Shown piece after piece: positions 1 to 39,004 of a stretch of DNA of 39,004 nt. The notes under the pieces were generated by a model, which was not told the DNA's origin, ran no database searches, and saw nothing but the letters and a program-made list of their open reading frames with translations. The stretch is taken from assembly GCF_017433805.1 (NCBI RefSeq), contig NZ_JAFRGN010000014.1, positions 1-39,004 on the forward strand, written 5' to 3'. Position 1 is the stretch's first letter. Every line of letters begins with the position of its first letter. The position numbers and the translations under genes were made by a program. This DNA comes from Butyrivibrio sp. Its GTDB lineage: Bacteria > Bacillota > Clostridia > Lachnospirales > Lachnospiraceae.

Positions 1-33
1 AAGCATGAAAAAGTAAAAACACGGCTTATTATT

Positions 34-56
34 GGCTGATGAAAGTCAGCCTTTTT
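34..56 (+). terminator. Rho-independent terminator of an upstream gene
   Basis: A perfect 6-bp stem GGCTGA/TCAGCC with a 6-nt loop is followed directly by five T. It would end a plus-strand transcript entering from left of the window. The gene it serves is not in view. Confidence 0.7.
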
Positions 57-90
57 AGTGTACACAAAAATAATAAGGACAAGGCAAAAA

Positions 91-142
91 GAAAACCTGT
101 TGGGAAAAGAAATTGATTCTTGACTTTTCTTAGCAGGTTTTC
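91..142. other. Long imperfect inverted repeat, possible bidirectional terminator
   Basis: GAAAACCTG at 91-99 pairs perfectly with CAGGTTTTC at 134-142, and inside it GAAAAG (104-109) pairs with CTTTTC (124-129). A-rich sequence precedes the left arm, so the minus-strand transcript would end in a T-rich run. It lies between the terminator at 34-56 and the minus-strand terminator at 177-210. Its role is inferred only from shape. Confidence 0.4.
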
Positions 143-176
143 TTGCTATAATTGACGCCCGGCTCTAAAATGGCTC

Positions 177-210
177 AAAAAAATGAAAGACACCCCGACG
201 GAGTGCCTTT
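177..210 (-). terminator. Rho-independent terminator for the small reverse ORF
   Basis: Read on the minus strand, AAAGGCAC (210-203) pairs with GTGTCTTT (193-186) with one mismatch, followed after two bases by seven T (183-177). It sits just downstream of the reverse ORF that ends at 227, which supports that ORF being transcribed. Confidence 0.55.
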
Positions 211-226
211 AGAATGAACCATTACC

Positions 227-466
227 TTAATTCTGAGAACCGGATTCTTTTTGTTCAGCCAAATATTCTTCATATTTTCTTTTTGTTTCGGTAATAGTAT
301 CTTCTTTGATTTCTCTTTGATAGTTTGGATGCGCGTTCTTATAATCTTCAACTGTATTTTTATTTGATATAGTGGATTTCAAATTTCTGAATGTAGGGCA
401 ACTCACTATATGGACGCCGTACCTTATCATGTTATTTGCGGTTGTGGAGATACCAATTTGGATCAT
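227..466 (-). CDS. Small hypothetical protein, 79 aa
   Basis: No family is recognised. The C-terminal half (about residues 37-79) is hydrophilic and rich in Lys, Glu and Tyr, as expected of a short helix, while the N-terminal half is less protein-like. An in-frame TGA lies six codons upstream of the ATG, so the frame cannot be extended much. The ribosome-binding site is poor: an AGG abuts the start. The main support is the minus-strand terminator just downstream. It could be a genuine small protein, the C-terminal remnant of a larger decayed gene, or chance. The surrounding 690 bases are AT-rich and hold no other convincing gene. Confidence 0.35.
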   Translation of the reverse strand: MIQIGISTTANNMIRYGVHIVSCPTFRNLKSTISNKNTVEDYKNAHPNYQREIKEDTITETKRKYEEYLAEQKESGSQN

Positions 467-690
467 CCTAACTATTGATAGTCATGAAAAGTATGTGGCA
501 AATTGACTTATGTTGAACTCAAAAATCGAAATGATTGAGTTTATGCTTTTTTTATCCAGATAAGGTTATTTATGCATTGAGTTATGACGATAAAAGATAA
601 AGAAAACTATAACTATGCATAAATGATTGCTTTTGTATCTACCATAATTCGGCTTCATATTCATGGATGTTTATATTTTGGAGGTGCTTT

Positions 691-1728
691 ATGAGAATAC
701 AACAGAACACGGATGTTCAAATCAATCCTTTACAGAATCAGGACAATGCCAAAATTGCTAATGGCAAAGTGGCGAATAAGAATGGTAATTTGTCCTCAGT
801 ATCCGGTGCTAATCTGAAGGGTGAAAGTCTTGTCCAGCAGAGACAGGGACTTGCCAGAAAGCAGGCACTTAAGGTGGTTTCCGATGCATTTGGCGGAGAA
901 AAGAAGCTGGATGCTCAGATGCAGTCTATTAAAGATGAGATAAAGCGCCTTCAGGACGAGATCAACGAAAAAACAGCGGACACTATGGAGAGTGACGCTA
1001 AGTTAAAAGAGCTTCAGGAAGAATATGGTATTGATCCCGATGGTGAAGAGAGCAAGGAACTGTCAAAACTGGCATTCAAGATGAATAATTCCAAAGACGG
1101 ATTATCTGATGAAGAAATCAGTAAAATGTCGGAGTATCAGCAGAAAGCACTTTACTATGTGGCAGCAAATCAGCAGAATTCTCTTGATATAGATAAAGCT
1201 AAGGCTCAGCAGATGGGAAATGTTCAGGGCTACGCAGATATGAAAAGAGAGCGAGCTAAGTCACAGGATATGGAAAAAGCCCAGGATGCAGCTGAGGAAA
1301 TAATGGAGGCGGCTAACGGAGAGGCTATAGCTCTTTTGACACAGGAAGCGGTCGAGCATGTTGATGAAGAGCAGAAGGAACGTGAGGAAGAAGCCAAAGA
1401 AGCTGCCGAAAAGAAGAAAGAAGAGAAGAAGGAAGAAGCAAAGAAACTCGAAAAAGAAGCTATGCAGCAGGAAATGAAAGAGAATATCAAGGAACACGCT
1501 GCTGAGAGCCAGAGGACCAGTGCTGACACAAAACGTGCCATAGCAAGAAGAGAACGTGCGGAGGCTGATAGGATGGATACCGAAGATATCCAGAAGACTA
1601 TTATTTCAGATGGTGCATCTATGGAAGATACTCAAAATACAGTTAATTCTGAGATAACCAACATTCTTAACAGGCTCAGTCTTCTGTCTAATGATGTTAA
1701 AGGCAGTACGATTGATAATCAGATATAG
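691..1728 (+). CDS. Coiled-coil-rich protein of unknown function, 345 aa
   Basis: The start at 691 is chosen because GGAGG at 680-684 lies 6 nt upstream; a longer reading from 667 lacks such a site. There is no signal peptide or membrane segment. The N-terminus is polar and Asn/Gln-rich. Residues about 60-105 are heptad-like and charged, with a stretch alternating basic and acidic residues. Residues about 215-270 are an extreme Glu/Lys/Ala run typical of a long single helix or coiled coil. The C-terminal 40 residues are Ser/Thr/Asn-rich. This looks like a soluble structural or scaffold protein. No enzymatic motif is visible and no family name is claimed. Long reverse-strand ORFs here are shadows of the repetitive coding. 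Confidence 0.75.
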   Translation: MRIQQNTDVQINPLQNQDNAKIANGKVANKNGNLSSVSGANLKGESLVQQRQGLARKQALKVVSDAFGGEKKLDAQMQSIKDEIKRLQDEINEKTADTMESDAKLKELQEEYGIDPDGEESKELSKLAFKMNNSKDGLSDEEISKMSEYQQKALYYVAANQQNSLDIDKAKAQQMGNVQGYADMKRERAKSQDMEKAQDAAEEIMEAANGEAIALLTQEAVEHVDEEQKEREEEAKEAAEKKKEEKKEEAKKLEKEAMQQEMKENIKEHAAESQRTSADTKRAIARRERAEADRMDTEDIQKTIISDGASMEDTQNTVNSEITNILNRLSLLSNDVKGSTIDNQI

Positions 1729-1854
1729 CTAATAATCACCGGTGCCAAAACGGTGCCATGCGGAAACGAGGTTGCGCTTAGCTATATATAATATTAAGAT
1801 GATGATATACTGTAACAGTGCATAGCTGACAGAGTTATGCACTGTTATAGTATA
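1723..1854 (+). other. Structured intergenic element with two nested or tandem inverted repeats
   Basis: ATATAGCTAA (1723-1732) pairs with TTAGCTATAT (1778-1787), enclosing a small hairpin CACCG/CGGTG and two direct copies of GGTGCC. Twenty bases further on, a 19-bp stem with one G-T pair joins 1806-1824 to 1836-1854 over an 11-nt loop. Neither has a T-tract, so they are not ordinary terminators. The long hairpin ends about a dozen bases before the ribosome-binding site of the NUDIX gene. It could be an mRNA-stability element, a regulatory leader or the trace of a small mobile repeat. I do not recognise a known riboswitch class. Confidence 0.5.
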
Positions 1855-1876
1855 GAGATACTTAATGAGGGAAAAA

Positions 1877-2434
1877 ATGGAGACAACAAGAACCGACTTA
1901 CATGAGGAAGAATATCGCGAAGTATTCACAAGGGATGGCATAAGCCAGGGACGTATTGTACCAAAGCATGCGCCTGTTAATGAGGGCGATTACTTCAAGC
2001 AAATTCTTGTGATACTTAAAACCAAGGACAGCCCAGCAGCTGGAGAAGGTGTTGGAAAATATATAATGCAGCAGCGCTCTCTAAAGGCCAAGTACTATGC
2101 TGGAATGTGGGACGCTACCGGTGGATCTGTGTAGGCTGGGGAAATACCTGAGGAAGCTGCTGTAAGAGAAGTAAAGGAAGAACTTGGAATAAATATTGCA
2201 GTTAAAGACCTCGTTCCAGCCTGGAATTTTATAGCAGAGTGGAATAGTGGAACAGGACTTCTTTTCTCTGTGTTTGGTTGTAGGGCTGAAGTACCAACAA
2301 AAGGTTTTAATTTCGACAAGCGTGAAGTCAATGATGTTAAGATTGCGTCTTTTGATCAGTTCTACAAGTGTATGATGGATCACAATGATGTAGCATTCGG
2401 AGAAGGACTAAAGAAACTTGAAGCGAAACTATAA
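1877..2434 (+). pseudogene. NUDIX hydrolase with an in-frame TAG inside the Nudix box
   Basis: Reading one frame from ATG 1877 (GAGGG at 1867-1871, 5-nt spacing) to TAA 2432-2434 gives 185 codons interrupted only by TAG at 2132-2134, codon 86. The sequence around it fits the signature G-x5-E-x7-REUxEExGU: GSV, stop, AGE, then IPEEAAV and REVKEELGI. The stop occupies one of the variable x positions, where homologues often carry Gln or Glu, so CAG to TAG is the simplest change. The remaining frame after the stop is intact with no frameshift. It is either a recent nonsense mutation or a readthrough codon; a truncated 85-residue product would lack the catalytic helix. A terminator follows at 2488. 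Confidence 0.8.
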
Positions 2435-2487
2435 ATGGTGGGAACGTTGCTAAGGAACTAGCAGAAATAATATAAACAATAGATTTC

Positions 2488-2521
2488 AGAGGGCACTGCG
2501 AAAAGTAGTGCTTTCTTTTTT
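2488..2521 (+). terminator. Rho-independent terminator after the NUDIX gene
   Basis: GCACT (2493-2497) pairs with AGTGC (2507-2511), extended outward by G-T and A-T pairs, then a run of mostly T with one C (2512-2521). Confidence 0.7.
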
Positions 2522-2522
2522 A

Positions 2523-2588
2523 TTGACATATATCGAACATCGATATAGCATATAGATAAGCAATATATAGACAATCGATATAAGGAGG
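2523..2588 (+). promoter_or_regulatory. padR promoter with two palindromic operators
   Basis: TTGACA at 2523-2528 is a consensus -35. Directly after it, TATATCGA-ACA-TCGATATA (2529-2547) is a perfect palindrome with 8-bp arms. A second site TATATAGA-CAA-TCGATATA (2564-2582) differs by one arm base and ends at the Shine-Dalgarno AAGGAGG (2582-2588). The -10 is ambiguous within the AT-rich stretch 2544-2556. Placement over the promoter and just before the ribosome-binding site implies autorepression by the PadR protein encoded next; that link is inferred. Confidence 0.75.
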
Positions 2589-2593
2589 ACATG

Positions 2594-2923
2594 ATGGCTG
2601 TTGATAAATCTCTTTTAACAGGAAGTATGACAATGCTGATTCTCAAGCTTTTGTCGGAAAAAGACATGTATGGATATGAAATGATCGATACCCTCAGGAA
2701 GAAGTCTCAGAATGTGTTTGAGCTTAAGGCTGGAACTCTTTATCCGCTTCTTCATGGATTGGAAGAGAAGGGAATGCTTAAGGTATACGAGCAGGAGTTT
2801 CTTGGAAAGACAAGGAAGTATTACAGCATTACCAAAGAGGGAAGAAAGCTTCTCAAAAGTAAGACAGAAGAATGGAATGTATATTCAGGTGCAATAGCAA
2901 ATGTATTGGCGATGGGGGTATGA
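2594..2923 (+). CDS. PadR family transcriptional repressor
   Basis: A 109-residue winged-helix protein. Residues about 8-80 have the PadR signature: the early helix LLTGSMTMLILKLL, the MYGYEM turn, the KAGTLYPLLHGLEEKGML recognition-helix region, and the wing ending RKYYSITKEG. PadR proteins bind palindromes as dimers, and two such sites lie in the promoter. The ATG at 2594 is preferred over 2591 because it gives 5 nt from AGGAGG. The stop overlaps the next start (ATGA at 2920-2923), so the two genes are translationally coupled. In Firmicutes, PadR genes of this type commonly sit beside membrane proteins with an N-terminal helical prefix, as here. Confidence 0.93.
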   Translation: MAVDKSLLTGSMTMLILKLLSEKDMYGYEMIDTLRKKSQNVFELKAGTLYPLLHGLEEKGMLKVYEQEFLGKTRKYYSITKEGRKLLKSKTEEWNVYSGAIANVLAMGV

Positions 2924-4281
2924 CAATGGAGGAGTACATCAAAGCGCTACTTGAACAGGTGCGATTTAAGAAAGCTCATAAGGGAATTGAAGATGAACTC
3001 AGAGCACATATGGAGGATCAAATAGAAGACAATATAGCTGCCGGAATGGATAGGGAAGCAGCTGAAAAGGCAGCAGTAGCAGATATGGGAGATCCTGTTG
3101 AAGCAGGAATTTCCATGGATAGGGTACACAGACCAAGACTTGCCTGGAACGTTGTCGCTATAGCAGTTTTGATTGGAATTATTAGCAGTGTGATTCATGA
3201 ATTAGTGGCAATAGATGCCGGATTGGCTGATGAATCTACTAGTGTAATTGGTAGTCATGTCTTTTACGCAAAAGTCCTGTTAGGGCTTGTGGCGATGATT
3301 GCAGTATATATAATTGACTATACCGTTATTGCGAAATATGCCAAGATAATAGCACTTGGAATGCTCGGGATACTGATACTTACTAAAATTGGAGTACTTG
3401 GTGTTAGGTATAATGGGCAGTATGTCTATATCGCGATTAAACCGTTTTATATCTTGGCATCAACATTTATGTTGCTATATATTCCTCTTTATGGCGCGAT
3501 AATTTACAAATATCGAAGCGGGGGAGTAGGTGCTTTTCTTAGAGCACTGATGTGGATGATAATACCTGCGTTATTTGTACTGAGATGGCCAAGGGCTATG
3601 ACGGCATTTGCGATGATAATGGCAATGGCAGTGCAGCTTTCAATAGCTGTAGCTAAAGGATGGTTTAAGATTCCGAAAAAGCTTACGATATGTTCATTGT
3701 GGGCGACAATTACGGTGATTCCAGTAGGGCTAATAGCTGTTCTTTATAATTTTAGGTTGATGTCAGACTACAAGATGGCTAGAATAAGGGCTATATGGGA
3801 TATGGACATGGATCAGTCCTATGTGACAAAGACTGCACGCTCATTTAATGATGTTAATTTTGTAGGAGATACCGGTAAAAAAGTTCTGGGATATCTTCCA
3901 AATACGAATAGCGATTTTTTACTGACCTATCTTGCGAATAAGTATGGAGCATTGGTGGTCGTAATGATAGTAGCAACCGTGGCGGCAATAATAATAACAG
4001 GCTGTATCGCAGCTGCAAAGAGCAAAAATCAGCTGGGCCTGGTTATGGGTGTAGGATGTATGAATGTATTGCTTGTATATATGCTCGTTAACCTGTTCGA
4101 AAATATGGGCGCTATACCGTATACGGGATCATTCATGCCTTTCTTCTCGGCAGGTGGCAGCAATATAGTATTGGCGTACATCTTCTTGGGAATTATCCTC
4201 AGTATCTACAAGTATAAGGATGCCTATCCGCAGCACATTGATATTGGAATAAGGATAAAACTAAAAGATATTGAACTATAA
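2920..4281 (+). CDS. FtsW/RodA/SpoVE-like membrane protein with N-terminal permease-prefix (HAAS-like) domain
   Basis: 453 residues, starting at the ATG that overlaps the padR stop. Residues 1-70 are a charged helical domain (KALLEQVRFKKAHKGIEDEL, then repeated Ala/Glu helices) of the kind found in PadR-linked membrane proteins. From about residue 75 there are roughly nine or ten hydrophobic segments. The segment LPNTNSDFLLTYLANKYG aligns with the LPEAHTDFIF region of FtsW; Asp332 matches the conserved catalytic-loop Asp. GSFMPFFSAGGSNIVLAY matches the late PFxSxGGS motif. The earlier EPDFGT-type motif is degenerate, reading RWPRAMT. SEDS proteins polymerise glycan strands; whether this variant does is uncertain. 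PadR control suggests an inducible envelope-stress role. Confidence 0.8.
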   Translation: MTMEEYIKALLEQVRFKKAHKGIEDELRAHMEDQIEDNIAAGMDREAAEKAAVADMGDPVEAGISMDRVHRPRLAWNVVAIAVLIGIISSVIHELVAIDAGLADESTSVIGSHVFYAKVLLGLVAMIAVYIIDYTVIAKYAKIIALGMLGILILTKIGVLGVRYNGQYVYIAIKPFYILASTFMLLYIPLYGAIIYKYRSGGVGAFLRALMWMIIPALFVLRWPRAMTAFAMIMAMAVQLSIAVAKGWFKIPKKLTICSLWATITVIPVGLIAVLYNFRLMSDYKMARIRAIWDMDMDQSYVTKTARSFNDVNFVGDTGKKVLGYLPNTNSDFLLTYLANKYGALVVVMIVATVAAIIITGCIAAAKSKNQLGLVMGVGCMNVLLVYMLVNLFENMGAIPYTGSFMPFFSAGGSNIVLAYIFLGIILSIYKYKDAYPQHIDIGIRIKLKDIEL

Positions 4282-4283
4282 AA

Positions 4284-4316
4284 TGGACCACAAACCCCGT
4301 CCCCCAGGACCAAAGG
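4284..4316 (+). repeat. Palindromic boundary repeat, copy 1
   Basis: Starts TGGACCACAAACCCCGTCCC and ends AGGACCAAAGG. It lies immediately after the stop of the FtsW-like gene. It shares its core AACCCCGTCCC and flanking GGACC blocks with four other copies at 4869, 4907, 6735 and 8394. Confidence 0.85.
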
Positions 4317-4340
4317 AAACTTGAAGCGAGGCTGTAAACA

Positions 4341-4892
4341 ATGGACCAATTTGAAAACATATCCATAGAAACTCCTGACCTTATCCTCAAAAAGGCACAT
4401 TATGAGGATTGGGAGCCGCTGTATCGGAACATCTGGTGTCATCCGGAGTCTGCCAAGTACATGCTATGGAATGTTACTACCAGCGAGGAAGATGCGAAGG
4501 CACGAATTATCAGGACTATAGAGTTTGAGAAAAAAGAAAAATATGGCCTCATAGTGTATCTTAAATCCACTATGGAAGCCATTGGCTTTGCCTGCATGCG
4601 AGAAGTCGAGCCAGAGATTTACGAGGAAACTGGCATTGCTGTAGGCCCTGAATATGTCCGTAAGGGCTATGGAAGGCAGATTCTTACAGCACTTTGCGAC
4701 GAAGCAAAACGTCAGGGAGTCAGAGAGTTCAGGGCAAGCTACCGTAAAATGAATTTGGCCTCCAAGGGGATGATTGAAGCCTGCGGGTTTGAATTTGATT
4801 TCGAATCTGAAGAAAAGGTAGACCCAAGGAACGGAGAGAAATATACTGTAGTTAATTGCAAGAAAAAATGGACCAAAGGGACGGGGTTATAG
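4341..4892 (+). CDS. GNAT family N-acetyltransferase (RimJ/RimL-like)
   Basis: 183 residues. The N-terminus IETPDLILKKAHYEDWEPLYRN is the typical RimJ/RimL opening, and motif A is visible as IAVGPEYVRKGYGRQIL at about 99-115, the acetyl-CoA pyrophosphate loop. NLASKGMIEACGFEFD at about 143-158 is the usual late motif B (N-x-AS-x-G-x-x-x-x-x-GF). These enzymes acetylate amino groups of proteins or small molecules; the substrate cannot be told. The start has only a weak GAGG 8-10 nt upstream. Oddly, the last seven residues (WTKGTGL) and the stop are encoded by the palindromic repeat at 4869-4900, so the C-terminus looks acquired from the repeat. It is flanked by repeat copies on both sides. Confidence 0.88.
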   Translation: MDQFENISIETPDLILKKAHYEDWEPLYRNIWCHPESAKYMLWNVTTSEEDAKARIIRTIEFEKKEKYGLIVYLKSTMEAIGFACMREVEPEIYEETGIAVGPEYVRKGYGRQILTALCDEAKRQGVREFRASYRKMNLASKGMIEACGFEFDFESEEKVDPRNGEKYTVVNCKKKWTKGTGL

Positions 4893-4900
4893 GACCAAAG
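4869..4900 (-). repeat. Palindromic boundary repeat, copy 2 (inverted)
   Basis: TGGACCAAAGGGACGGGGTT followed by ATAGGACCAAAG is the reverse orientation of the core (GGGACGGGGTT). It overlaps the end of the GNAT gene and supplies its stop codon. With copy 3, seven bases away in the opposite direction, it can form a hairpin with an 11-bp GGGACGGGGTT/AACCCCGTCCC stem. Confidence 0.85.
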
Positions 4901-4906
4901 TGATAA

Positions 4907-4937
4907 ATGGACCACAAACCCCGTCCCCTAGGACCAA
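4907..4937 (+). repeat. Palindromic boundary repeat, copy 3
   Basis: Same sequence as copy 1 with one base change (CCCCTAGG instead of CCCCCAGG). It ends only a few bases before the AGGAGGA ribosome-binding site of the GH43 gene. Confidence 0.85.
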
Positions 4938-4956
4938 TATTCAGGAGGACAAGATT

Positions 4957-5952
4957 ATGGCTTCAAAATCTACTGAATTTCCTTATAGTATCAGGGATGT
5001 GCATATTAGTGATCCCTATATTCTTGCAGATGAGAAGACCGGTTTTTATTATACCTATGTTCAGTTTGTAGATTCTAAGAGATTTCCGGATGTAAAAGAA
5101 AATGAACCATGCTTTTATGTATTGAAATCTCCTGACCTTGTTAACTGGTCAGTGCCTAAAGTGTGTTTTAAAAAGGGCGATTTCTGGGCGGACAAAGATT
5201 ATTGGGCTCCTGAATGCCATATTTGGAATGATAAATACTACATTATTTCATCTTTCAGAGCAGAGGGAAAATATAGAGGCTGTCAGTGTCTTATGGCTGA
5301 CAGTCCTGAGGGCCCTTTTGAACCTGTTGGAGATGAACCAGTAACTCCTAAGGGCTGGCATTGCCTGGATGGAACATTGTTTGTGGATGACGAGAAAAAT
5401 CCATGGATGGTCTTTTGTCATGAGTGGATGCAGGTTTATGACGGGCAGATATGCGCGATAAAGCTTGATAAAAGTCTTTCAAAAGCGGTGTCAGAACCAG
5501 AGATTTTGTTTAGAGCTTCAGAAGCTCCATGGCGCGGAAAGGCAGCAGCTGACGGAGGGCTCGTGACTGATGGTCCATTCCTTTATAGGATGAAATCAGG
5601 AACGCTGATAATGCTATGGTCAAGTTTTTCCGAGAGGGGCGGTTATACTGTTGGCTATGCCAGGTCAGCAAGTGGTACGATTCACGGACCTTGGATTCAG
5701 GAAGAAATCCCACTATATGCGCTGGATGGTGGTCATGCTATGCTCTTTAAGACCTTTGAAGGAAAGCTTATGATGTCATTGCATTGTCCCAATGTTCATG
5801 AGAGGAAGCGCATTCTTTTATTCGAGATGGAAGAAACTGGTGACAAACTTGCCATTCGCAATGAGATTACGGGAAACTGGTACAATAACGCTGGTGGAGG
5901 CGCTGAGAACTGGCATTACCAAAGTGTCTGCACCGAGGAGTTTTACTTATAA
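4957..5952 (+). CDS. Glycoside hydrolase family 43, intracellular
   Basis: 331 residues from ATG 4957, chosen because AGGAGGA lies at 4943-4949; a longer reading would translate the repeat. GH43 enzymes are five-bladed beta-propellers that remove arabinose or xylose units. The three acidic residues fit: Asp19 in HISDPYIL, Asp138 in CLDGTLFVDD and Glu156 in FCHEWMQVYD. WAPECHIW at about 83-90 is also typical. No signal peptide is present, so it should act in the cytoplasm on imported oligosaccharides. It is followed 36 nt later by a cinnamoyl-esterase-like gene, together suggesting processing of feruloylated arabinoxylan fragments. The exact subfamily and linkage are not assigned. Confidence 0.9.
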   Translation: MASKSTEFPYSIRDVHISDPYILADEKTGFYYTYVQFVDSKRFPDVKENEPCFYVLKSPDLVNWSVPKVCFKKGDFWADKDYWAPECHIWNDKYYIISSFRAEGKYRGCQCLMADSPEGPFEPVGDEPVTPKGWHCLDGTLFVDDEKNPWMVFCHEWMQVYDGQICAIKLDKSLSKAVSEPEILFRASEAPWRGKAAADGGLVTDGPFLYRMKSGTLIMLWSSFSERGGYTVGYARSASGTIHGPWIQEEIPLYALDGGHAMLFKTFEGKLMMSLHCPNVHERKRILLFEMEETGDKLAIRNEITGNWYNNAGGGAENWHYQSVCTEEFYL

Positions 5953-5988
5953 AAAGAGAAGGATTATTTAAAAGGAAAGGGGTAATAC

Positions 5989-6729
5989 ATGTTGCAGGAA
6001 TTCTATATTGATAGTGATGGTGTGAAAATCCATGCCAAACTTGATCGCGTTGAGGGAAAAGATAAAAGTCCGCTTTGCATTCTGATTCATGGTTTTACAG
6101 GACACATGGAAGAGGATCATATCATAGCTGCTCAGCAGGCTATGAATAGAGCTGGGGTATCAGTTCTAAGGGCAGAGATGTACGGACATGGCGGAAGTGA
6201 TGGAGAGTTCAAAGACCACACATTATATAAATGGGTTACCAATGCACTTTCAGTAGTTAAATATGCTAAGAGCCTGGATTTTGTGACGGACCTTTACCTG
6301 TGCGGCCATTCACAGGGAGGACTTCTTACAATGCTTATTGGAGGCATGTGCGCTGATGACTTCAAGGCCATAATCCCATTGTCTCCTGCATGGATGATTC
6401 CGGAAGTTGCCAGAGAAGGCAGCATACTTGGCACATCTTTTGATCCCAAGCATATTCCTGAAAAGATTAATTCTGGTGATTGGGAGTTATCAGGAGATTA
6501 TATCAGGGTAGCTCAGACGATTCATGTAGAAGATGAGATAGACAGATATGAAGGTCCTGTTCTTATCATACATGGAGATGAGGACGAGGCTGTTCCCTAT
6601 TCATACGGAGAAAAAGCAGCTAAGCTGTACAAGAACGCTAAACTCGTAACTATTCACGGAGATGATCACTGCTATACAAGGCATTTGAATGAATTGGCAG
6701 ATGCACTACAGGCTTTCTTCGAAAACTAA
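5989..6729 (+). CDS. Alpha/beta hydrolase, cinnamoyl (feruloyl) esterase-like
   Basis: 246 residues, with no signal peptide. HGFTGHMEEDH at 34-44 supplies the oxyanion loop, GHSQGG at 106-111 the nucleophile elbow (Ser108), HGDEDEAVP at 195-203 the acid (Asp199) and GDDHCY the catalytic His227. Size and spacing resemble the intracellular feruloyl esterase Est1E of Butyrivibrio proteoclasticus and the Lactobacillus cinnamoyl esterases, in which a lid follows the nucleophile strand. These release hydroxycinnamic acids from sugars. The GH43 gene upstream and the AAAGGGG ribosome-binding site suggest one operon, ended by the strong terminator at 6735-6773. A general serine esterase role cannot be excluded. 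Confidence 0.85.
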   Translation: MLQEFYIDSDGVKIHAKLDRVEGKDKSPLCILIHGFTGHMEEDHIIAAQQAMNRAGVSVLRAEMYGHGGSDGEFKDHTLYKWVTNALSVVKYAKSLDFVTDLYLCGHSQGGLLTMLIGGMCADDFKAIIPLSPAWMIPEVAREGSILGTSFDPKHIPEKINSGDWELSGDYIRVAQTIHVEDEIDRYEGPVLIIHGDEDEAVPYSYGEKAAKLYKNAKLVTIHGDDHCYTRHLNELADALQAFFEN

Positions 6730-6734
6730 AATGG

Positions 6735-6773
6735 AAAATGGACCACGAACCCCGTCCCTGTGGTCCATTTTTT
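6735..6773 (+). terminator. Palindromic boundary repeat, copy 4, acting as a terminator
   Basis: AAAATGGACCAC (6735-6746) pairs perfectly with GTGGTCCATTTT (6760-6771) around the core AACCCCGTCCC, and the T-tract continues to 6773. This copy is a textbook terminator and shows how the repeat family can end transcription. It follows the esterase stop by only a few bases. Confidence 0.85.
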
Positions 6774-6866
6774 GTGCCACAAATTCTAAAGTTTTTATAA
6801 CCTTTGCTATCTATGCGCCTTGCGGGACCAAAATGGTGCTAAAATCAAATGTGGAGGGCGTTTCTT

Positions 6867-8393
6867 ATGGGGTATTTAAGTAAAGAGCAGATGAAAAGAG
6901 TTATGTGGGTGTCTTTGTTCTGTATTCTGATGATTTTTCTCACAGCTCAGTTCACTTTTATGAGAGGGGCTAAAAATCTCGAACCAATCTATCTTTTGAA
7001 TATCGGAATGGATATGGTGAGCATGGCGATGGGCTATGTGCTCTTTGTTTGCTTTGTAATAGATGTTCAAAAGAACGGATCGGATCTGCGATTTCTATTC
7101 GTGCTCCTGATAGTGGCATATGTAGGATGCTTTACAGATGCATGCGCATGGATCGTAGACGGCGTGCCAAGCCTTAGATGGGCTAACATTCTGGATAACA
7201 CTCTTTATTATATGTGTGCACCGATAGAAGCCTGCTGTTTTTGGCTGTACACAATGACTTATCTTAAGCTTGACGACAAATACATCAGACTTATTGGTAA
7301 GTATATCGTTCTTACTTTAGCAATTCCAATTATGTTAAGGCTCATCAATCTTTTTACAGGAATCTATTTCACAATCGATGAAGCAGGAATTTATCACAGA
7401 AGTCCCAGGTATGCGGTTTCGATGATTTATGCCTTCACGGTAATGATCCTTGCGCTCATCGGAGTTATCTATCAGAGAAAAAAGCTCCAGAGATTTCAGA
7501 TAGTAACATTCTTTGTATATGCCATAGCGCCCATAGCTATCGGAGTCATGACTGCATTCGTTTACGGACTTTCACCTAGTGCGTCAGTAGTTATGCTGGT
7601 GGTTCTATTAATGTACGGCGTACTCAATGTTAATCAGGGCCGCGAAAAAGCAGCAGCTGACAGAGACCTTGCAGTGGCAGCAGGCATCCAGGAGAATGTC
7701 CTTCCCAAGATTTTTCCATTTCTTCCAGAGAGAAAAGAGTTTGATATATATGCGACCATGAATCCGGCAAAAGAGGTAGGTGGAGACTTCTATGATTTCT
7801 TCCTGGTGGATGATGATCATATCGCAATGGTTATGGCTGATGTTTCAGGCAAGGGAATTCCGGCAGCTCTTTTTATGATGGTTGCGCGAACACTCATAAA
7901 AAACAGAGCGCTGTTAGGCGAGGAACCAGCTAAAGTTTTGCATGAAGTCAACAATCAGCTCTGTGAGGGAAATAAGGCGGAGCTCTTCGTGACAGTATGG
8001 ATGGCCGTGATTTCTTTATCCACAGGAGAGGGACTTGCGGTTAATGCTGGACATGAACATCCAGCACTGCGTCACAAAGATGGACAGTATGAACTTGTAG
8101 AATACAAGCATTCTCCTGCAGTAGCCACAATGGAGGACTTAAACTTCAGACAGCATGCATTTAAGCTGGAGCCAGGAGATACTTTCTTTGTATATACGGA
8201 CGGCGTTACAGAGGCCACAAATGCCAGCAACGAACTCTTTGGAACAAAGCGAATGCTTGAAGCACTCAACAAGAATCCAGACGCTGATCCACAGACACTT
8301 CTTGATAATGTATCAGAAGACATCAGCTCTTTTGTCAAGGAAGCCAAGCAGTTCGATGATATAACAATGCTGGCATTTCAGTTTAATGGATAA
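6867..8393 (+). CDS. Membrane-anchored PP2C-type (SpoIIE/RsbU) serine phosphatase
   Basis: 508 residues from ATG 6867 (GGAGGG at 6853-6858). The N-terminal 250 residues contain about seven hydrophobic segments, with no recognised ligand-binding motif. After a short linker (about 255-270, starting NQGREKAAADRDL) comes a SpoIIE-type phosphatase domain: VGGDFYDFF (Asp307), DVSGKGIPAALFMM, NAGHEHPA, YTDGVTEATN and the final FDDITMLAF supply the metal-binding acids. Such proteins dephosphorylate anti-anti-sigma factors in partner-switching cascades; no partner kinase or STAS gene is nearby, so the target is unknown. The stop is four bases before a boundary repeat. Confidence 0.92.
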   Translation: MGYLSKEQMKRVMWVSLFCILMIFLTAQFTFMRGAKNLEPIYLLNIGMDMVSMAMGYVLFVCFVIDVQKNGSDLRFLFVLLIVAYVGCFTDACAWIVDGVPSLRWANILDNTLYYMCAPIEACCFWLYTMTYLKLDDKYIRLIGKYIVLTLAIPIMLRLINLFTGIYFTIDEAGIYHRSPRYAVSMIYAFTVMILALIGVIYQRKKLQRFQIVTFFVYAIAPIAIGVMTAFVYGLSPSASVVMLVVLLMYGVLNVNQGREKAAADRDLAVAAGIQENVLPKIFPFLPERKEFDIYATMNPAKEVGGDFYDFFLVDDDHIAMVMADVSGKGIPAALFMMVARTLIKNRALLGEEPAKVLHEVNNQLCEGNKAELFVTVWMAVISLSTGEGLAVNAGHEHPALRHKDGQYELVEYKHSPAVATMEDLNFRQHAFKLEPGDTFFVYTDGVTEATNASNELFGTKRMLEALNKNPDADPQTLLDNVSEDISSFVKEAKQFDDITMLAFQFNG

Positions 8394-8422
8394 TGGACCA
8401 CTAACCCCGTCCCCTAGGTCCA
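8394..8422 (+). repeat. Palindromic boundary repeat, copy 5
   Basis: TGGACCACTAACCCCGTCCC then CTAGGTCCA. The ends TGGACC (8394-8399) and GGTCCA (8417-8422) pair, and A/T-rich sequence with a short T-run follows, so weak termination after the PP2C gene is plausible. Confidence 0.85.
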
Positions 8423-8431
8423 AAAATATTT

Positions 8432-8460
8432 TTGCCATCTGCTTTTAATCTTCGTATAAA
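8432..8460 (+). promoter_or_regulatory. Promoter of the lipoprotein gene
   Basis: TTGCCA (8432-8437), a 17-nt spacer and TATAAA (8455-8460). The predicted transcript starts about 40 nt before the ATG at 8507. Confidence 0.6.
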
Positions 8461-8506
8461 GAAGAGTGAGCAATGGTAAGGGTTATAAATGAGGAGGAAA
8501 AATATT

Positions 8507-10144
8507 ATGAAAAAGAAAGCAGCAGTAGTAATGATTGGAATTGTACTTGGACTTACAGCATGCGGAAAGCAGGCTGCTGAGGCTCCAGCAGAGCAGGAAG
8601 TGCAGGTAGCAGAAGAAACAACAGAGGAAGCTGCAGAGGCAGAGGTAACAGAGCAGGCAGCAGAGGCGGAGCAGGAAGAGCTCATTGAAGATACAGTTAT
8701 TTCTTCAGATCTTTTGACAATCACCATTCCTGATGAGTTCAAGGGCAAGACACTGGCTAAGGTAGATGGCCATGAAATCTATGTTTATGATAAAGCCTGC
8801 TACGAAGAAGGCTTTGGCGGATTTGTTTTCTCTGTAATTGTTGATAAGGATAACAAGGTTGTTCCTGGTGGAATGTACACCAAGGTCGGCGAGTACAAGA
8901 CAGTTGGTGGACAGTCATACAATGTGTGCAGGAGTTATCCTTCAGAAGTTCAGTGGGATTACAATAAATATGATTCTATGCCAGAGGATTATGCAAGTCT
9001 CGATGCAGCAGTGGATTCCATACTTAAGACAGCTACAGCAAATGGCGATGGAACATATATGTACGGTGCTGGTAAAAACGGCGAAGATCTGTATGCTATG
9101 ACAATCGACAAGTACGTTTGGGCACTTACTGAAGGTTGGGATGCAGACAAATTTGAGGAAGAGGGTATGAGCCCTGAGTTTTACGCTCTTGCAAAAACTG
9201 AGGGAGACAAGGCTTTCGATAAGATGGGCTATGCATATATGGATATTTCTAGTGATGGCGTTGACGAGCTTCTAGTTGGCGTAGTTGATGACAGCGATGA
9301 GCCAAGCGTTGTATATGATGTTTACACTATGGTAAATGGAGAGCCAGCACTTGTTGCAAGCGGATCAGCAAGAAACAGCTTCCGCGCTATGGAATATGGC
9401 GGTCTTGGAAATGTCTTTTCTAGTGGAGCAATGGAGAATGGTATCAGAGTTTACATGGTCAACCCAGAGACCACTGAGCTTAATTACCAGTATGGTGTTA
9501 AGTACGACGGCTACACAGATGAAAAGAAGCCATGGTTTGTAAATGAGAGCACAGACAGTGATGATACATGGGTAGAGGCTTCTGAGGAAGATTACAACAT
9601 GTGGATCGAGCGTGCATCTGACCAGTTTATTAAGCTTGATTACACACCATTTTCTGAGCTTATTCCTATAGATTACTCCAAGGTAGACCTTTCCAAGTAC
9701 GGAACCTTTACTGAGATGTTAAAAGACTTCAAGAAGGGTATGGGCTATGCAAATGTTCAGCTTGGAGATACAGATGTATTCCTTGCTTCATCAGCTACAT
9801 ATATTGGAGAAAATGACATTCCAAATGCCATCGATGCTTCAGTCTTCATGTACAATGAAAAGGGTGAGATCGAGTATCTCGGAAAGGTTGAGTCAGGCGG
9901 AACAGCTTATCCACTCATGATCGCTGATGGATATCTTTACTCAGGCGGACATCACTTCGCAGATAAGACAACAGTCAAGGATGGCAAGCTTGTTACAGAA
10001 GAAGCATCAGAAGAATTTGATGCTGATGGTAAAGCAACCTATTACTATGGAACAGAAAAAGTAGAAGATGACTCCAAGCTCACGGGACTCTTTGATGAGT
10101 ACTTTGCAGGAGAAATCGTTGAGTTCACAGTAGAGAAAGAATAA
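8507..10144 (+). CDS. Large secreted lipoprotein of unknown function, 545 aa
   Basis: The start at 8507 is preferred because GAGGAGG at 8491-8497 precedes it; the upstream ATG overlaps that site. A short basic N-terminus and hydrophobic core lead to lipobox LTAC with Cys19, so it is predicted to be lipid-anchored outside the membrane. Residues about 23-60 are an Ala/Glu-rich linker. Beyond it are segments that read like beta-rich domains, including YAYMDISSDGVDELLVGVV at about 241-259, a calcium-type or repeat-like D-x-D-G-x-D-E-L motif seen in many Lachnospiraceae surface lipoproteins. The ending contains KATYYYGTEKVEDD. No enzymatic motif is recognised. It has its own promoter and terminator. 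Confidence 0.85.
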   Translation: MKKKAAVVMIGIVLGLTACGKQAAEAPAEQEVQVAEETTEEAAEAEVTEQAAEAEQEELIEDTVISSDLLTITIPDEFKGKTLAKVDGHEIYVYDKACYEEGFGGFVFSVIVDKDNKVVPGGMYTKVGEYKTVGGQSYNVCRSYPSEVQWDYNKYDSMPEDYASLDAAVDSILKTATANGDGTYMYGAGKNGEDLYAMTIDKYVWALTEGWDADKFEEEGMSPEFYALAKTEGDKAFDKMGYAYMDISSDGVDELLVGVVDDSDEPSVVYDVYTMVNGEPALVASGSARNSFRAMEYGGLGNVFSSGAMENGIRVYMVNPETTELNYQYGVKYDGYTDEKKPWFVNESTDSDDTWVEASEEDYNMWIERASDQFIKLDYTPFSELIPIDYSKVDLSKYGTFTEMLKDFKKGMGYANVQLGDTDVFLASSATYIGENDIPNAIDASVFMYNEKGEIEYLGKVESGGTAYPLMIADGYLYSGGHHFADKTTVKDGKLVTEEASEEFDADGKATYYYGTEKVEDDSKLTGLFDEYFAGEIVEFTVEKE

Positions 10145-10161
10145 AAACAGAATATAAATAG

Positions 10162-10197
10162 AAATCGTCCCCGGCCTGTGCAGAGGACGATTTTTTT
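10162..10197 (+). terminator. Rho-independent terminator of the lipoprotein gene
   Basis: AAATCGTCC (10162-10170) pairs with GGACGATTT (10185-10193), followed by T to 10197. On the minus strand the run after the stem is also T-rich, so it may also end the convergent DUF2804 transcript. Confidence 0.85.
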
Positions 10198-10214
10198 ATG
10201 CAATAAACACACGA

Positions 10215-11240
10215 TCAATACTTGTTATGCACCTTCTCCGCGAAGCACATCATATCTTTTACCTGAATCTTGGTACCATCATCCAGAATTGCAGTTCCGG
10301 ACATGTGACCAAATACCTGATGCTGGTCTGATACGATCAGCTTGTAGTCAAGGCATGCAGCTCTGTCGAGAACAGGAACAAAGTCCATCTCAAAGCGGCC
10401 GTCAGAGGATGTGAAGGTCCAGGGATCCATGTAGGAACTATCTGGAATGTTGAAGGTGATGTCATCCAGCTTGTGGGCTTTGCCATTGTAGAACAGGATA
10501 TTCTCTGTCGCTGCTGAAGTATTTCCAAAGCCGTAGCCAATATTGAAGCCAAAAGAATTACCGTCTATATCAGTGTTACCTGAGCCCCAGTGCCAAGTAT
10601 TATCATAAGTCCAAACGCCGCGTCCCCAGTCCAGGGTTCCGAAATCAGTGGCAGGATTGAACTCATATCTTTTTCCATCAAAAGACATATATCCGGAAGC
10701 TCTCATGCAGTTGATCTTCTGATTGTAGTAGAAGGCATGCTTCTGATCCCATGGAGTTGCGATGACCATGGTGTCCATATCCGGCTGAGCCAGGGATATA
10801 TCGCAGTCAAAGGGCTTGCCCTGATAGAAGTTATCAAAGTGACAGGTGATATGTCTTGAACCATCAAGAACTTCGTACTTCATCTGAAGTCTCTTATCAG
10901 CATAGGTTGTGTCACCAGATGCTGAAGATGAAGGAAGATGAAGCTTACCAAGAGGAAAGGCATTAAGGACTGTCTCTGTGTGCTCCCAGGGCTTATCTCC
11001 GAATACCAGAAGAGACACAGACTGAAGACCAATATAGCCATCATCTGAAATAGTGAAGGCGCCTGCAAAGCCATCGGACAGTACAAGATAGTAGTCCCAC
11101 TCTTTTATTCTCCATTTAGGAGCGCGGATCATAGACCTGTCATAGGTCTGCAAAAGACTTCTGGACCAGCCGGGCTCAGTAAGCTCGCCGTCCTTACCTA
11201 GAAGTGGATGAACAGTTGTAACTTCGTGATTTCTTCCCAT
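10215..11240 (-). CDS. DUF2804 domain protein
   Basis: 341 residues. The start at 11240 is supported by AGGAGG on the minus strand at 11254-11249; the longer upstream frame runs into the intergenic hairpin. The whole length resembles the DUF2804 family: beta-rich, with repeated aromatic motifs such as DWGRGVWTYDNTWHWGSG (about residues 214-231) and NIGYGFGNTSAATEN. No signal peptide. The function of DUF2804 proteins is not established. It is transcribed away from a carbohydrate importer, which may hint at a role related to sugars or lipids, but the sequence does not show this. It converges on the lipoprotein gene. Confidence 0.8.
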   Translation of the reverse strand: MGRNHEVTTVHPLLGKDGELTEPGWSRSLLQTYDRSMIRAPKWRIKEWDYYLVLSDGFAGAFTISDDGYIGLQSVSLLVFGDKPWEHTETVLNAFPLGKLHLPSSSASGDTTYADKRLQMKYEVLDGSRHITCHFDNFYQGKPFDCDISLAQPDMDTMVIATPWDQKHAFYYNQKINCMRASGYMSFDGKRYEFNPATDFGTLDWGRGVWTYDNTWHWGSGNTDIDGNSFGFNIGYGFGNTSAATENILFYNGKAHKLDDITFNIPDSSYMDPWTFTSSDGRFEMDFVPVLDRAACLDYKLIVSDQHQVFGHMSGTAILDDGTKIQVKDMMCFAEKVHNKY

Positions 11241-11269
11241 GATTTTTCCTCCTGATAATATTTTACTAT

Positions 11270-11306
11270 AAAAATGACACCTAAATAAAAAAGGTGTCAT
11301 TTTTTT
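11270..11306. terminator. Bidirectional terminator-like hairpin between divergent genes
   Basis: AAAAATGACACC (11270-11281) pairs with GGTGTCATTTTT (11293-11304), with T continuing on the plus side and a T-run plus TATAG on the minus side. It stands between two divergently transcribed starts, so it is either an insulator or, if a promoter lies upstream of it, a leader attenuator for one of them. Confidence 0.6.
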
Positions 11307-11373
11307 ACGCTGACCTGAAAACTAAAATAAGCTCATAACAAACAACCAATATGTAATTGGAGGGAGGATCATT

Positions 11374-12783
11374 ATGAAATTTAGAAGAGTTATGGCCAGC
11401 GTACTGGCAGGAATGATGACTCTGTCACTTGTAGCATGTGGAAGTGATGGAAGTGCATCAGCAGGCACAGAGACAGAGCAGACAGCAGATGCTAAGACTA
11501 ATACAGAATCAGTAGGAACAAGCGGAGAGAAGCTTGTTATCTGGACTCTGGCAAAAGACCTTCAGACCTTCGCTGAGAAGTATGTAGAGGATCACGAGGT
11601 TCAGATCGAGACTGTTGTAATCGAACCAGCTGACTATGTTACAAAGGTTCAGACAGCTCTTAACGGCGGACAGACAACACCAGATATCATCGTAGGTGAG
11701 CCTCAGATGCTTGAGGATTTCTATGATGCAGGATATTTTGAGGACCTTAACCAGGCACCTTATAACGCTCAGGATTATGCTGATCAGATCGTTGATTATG
11801 TATGGGAAGTAGGACAGGATGCAGAAGGCATTCAGAGAGCTATTTCTTATCAGATCACACCAGCTGGTATCTACTACAGAAGAGATATCGCACAGGAAGT
11901 ATTCGGTACAGATGATCCAGCAGAAGTTGGTAAGCTCTTTGCTGACTATCCAACAATACTCAGCACAGCACAGAAGCTTAAAGAAAATGGCTATCGTATC
12001 TTTGCTTCAGACGCAGAGATGGGCTATTTCTCAGGAGATACAGCATGGGTAGTAAATGACAAGCTTAACCTTGACCAGGCTCGTCTTGACTACATGGATC
12101 TTGTTTGTGACCTCTATCAGAACGACCTTACAGCTTATGCTAACCAGTGGTCAACACCTTGGTATCAGGCTATGGCAGGAGAGGTTCCTATCCTTACAGC
12201 AGAAGTTCAGAGCTATGCTGATGATTCAGTTAACGTATGGGATGCAGAAGCATTCGCAGAGGCAACCAAGGATCTTGCAACAACACAGGTATTTGCATTT
12301 GGACTTCCAAGCTGGGGAGTACTTACTCTGAGAGACAATGTTGGTGAAACATCAGGCAAATGGGGAGTATGTTCAGGACCAGCTTACGGTTTTGGAGGTG
12401 GCACTTTCATCGGCATTTCAGCGATGTCAGAGCACAAGGACCTGGCTTGGGACTTCCTTAAGTGGGTAACACTTGATGAGAACACTGCAGAGTGGTGGAT
12501 CGAGAAATCAGAAGGCGACACAGTTTCACTTGTATCTGTTCTTGAGAAGCACAAAGACGACGAGAACGCAGTATATGGCGGACAGCACCTCTACAGCTTC
12601 TGGCAGGAGCAGGCAGCAGGCATCGACTACTCCAAGGTTACACGTTACGACAAGATCGTTAACGATGCATGGGGAGCAGCTTGCACAGCAGTTAAGACAG
12701 GCGAAGCTGACAAGGAAACAGCTATAAACGAATTCTACGATGTAGTTGAATCTACATACCCAGAAATTCAGATTGAGCGCTAA
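11374..12783 (+). CDS. Carbohydrate ABC transporter substrate-binding lipoprotein (family 1)
   Basis: 469 residues with a GGAGGGAGG ribosome-binding site. The signal peptide ends in lipobox LVAC with Cys22, followed by a Ser/Thr/Glu-rich linker. Residues about 55 on (KLVIWTL, then TALNGGQTTPDIIVGEPQ) match the family 1 extracellular binding protein fold that captures oligosaccharides for CUT1 importers. DLAWDFLKWVTLDENTAEWW near 355-375 is the usual helix in the second lobe. Two permease genes follow. The short intergenic hairpin after it may raise its mRNA level over the permeases. Substrate is not evident; nearby GH43 and esterase genes make a plant oligosaccharide possible. Confidence 0.92.
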   Translation: MKFRRVMASVLAGMMTLSLVACGSDGSASAGTETEQTADAKTNTESVGTSGEKLVIWTLAKDLQTFAEKYVEDHEVQIETVVIEPADYVTKVQTALNGGQTTPDIIVGEPQMLEDFYDAGYFEDLNQAPYNAQDYADQIVDYVWEVGQDAEGIQRAISYQITPAGIYYRRDIAQEVFGTDDPAEVGKLFADYPTILSTAQKLKENGYRIFASDAEMGYFSGDTAWVVNDKLNLDQARLDYMDLVCDLYQNDLTAYANQWSTPWYQAMAGEVPILTAEVQSYADDSVNVWDAEAFAEATKDLATTQVFAFGLPSWGVLTLRDNVGETSGKWGVCSGPAYGFGGGTFIGISAMSEHKDLAWDFLKWVTLDENTAEWWIEKSEGDTVSLVSVLEKHKDDENAVYGGQHLYSFWQEQAAGIDYSKVTRYDKIVNDAWGAACTAVKTGEADKETAINEFYDVVESTYPEIQIER

Positions 12784-12805
12784 TCCTTAAAACTTAATCT
12801 ATACA

Positions 12806-12842
12806 TTCGGGGCACTGCTGTGGTTGGCGGCAGCGCCCCGAA
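12806..12842 (+). other. Intercistronic GC-rich hairpin
   Basis: TTCGGGGC (12806-12813) pairs with GCCCCGAA (12835-12842), with a further CTGC/GCAG pairing inside. No T-tract follows. Position between binding-protein and permease genes fits a processing or 3'-stability element that lets the binding protein be made in excess. Confidence 0.6.
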
Positions 12843-12891
12843 AATTACTATGAATGGAGAGAGTTAGTAGTAATTTACTTGGGAGGAAAAT

Positions 12892-13809
12892 ATGGCAGTA
12901 GCAAAAAAGAGAATGAAGAATAGGAACAACGCAGCATATCTGTTTGTGCTTCCTTTCATCATTGTTTTCCTGATCTTTAGTGTTTATCCTGTTTTCAGGA
13001 CACTTTTTCTTAGCTTTACCACTTATAAAGGCTATGGCGAACCAGAGTTTACAGGCCTTGCCAATTATATAAGGGTGGTAAAAGACAAATTCTTCTGGCG
13101 TTCACTTTATAACACAGTCAAAATGTGGTCTCTTAACATCGTTCTTCAGCTGGGACTGGCATTTCTTCTGACAATTGTATTTAGTGACATCAAGTACAAG
13201 ATTCGCGGACTTGCGATCTTCCGTGCAGTGTATTATCTGCCTAACTTAATAGCAGCAACATCAGTTGCTTTCCTGTTTAAGACACTTCTTGACTGGAAAT
13301 ACGGAACAGTTAACCAGATCCTTCTTGCATCAGGCCTTGTATCAGAGCAGATCAACTGGCTAGGACAGAAGTCCACAGCCTGGGCAGTAGTATCTGTGAT
13401 TCAGGCGTGGATGTGGTTTGGTAACTCATTCATTATTCTCATGGCCGGTGTTCAGGGTATTCCAAACGACTACTTTGAAGCCGCAGCTATAGACGGAGCT
13501 GGCAGATGGAAGGTATTTGGAAGCATCACACTTCCTCTTTTACGCCCAATCCTTCTGTATGTGGCTGTCACATCACTTATTGGTGGACTGCAGCTCTTTG
13601 ACCTGCCATTCCTTATTAACGGAGTAGCGGGAGCATCAACTGCCGGAGAGCCTGGAGGAACACTTCAGACGGTGGTTATGTACCTTTATAAATTTGGATT
13701 TGAAACTCGTCAGGTGGGCTTTGCATCTGCAATTGCCTATACCCTGTTCTTCATAATACTTTTTATTTCCGTAATGGAGTTCAAATTCCTGGGTGGAAAG
13801 GAGGACTAA
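12892..13809 (+). CDS. Sugar ABC transporter permease, MalF/UgpA-like
   Basis: 305 residues, ribosome-binding site GGGAGGAA. Six hydrophobic segments are visible, the first starting AAYLFVLPFIIVFLIFSVYP. The cytoplasmic EAA loop that contacts the ATPase reads EAAAIDGAGRWKVFGSITLP at about residues 197-216. It forms the heterodimeric membrane channel with the next gene product, with only 3 nt between the two. No ATP-binding subunit is encoded here; CUT1 systems of Firmicutes commonly share one encoded elsewhere. Confidence 0.95.
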   Translation: MAVAKKRMKNRNNAAYLFVLPFIIVFLIFSVYPVFRTLFLSFTTYKGYGEPEFTGLANYIRVVKDKFFWRSLYNTVKMWSLNIVLQLGLAFLLTIVFSDIKYKIRGLAIFRAVYYLPNLIAATSVAFLFKTLLDWKYGTVNQILLASGLVSEQINWLGQKSTAWAVVSVIQAWMWFGNSFIILMAGVQGIPNDYFEAAAIDGAGRWKVFGSITLPLLRPILLYVAVTSLIGGLQLFDLPFLINGVAGASTAGEPGGTLQTVVMYLYKFGFETRQVGFASAIAYTLFFIILFISVMEFKFLGGKED

Positions 13810-13812
13810 CAG

Positions 13813-14640
13813 ATGGCTACCAAGATTAAAAAGACAATTCTATATGTACTACTGATCGCACTGGCCCTGATGTGTATTCTTCCCTTCTGGCTCATGATCG
13901 TAAACTCAACAAGATCCGGTGTTGAAATAACACATTCATTTTCCTTCCTGCCGGGCAAGAGCCTTCGGGATAACTGGGTAGTGTTATTTGATTATGTAAA
14001 TCTTTTCAGGGGCCTGTTTAACAGTGTTAAAGTGGCTCTCCCGGCAACTCTCCTGACAGCGTACTTCTCAGCCATCACAGCCTTTGGAATGGCAATGTAT
14101 GAGTGGAAGGGCAATAACCTTCTGTTCAGGATAATAGTTATCTTCATGATGATACCAGGCCAGCTCTCGCTCATTGGTTTTTACAACCTGTGCCAGAAGC
14201 TTCACCTGATTGACTCCTACATACCACTTATAATTCCTGCCATGGCGTCACCTGGAATAGTGTTCTTCTTAAGGCAGTACGTCAAGGCAACACTTTCCAA
14301 GGCGCTTATGGAAGCTGCCAGAATCGATGGTGCTTCAGAGATACATATTTTCCACAGAATTGTACTTACGATCATGGCACCTGGTATTGCAACTATGTCA
14401 ATCGGAGCCTTCATTGGTAACTGGAACTCCTATCTGGTACCATTGATCCTCCTCAATACTCCTAAAAAGATGACGCTGCCAGTAATGATCTCTACTTTGA
14501 ACGCAGCCACAGATCTTCAAAAGAACCAGGGTGCTATCTACCTTGGTGTAGCGATTTCGGTTGTACCGATAATCATCGTGTTCTGCTTCTGCTCCAAGTA
14601 CATTATCAGCAGTATTTCAGCAGGCAGTGTAAAAGAATAA
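13813..14640 (+). CDS. Sugar ABC transporter permease, MalG/UgpE-like
   Basis: 275 residues, AAAGGAGG 8 nt before the start and inside the end of the previous gene. Six membrane segments, opening ILYVLLIALALMCILPFWL, and the EAA loop EAARIDGASEIHIFHRIVL at about 167-185. It is the second half of the import channel. A GC-rich hairpin (GGCGG/CCGCC at 14651-14670) follows the stop, without a clear T-tract. Confidence 0.95.
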   Translation: MATKIKKTILYVLLIALALMCILPFWLMIVNSTRSGVEITHSFSFLPGKSLRDNWVVLFDYVNLFRGLFNSVKVALPATLLTAYFSAITAFGMAMYEWKGNNLLFRIIVIFMMIPGQLSLIGFYNLCQKLHLIDSYIPLIIPAMASPGIVFFLRQYVKATLSKALMEAARIDGASEIHIFHRIVLTIMAPGIATMSIGAFIGNWNSYLVPLILLNTPKKMTLPVMISTLNAATDLQKNQGAIYLGVAISVVPIIIVFCFCSKYIISSISAGSVKE

Positions 14641-14674
14641 ACAACAATTTGGCGGCCCCTCGGGACCGCCTACT

Positions 14675-14701
14675 TGCATTAATAAAATCTAATGCTATTA
14701 T
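14675..14701 (+). promoter_or_regulatory. Promoter of the second binding protein and two-component genes
   Basis: TTGCAT (14675-14680) lies 15 nt before TATTAT (14696-14701), which has the extended -10 TGC just before it. GCATTA/TAATGC (14676-14681 and 14690-14695) also form an inverted repeat within the spacer and could be an operator. This gives the sensor genes a unit separate from the transporter. Confidence 0.5.
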
Positions 14702-14758
14702 AGGTGGATAAGAATTAATAGTTTCCAAAATAATGGTACACAATCTGAGGAATTATAG

Positions 14759-16369
14759 ATGAAAAGACTTCTCGAAAAGAGCCTTGTAATCCTTGCTGCA
14801 GCTGCATTTGCGTTAGCGGGCTGTGCAGGAGCGACTGATACTGACAAAGGTTCTGAGAAAACTGAAAATAATAGCGTAGTTTCCAAAGGGGACGATGTAA
14901 CTCTTGACTGGTACATTAATTTTTCCTGGTTTAACACCAAGTGGGGAGATAATGCTGTATCAAAAGAAATTACAGATAAAACCGGAGTTAACATCAATTT
15001 CATTTCACCTCTTGGAAATGAGGAAGAAAAGCTCAATTCCCTTATAGCATCTGGTTCACTTCCTGACCTCATCACCCTTGGCTGGTGGGAGCCTCAGGTC
15101 AACGAGATGATTCAGGGGGATATGGTCTATGCTTTGAACGAGCTTGCTGATGAGTACGATCCTTACTTTTACGAGGTTACTGATCCACAGGCCATTTCCT
15201 GGTACACCCAGGCAGATGGAAATGTTTACGGATATCCTTGTTCTTCCGTAACACCTGATGATGTAACCAGTAACGACAACATCGGCTCCAATCAGACCTT
15301 CCTTGTGAGAAAAGACATATATGAGGCCATAGGAAGTCCCGATATGACTACCATAGAGGGTTTTGAAACAGCAGTTAAAAAAGCCAGCGAGATGTTTCCT
15401 GAAATAGATGGTAAGCCCCTTATACCTGTGGGCGCCCACATCTTTGATGATACCGGTAATGTCTCTTTTGACCTATATCTACAAAATTTCCTGGCCGTTC
15501 CTTATGAAAAGGATGGGGAACTATATGACAGGGATACTGATCCTGAGTACATCGAATGGCTCAAGATGTTCAGAAGACTTGGAGAGCAGGGATATCTATC
15601 AACGGATCTTTTCATAGATCAGAGAGTACAGATGGAGGAGAAGATCGCGGAAGGCAGGTATTTTTGTATGCTCTATCAGTACACAGATATGTCAGCTCAG
15701 CAGAAGGCACTCTATTCCAAGGATCCAGACAGCATCTATATAGCTGTTGACGGTCCCAAGAACAGAAACAGGGATGACCATGTCCTTCCCACCAACACAG
15801 TAAGTGGATGGACCATAACCATGGTGAGTAAGAACTGTAAGCACCCTGACAGGGCTATAGAGTTCATTGACTATATGCTATCAGAGGAAGGCCAGAAGAC
15901 GGTTTATCTTGGCATTGAGGGAGTCACCTACGATGTGGTTGATGGAAAAGAAGTGGTGAAGCCTGAAGTCCAGCACCTTCTTGATACAGACAGAGGACAA
16001 TATGACGCATTGTACGGCGCAGATGATGCCTATTGGATGTTCCAGGATAATGTAATGCAGCTCAAATGGAAACAGGAAACAACAGGGCCTACAGATCAGC
16101 TTGAGAAGTGGACTTACCCCTACGCCACCTACACCGGAGTCTATGACATAATCTTGCCGGCAGACACTGAGGATGCCTACACTAACGCGAGGATAGAGAA
16201 GCTCTGGAGCGAGACACTTCAGAACCTCCTGTTATCCAGAAGCGAAGAAGAATTTGATGAGATATTGGATAAGTTCATAGCGGACAGAAACGCCATGGGC
16301 TTTAAGCAATTGCAGGAAAAGAGATACAAGTATGTCGAAAGCGCAAAAGAAAAGCTTGGCATTAAGTAA
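14759..16369 (+). CDS. Extracellular solute-binding lipoprotein, LplA-like
   Basis: 536 residues. Signal peptide with lipobox ALAGC, Cys22. The mature start (VTLDWYINFSWF, then KLNSLIASGSLPDLITLG at about 97-114) is characteristic of the long LplA-type family 1 binding proteins; at more than 500 residues it is longer than the typical MalE class. It has no permease of its own here. Its 3' end overlaps the histidine kinase gene by 38 nt, so binding protein, kinase and regulator are probably made together. It may deliver sugar to the upstream permeases or present ligand to the kinase sensor domain; the sequence cannot decide. Confidence 0.9.
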   Translation: MKRLLEKSLVILAAAAFALAGCAGATDTDKGSEKTENNSVVSKGDDVTLDWYINFSWFNTKWGDNAVSKEITDKTGVNINFISPLGNEEEKLNSLIASGSLPDLITLGWWEPQVNEMIQGDMVYALNELADEYDPYFYEVTDPQAISWYTQADGNVYGYPCSSVTPDDVTSNDNIGSNQTFLVRKDIYEAIGSPDMTTIEGFETAVKKASEMFPEIDGKPLIPVGAHIFDDTGNVSFDLYLQNFLAVPYEKDGELYDRDTDPEYIEWLKMFRRLGEQGYLSTDLFIDQRVQMEEKIAEGRYFCMLYQYTDMSAQQKALYSKDPDSIYIAVDGPKNRNRDDHVLPTNTVSGWTITMVSKNCKHPDRAIEFIDYMLSEEGQKTVYLGIEGVTYDVVDGKEVVKPEVQHLLDTDRGQYDALYGADDAYWMFQDNVMQLKWKQETTGPTDQLEKWTYPYATYTGVYDIILPADTEDAYTNARIEKLWSETLQNLLLSRSEEEFDEILDKFIADRNAMGFKQLQEKRYKYVESAKEKLGIK

Positions 16370-18164
16370 AGGCTTAAAACTAAATACCAGACTTACAGGC
16401 GTTGTGCTCATCTTTGTAATGCTGCCAATAGCTATCCTTGGGGGAATTGTCTTTTACAATATGGAGCAGTCTTCCATAAGAGAGAACGTAAGCTTCATGC
16501 AGTCAACTATGGAAAGACGAAGGGACTCTATCTCCAACAATATTGATTCCATCAATATGACAACCCAGTTCTTTCTGACTAATGACACTATGAACAACGT
16601 GCTCATATGTGCGGCCCAGGGCGGGCAGTACAGCACAAGGCAGCTCATTGATATCTACAGAAATGATGTAGCGGCTCTTGAAAGGCTTATCAACAACAAC
16701 CCGGTTCTTCATGGAGTTCGCTACTATGCCATAAATGACAACGTTCAGGAGATGATGCCAGTACTGTTTAACCACAACCGTATGAACAGGCAGAAGTGGG
16801 CAGGAATGGCAAGTACAGGGGGATGGTTCTTTGACTATCAGGACAATCTTTTTGCTGGCTATGAGGACTCACCGATGATTGGACTCATTACTCCTGTGAC
16901 TGACAGACAGCACGGACGGATTGGCGTTATCGAAGCCAACATGACTATGCGGACCATGTTCCCGTCAATGTATGAGGACATAAAGGGAGAGAGCAGCTGC
17001 TTTGTAACAGATGATGGCAGGATAATCTACGGAAGTAATGAAGATGACAGCATAGCACAGATAGCCACAGAGCTTGCAGACACCCTTAAGTCATCCCAGG
17101 ACATAGCAGATGCTTCCAGGATCATCACCAGTTATAAGAGGGAAAAGAAAAGCGTTATTTCCGGAATGTATATCCCAGAGCTTCTGGGAACACTGGTTTC
17201 CGTTGATGATATTTCAGAGAGCCTTAGTGAAGTCTATAAGCTTAGGACCAATTACATCATTGGCATGCTGATAATCCTCGCAGGAATGGCCTTTGTAATT
17301 GACGTTGTAGTTAACCACGTACTCAAAAAGTTCTATGAGGTTTTATCAACCATCAGAAAGGTCAGAAGTGGCGATCTTGATGTGAGGACTATTGAGAGTG
17401 GCAGAGACGATGAAATGGGTGAGCTCGCCCATCAGGTCAACAGGATGCTTGATAACATTCAGGAGCTCATGAAGGAAAATATCAGCAGAGAAGTGCTGGT
17501 CAAAGATTCACAGATCAGAGCCCTTCAGAATCAGATAAATGCCCACTTCATTTACAACGTCCTTGAGTCCATCAAAATGATGGCGGAGATAAAAGAGGAC
17601 TATGATATCTCGGACGCTATTACGAGCCTTGGTAAGCTCCTTAGATACAGCATGAAATGGACTTCTGATACGGTAATGGTATCTGAGGAAATAGAGTACA
17701 TCAAGAACTACATGGCTCTTATAAATCTTAGATTTGACTACGAGATATATCTTTCTCTGAATGTGCCGGATGAGATCATGCAGCAAAGAATCCCCAAGAT
17801 GTCGCTGCAGCCCATTATCGAAAATGCCATTATTCACGGCATAGAAGAGCTTGCTGATGACACCACGATTTACGTCAAGGGAATACCTGAGGGCGACTAT
17901 TGCACAATTGAGATAACTGATAATGGCCGAGGCATGAACGCAGAGGAGCTTGAGACGCTTCGGAAAAAGATATCCGGAGAGATCAAGACAGAAGGCGGCT
18001 CCAGCAATGGAATCGGACTTAAAAATGTACAGGACAGAATCCGCATGGAATATGGTGATAAGTGCGGAATTGATGTAGCAACTATGGAAGGGTGCTACAC
18101 CAAGGTTTACGTGAGAATCCCTATGAAAAGAGGTTTGACGCATGCAGACAGTACTGGTAGTTGA
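16332..18164 (+). CDS. YesM-type sensor histidine kinase
   Basis: 610 residues. TM1 at about 20-42, an extracytoplasmic sensor domain to about 305 of the double-Cache type, TM2 at about 309-330, HAMP (VRSGDLDVRTIESGRDDEMGEL region), then the His_kinase domain with phospho-acceptor His405 in QINAHFIYNVLESIK, and an HATPase with N box IIENAIIHGIE, DNGRGMN and GIGLKNVQDRIR. LytS/YesM-class kinases sense extracellular carbohydrates and phosphorylate YesN-type regulators. The start overlaps the binding-protein gene by 38 nt, and the end overlaps the regulator by 23 nt, a strong sign of translational coupling. Confidence 0.95.
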   Translation: MSKAQKKSLALSKGLKLNTRLTGVVLIFVMLPIAILGGIVFYNMEQSSIRENVSFMQSTMERRRDSISNNIDSINMTTQFFLTNDTMNNVLICAAQGGQYSTRQLIDIYRNDVAALERLINNNPVLHGVRYYAINDNVQEMMPVLFNHNRMNRQKWAGMASTGGWFFDYQDNLFAGYEDSPMIGLITPVTDRQHGRIGVIEANMTMRTMFPSMYEDIKGESSCFVTDDGRIIYGSNEDDSIAQIATELADTLKSSQDIADASRIITSYKREKKSVISGMYIPELLGTLVSVDDISESLSEVYKLRTNYIIGMLIILAGMAFVIDVVVNHVLKKFYEVLSTIRKVRSGDLDVRTIESGRDDEMGELAHQVNRMLDNIQELMKENISREVLVKDSQIRALQNQINAHFIYNVLESIKMMAEIKEDYDISDAITSLGKLLRYSMKWTSDTVMVSEEIEYIKNYMALINLRFDYEIYLSLNVPDEIMQQRIPKMSLQPIIENAIIHGIEELADDTTIYVKGIPEGDYCTIEITDNGRGMNAEELETLRKKISGEIKTEGGSSNGIGLKNVQDRIRMEYGDKCGIDVATMEGCYTKVYVRIPMKRGLTHADSTGS

Positions 18165-19593
18165 GGATGAAAAGTTAATAAGACAGGGCATTTCCGCCAT
18201 GATAAAAAGATGCGGAGTTCCTGTAGGTGAAGTTATAGAGTGTGCCAATGGTCTTAAGGCCATGGAGGTGCTAAGAGAGCGGGCTATAGATGTTATGTTC
18301 ACTGACATCAGAATGCCCAAGATGAACGGCATAGAGCTGGTCAAAGAAATGCAGAGCCTTGAGAACATGCCTATTACCATAGCTGTAAGTGGCTATGATG
18401 ATTTCTCCTACGCTGTAGAGATGATGAGACAGGGCGTAAGGGAGTATATTCTTAAGCCTGTTGAGAGAGATAAGCTCCGCGAAGTAATGGAGAAGCTGGA
18501 AAAAGAGATCAGCCAGAAAAACGTTACAGCAGAGAAAACTGAAAAGCTCGGCAAGCAGTTCCTTAAGTACATCTTAACTGATGGAAATGAGGAGCATGAA
18601 GACCTTGATATCATCGGCAAAAGGATAAAGGCTGATGTGGGAGAGGAGTATCTTGTTCTTGTTACTAGTAAGGAAGACGATGTCCAGAAAGAACTGGTTA
18701 CTATTAATTCCATAGCTGAGATAGACGAAAATGAAGTTTTTATCATTGGAAAAGACAAAGTGGCAGAGATAAGATCACGTCTATCTGAGGTCGATGAATA
18801 TATATCAAGCGCTGGAATAAGTGACAGCTACACTGATATCGGCGATCTTAAAAAGGCTTATCTTCAGGCCAAAAATAGAAGGCAGAGAGCTTTCTTTAGA
18901 GAGGAACTGGTCTTGTCAGATGAGGATACCAAGGTTCCGGAAGCACTTCTTGAAAATGGCAAAAAGCTATGTGACAAGGTAGCAGTCAGTGCCAGAGTAC
19001 AGCTCACCGGCACAGACAGGGCAGAAACCATAGAAAAAGAATGGAATTCCTTTTTTACGGCAGCAGCCAGAAGGCAGATAAGTCCTGAGGACTTTGCCAA
19101 GGCCATGGCTCTTTTTGTTCAGGAATATGAGAGTGTATATAAGAAATCTCTTCAGGATAAGCTGGGAAATCCATTTATTTACAGCTCTTTATCCGAGTAC
19201 AAAGAAATGCTTTTTGATACTGTTTTTGAGGAAAATGGAAGGCTCCTTGACAGGGCTGGAGAGGGCCAGGCAGATAAGAAAATGTTCAAGGCCGTTAACT
19301 ACATCCGGGAGAACTTTAACACAGATATAAACATGGCTGTGGTTTCTAACTATGTTTCAATGAACTATTCTCTGTTCTCAACCGCCTTCAAGAACTATAC
19401 AGGTATCAACTTTGTATCTTACGTAAGGGGACTTAGGATTGAAGAGGCCAAGAGGCTTCTAAGAGAAACAACCATGAGAGTTAATGAGATTGGACAAAGG
19501 GTTGGATACGATAATGACAAGCATTTCATGAAAAATTTCAAGGAATCCGTTGGAGTATCTCCCAGTGAATACCGCAGAAATACAGCAATCTGA
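18142..19593 (+). CDS. YesN-type response regulator with AraC DNA-binding domain
   Basis: 483 residues. REC domain at 1-120 with acidic pocket VEDE, phospho-acceptor Asp55 in MFTDIRMPKMNG, switch residue in VSGYDDF and Lys in ILKPVERDK. A central region of about 250 residues follows with no recognised domain. The C-terminal 100 residues are an AraC-type double helix-turn-helix, including VSNYVSMNYSLFSTAFK and IGQRVGYDNDKHFMKNFK. Partner of the overlapping kinase gene; the likely target is the neighbouring transporter promoter, which is an inference. ATCTGAT/ATCAGAT repeats at the stop (19588-19619) could form a weak hairpin. Confidence 0.95.
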   Translation: MQTVLVVEDEKLIRQGISAMIKRCGVPVGEVIECANGLKAMEVLRERAIDVMFTDIRMPKMNGIELVKEMQSLENMPITIAVSGYDDFSYAVEMMRQGVREYILKPVERDKLREVMEKLEKEISQKNVTAEKTEKLGKQFLKYILTDGNEEHEDLDIIGKRIKADVGEEYLVLVTSKEDDVQKELVTINSIAEIDENEVFIIGKDKVAEIRSRLSEVDEYISSAGISDSYTDIGDLKKAYLQAKNRRQRAFFREELVLSDEDTKVPEALLENGKKLCDKVAVSARVQLTGTDRAETIEKEWNSFFTAAARRQISPEDFAKAMALFVQEYESVYKKSLQDKLGNPFIYSSLSEYKEMLFDTVFEENGRLLDRAGEGQADKKMFKAVNYIRENFNTDINMAVVSNYVSMNYSLFSTAFKNYTGINFVSYVRGLRIEEAKRLLRETTMRVNEIGQRVGYDNDKHFMKNFKESVGVSPSEYRRNTAI

Positions 19594-19649
19594 TACTGAG
19601 TATTGCGTAACAATCAGATACAAAACTGCAATCGCCAGAATATAGACTA

Positions 19650-20198
19650 TCACATATTACCAAGGGACAGAACCATCTCGGCTGCTTCTACCATGTTGCA
19701 GCCGGATTCCATGGAACACTTCTGGAGATATTTGTGAGCCTCAGGCTCAGTCATATGGTGTTTGTCCATCAGTAAGTCCTTAGCTTTATTAATGATCTGT
19801 TTATCAGCATCGCTTCTATTGAGGCGGTGCTGTTTTGCTTTCTTACGGGCACGGGAAACACCCTCCATCATCATGCTGATGGTGGAGTAGAGATCATCCT
19901 TGGTAATAGGTGTTGGAAGGTAGATAAGACGTGAATTATCGTTGCCTGCAGGTGCTTTGTCCGGAGAGGCAATCATGAGCATCTGAAAGTATCCGGGCAG
20001 ATCCTCTACAAGGTCAGAATAGAGCATGTCACTTAAGCGGTAGCCACATACGATGACTCCGCTTCCGAGATCCTCCATGGCGGACAGGGCCTGCATGCCG
20101 GAAGTGACAGCGGTAATGTTGTCAAATCCACCACGGAGCAATATGCTTTTGAATTTATGGGCATCCTCTGCCTTGGCAAAAGCAACGATAATGTTCAC
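19650..20198 (-). CDS. ANTAR domain RNA-binding regulator with pseudo-receiver
   Basis: 182 residues. The N-terminal 120 residues fold like a receiver, but the phospho-acceptor position is Cys51 (GVIVCGYRL where VILD is expected), so aspartate phosphorylation is unlikely. The C-terminal 60 residues (ADKQIINKAKDLLMDKHHMTEPEAHKYLQK onward) are a clear ANTAR domain, the three-helix unit that binds paired RNA hairpins and prevents termination. It is the second gene of the glnA operon, 21 nt after glnA. In clostridia, glnA-linked ANTAR proteins are nitrogen regulators; the likely RNA target is the glnA leader described below. Confidence 0.92.
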   Translation of the reverse strand: MNIIVAFAKAEDAHKFKSILLRGGFDNITAVTSGMQALSAMEDLGSGVIVCGYRLSDMLYSDLVEDLPGYFQMLMIASPDKAPAGNDNSRLIYLPTPITKDDLYSTISMMMEGVSRARKKAKQHRLNRSDADKQIINKAKDLLMDKHHMTEPEAHKYLQKCSMESGCNMVEAAEMVLSLGNM

Positions 20199-20219
20199 AA
20201 ATCTAACCTCAAACCTTTT

Positions 20220-21554
20220 TTAGAAATTGTTGAGATATTTATCAAGTTCCCACTTGGTAATGCAGGTGCGGAATTCCTTCCACTCAGCCTTCTTGGCTTC
20301 CAGAATCTTGTGATAAACAGATTCGCTCAGTACTTCCTTGCCAAAGTCGTCAGCCTTAAATGCGTTTATAGCTTCTCCAAGAGTCATAGGAAGAACATCT
20401 ACAGTTCCAGAGTTTGTCTGGTCAAAAGAGATGCTTCTGATATTCTCAGACAGTTCCTCTGGAGGTGTCATTTTTTTCTCAATGCCCTCAATACCTGCAG
20501 CCAGAATGTATGCAATAGCAAGATATGGATTGCAGGTAGCATCAGGGTTACGAACCTCAACTCTTGTAGCAGAACCTTTTCTTGATGGAATTCTGATAAG
20601 AGCACTTCTGCCATTTGAAGACTTGGACCAGGAGATGTTAACTGGAGCATCGTAGCCAGGAACCAGTCTCTTGTAGGAATTAACGATTGGGTTAGTGATA
20701 AGTGTCATTCCCTTGGCGTGGGAGAGAACACCGGCAATGAAGCTGCCAGCAGCTTCTGAAAGATTGCCGTCATTGGTTGCGAATATATTGGCGCCCTCTG
20801 CATCCTCTGCAAGGAAGCTTATATGCATACCTGAACCACTGATGCCTTCAACAGGCTTGGGCATAAAGGTTGCATAGAGTCCGTGCTTCTTGGCGATTGT
20901 TTTAACTGCCATACGGAAGGTCATGATCATGTCAGCAGCTCTGAGTGCATCTTCTTCCTCGAACTGAATCTCATGCTGAGCTGGTGCGATCTCGTGGTGT
21001 GATGAAGAAATGTTAAAGCCCATTTCCTCAAGATTTAAAATGATCTCTCGTCTGACATTCTCGCCCTGATCAAGAGGCGCTACATCGAAATATCCAGCTC
21101 TTTCCTTGGTGGTTGCAGTTGGATTTCCGTTGTCATCATAGTCGAATAAAAAGAACTCGAGACGTGGATTTACCTTGAAGGTAATGCCCATGTCACCGGC
21201 TTTTTTGATCACCTTTTCCAGAATAGATCTGGGATCTCCAGAAAAAGGCTTGTTGTCTGAGGTGTAAACGTTGCAGAACATTCTGGCAACCTTACCTGAC
21301 TGTGGTCTCCAAGGATATATCTCGAAGCTGTCCAGGTCAGGGTAAAGGTACATGTCGCTCTCGTCGTCTCTTGTAAAGCCATCGATTGAGATGCCATCAA
21401 ACATACACTCGTTGTTTAGAGCCTTTTCGAGCTGGCTTGATGGAATTGCGATGTTCTTGGGAACGCCGAAAAGATCACAGAACTGAAGTCTGATGAATGC
21501 AACATCTTCCTCCTCTACAATTCGGAAAATATCTTCTCTTGTGTACTTGCTCAT
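20220..21554 (-). CDS. glnA: Glutamine synthetase type I
   Basis: 444 residues, the usual GSI-alpha length, with TAGGAGGAAATC before the ATG. It forms glutamine from glutamate, ammonia and ATP. Visible signatures: GFTRDDESDMYLYPDLDSF (the Arg loop region, about 60-78), the metal-ligand segment HHEIAPAQHEIQFEE, the ammonia/glutamate loop SGSGMHISF and the ATP-site NISWSKSSNGRSALIRIP. NPYLAIAYILAAGIEGIEKK follows near residue 350-375. The adenylylation-type Tyr motif is not apparent, as expected for the Firmicute class, which is controlled by feedback and regulator proteins. It has its own promoter in the end of trpG and a terminator-like leader. Confidence 0.96.
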   Translation of the reverse strand: MSKYTREDIFRIVEEEDVAFIRLQFCDLFGVPKNIAIPSSQLEKALNNECMFDGISIDGFTRDDESDMYLYPDLDSFEIYPWRPQSGKVARMFCNVYTSDNKPFSGDPRSILEKVIKKAGDMGITFKVNPRLEFFLFDYDDNGNPTATTKERAGYFDVAPLDQGENVRREIILNLEEMGFNISSSHHEIAPAQHEIQFEEEDALRAADMIMTFRMAVKTIAKKHGLYATFMPKPVEGISGSGMHISFLAEDAEGANIFATNDGNLSEAAGSFIAGVLSHAKGMTLITNPIVNSYKRLVPGYDAPVNISWSKSSNGRSALIRIPSRKGSATRVEVRNPDATCNPYLAIAYILAAGIEGIEKKMTPPEELSENIRSISFDQTNSGTVDVLPMTLGEAINAFKADDFGKEVLSESVYHKILEAKKAEWKEFRTCITKWELDKYLNNF

Positions 21555-21577
21555 GATTTCCTCCTAGAATACGTAAG

Positions 21578-21640
21578 AAAAAATGGCGCACAAAACAGTG
21601 GACAAGTTCATTGTCTCTGTCTTGGCGCCATTGCCCATTA
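21578..21640 (-). promoter_or_regulatory. glnA leader attenuator, probable ANTAR target
   Basis: Between the glnA promoter and start codon, AATGGCGC (21632-21625) pairs with GCGCCATT (21589-21582) and is followed by a T-run, a terminator inside the 5' leader. Within the loop, ACAG/CTGT and GACAA/TTGTC add inner stems. An alternative hairpin GGC-AATGGC-GCC uses the same 5' arm and has a hexaloop with A1 and G4, the ANTAR-recognised pattern, so the two are mutually exclusive. The presumed regulator is encoded in the same operon. The second canonical ANTAR hairpin is not clear. Confidence 0.7.
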
Positions 21641-21645
21641 GACTA

Positions 21646-21674
21646 ATATTAGTGGTTTTAAGAAGCTATGTCAA
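21646..21674 (-). promoter_or_regulatory. glnA promoter inside the trpG 3' end
   Basis: On the minus strand TTGACA (21674-21669), 17-nt spacer, TAATAT (21651-21646). The -35 is made by the Ile-Asp-Ile codons at the end of trpG. The transcript would start near 21639, just at the leader hairpins. Confidence 0.8.
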
Positions 21675-22263
21675 TGTAGTTTTTGAGCATGGTTCTGCCT
21701 TCTGGAGTAAGGATTGACTCTGGGTGGAACTGAAGCCCGTAAATAGGATATTCCTTATGCTGAACAGCCATTATCTCTCCGTCAGCTGTGGTTGCTGTTA
21801 CCTTAAGGCAATCTGGAAGAGTGTCAGGATCAAGAGCAAGAGAGTGGTATCTTGCTACGTCTCCTTCAGAGCCAAGACCTTTAAATAAAGGACAGGAAGC
21901 TTCTAATTTGACGTGGGACTGCTTGCCATGCATCAGCTCTTTGGCATAGGTAATAACACCTCCCATGGCTGCGCAGATCGCCTGATGGCCAAGGTATACG
22001 CCAAGGACAGGAATATCTTTTCCGAGCTCCCTTACTACATCTATGATGACACCTGCATCCTCAGGCCTTCCCGGGCCAGGAGAGATGATGATCTTATCTG
22101 GCGAAAGAGTTCTGATCTCATCTACAGTCAGTTCGTCATTACGGATGACTTTGAACTCCTCTGGTGCTATTCCTGATTCCTTCGCAGAATCCTGTAAAAT
22201 AGCGCCAACCATCTGATAAAGGTTATATGAAAAGCTGTCGTAATTATCGATTAGAAGAATCAT
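21658..22263 (-). CDS. trpG: Anthranilate synthase glutaminase subunit with Tyr at the catalytic Cys position
   Basis: 201 residues, class I glutamine amidotransferase. Start LLIDNYDSFSYNLYQ, then SPGPGRPEDAG at 61-71, all normal. The nucleophile elbow, GVCLGHQAI in homologues, reads GVYLGHQAI: Tyr90, codon TAC at 21996-21994, one transition from TGC. The rest of the triad, His180 and Glu182 in LQFHPES, is intact. Without the Cys it cannot form the glutamyl thioester, so glutamine-dependent anthranilate synthesis should be lost and TrpE would need free ammonia. Either a mutation or a genuine ammonia-dependent variant. It follows trpE by 3 nt; a pabA role is less likely because of the tryptophan T-box. 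Confidence 0.93.
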   Translation of the reverse strand: MILLIDNYDSFSYNLYQMVGAILQDSAKESGIAPEEFKVIRNDELTVDEIRTLSPDKIIISPGPGRPEDAGVIIDVVRELGKDIPVLGVYLGHQAICAAMGGVITYAKELMHGKQSHVKLEASCPLFKGLGSEGDVARYHSLALDPDTLPDCLKVTATTADGEIMAVQHKEYPIYGLQFHPESILTPEGRTMLKNYIDIAS

Positions 22264-22266
22264 GAC

Positions 22267-23745
22267 TTACATTTCCTCCTCTTCTGCAATTGTGCTCTCA
22301 AGGGCTGTAAGTGCTGCCTTGGCCTTGTTGATGGTCTCCTCGTATTCCTTGGCTGGATCAGAATCAGCTACGATTCCGGCACCACTTCTTACAAATACTT
22401 TGCCGTTCTTCTTATAAAGAAGTCTTATTGCTATGCAGGCATCCATGTTGCCGGAGAAATCGATGTAACCTATAGCACCGCCGTAAACGCCTCGCTTGTT
22501 GCCTTCGAGCTCTCCTATAAGCTGGCAGGCACGAATCTTGGGAGCGCCTGAAAGAGTTCCAGCTGGAAGCACTGCTTCAATGGCATCAAGGGCATCCTTA
22601 TCTTTCCTGATAATTCCGCGTACAGTTGAGCCGATGTGCATAACGTGTGAGTATCGTTCAATAGTATGGAGCTTTTCAACTTCTACAGTGCCAAACTCAC
22701 TGATCTTACCAAGGTCGTTTCTTCCAAGGTCAACCAGCATGTTGTGCTCAGCAAGCTCTTTTTCATCTGCCAAAAGTTCTTTTTCCAAAGCTTCGTCCTC
22801 GGCCTCTGTAGCGCCGCGCTTACGTGTTCCAGCAAGAGGGAAGGTGTGAAGTACGCCGTCCTCAAGCTTAACCAGAGTCTCTGGTGAAGCGCCTGCAATC
22901 TCCACGTCTGTTCCTGAGAAATAGAACATGTAAGGAGAAGGGTTTATTGTGCGAAGTCTTCTGTAGGTCTCAAAAAGGCTTCCCTCGTAATCTGCTGTGA
23001 GATAGTTTGAGAGAACGATCTGGAAAATGTCTCCCTCAAAGATATGCTTCTTGCCGCGAACAACCATGTCTGAATACTTTTCTTTATCAAAAAGAGGAGT
23101 GATAGGGCTAAGGAGCTTGCCCTTTGGCTCAACCTTCTTTTCGCCGTTTATGATAAGGTCTTTGATTCGCTCAAGTTCAGCAATTGTTTTTTTATAGTTC
23201 TCCTCAATGTCTGAGAAAATGAGATCAACATTGGCAATGAGGATGATCTTCTGCCTTACGTTATCAAAGGCAATGACCTTGTCAAAGAGCATGAGATCAA
23301 CGTCCTTGAACTCCTCTGTGTCATTAACTTCCACCTTGGCTGTAGGCTCTTTGTAGGTCAGATAGTCGTAGGCAAAGTAACCTACAAGGCCGCCTGTGAA
23401 GGTTGGAAGAGTGTGAATCTTGGGACTTCTGTGAGAAGCCATGATCTCTCTGATATGGGCAGATGGATCCTTGGTCTCAAAAGACTTATCGCCTATCTTC
23501 ATATGTCCGTTAATGCAGGTGATTTCCAGCTTGGGATCAAAGCCAAGGAAGGTGTAGCGTCCCCATTTCTCATTGGCCTGAGCAGATTCCAGGCAGTAGG
23601 TGTGGGTGGATACATTTTTGAGCTTACGCATCACCTCGATAGGTGTTGTGAAGTCTGAGAGAAGCTCGCAGCTAACTGGGGCAATGTCATAGTCGCCACT
23701 AGCTGCGTACTCTTTGATAGTGCTTAGATCTGGATAAAAGTTCAT
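22267..23745 (-). CDS. trpE: Anthranilate synthase component I
   Basis: 492 residues, ribosome-binding site AAGGAGG. It converts chorismate to anthranilate, the first step of tryptophan synthesis. The chorismate-binding core is complete: AGASPETLVK, the FPLAGTRKRG loop, HNMLVDLGRNDLGKI, SHVMHIGSTV, LPAGTLSGAPKIRA and the C-terminal RSGAGIVADSDPAKEYEE. The N-terminal tryptophan feedback element CLESAQANEKWGRYTFLG (about 50-67) is present. It is the first gene after a tryptophan T-box, followed only by trpG; the other trp genes are not in the window. Confidence 0.96.
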   Translation of the reverse strand: MNFYPDLSTIKEYAASGDYDIAPVSCELLSDFTTPIEVMRKLKNVSTHTYCLESAQANEKWGRYTFLGFDPKLEITCINGHMKIGDKSFETKDPSAHIREIMASHRSPKIHTLPTFTGGLVGYFAYDYLTYKEPTAKVEVNDTEEFKDVDLMLFDKVIAFDNVRQKIILIANVDLIFSDIEENYKKTIAELERIKDLIINGEKKVEPKGKLLSPITPLFDKEKYSDMVVRGKKHIFEGDIFQIVLSNYLTADYEGSLFETYRRLRTINPSPYMFYFSGTDVEIAGASPETLVKLEDGVLHTFPLAGTRKRGATEAEDEALEKELLADEKELAEHNMLVDLGRNDLGKISEFGTVEVEKLHTIERYSHVMHIGSTVRGIIRKDKDALDAIEAVLPAGTLSGAPKIRACQLIGELEGNKRGVYGGAIGYIDFSGNMDACIAIRLLYKKNGKVFVRSGAGIVADSDPAKEYEETINKAKAALTALESTIAEEEEM

Positions 23746-23797
23746 GTCTTGCGCCTCCTTGTTGTTCTACCAAGGGAGCGGTAGGATACTTCCGATA

Positions 23798-24112
23798 CAC
23801 AAACAAAACGCCCTTGATAGAAACTATAGTTTCCATCAAGGACGAAAATATCATTAGTATATTCCGCGGTGCCACCTTGAATTCATGAGTCTTACTCATG
23901 CTCTTAATAGGATACAGGTCACAACAGGTATCTGCTCGTTGTATTGCATCATATCCCTGGCAACTAACGTGTGCCGTACGTCGCTACATAATCTGTTTAA
24001 AAAACATTTCCGTGCGCCCTCAGGAGTCCATTCCCTGGTCACTGACCTACTGCATCCCAGCTACGCAGCTCTCTGTGAGGCTCTGTGAAAAGGTACTCCT
24101 CTCCTTCATCGG
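23798..24112 (-). promoter_or_regulatory. T-box riboswitch, tryptophan specifier
   Basis: On the minus strand the order is: Stem I with GGAGAGGAGTACC (AG bulge), CAGAGAGC, then the specifier region GGGAATGGACTCCTGA with codon TGG (24030-24028), the T-box sequence AAGGTGGCACCGCGG (23878-23864) that pairs with the uncharged tRNA acceptor end, and a terminator built of CGTCCTTGATGGAAAC and GTTTCTATCAAGGGCG arms followed by a T-rich run. TGG matches tRNA-Trp. Low charged tRNA-Trp therefore turns on trpEG. Confidence 0.93.
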
Positions 24113-24137
24113 TTTAAAGCGGTATTTAATTAAAATA

Positions 24138-24167
24138 AATTTACAATATGCACCAATAGATTGTCAA
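24138..24167 (-). promoter_or_regulatory. Promoter of the trpEG leader
   Basis: TTGACA on the minus strand at 24167-24162 is a consensus -35; about 16-18 nt on is an AT-rich -10 candidate (TGTAAAT). It starts the T-box transcript and diverges from the dapL promoter. Confidence 0.5.
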
Positions 24168-24188
24168 CAATTTTATGATATAAGAAAA

Positions 24189-24224
24189 GGTTTCCTTGAC
24201 ACAATGGAAACCGAAGAATAAAAT
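24189..24224 (+). promoter_or_regulatory. dapL promoter with overlapping operator
   Basis: TTGACA (24196-24201), 17-nt spacer and TAAAAT (24219-24224). A perfect inverted repeat GGTTTCC (24189-24195)/GGAAACC (24206-24212) brackets the -35 box exactly, a typical repressor site. The binding protein is unknown. Confidence 0.7.
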
Positions 24225-24264
24225 CGATTTGTATTTGATATATTTATATTAGTTTTGAGACAAG

Positions 24265-24297
24265 GGCGTCTTAGAGATAATACTCTAAGGCGCCTTT
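24265..24297 (+). terminator. Leader hairpin upstream of dapL, possible attenuator
   Basis: A 12-bp stem with one G-T pair joins 24265-24276 to 24283-24294, loop ATAATA, followed by TTT and, after six bases, TTTTT. It sits between the dapL promoter and its ribosome-binding site, so it would attenuate dapL rather than end an upstream gene. No lysine riboswitch is visible. Confidence 0.55.
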
Positions 24298-24327
24298 ATG
24301 CATTTTTGCGGGAAGGAGTACCATCAA

Positions 24328-25542
24328 ATGGCAACTATTAACAAGAACTACCTAAGACTTCAGGGAAGTTATCTTTTTTCCAGAATCGGTGAAAAGGTTA
24401 GAAATTTCCAGAGTGAGAACCCGGATAAAAAGATAATCAGACTTGGCATAGGTGATGTTACAAGACCTATCGCTCCAGCTATCATTTCAGCCCTTCATAG
24501 CGCAGTTGATGAGATGGGGCAGGAGAGCACCTTTAAGGGCTACGCTCCAGACCTTGGCTATGAGTTTCTGAGAAATGCTATTGCTGAGAATGACTTCAAG
24601 GCTCGTGGCTGTGACATTTCTCCAGATGAGATTTTTGTTTCAGACGGCGCTAAGGGCGATTGTAGTAACATTCAGGAGATTTTCGGGGCAGATAATAAGA
24701 TTGCTGTTTGCGATCCTGTTTACCCTGTATATGTCGATTCTAACGTAATGGCTGGCAGAACCGGCGAGTACGACGATATAACAGAAGGCTACAAGGATGT
24801 TATCTACATGCCATGTACAAGAGAAAATGGCTTTGCTCCTGACCTTCCACAGGAAGTACCAGACCTTATTTATCTGTGCTTTCCTAATAACCCAACTGGC
24901 GCTGTTATCACCAAGGACAGGCTTCAGGAGTGGGTTGACTATGCACGTAAGAATGGCTCTATCATTCTCTATGATGCAGCTTATGAATCCTTCATTACAG
25001 AGGAGGGAATTCCTCACAGTATCTATGAATGTGAGGGAGCCAAAGAGTGTGCCATTGAGTTCAGATCTTTTTCCAAGACAGCAGGATTTACTGGCCTTCG
25101 CCTTGGATTTACAGTTATTCCAAAAGACCTTACAGCAGGCGGAGAAAGGCTCTGGCCACTTTGGGCCAGAAGACATGGCACCAAGTATAACGGAGCTCCA
25201 TACATCATCCAGAAGGCAGGAGAAGCCTGCTATTCACAGGAAGGACGAGCTCAGATCAAGGAGCAGGTTGCTTACTATCTTGAGAATGCAAGATACATCT
25301 ATGACGGTCTTAAGAGTGCAGGCTATGAAGTATATGGCGGCGTAAATGCACCATATATCTGGCTTCGTACACCGGGCGAGCTTACAAGCTGGGAATTCTT
25401 TGATCAGCTTCTTGAAAAGGTAAATGTTGTTGGAACTCCTGGTTCAGGCTTTGGACCTCACGGTGAGCACTACTTCAGACTTACAGCCTTCGGTAGCAGA
25501 GAGAATACGATCGAGGCTATCGAGAGAATCAAGAATCTGTAA
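24328..25542 (+). CDS. dapL: LL-diaminopimelate aminotransferase
   Basis: 404 residues from ATG 24328 (AAGGAG at 24313-24318). A fold-type I PLP aminotransferase converting tetrahydrodipicolinate directly to LL-diaminopimelate for lysine and cell wall. Start [18 protein letters not shown], the GIGDVTRP loop, [24 protein letters not shown] and the PLP lysine Lys250 in [15 protein letters not shown] are diagnostic of the DapL family. Length matches. It stands alone between the divergent trp unit and the cstA-like gene, with its own promoter and operator. Confidence 0.96.
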
Positions 25543-25559
25543 ACCTTAGCGGTTGTGAT

Positions 25560-25586
25560 TTGGCAAATAGAATACTAGAATATAAT
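25560..25586 (+). promoter_or_regulatory. Promoter of the CstA-type gene
   Basis: TTGGCA (25560-25565) and TATAAT (25581-25586) with a rather short 15-nt spacer. Downstream, ACGCAATA and TATTGTCGT can pair imperfectly (25589-25628), a possible leader structure. Confidence 0.5.
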
Positions 25587-25654
25587 TAACGCAATAACAA
25601 TTATCGCTGCGCAATCAGTATTGTCGTGTCTATAGAATTCATGAGGTGACAAGA

Positions 25655-27064
25655 GTGATATCGTTAATTATTTCCTTTCTGGTTCTTGTAATTGGTTATT
25701 TCACCTACGGTAAACTTGTCGAGAAGGTTTTTGAGCCTGACGCAAGGAGAACTCCGGCCTACAGGCTTAATGATGGAGTTGACTTCGTGCCTATCAAGAC
25801 CGGAAAGGCGTTTCTGATTCAGCTCCTTAATATAGCTGGAACAGGACCAATTTTCGGAGCTCTTATGGGAGCGTGCTTTGGCCCGGTTGTCTTTTTATGG
25901 ATCATATTTGGTTCTATCCTCGGAGGAGCAGTTCACGACTTTATGGTTGGAATGATCTCTGAGAGAAATGACGGCAAGTCTATAGCAGAGTTGTCAGGAA
26001 TATATCTTGGAAATAAAGTGAAGTGGTGCATGAGAGTGTTCTCAGTTTTACTATTGCTCCTTACAGGAACTGTTTTTGTGACAAGTCCTGCGGCGCTTAT
26101 TGCCAAGCTGACACCTGAGGGCCTTGGAGCTGGCTTTTGGATCATTGTGATCCTTGGCTACTATGTTCTGGCAACACTGCTTCCGATAGATAAGATTATT
26201 GGCAAACTCTATCCGGTATTTGGAATAATACTGATAACAATGGCTGTTGGAATCATGGGTGGAATTATCATAGGTGGCTACCACATTCCGGAGATAAGCT
26301 TTGAAAACCTCCATCCACAGGGACTGCCTATATGGCCTTATATGTTTATCACCGTCGCCTGCGGAGCAATTTCAGGATTTCACGCAACTCAGTCACCAAT
26401 GATCTCCAAGTGTATTGCTACAGAAAAGGACGGACGTAAGGTCTTTTACGGGGCAATGCTGATGGAGTCGGTTATAGCTCTTATATGGGCAGCAGGTGGT
26501 GTGGCATTTTATGGTACTACTGGTGCCCTGAATGATGCCATAACAGCTATGGGACAATCGGGAGTTGTATATGATATTTCGACGGGAATGCTTGGTAAGA
26601 TAGGTGGAATCCTTGCCATAGTCGGAGTTATCGTATGTCCTATAACCTCCGGAGATACGGCCTTTAGAAGCGCCAGACTTATCCTTAGCGAGATAACAGG
26701 GCTTGAACAAAGACCTATCAGAAACCGTCTTATTATAACGATTCCGCTTCTGGCAGCAGGAGCGCTTCTTACTCAGCTGGATTTTAACGTGCTGTGGAGA
26801 TATTTCTCCTGGAGCAATCAGACACTTGCAATGGTAAGCCTGTGGGTGGCAACAGCCTACCTGATAGAAGAAGCAGAGAATAAATACCAGAGTTGGCTTA
26901 CAGCTTTACCGGCAACCTTTATGTCAGCTGTCAGTATTACATATATTCTGATAGCAGATGAGGGGTTTGGAATAGACATGCACATCGCATATTGGATAGG
27001 AAATATATTTGCAGTAGCTTGTTTTGTGATGTATCAGATAATGCTGAATAAGAAAAGAAGTTGA
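25655..27064 (+). CDS. CstA family carbon starvation / peptide transporter
   Basis: 469 residues. The start is taken as GTG 25655 because AGGTGA (25644-25649) lies 5 nt upstream; GTG 25646 overlaps that site. About 12-13 membrane segments. Family marks: the cytoplasmic YGKLVEKVFEPD and AYRLNDGVDFVP near residues 20-50, NIAGTGPIFGALMG, GGAVHDFMVGMISERNDGKS, GFHATQSPM and CPITSGDTAFRSAR. CstA-type proteins import peptides or pyruvate. At 469 residues it is the short Firmicute form, lacking the C-terminal extension of E. coli CstA. Substrate is not evident. Confidence 0.92.
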   Translation: MISLIISFLVLVIGYFTYGKLVEKVFEPDARRTPAYRLNDGVDFVPIKTGKAFLIQLLNIAGTGPIFGALMGACFGPVVFLWIIFGSILGGAVHDFMVGMISERNDGKSIAELSGIYLGNKVKWCMRVFSVLLLLLTGTVFVTSPAALIAKLTPEGLGAGFWIIVILGYYVLATLLPIDKIIGKLYPVFGIILITMAVGIMGGIIIGGYHIPEISFENLHPQGLPIWPYMFITVACGAISGFHATQSPMISKCIATEKDGRKVFYGAMLMESVIALIWAAGGVAFYGTTGALNDAITAMGQSGVVYDISTGMLGKIGGILAIVGVIVCPITSGDTAFRSARLILSEITGLEQRPIRNRLIITIPLLAAGALLTQLDFNVLWRYFSWSNQTLAMVSLWVATAYLIEEAENKYQSWLTALPATFMSAVSITYILIADEGFGIDMHIAYWIGNIFAVACFVMYQIMLNKKRS

Positions 27065-27087
27065 GGTAAATGCCTCAACTTCTTTTT
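27053..27087 (+). terminator. Rho-independent terminator of the CstA-type gene
   Basis: A 14-bp perfect stem AAAAGAAGTTGAGG/CCTCAACTTCTTTT with loop TAAATG and five T. It overlaps the stop codon. Confidence 0.9.
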
Positions 27088-27130
27088 AGGTGTTGTTTGA
27101 TGAATTCGCTTGTATAAATATGGCTATGAA

Positions 27131-27775
27131 TTAAGCAAGATCAGCTGCGATATCGATATTCTCGCCTGTGATTCCTACCCATGCGCCGTCCTTAGCTTCG
27201 CTAGCTTCAGCGTGTGCAAGGAGCCACTTATTTGTAGCTGTGAGCATCTTGTCTTCCTGATTGCGAGCTTCGAACTCAGGCTTACCTACGTTTGTTCCCT
27301 TAGGAAGTCCTACGAGTACCTGGAAGCCACTGTCCTTGCTAGCCTGACATGGAGCATAGTGAAGTGCTGTAGCATAAACCTCGATCATTGTGCCAGCTGG
27401 GCAAAGGAAAGCCTTAACCTTGCTGGAATCAAGCTTGTAATCAACGATTTCTTCTCTCTTAGCAAGAAGCAGAATGAAGTCTGTTGAACCAAGGTTGATC
27501 TCTGATGAACGGTGATACTCAAGGCAGTTGAGCTTGGTGTTGTGTCCGTTGCACCATCCAAACTGCATATCCGATCCGCCAAAGAGGCTGTTAGAGATTG
27601 ATGCAGCAGCTGCAAGAGACTGAAGTGCTGGCTCCTCAGCTACATAATCTGTTCCCTCTGGGACTGGAGTGCTTGCCTTAAGTGCCTCAACAATGGCCTT
27701 CTTTTCTTCCTCGTATCCCTCGATGATCCTGCCATAGTTGGTGAATTCAGGATCTGTAACATTATATATTTTCAT
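27131..27775 (-). CDS. DUF4867 family protein
   Basis: 214 residues, with an AAAGGAGAAGGGT ribosome-binding site. The opening MKIYNVTDPEFTNYGRI and the cupin-like middle (MQFGWCNGHNTKLNCLEYH, AFLCPAGTMIEVYATALHYAP) fit DUF4867, a cupin-like family frequent in gut and rumen Firmicutes. Proposed sugar-related enzyme activity is not established. No signal peptide. The neighbouring genes give no strong clue. About 130 bases upstream are free of genes and carry no clear feature. Confidence 0.8.
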   Translation of the reverse strand: MKIYNVTDPEFTNYGRIIEGYEEEKKAIVEALKASTPVPEGTDYVAEEPALQSLAAAASISNSLFGGSDMQFGWCNGHNTKLNCLEYHRSSEINLGSTDFILLLAKREEIVDYKLDSSKVKAFLCPAGTMIEVYATALHYAPCQASKDSGFQVLVGLPKGTNVGKPEFEARNQEDKMLTATNKWLLAHAEASEAKDGAWVGITGENIDIAADLA

Positions 27776-27907
27776 ACCCTTCTCCTTTCGAACTGCGTCG
27801 TTGCAGCCTATTGTCTATTCATATTGCCTATATTAACTCTAATCCCCCGATTATTCCTATCATATGGCAACTTGTTTTATTCAGATTTTGCTCACGAATT
27901 CAGCATA

Positions 27908-28927
27908 TCAATTTGTCTTCTTGTCATAAGCATTTAATATGGCCTTGGTAATACTAATAACAAGAGGATTCGGATGCTTCATGCAGTAGTACAAGAGCCT
28001 GTTTGCCTTGGAATTAACTGCAACCTCTGTATCCATAACCTTCTGTCTGATATCACTTCGGTAAAAGACCTGCTTAACTCTTTGGACTGTATCCTTGTCT
28101 GGGCATCTAAGCTCGTTCTTGAGGATGATAAAGAGCATGATGACATATTCTCTGTCCAGCTGTTCCTCGCCATTAGAAATGCCCTTATCCCGGAGAATCT
28201 CGCGGTAGGTCCTATCAGTGAGATCAAGGTTATTCAGAAGATTCTTGTCATACCCATGAACTATGGAAGTTGAAACAGCTCTGTAGTGATAGAAGTATCC
28301 ACCCTCTACGATAAAGAGTCTGTCGCAGTCGCACAGGCAGGGCAGCAGGATGTTAACGTCCTCGCTCATTCTGATCTTCTCGTTGCAGTATTTGATGTTA
28401 TCAAGTACCAGCTGTCTTGAAATAAGCTTCATGCATCTTGACATGGTGACAGGGCGAACTTCGTTGCCAAGAAGATTTAAGCGAACCTTATCAAGCTCAG
28501 CGCCGGTGTACTCTCCAGGAGTAAGCCCCTGAGTCTCTTTGCGCCTCTCACCAGCTTTTTCTACGATGTAGTTACTGGAGATGATCTCTTTTGCAGAAGT
28601 GCTGGTATGGATACAGAGCCTCTCTACCATATCTGTATCTACCCAGTCATCACTGTCAACGTAGCAGACATATGGGGCAGTAGCTTCATGAGTTCCTCTG
28701 ATCCAGGCGGACATGAGACCACCGTTTTCTTTGTGTATAACTCTTACACGACTATCCTTATCAGCATAAGAATCACACATCTTAGGACTGACATTATCAG
28801 TAGAGCCATCATCTACCAGTATGATCTCAATGTCAGACATGGTCTGTTCCAGAACAGATTTTATGCACTCATCAAGATATTTGGCTGTATTGTAAACAGG
28901 TATTATTATGCTGACCTTAGCGCTCAT
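27908..28927 (-). CDS. Glycosyltransferase family 2
   Basis: 339 residues from ATG 28927; a longer reading would overlap the upstream thioesterase. GT-A fold: VSIIIPVYNTAKYLDECI at 5-22, LVDDGSTDN at 38-46 and the metal-binding CYVDSDDWVD at 88-97 (Asp91, Asp93). It transfers a sugar from a nucleotide donor, probably to a surface polysaccharide, teichoic acid or lipid. The C-terminal 120 residues are helical and without membrane segments. It starts 4 nt after the thioesterase, so the two form one operon despite unrelated functions. Confidence 0.92.
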   Translation of the reverse strand: MSAKVSIIIPVYNTAKYLDECIKSVLEQTMSDIEIILVDDGSTDNVSPKMCDSYADKDSRVRVIHKENGGLMSAWIRGTHEATAPYVCYVDSDDWVDTDMVERLCIHTSTSAKEIISSNYIVEKAGERRKETQGLTPGEYTGAELDKVRLNLLGNEVRPVTMSRCMKLISRQLVLDNIKYCNEKIRMSEDVNILLPCLCDCDRLFIVEGGYFYHYRAVSTSIVHGYDKNLLNNLDLTDRTYREILRDKGISNGEEQLDREYVIMLFIILKNELRCPDKDTVQRVKQVFYRSDIRQKVMDTEVAVNSKANRLLYYCMKHPNPLVISITKAILNAYDKKTN

Positions 28928-28931
28928 GAAA

Positions 28932-29438
28932 TTAGAAACCTTCCATTCTGCGCTGCTTGCGAAGCTCGCGTCTCTTAATTGCGCCTTCCCATTCAGCCTT
29001 TTCGTTCTCTGTGCGAACATTCAGACCATAAGGAACAAGACAAGGTGTTCCATCGTCATCAATGCAGACCTCAGTGAGATATGCTCTGTTGAGCACATGT
29101 CTCATACCAGTCTTGACATCCTCCACATAAGTGTCGACTCTGACCTCCATGGAAGTCTTGCCTACATAAGTGATCTTACCGATCATAACAAGTACATCAC
29201 CCAGTACTGCGCCCTGCTTGAACTGCATGTTATCAATAGCAGCTGTGGCAATAGGGTTTCCTGAATGTCTAACAGCAACTGTTCCAGCTACCTCATCTAT
29301 CCAACTCATAAGTGTGCCGCCAAAAAGTCTGTCCTCAGCATTGATGTCGCCATATTTGACAACTTTTGTCCATTCTGTGATGGAGTCTTCAACATTCTTG
29401 TTGGCAATCTGTTTATCTACGTGAAAAACCTTACCCAT
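28932..29438 (-). CDS. Acyl-CoA thioesterase, hotdog fold (YciA/ACOT type)
   Basis: 168 residues. The ATG at 29438 is chosen for 7-nt spacing from GGAGG; the ATG six bases upstream is too close. Family marks: AEDRLFGGTLMSWIDEVAG at 35-53 with the catalytic Asp48, and TAAIDNMQFKQG then TYVGKTSMEVRV. These hydrolyse acyl-CoA to free acid and CoA. The C-terminus (about 135-168) is highly charged. It leads the glycosyltransferase and has its own promoter divergent from the EAL gene. Confidence 0.9.
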   Translation of the reverse strand: MGKVFHVDKQIANKNVEDSITEWTKVVKYGDINAEDRLFGGTLMSWIDEVAGTVAVRHSGNPIATAAIDNMQFKQGAVLGDVLVMIGKITYVGKTSMEVRVDTYVEDVKTGMRHVLNRAYLTEVCIDDDGTPCLVPYGLNVRTENEKAEWEGAIKRRELRKQRRMEGF

Positions 29439-29472
29439 ATCCATACCTCCAAAAAGGGAATAATATATGCTT

Positions 29473-29502
29473 ATTTTACTAAAAATCCAAGGCTCCATGC
29501 AA
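29473..29502 (-). promoter_or_regulatory. Promoter of the thioesterase-glycosyltransferase operon
   Basis: Minus strand TTGCAT (29502-29497), 18-nt spacer, TAAAAT (29478-29473). Confidence 0.55.
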
Positions 29503-29557
29503 CTTTGGTTTTTAACATTGTTTTTAGTTTTGCTTAATAAATTGGTGGGTGTTCACA

Positions 29558-29566
29558 TGTTATAAT
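29558..29566 (+). promoter_or_regulatory. Extended -10 promoter of the sensor-EAL gene
   Basis: TGTTATAAT (29558-29566) is an exact extended -10; no good -35 is seen. Predicted start is about 35 nt before the ATG at 29609. Confidence 0.5.
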
Positions 29567-29608
29567 TTATACGTTAAAGTGTATACTTTTGTGCACGAGT
29601 GGCGAAAA

Positions 29609-32569
29609 ATGAAGAAAGTCAGAGATGGTATTTGTAACAGAATATCGATAACTACGGCCAGAAGGGCACTAGTCCTTCTGCTTTGCACTGCCATTTTGTG
29701 CGTTTTAAACTTTGCGATTTTTGTGCCGGATAAAGGTACAACCATGGCTGAGGCCAGGGAAAACAAGGTGGTAAAGGTTGGTTGGTATGAATCAGCCTAT
29801 TGTTACACCGACAGATTTGGCAGAAAAACAGGAATGGCCTATGAATATCAGCAGAAGATCGCAACCTACACGGGCTGGACTTACGAATATGTGGAAGGAA
29901 CATGGCCAGAGCTTTTGCAAAAGCTTGAAAGAGGAGAGATAGATCTTTTAAGTGATGTTTCATATACTCCTGAAAGAGCAACCATGATGCATTTTTCATC
30001 GCTCCCAATGGGAACAGAGTCCTACTACATATTTGTTAAAGCTGGCAATGCATATATGTCTTTGGACAACATAAGCTCTTTTGAAGGCAAAAAATTCCTT
30101 GTGGATAAAGGAAGCATCATGGAAAATCTTGTCCAGGAATGGGCAGCAGATAACGGAATCGAAATAGAGATATTGGAGAATGTCGCAAGTTCACCGGATA
30201 TTTGTATCGGATGGCTTAACCATGGCGATGTGGATGCCTATGTGACCATGGATACCTACGGTAAGAGTGATATCTGTTCTCCTGTTTGCAAGATTGGCTC
30301 TTCGGATTTCTTTTTCGGAATTAACAAGGACAGAATCGATCTGGTAAAAGAGATCAATCACGCCATGACTGAGATCCAGAACGAGGATCCTTTCTATAAC
30401 CAGAGAATGTATCAAAAGCATATATGGTCTGTTAATATCGACTCTTTCCTGACAGATGAGGAGCTTGAGTGGGTAGCAAACAAGGGCACAATTCGAGTTG
30501 GCTATAGAGATAATTACATGCCTTTCTGCACTGATGAAAATGGTGAGCTGTCCGGGGCACTTAAAGAGTGCCTTGAAAAAGTCTCTGGCAGCATGAAAAA
30601 TGGCGATATTGTCTTTGAGGCAATCCCTTATGCAACTACAGAAGAATCGCTCGTTGCTCTTAATAACGGGGAAGTTGATGTGGTATTCCCAGTTAGCATG
30701 AGCCCGTATGACAGCGAGCATGCAGGTGTTTTTGTAACTGATCCGATAATGAATACTGTTATTTATGCTGTCGTTAAGCCTGGCAGTAATAGTATTTTTG
30801 ATAGAAGAACCAACACCGTTGCGCTTCTGGCTGGAAATGTCAACTTTGATAATTTTATAAAAGATTATTTCCCGGACTGGATGATCATACGATATCCAAC
30901 ACTGGATGAGGTATATGCAGCAGTTGACAGGGGCAATGCTGATTGCGCAATGGTAAATGGAAATAGAATCAACAAGACAGAAGAGCTTCGTAAGAAGTAT
31001 GGCCTGTCTATTCTCTCAACAGGAGAGGATATAGGATTTTCTTTTGCTGTAAGAAGAGACAACGTGCTTCTATACGCTATTATGAATGATCTTGTTAATC
31101 ACGTTCCTCAGGCATCTGCCGATGCTTTCCTTTCCAAGTATTCAGGAAGTGACGAGAAGGTTTCTTTTACTGACTATATTCAGGATAACCTTCCATCAGC
31201 CATAGCAATGCTGGCGATAATCTCTTCGATTATACTATTCCTTACTGTCCTCAAGATGAGATCAGACAGGAAAGCACTTGACCAGCAAAGACTTATTGCT
31301 GCAACAGAGCACGATCCGCTTACAGGGCTGTATACCAGAAACTTCTTCTTTGAATATGCCAACAAGCTTTATGCAGAAAAGCAGGAAATGAGGCTGGATG
31401 CAATTGTTATGAATATCGAGCAGTTTCATGTAATAAATGCTCTATACGGCTGGAATTTCGGAGATGTTGTCTTGAAGGCCCTTGGTGATGAGATAGCTCT
31501 TTTTGTAAAAGAGAACAAAGGAATTGCCTGCAGATCAACTGCGGACAGATTCGACATATACTCCCAGACTGACGGTAATTATCAGAAGCTGTTCGACAGA
31601 TTCCAGGAAAGACTTGATAAGTGTGCACCAGATGTTAATATCAGACTTCGCATGGGTGTCATGCCTTGGCAGAAGGATATTGAACCTGTTCAGCTCTTTG
31701 ACAGAGCTCGTACGGCTTGTGGTATGGTTCGCGGTGGACTTCATAACAGAGTTGTTGTGTTCAGTGAGGAGATGAGAGAAAGAGAGATCATTGAGAACCG
31801 ACTTATCAGTGATATTAAGCGAGCAGTAGATAACCATGAGTTTATTGTTTATTACCAGCCTAAGTTTAATATTCAGGCTGACCCTCCACAGCTGTATAGC
31901 GCAGAGGCTCTTGTCCGCTGGGAGCACCCGGAGCTTGGAATGGTGCCACCAGGAGAGTTCATTTCTGTTTTCGAAAAGAGTGGACACATTGGAATAGTTG
32001 ATAAGTATGTCTGGGCAGAAACGGCCAGGCAGATAGCCGACTGGAAAAAGAAATATGGCGTAAACCTGCCTGTTTCTGTCAACCTGTCAAGAATTGATAT
32101 CTTCGATCCTGATATAGTTGACACTATTGAAAGGTTGGTTAAGGATAATGGAATCGATAGAGAGGACCTTCATTTGGAGGTTACAGAGTCAGCATATACT
32201 GAGAACGAAGATCTTGTTATTGGCGTGATCAAGGTCTTCATGGATAAAGGCTATCATATTGAGATGGATGATTTTGGAACCGGCTACTCATCTCTTAATA
32301 TGCTGTCCCATATGCCAATTGATGTTCTTAAGCTGGATAGAAGCTTTATCAAAGATATTTCAGGAAATGAAGTCGACAAAAAGAATATCCGAATGGTGGA
32401 GCTGATTCTGGATATCGCCAAGAGTCTGAAGCTTATGGTTGTTGCTGAAGGAGTAGAAAATGAAACTCAGCTGCAGTTCTTAAAAGCACACGGATGCGAG
32501 CTTATACAGGGATATTATTTCTCGCCTCCTCTGTCTGCAGCCGAATTCGCAGAAAAGTATTTTCAGTGA
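29609..32569 (+). CDS. Membrane sensor with two SBP_bac_3 domains, degenerate GGDEF and EAL phosphodiesterase domain
   Basis: 986 residues. TM1 at about 17-40; two periplasmic-binding-protein type 3 modules outside (KVVKVGWYESAYCY from about 53, then TIRVGYRDNYMPFC from about 303); TM2 at about 530-550. The GGDEF domain begins EHDPLTGLYTRNFF, but the signature is T644-A-D-R-F648, so no diguanylate cyclase activity is expected. The EAL domain is complete: AEALVRW (Glu766), VNLSRIDIF, LEVTESAYTE, MDDFGTGYSSLN, LKLDRSFI, VAEGVEN and QGYYFSPP. It likely degrades c-di-GMP in response to an amino-acid-like ligand. Weak GAGTGG site before the chosen start; an upstream GTG is possible. Confidence 0.92.
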   Translation: MKKVRDGICNRISITTARRALVLLLCTAILCVLNFAIFVPDKGTTMAEARENKVVKVGWYESAYCYTDRFGRKTGMAYEYQQKIATYTGWTYEYVEGTWPELLQKLERGEIDLLSDVSYTPERATMMHFSSLPMGTESYYIFVKAGNAYMSLDNISSFEGKKFLVDKGSIMENLVQEWAADNGIEIEILENVASSPDICIGWLNHGDVDAYVTMDTYGKSDICSPVCKIGSSDFFFGINKDRIDLVKEINHAMTEIQNEDPFYNQRMYQKHIWSVNIDSFLTDEELEWVANKGTIRVGYRDNYMPFCTDENGELSGALKECLEKVSGSMKNGDIVFEAIPYATTEESLVALNNGEVDVVFPVSMSPYDSEHAGVFVTDPIMNTVIYAVVKPGSNSIFDRRTNTVALLAGNVNFDNFIKDYFPDWMIIRYPTLDEVYAAVDRGNADCAMVNGNRINKTEELRKKYGLSILSTGEDIGFSFAVRRDNVLLYAIMNDLVNHVPQASADAFLSKYSGSDEKVSFTDYIQDNLPSAIAMLAIISSIILFLTVLKMRSDRKALDQQRLIAATEHDPLTGLYTRNFFFEYANKLYAEKQEMRLDAIVMNIEQFHVINALYGWNFGDVVLKALGDEIALFVKENKGIACRSTADRFDIYSQTDGNYQKLFDRFQERLDKCAPDVNIRLRMGVMPWQKDIEPVQLFDRARTACGMVRGGLHNRVVVFSEEMREREIIENRLISDIKRAVDNHEFIVYYQPKFNIQADPPQLYSAEALVRWEHPELGMVPPGEFISVFEKSGHIGIVDKYVWAETARQIADWKKKYGVNLPVSVNLSRIDIFDPDIVDTIERLVKDNGIDREDLHLEVTESAYTENEDLVIGVIKVFMDKGYHIEMDDFGTGYSSLNMLSHMPIDVLKLDRSFIKDISGNEVDKKNIRMVELILDIAKSLKLMVVAEGVENETQLQFLKAHGCELIQGYYFSPPLSAAEFAEKYFQ

Positions 32570-32571
32570 AT

Positions 32572-33015
32572 TTATTTAAATAATTCAGATGATAAATGCA
32601 CAGCGGCTTTTGCAAGGGCTGCTGTGCTATTTATTACTATAATCGGAACATTGATGAGCATTTCCTCTGTCATTATTTCTTTTACCGGAACATCATTATC
32701 CCATATTTCATTATCGCCAGCTGCAATGCCATTATTCGTGTCAACTTTGCCAGGGACACTTACGCATATGCTGATCAGATTGCTCCTGCACTTGTCTGGA
32801 AGCCTCTGGAAAAGTCCCAGTGTTTCCTGACTGATGTCGTGTAAAAAGAGCTGTGGCTTTAATTTACTCTGTGTCTTGAACTCTCTGGAACAGGGAATAT
32901 CCTGAGAATCAGATACCACTTCTCCTTTGTGATTACAGATGGCAATTGTGGTCTTTGTTGCTTCGATGCTGATGACACAGACGAGAGCCTGCGCGAGATC
33001 TTTACCTTTTTTCAT
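32572..33015 (-). CDS. Half-length ROK-like protein
   Basis: 147 residues from ATG 33015 (GGGGGG ribosome-binding site). It resembles only the N-terminal lobe of ROK sugar kinases/repressors: CVISIEATKTTIAI corresponds to the phosphate-1 region, CVSVPGKVDTNNGIAAG to the usual VPG(L/I)VD..G motif and VPIIVINSTAALAKAA to the position of ENDANAAALAE, with the conserved Asn-Asp pair changed. The catalytic EXGH and zinc CxCGxxGC motifs of the second half are absent. It ends 2 nt from the convergent EAL gene. It may be a truncated remnant or a free-standing sensing lobe. Confidence 0.65.
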   Translation of the reverse strand: MKKGKDLAQALVCVISIEATKTTIAICNHKGEVVSDSQDIPCSREFKTQSKLKPQLFLHDISQETLGLFQRLPDKCRSNLISICVSVPGKVDTNNGIAAGDNEIWDNDVPVKEIMTEEMLINVPIIVINSTAALAKAAVHLSSELFK

Positions 33016-33162
33016 GATGTTTCCCCCCAAACCTTTTATAAGCGACTATGATTACTAATGCTTGCCATTACGCCAATCCTTCCCCAAAGATTGACGACAA
33101 TCAAGAAGATATCTAGATGTATTATAGCATATAATTAATTTAGCTAAAGTACTATAAAGGCA

Positions 33163-33191
33163 TTGAAATAAATAAACTAGAGTGTTAAAAT
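33163..33191 (+). promoter_or_regulatory. ptb-buk promoter
   Basis: TTGAAA (33163-33168), 17-nt spacer, TAAAAT (33186-33191). It is followed by a leader of about 50 nt and GGAGG before ptb. Confidence 0.65.
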
Positions 33192-33247
33192 TTTGTCATA
33201 CGGCGAATTATTCAGAAAATGAATATCATAAATGGAGGTTTTTGAAC

Positions 33248-34165
33248 ATGAGTAAGAACTTTGATGATATTCTGGCTAAGCTTAAGACAGCTAGTACCAA
33301 GAAAATGTCTGTAGCTGTAGCTCAGGATACACACGTACTTGAGGCAGTTAAGATTGCTAAGGAGAGAGGAATCGTTGATTCTATTCTCGTAGGCGATAAG
33401 GAGCAGATCGAGGAGAAGGCTAAAGAGGTTGGGATGAACCTTGCTGATTTCGAGATCATTGATGTTAAGGATACAGTTGAGGCAGCACGCATGGCAGTTT
33501 CACTTGTACATGATGGCAAGGCTGATATCTATATGAAGGGAGCCCTTGAGTCCAAAGATTTCCTTAAGAGCGTTCTTGATAAAGAGGTTGGACTTCGTAC
33601 AGGCCGTCCACTTTCTCATGTTTGCGTATTCGAGATTCCTGGCATTGATCGTCTCTTATTCCTTACAGACGTTGCTTTCATGCCATATCCAACACTTGAA
33701 GACAAGAAGGTTATTATTGAATATACAGTAGACGTAGCAAGAGCTTGCGGCGTTGATTGCCCTAAGGTTGCTCCACTTGCAGCTGTTGAGGTAGTTAACC
33801 CTAAGATGCCTGTTACTGTTGAGGCAGCAGAGCTCACACGTATGAACGAAGAGGGCGAGATCAAGAATTGTATCGTTGATGGACCTCTTTCTATGGACCT
33901 TGCTATTGATCCTGAGGCTGCCAAGCACAAGGCTGGTGCTCTTGATCGTAAGATTGTTGGTGATGCAGATATCCTTCTGTTCCCTGACATCCACGCTGGA
34001 AACCTTACATACAAGACTATCGTAAGACTTGCAACTGTTAAGAATGGTAACATCCTCACAGGAACAAAGGCTCCAGTTATCCTCACATCAAGATCAGATT
34101 CAGTTGAGGTTAAGGTTAACAGTATTGCTCTCGCAGCAGTTGTAGCAGCTAACAACGAGAATTGA
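33248..34165 (+). CDS. ptb: Phosphate butyryltransferase
   Basis: 305 residues from ATG 33248 (GGAGG at 33235-33239). It converts butyryl-CoA and phosphate to butyryl phosphate. Features of the phosphate acyl/butyryltransferase family are [47 protein letters not shown] and the late [19 protein letters not shown]. It is followed 22 nt later by butyrate kinase, the standard pair for making butyrate and ATP. Codon use is strongly biased, consistent with high expression. A phosphotransacetylase role is less likely given the next gene. Confidence 0.95.
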
Positions 34166-34187
34166 TTGGTTAATAAGGAGATTAGTC

Positions 34188-35252
34188 ATGATAAAGAGCT
34201 TAATAATTAATCCAGGTTCTACATCTACTAAGGTTGGTATTTTCGAAGACGAGACTCTTGTTAAAGAGGAAACTCTTCGTCACAGCACAGAAGAGATTGA
34301 GTCCTATGCATCAATCATTGATCAGAAGGATTTCCGTAAGAATATTATTCTTGATTTCCTCAAAAAAGAGAGTATCGACATTAAGTCTTTTAACGTAATC
34401 GTAGGAAGAGGCGGACTTCTTCGTCCTATTCCAGGTGGTACATATGAGTGTACAGATGCACTTCTTGAGGACCTTAGAAAGGGCGTTCAGGGACAGCATG
34501 CATCTAACCTCGGTGGTATCCTTGCAAGAGAGATCGGTGATGAGATCGGTGTTCCTTCATACATCGTTGACCCTGTAGTAGTTGACGAGATGGAGCCAGT
34601 TGCTCGTATTTCAGGTGTTCCTGAGATCGAGAGAGTATCAATTGACCATCCTCTTAATCAGAAGGCTGTTGCCCGCAGATATGCTAAGGAAATTGGCAAA
34701 AAGTATGACGAGATCAGCGTGATCGTTGTTCACATGGGCGGTGGTACATCAACAGGCGTTCACAAGAACGGCAAGATGGTTGACGTATACGCAGCACTTA
34801 ATGGTGACGGTGCATTCTCACCAGAGAGAGCAAACGGTATTCCAGCTAAGGCTCTTGTAGATATGTGCTTCTCAGGTAAGTATACATACGACGAGATGAA
34901 AAAGAAGATCGTTGGTTACGGCGGACTTAATGCATACCTTGGAACTAACGACATGAGAGAAGTTAACAAGATGTGCGAGGAAGGCAACGAGAAGGCAATC
35001 CTTGTTCGTGACGCTTTTGTATACCAGATCTGCAAGAACATCGGCGCTTGCGCTACAGTTCTCAAGGGTAAGGTTGATCAGATCATCCTTACTGGTGGTA
35101 TCGCTTATGGTCAGGTTATTACAGACGCTATCAAGGAGCGTGTTGACTGGATCTGCCCAGTTACTGTATATCCTGGAGAAGATGAGCTTCTCGCTCTTGC
35201 ACAGGGTGCTATCCGTGTTCTTAACGGCGAAGAGAAGGCTCAGCAGTACTAA
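34188..35252 (+). CDS. buk: Butyrate kinase
   Basis: 354 residues, ribosome-binding site AAGGAGA. ASKHA-fold acid kinase: [16 protein letters not shown] at 7-22 is the first phosphate loop, [18 protein letters not shown] at 71-88 the butyrate-kinase motif, then [20 protein letters not shown] and [14 protein letters not shown]. It converts butyryl phosphate plus ADP to butyrate and ATP, the last step of butyrate fermentation. A terminator at 35278 closes the ptb-buk operon and isolates it from the downstream cluster. Confidence 0.96.
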
Positions 35253-35277
35253 TTTCAAATAGAATAATTATTAGCTC

Positions 35278-35312
35278 AAAGCCCTTGATTTCAGTATGAT
35301 CAGGGGCTTTTT
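35278..35312 (+). terminator. Rho-independent terminator of ptb-buk
   Basis: AAAGCCCTTGAT (35278-35289) pairs with ATCAGGGGCTTT (35299-35310) through one T-G pair, then more T. A TATAAT at 35317-35322 just beyond is a candidate -10 for the next gene. Confidence 0.85.
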
Positions 35313-35377
35313 GTTGTATAATAACATGATAAAGGGGCCAAAAGTCTAAATGATGCTAATCATGGAGCAATTCGTAT

Positions 35378-36952
35378 ATGAACACATTTGAGAGACTTGA
35401 TTTAATTATTGATAAAGGGACTTTTGTTCCTTATGAAGATGATATCGATAGCGGCAGGGTATATGTTGATGAGGCATATCAGGCCAAGATTGAGCGCCAC
35501 CGGGCGAGATATGGATTAAAGGAAGCTGTTCTTACAGGAAGAGCAGACATATGCGGGCATAATGTTGCGATAGGCATTATGGATGCCCGCTTTTTGCGCG
35601 CAAGTATGGGCTATTATGTCGGGGAAAAGATAACACGGCTTTTTGAGCATGCTACGAAAGAAAGGTTAAGTGTTATTTTGTTTTGTGCTTCGGGAGGAGC
35701 AAGAGTTCAGGAAGGGATCATATCTCTTTTGCAGATGCAGAAGACGTCTCAGGCTTGTGCAAGGCATGGAAAAGAGGGACTTTTGTACATATCGGTTCTG
35801 ACGAATCCGACTTTTGGAGGTGTTACAGCCAGTTTTGCTACCCTTGCAGATATTGTAATTGCTGAAGAAAACGCAATGATAGGCTTTGCCGGTCAGAGGG
35901 TTATAGAGCAGACAACAGGAGAAAAGCTTCCAGAGGGCTTTCAGACAGCTCATTTTCAGAAAGAACAGGGACTTGTTGATGAAGTAGTTTCTGATAAAGA
36001 TATGAAAGAGTACATAGCAAGGCTCCTGACAGCCTTTGACAGTACTAGGGGAAAGAAATCCGGAGAACCAGTGGGCGGTGCACTCAATAATTCTAATGAA
36101 GATACCATTAAAGAAGCCATCCAAGAGAATCCTCAGAAGGCTATAACTCGTACTAAGGCAGATGATGCAAAAGAGGCATGGAAGAATGTCAGGCTAGCTA
36201 GGAAGATTACAAGACCTACTACGCTTGAATACATAAATATATTGTTTGATGATTTCACACTCCTTCATGGTGACAGGATCTCCGGCGATGACACTGCAGT
36301 AGTAGGCGGAATTGGTTTTTTTAACGGGCGGCCTGTAATGGCAATAGGTCAACAGAAGGGCAAAAAAGATATCAAAGAGGCTATATACAGAAACTGGGGA
36401 ATGGTATCTCCGGCAGGGCATCACAAGGCCATGAGACTTATGAGGCTTGCAGAGAAGTTTAGGATTCCGCTGGTGTTTTTTGTGGATACTATGGGTGCTG
36501 CGTGCGGCAAGGAAGCAGAAGAAATGGGACAGGCAGATACGATAGCCAGAATGCTTGCAGTAGCATCTGAGCTTAAGACCCTTACCCTTTCTATAGTTGT
36601 TGGAGAAGCAGGAAGCGGTGGAGCACTGGCTTTTTCTGTTGCCAATGAAGTTTGGATGTTAGAGCACTCTGTTTATTCAGTCATAACACCTGAAGGGTAT
36701 GCCAGCATTGTCTGGAAAGATATTGAGAAAAAGAGTGAAGCTGCAGATGCTATGAAAATGTGTGCTTCGCAGCTATACGATAATGAAGTTATAGACAGGA
36801 TAATTCCAGAGCCAGAGCCGGTTACGGCAGATAATCTTCCCAAAATCTGCAAGCAGTTATCCAAAGAGCTTGAAAACTTTTTTGATAAATACAGTAATAA
36901 ATCTATAGAAGAAATTGTGGAGAGAAGATATGAGAGATTCAGGAGGTTCTAA
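35378..36952 (+). CDS. Fused acetyl-CoA carboxylase carboxyltransferase (AccD-AccA), zinc finger missing
   Basis: 524 residues. The first half is AccD-like from the post-zinc-finger FERLDLIIDKGTFVPYED, through FCASGGARVQEG and NPTFGGVTASFA; the usual N-terminal four-cysteine zinc ribbon is absent. A linker at about 230-265 leads to an AccA-like half: RPTTLEYINILFDDFTLLHGDR, KKDIKEAIYRNWGMVSPAGH, FVDTMGAACGKEAEE and GEAGSGGALAF. It should make malonyl-CoA with a biotin carboxylase and BCCP from elsewhere. It leads a tight operon with thioesterase, acyltransferase and AMP-ligase genes, so it is likely a cluster-dedicated malonyl-CoA supplier, not the housekeeping enzyme. A housekeeping role cannot be excluded without the genome. 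Confidence 0.9.
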   Translation: MNTFERLDLIIDKGTFVPYEDDIDSGRVYVDEAYQAKIERHRARYGLKEAVLTGRADICGHNVAIGIMDARFLRASMGYYVGEKITRLFEHATKERLSVILFCASGGARVQEGIISLLQMQKTSQACARHGKEGLLYISVLTNPTFGGVTASFATLADIVIAEENAMIGFAGQRVIEQTTGEKLPEGFQTAHFQKEQGLVDEVVSDKDMKEYIARLLTAFDSTRGKKSGEPVGGALNNSNEDTIKEAIQENPQKAITRTKADDAKEAWKNVRLARKITRPTTLEYINILFDDFTLLHGDRISGDDTAVVGGIGFFNGRPVMAIGQQKGKKDIKEAIYRNWGMVSPAGHHKAMRLMRLAEKFRIPLVFFVDTMGAACGKEAEEMGQADTIARMLAVASELKTLTLSIVVGEAGSGGALAFSVANEVWMLEHSVYSVITPEGYASIVWKDIEKKSEAADAMKMCASQLYDNEVIDRIIPEPEPVTADNLPKICKQLSKELENFFDKYSNKSIEEIVERRYERFRRF

Positions 36953-37619
36953 GAAGACAGCACTTGTCCTGGTTCCTCATGCAGGAGGAGATAAGCTTGC
37001 CTATACAAGGCTCATAAAAGGACTTTCCGGTAAGAGAGATGTCTTTTTCTATGAACTTCCAGGACATGGGACAAGGGCAGGAGAAAGCTTTGCAGAAAGC
37101 TACCAGGATATTCTGCGGGAGCTTGTTGAATTCATTAAAGATAAAACGTCAGACTATGATAGTTATATTATGTGCGGCGTGAGCATGGGAGCCTATCTGT
37201 GTGATAATGCCTACAGAAAGCTGTTATCAGGCAGTTGTAAACTGCCAAGTCACGTAATATATGCGGCAGTAGACCCATCTAAGACTTCTGGAATGCTGAG
37301 TAAAGAAGACATTATGCAAAAGAGTGCTGACCCTGAGCAACTTGGCTTAAATAACGCTTATAGCATATATCTCAAGGATATGCTTGAAAAAGATCTGGAT
37401 ATTTTTTTCAGGGAAGGCGCTGTATTTGGGACAACTCTTAAGTGTCCATTATCTTTTTTTATGGGTAGAGATGACAGACTTCTTGGAAAAGTGGACTATG
37501 ACTGGGGGCTTTTGGCACCTAAAGGATACAGGGAGTATTTATTTGAGGGACCGCATTTATTTATGACCAGTAATGCGAATGTTATAACAACCATAAACAG
37601 GATTTGTGACCATATATAA
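36930..37619 (+). CDS. Type II thioesterase (GrsT/TycF-like)
   Basis: 229 residues from ATG 36930, with GGAG 7 nt before; it overlaps the carboxyltransferase gene by 23 nt. Alpha/beta hydrolase with LVPHAGGDKLAYTRLIKGL at 14-32, FYELPGHGTRAGE, the nucleophile Ser85 in CGVSMGAYL, Asp181 in MGRDDRLL and His209 in EGPHLFM. These stand-alone thioesterases clear wrongly loaded carrier proteins in polyketide and non-ribosomal peptide assembly lines. Its presence is one of the strongest signs that a biosynthetic cluster begins here. Confidence 0.92.
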   Translation: MRDSGGSKKTALVLVPHAGGDKLAYTRLIKGLSGKRDVFFYELPGHGTRAGESFAESYQDILRELVEFIKDKTSDYDSYIMCGVSMGAYLCDNAYRKLLSGSCKLPSHVIYAAVDPSKTSGMLSKEDIMQKSADPEQLGLNNAYSIYLKDMLEKDLDIFFREGAVFGTTLKCPLSFFMGRDDRLLGKVDYDWGLLAPKGYREYLFEGPHLFMTSNANVITTINRICDHI

Positions 37620-37649
37620 CCTTATACAGGAAAATAGGAGACATAGGCT

Positions 37650-38519
37650 ATGGGTAAAAAGACGTATGTTTTTCCCGGTCAGGGAAAGAAATTTGGAAGG
37701 GCAGAAATTGAGCTCCTTAAAAGAAATGAAAGGATTGAAAAGCTTGCAGAAGACATACTGGGCTATTCAGTTATTGACAAGATAGAAAAAGAGACGGATG
37801 AGGTTAAAAAGACAGAGTTTGCTCAGCCAATCGGGTATATAACATCATTCCTGTATTATCAGGAAATGATAGCCAGAAAAGGGAAAACACCTGATTTTGT
37901 CATTGGCCACAGCCTTGGAGAGCTGGGGGCTCTGACAGCCGGCGGGTATATAGATTTTGAAAAAGGAATAGACCTTGTCAGGAAAAGAGGCCAGATAATG
38001 TCTGGTGCAGATGGCGGCGTGATGACTGCTGTTATTGGCAGAAACTATGACAGGATAATGACTGCAATTTCTGAGAATATATCAGAAGAAATTGATATTG
38101 CAAATTACAATTCACCTTTTCAGGTTGTGATTTCAGGACCCCAAAAGGCGATTGCAGAGGCAGAAGAGAAGATAGCAGCTACTGGTCTTAAAGTTGTGAG
38201 GCTAAAGGTAAGCGGGGCTTTTCATTCAAGGTATATGCAGGATTCCTGTGACAGCTTTAGAAAAGAGCTGGATAAGTTCTCTTTTGGTAAAGAAAACGAT
38301 ACTTTGGTAATGTCTTCAGTTTCTCCGGAGCTTTATCAGGAAAATGTACCTGCTATCCTGGGAAAACAAATAGTAAAACCTGTTCGCTGGATAGAGAGCA
38401 TAGAGAAACTGATCGATATGGACTGCTACGACTTTGTCCAGGTGGACGGCGGACATTCCATGATCGACATGATAGATGATATTAAATTTGCAAGAGCATT
38501 GAAAGGGAGACAGAGATGA
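37650..38519 (+). CDS. Stand-alone malonyl-CoA:ACP acyltransferase (trans-AT type)
   Basis: 289 residues, AGGAG ribosome-binding site. FabD fold: FPGQGKK at 8-14, nucleophile Ser88 in GHSLGELGALTAGG, Arg113 in the RKRGQIM segment and His192 in SGAFHSRYM. FabD-type enzymes move malonyl units onto carrier proteins. The position next to a type II thioesterase and an AMP-ligase suggests a discrete acyltransferase serving PKS modules in trans, not the fatty-acid FabD. The fatty-acid neighbours (fabH, fabK, acpP) are not seen. Its stop overlaps the next start. Confidence 0.92.
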   Translation: MGKKTYVFPGQGKKFGRAEIELLKRNERIEKLAEDILGYSVIDKIEKETDEVKKTEFAQPIGYITSFLYYQEMIARKGKTPDFVIGHSLGELGALTAGGYIDFEKGIDLVRKRGQIMSGADGGVMTAVIGRNYDRIMTAISENISEEIDIANYNSPFQVVISGPQKAIAEAEEKIAATGLKVVRLKVSGAFHSRYMQDSCDSFRKELDKFSFGKENDTLVMSSVSPELYQENVPAILGKQIVKPVRWIESIEKLIDMDCYDFVQVDGGHSMIDMIDDIKFARALKGRQR

Positions 38520-39004
38520 CGGTAAGAGAGTTACTGATAAATAGAGCAAAAGAAGATAAGCAATATAACCTGCGACTTGTGGAAAATGACATAAACATGA
38601 GCTATAGAGAACTCTTGTGTCATGCATCTGTGGTAGCAAGTAGATACGCAGATGAAGGAGTTCAAAAAGGTGACCTTATTCTGATACAGGCAGTTGAGCC
38701 GATCTATACTTTCATGGGATTTTGGGGAGCAATCCTTATAGGCGCTATACCAGCTCTTTATCCTATTGGTGCTGACATTAAGCAGCATAGTCCTGCGATT
38801 ACATCTCTTTGTAAACAGTTTGATATTAAGTACATTTATTCAGATATGATGCTTGGAGAAGCACTCTCTAAGGCAATGAAAGAGAAGATCATAATCCCTT
38901 CCGAATATGCAAGCCTTGCAGATAAAACTCCTGATTATGAAGCTTTTGAAAACATTGCCATTTCTGAAGATGATACTGCTGTACTTCAGTTTTCATCAGG
39001 CTCA
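38516..39004 (+). CDS. AMP-binding adenylating enzyme, start of a probable PKS/NRPS protein (partial)
   Basis: The frame is open from ATG 38516 (AAAGGGAGA 5 nt before, overlapping the previous stop as ATGA) to the window end, giving 163 residues without a stop. The sequence is the N-terminal part of an acyl/amino-acid AMP ligase: INMSYRELLCHASVVASRY at about 37-55, GDLILIQAVEPIYTFMGFWG, AIPALYPIG and the final TAVLQFSSGS, the beginning of core motif A3 (usually followed by TGxPKG). The order and spacing fit a fatty-acyl-AMP-ligase-type or loading-module adenylation domain better than a CoA ligase, but only the first third is in view. Confidence 0.88.
   Translation, partial: MTVRELLINRAKEDKQYNLRLVENDINMSYRELLCHASVVASRYADEGVQKGDLILIQAVEPIYTFMGFWGAILIGAIPALYPIGADIKQHSPAITSLCKQFDIKYIYSDMMLGEALSKAMKEKIIIPSEYASLADKTPDYEAFENIAISEDDTAVLQFSSGS

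Follow-up and report, generated by a model that had tools for sequence, protein, structure and literature searches.

A four-gene operon at the end of a Butyrivibrio contig is a complete, self-contained cluster. We hold with fair confidence that it specifies a single-module polyketide synthase (PKS) with its acyltransferase in trans and a terminal alpha-oxoamine synthase (AOS), set up for RedL-like alkylpyrroline synthesis. The stretch of DNA analysed, here called the window, is the whole of contig C7 (39,004 nt), and its end falls inside the fourth gene.

Operon structure and chromosomal context

The following features were assigned.

35278..35310, + strand: terminator-like hairpin between buk and the operon, marking where the presumed insertion begins on the left (terminator scan: 1 found, 0.1 expected)
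35378..36952, + strand: gene 1, AccD-AccA fusion (beta half, then alpha), 524 aa (Pfam, NCBIfam)
36930..37619, + strand: gene 2, thioesterase (alpha/beta hydrolase, GVSMG), 229 aa from ATG (Pfam Thioesterase, 5.1e-10)
37650..38519, + strand: gene 3, stand-alone FabD-like acyltransferase, 289 aa (Pfam Acyl_transf_1, 1.2e-23)
38516..39004, + strand: gene 4, first 163 residues of the PKS, open at the contig end (Pfam AMP-binding, 1e-8 on the fragment)
L006:49-4854, contig C20: full gene 4 protein (P0001), 1601 aa (domain searches)
P0001 residues 1-540: fatty acyl-AMP ligase (FAAL) domain
P0001 residues 547-612: ACP 1 (PP-binding match)
P0001 residues 639-1054: ketosynthase (KS)
P0001 residues ~1085-1166: ACP 2
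P0001 residues ~1206-1595: PLP-dependent AOS

The spacings between the four genes are -23, +30 and -4 nt. An earlier note on this DNA had described four genes with overlaps or gaps of about 30 nt at 35378-39004, and open reading frames, Pfam matches and motifs agree with that description. The complete gene 4 is supplied by another contig of this assembly, C20, which overlaps the window end with 96% identity over 537 nt, the final 129 nt being identical. Because 18 of the 489 coding nucleotides differ from the window within the gene 4 overlap, the C20 copy, which is the only whole one, may be a sister-strain allele. Gene 4 is followed on C20 by secA and then prfB. Directly upstream of the operon lie genes for phosphate butyryltransferase and butyrate kinase (buk), whose scores exceed the family cut-offs. 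They accord with the butyrate-forming host suggested by the earlier note, as do the names of the five named relatives with the operon, four labelled Butyrivibrio and the fifth Lachnospiraceae bacterium.

In three relatives without the operon (G006, G064 and G009) the site is empty and secA comes directly after buk. This supports the join of C7 and C20 and indicates that the operon is an insertion of about 8 kb between buk and secA. Chance adjacency of the two contigs is ruled out by these flanks and is also countered by the identical gene order that runs through in other genomes. On the buk side, similarity to the unoccupied G006 site stops at about window position 35293, within the hairpin; as judged by eye, a hairpin-like sequence also stands at that point in G006.

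Genes 1 to 3

The gene 1 protein matches Pfam ACCA (E 2.1e-99) and Carboxyl_trans (7.9e-35). One NCBIfam accA subfamily model was passed (303.6 bits, cut-off 300), and residues 1-220 match accD below its cut-off (249.5 versus 317.45 bits). Ordinary AccD has an N-terminal zinc ribbon. This element seems to be missing from gene 1, since the accD model aligns only from model position 57 and CxxC is absent from the first 80 residues of the protein in all six operons. The role of gene 1 is presumably the supply of malonyl-CoA. Contig C6 carries a second accA-type match, interrupted by two stops and therefore possibly not intact, and a second fabD-type match, a stand-alone acyltransferase. Since these further matches sit elsewhere in the genome, the window copies look dedicated to the operon.

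Gene 2 was judged to encode a type II thioesterase from its stand-alone position in a PKS operon. Gene 3 scores below the NCBIfam fabD cut-off (223.2 versus 260.9 bits). The catalytic residues previously claimed for these proteins were recovered for the most part: the GxSxG serine motif (GVSMG, GDSLG or GDSMG) is found in 6/6 thioesterases, and GHSLGE and GAFHS, which we take to be malonyl-type motifs, in 6/6 acyltransferases, but the GPHLFM stretch around the presumed histidine of the window thioesterase is found in only three of the six.

Domain organisation of the gene 4 protein

The AMP-ligase start recognised in the window is genuine (the AMP-binding match covers residues 22-399 of P0001) but belongs to the N-terminal domain of a PKS and not to a separate ligase. 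Acyl_transf_1, DH, ER and KR domains were absent from P0001 in the Pfam search. The residues Cys800, His935 and His976 of the KS, presumably a catalytic-type set, and both carrier serines are invariant in the six proteins. The same is true of Lys1446, His1338, Asp1411, His1414 and Arg1570 of the AOS, which were located by alignment to serine palmitoyltransferase and KBL; we assume that Lys1446 is the PLP lysine and that the His, Asp and Arg residues are conserved family residues. Inspection of the AOS by eye revealed no active-site residue that discriminates between amino acids. The genome also encodes a 260-aa member of the phosphopantetheinyl transferase family.

By sequence comparison the ligase domain appears to resemble FAALs more than CoA ligases. 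The highest-scoring PDB rows, at 190-194 bits, carry the names polyketide synthase, McyG and saframycin synthetase B, compared with 110-177 bits for rows named acyl-CoA synthase, FadD23 or FadD28, which we count as FAALs, and 90 bits for 4-coumarate-CoA ligase. About 19 residues near 322-340, presumably the FAAL-type insertion, occur also in the top PDB chain and are missing from McyG. NCBIfam, however, ranks a CoA ligase subfamily first (298 bits, cut-off of 572 missed) and a fatty acyl-AMP ligase subfamily second (277 bits, cut-off 600). The best PDB matches of the KS were a mixture, the cis-AT types CurL and Pks13 ranking above AT-less PKSs.

The layout is trans-AT by gene structure, a single module without AT accompanied by a discrete AT gene, and in this structural sense only the trans-AT design read from the stand-alone acyltransferase is upheld. 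We infer that the discrete acyltransferase serves the gene 4 module. The KS and two carriers inside gene 4 bear out the polyketide-type logic, with malonyl supply and thioesterase, that had been proposed from the window. Extension to the right, as the earlier note had suggested, yielded these KS and ACP domains but no KR in gene 4; an ordinary ligase with no carrier or ketosynthase within about 20 kb, the outcome that would have spoken against the proposal, is not what follows, both being inside gene 4 itself. The remaining ketosynthase-family matches in the genome are only frames of 414 and 429 residues on other contigs.

Distribution in related genomes

The operon is present with conserved gene order in 6 of 79 same-genus genomes, the source genome included, so that the association of the four genes is not due to chance. 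Its flanks vary between loci: the genes that border it in the window or on C20 do not recur next to the operon in the five relatives. Downstream sequence is visible in four of the five other loci; the contig of G063 ends at the operon. A fifth common gene is absent across the six loci, so no RedK-type reductase is linked to the operon.

The species-genome scan consisted of two short FAAL patterns and detects close relatives alone. In the family scan (E <= 1e-100), for which the best two candidates at most were scored per genome, 6 genomes besides the source matched among 397, in each case through KS or FAAL-ACP-KS parts alone; the limit of E 1e-100 is almost out of reach for a match confined to the AOS. 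The phylum scan (E <= 1e-70) matched 145 of 398 genomes, the largest non-source frame among the matches listed having 809 aa, and the class scan (E <= 1e-72) 112 of 391, with a largest frame of 760 aa; in both, the best three candidates at most were scored per genome. Four of 72,556 plasmid records cover at least 80% of the KS-ACP-AOS part, and none covers 80% of full P0001.

Selection and relationships of the AOS

Substitution rates point to purifying selection on the operon. Between G000 and its five relatives dN is 0.046-0.071 for the AOS and 0.126-0.198 for FAAL and KS, and the low AOS value points to strong constraint. Synonymous rates were saturated and incomputable in 26 of 45 pair-by-domain cells. 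The AOS part may have been exchanged between strains: in the pairs G022-G032 and G032-G063 its dS is roughly half the value for FAAL and KS, in the near-identical pair G022-G063 it has diverged more than they have (dN 0.009 versus 0.005 and 0.007; dS 0.16 versus 0.06), and the AOS closest to that of G000 is from G043 (92.3%), which is not the closest in FAAL and KS.

The AOS of P0001 grouped with carrier- or PKS-linked AOSs (100/100); 20 further AOS rows and an AOS from Streptomyces fell outside this group. The nearest relatives inspected are located beside or within reducing iterative PKSs of the SgaAB type, and for this reason the group fails to single out a pyrroline product.

Proposed pathway

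What was observed comprises the four genes, the order of the domains, residues of catalytic type, and the unity and conservation of the operon; from these we infer the chemical steps, substrates and product as follows. The FAAL would activate a free fatty acid and load it onto carrier 1. AccDA, together with biotin subunits encoded elsewhere in the genome, would make malonyl-CoA, from which the stand-alone acyltransferase would place malonyl onto carrier 2. The KS would then join acyl and malonyl to a beta-ketoacyl chain held on carrier 2, and the beta-keto group would be kept because the operon lacks a ketoreductase, although fatty-acid enzymes may reduce it in trans. The AOS would condense the beta-ketoacyl thioester with an amino acid, presumably glycine as in RedL (alanine and serine are possible too), with loss of CO2 and release of a 1-amino-2,4-dione. 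Closure of the amine on the far ketone would give a 4-keto-2-alkylpyrroline, a tautomer of a 5-alkyl-3-hydroxypyrrole. The thioesterase would clear stalled carriers. More tentatively, we suggest that this pyrroline, or its alanine or serine analogue, might itself be the end product; the operon would then be a minimal trans-AT RedL-like machine, an 8-kb cassette at several sites within the genus, making an undescribed class of Butyrivibrio alkyl-pyrrolinone lipids or signals.

Comparison with known systems and alternative readings

RedL has the domain order A-ACP-KS-AT-ACP-AOS. P0001 is likened to it by this order and not by sequence: an acyl-activating domain and ACP, then KS, a second ACP and a C-terminal AOS correspond. 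RedL belongs to the 2-undecylpyrrole branch of undecylprodiginine synthesis in Streptomyces and, as outlined in PMC11188435 and PMC12654105, extends carrier-bound dodecanoic acid once with malonyl on the second carrier and condenses it with glycine in a PLP-mediated step to give 4-keto-2-undecylpyrroline. Unlike RedL, P0001 has no acyltransferase domain, and a separate acyltransferase, AccDA and a thioesterase share the operon; a RedK-type reductase and a bipyrrole pathway are missing from it, and the host is an anaerobic lachnospiracean. In the bipyrrole branch of prodigiosin synthesis, PigJ/PigH (RedX/RedN) likewise combine a ketosynthase-made beta-ketothioester with amino-acid condensation, PigH carrying the thioester and joining it to serine to give hydroxybipyrrole, according to PMC6667630. 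There, however, the starter is a proline-derived pyrrole and the ketosynthase is separate, whereas FAAL, KS and AOS are fused in Butyrivibrio. A protein encoded on a Streptomyces anthocyanicus plasmid has 37% identity over 94% of the KS-ACP-AOS part and shares this domain order, but it has its AT in cis (KS-AT-ACP-AOS) and no FAAL.

The operon could instead make a sphingoid-type base, with the AOS acting like serine palmitoyltransferase as in SgaAB and any keto reduction carried out in trans by fatty-acid enzymes. In PfSgaAB of Pseudomonas fluorescens MYb115, which makes PKS-derived sphingolipids, an iterative PKS feeds SgaB, described in PMC12134224 as an AOS with serine palmitoyltransferase activity and near-exclusive use of serine; the amino-acid-joined lipid is a shared outcome, SgaB is likened to our AOS by this description, and SgaAB-like pairs or fusions are among the closest AOS relatives inspected. 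In Butyrivibrio, though, the AOS is fused, the chain comes from the FAAL and reducing domains are lacking, so P0001 is not the SgaAB-type combination of a chain-building PKS and a separate AOS gene. Gene 4 has no DH, ER or KR, the six loci share no further gene, and a finished chain loaded by the FAAL would leave KS, AccDA and acyltransferase needless for plain 3-ketosphinganine. We regard a sphingoid base as unlikely.

It is doubtful, and we think quite improbable, that the KS only hands the acyl chain on to carrier 2 and does not extend it, in which case the product would be a simple alpha-aminoketone derived from the fatty acid that was loaded. Trans-AT systems do include some non-elongating ketosynthases, and there is an ACP-AOS fusion that lacks a ketosynthase. 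In Caulobacter and relatives, too, an acyl-ACP synthetase cooperates with its own ACP and an AOS (AasR/AcpR/SPT); these are separate proteins, and no ketosynthase or malonyl extension is described for them in the abstract of PMC9386255. The complete Cys-His-His set in all six KS domains and the malonyl-supply genes fixed in the operon argue against such a relay and for the extension step of the RedL-like pathway.

With a discrete acyltransferase, a thioesterase and a ligase for starter loading lying where the contig ends, the earlier note had taken the genes for the start of a long trans-AT PKS or hybrid PKS/NRPS cluster. That reading is now highly improbable and is refuted for the contigs examined: the PKS gene ends in its AOS and secA and prfB follow, five other loci have the same four genes with other flanks (downstream visible in four), and buk adjoins secA at the empty sites.

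Significance

A literature search found no paper that joins oxoamine synthase, polyketide synthase and fatty acyl-AMP ligase, though a cluster predictor may already have flagged the locus. On the topic of polyketide and other biosynthetic gene clusters in Butyrivibrio, PMC7533575 cites Moreira et al. As given in PMC8241843, a survey of 8,160 rumen genomes found 75 PKS among 14,814 clusters. Polyketide clusters are thus rare in rumen bacteria, and the Butyrivibrio cassette is a small, complete one under apparent purifying selection. One carrier of the operon is Butyrivibrio sp. FCS014, a record without a MAG label, and the product may therefore be testable directly in culture.

By analogy, the RedL-type logic is the known part of the system; the acyltransferase in trans, the added carboxyltransferase and thioesterase and the lack of a reductase in the conserved operon would be new. 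The cassette, carried by a few strains of this gut bacterium, probably extends a fatty acid once and couples it to an amino acid; the resulting small greasy ring compound would be formed in much the way that soil Streptomyces form an intermediate of their red antibiotic. The expectation of a 30-60 kb assembly line is corrected to a compact four-gene cassette, through which an anaerobe would be seen to use a RedL-like route whose acyltransferase acts in trans.

Four-gene operon and its continuation on contig C20

Four genes of the forward strand form an operon at the place claimed by the earlier note; two of the junctions overlap, by 23 and 4 nt, and the third is a 30-nt gap.

35278-35310: terminator-like hairpin between the upstream butyrate kinase gene and the operon
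35378-36952, forward: gene 1, AccD-AccA fusion
36930-37619, forward: gene 2, thioesterase
37650-38519, forward: gene 3, stand-alone acyltransferase
38516-39004, forward: gene 4, polyketide synthase (PKS), cut by the contig end

The naming of each gene was backed by Pfam above its cut-offs; NCBIfam exceeded its cut-off only for the AccA half of gene 1. This gene has the order AccD then AccA and seems to lack the N-terminal zinc ribbon that is usual in AccD. The two genes upstream of the operon scored above cut-off as phosphate butyryltransferase and butyrate kinase (buk). Elsewhere in the window, a 1006-residue frame (29549-32569) carries SBP_bac_3 (solute-binding), GGDEF and EAL domains and is, by this domain content, a membrane-type cyclic-di-GMP sensor protein.

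The window is an entire contig (C7) of an assembly of 74 contigs and 3.45 Mb. A ketosynthase search of the same genome gave a match on contig C20 (10,079 bases), of which positions 1-537 align with the window end (38468-39004) at 96% identity. The final 129 nt of the overlap are identical, with scattered changes in the earlier part; 18 of 489 coding nucleotides differ, giving 13 synonymous and 5 non-synonymous codons. Our reading is that the contigs carry strain variants and that this metagenome-type assembly broke where its graph branched. The join is supported, without assembling, because buk directly precedes secA in relatives that lack the operon. On C20 gene 4 is complete as a single frame of 1601 residues. 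After it come secA and prfB, each exceeding its family cut-off, and a few other frames, so that the long hybrid cluster anticipated earlier was not borne out.

Domains of the gene 4 protein

Pfam domains of the gene 4 protein (residues)
22-399: AMP-binding
547-612: PP-binding, first carrier
639-1004: ketosynthase
about 1085-1166: second carrier, motif LGIDSIMM (scanned alone, 22.6 bits against a cut-off of 20.8)
1245-1588: aminotransferase I/II fold

Pfam found no acyltransferase (AT), KR, DH, ER or condensation domain in this protein. The proposed trans-AT design holds in part: there is an AT-less module with a separate acyltransferase gene.

We read the ligase domain as a fatty acyl-AMP ligase (FAAL). 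The PDB rows that score highest carry the names of assembly-line parts, the best at 194 bits against 90 bits for 4-coumarate-CoA ligase. About 19 residues near 322-340 occur in the top PDB chain as well and are absent from McyG; we take this insertion to be a FAAL-type mark. Against this reading, NCBIfam ranks a CoA ligase subfamily first, below cut-off, and a fatty acyl-AMP ligase subfamily second. The C-terminal domain resembles serine palmitoyltransferase, KBL and BioF. Its matches to 21 NCBIfam families were all below cut-off, and it therefore appears to be a distinct type within the alpha-oxoamine synthase (AOS) family.

Contig C17 encodes one phosphopantetheinyl-transferase-family protein (260 aa), Sfp-like by eye, whose only NCBIfam match was AusB, below cut-off. 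On contig C6 (408-415 kb) another accA-type match, with two internal stops, and a second acyltransferase match lie near another ketosynthase match; these are presumably fatty-acid genes.

Relatives of the AOS domain

Beyond the home genome, no AOS in a PKS-sized frame was found among the matches listed from 398 genomes of the phylum and 391 of the class. The closest AOS among them (50%) stands alone in G1209, a genome of the same class; the gene immediately before it encodes a 2180-residue PKS of the order KS-AT-DH-KR-ACP, in which an ER-like stretch scored below cut-off. Both lie at 11572-19550 of locus L088 (G1209:C2:376000-395900), preceded by a flavin-oxidoreductase-like gene (by eye). By its gene content this is an SgaAB-like pair, which may be an unrecognised maker of sphingoid-type lipids. 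A Methylobacterium AOS (48%) adjoins a 2480-residue PKS (domains by eye), and in Planktothrix an AOS domain (50%) ends a reducing PKS. In Streptomyces anthocyanicus an AOS domain (46%) ends a KS-AT-ACP-AOS protein annotated as aminotransferase only, encoded on plasmid NZ_CP109229.1 (locus L082, 15001-19839) near an MMPL family transporter gene. Genome G509 has an ACP-AOS fusion, with a close relative in G810; the fusion is a single 525-residue frame (12145-13722 of L074, G509:C3:65000-84900) and adjoins a frame that by eye is CDP-alcohol-phosphatidyltransferase-like.

In a tree of 33 AOS rows, the six Butyrivibrio domains and these six relatives (G1209, Methylobacterium, Planktothrix, S. anthocyanicus, G509, G810) fell on one side of a 100/100 branch. 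The other side held 20 further AOS rows together with a Streptomyces AOS adjoining a ketosynthase gene. The order inside the carrier- or PKS-linked group is unsure because of several long branches and a tool warning of possibly false joins.

Distribution and insertion site

The full-length gene 4 protein was present in six of 79 same-genus genomes, the home genome included, and four more gave partial matches. All five relatives have the same four genes in the same order. A scan of 84,980 species genomes, by two short FAAL patterns that could find close relatives alone, gave five loci that match almost the whole length of the protein (Butyrivibrio sp. FCS014 and the MAGs RUI079, RUI086, SIG346 and RGIG3377); it is not independent of the same-genus search, the five relatives being the same genomes in both. 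The flanks vary: buk and secA in the home genome, a tRNA-deacylase-like and an aminotransferase-like gene downstream in G022 and G032, urease-like genes upstream in G043 and a TetR-like gene nearby in G062 (all named by eye); in G063 the contig stops just past the PKS gene. In G036, another same-genus genome, a single contig (C15:4877-35249) carries five ketosynthase-region matches, in frames of 1518-2842 aa; by frame size this is a much larger PKS locus than the four-gene operon.

The AOS is the best-conserved part of the protein (88.7-92.3% identity to the home genome, against 74.4-80.1% for FAAL and 74.8-83.1% for KS). Its dN is about 2.4 to 4.3 times lower than that of FAAL and KS in pairs with the home genome; some results, such as the domain rates of the pair G022-G063, are at odds with plain constraint.

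In G006, G064 and G009, which have no match to the gene 4 protein, secA directly follows buk. Against G006 the buk-side match stops at about 35293 of the window and the secA-side match begins at about C20:4843; in the empty site itself the two lie 26 nt apart. From the match ends the insert is about 8.0 kb. The last three codons and the stop of the PKS gene (Met-Val-Glu-stop, within L006:4800-4966 on C20) coincide with DNA in the empty site of G006, so resident DNA may have supplied the end of the gene. In G012, a fourth relative, about 4.8 kb of other genes occupy this position (4408-9270 of L071, G012:C20:61000-72000), with RelA_SpoT, ApbE and a metallo-beta-lactamase-fold protein among them (Pfam, three proteins), so the spot takes up varied cargo. 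The G+C content is 41.1-41.7% in the operon and 43.0-43.1% in its surroundings, and composition is thus no mark of foreign origin.

Proposed product

By analogy with known systems, the gene 4 pathway most likely leads to a 4-keto-2-alkylpyrroline. A fatty acid would be adenylated and loaded onto the first carrier, and the acyltransferase would place malonyl on the second in trans. The ketosynthase would then form a beta-ketoacyl chain, which the AOS would couple to an amino acid in a decarboxylative condensation; the resulting 1-amino-2,4-dione would cyclise to the pyrroline. RedL is described as using the same chemistry with glycine (PMC11188435, PMC12654105), and PigH with serine (PMC6667630). 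Unlike in the SgaAB sphingolipid pathway (PMC12134224), the ligase here would import a ready-made chain; the keto group beside the carrier is expected to survive. In contrast to RedL, the acyltransferase is a separate gene and not a domain of the synthase. We class the operon as a RedL-like synthase whose acyltransferase stands apart, carried as a four-gene Butyrivibrio cassette, with the pyrroline as its predicted product.
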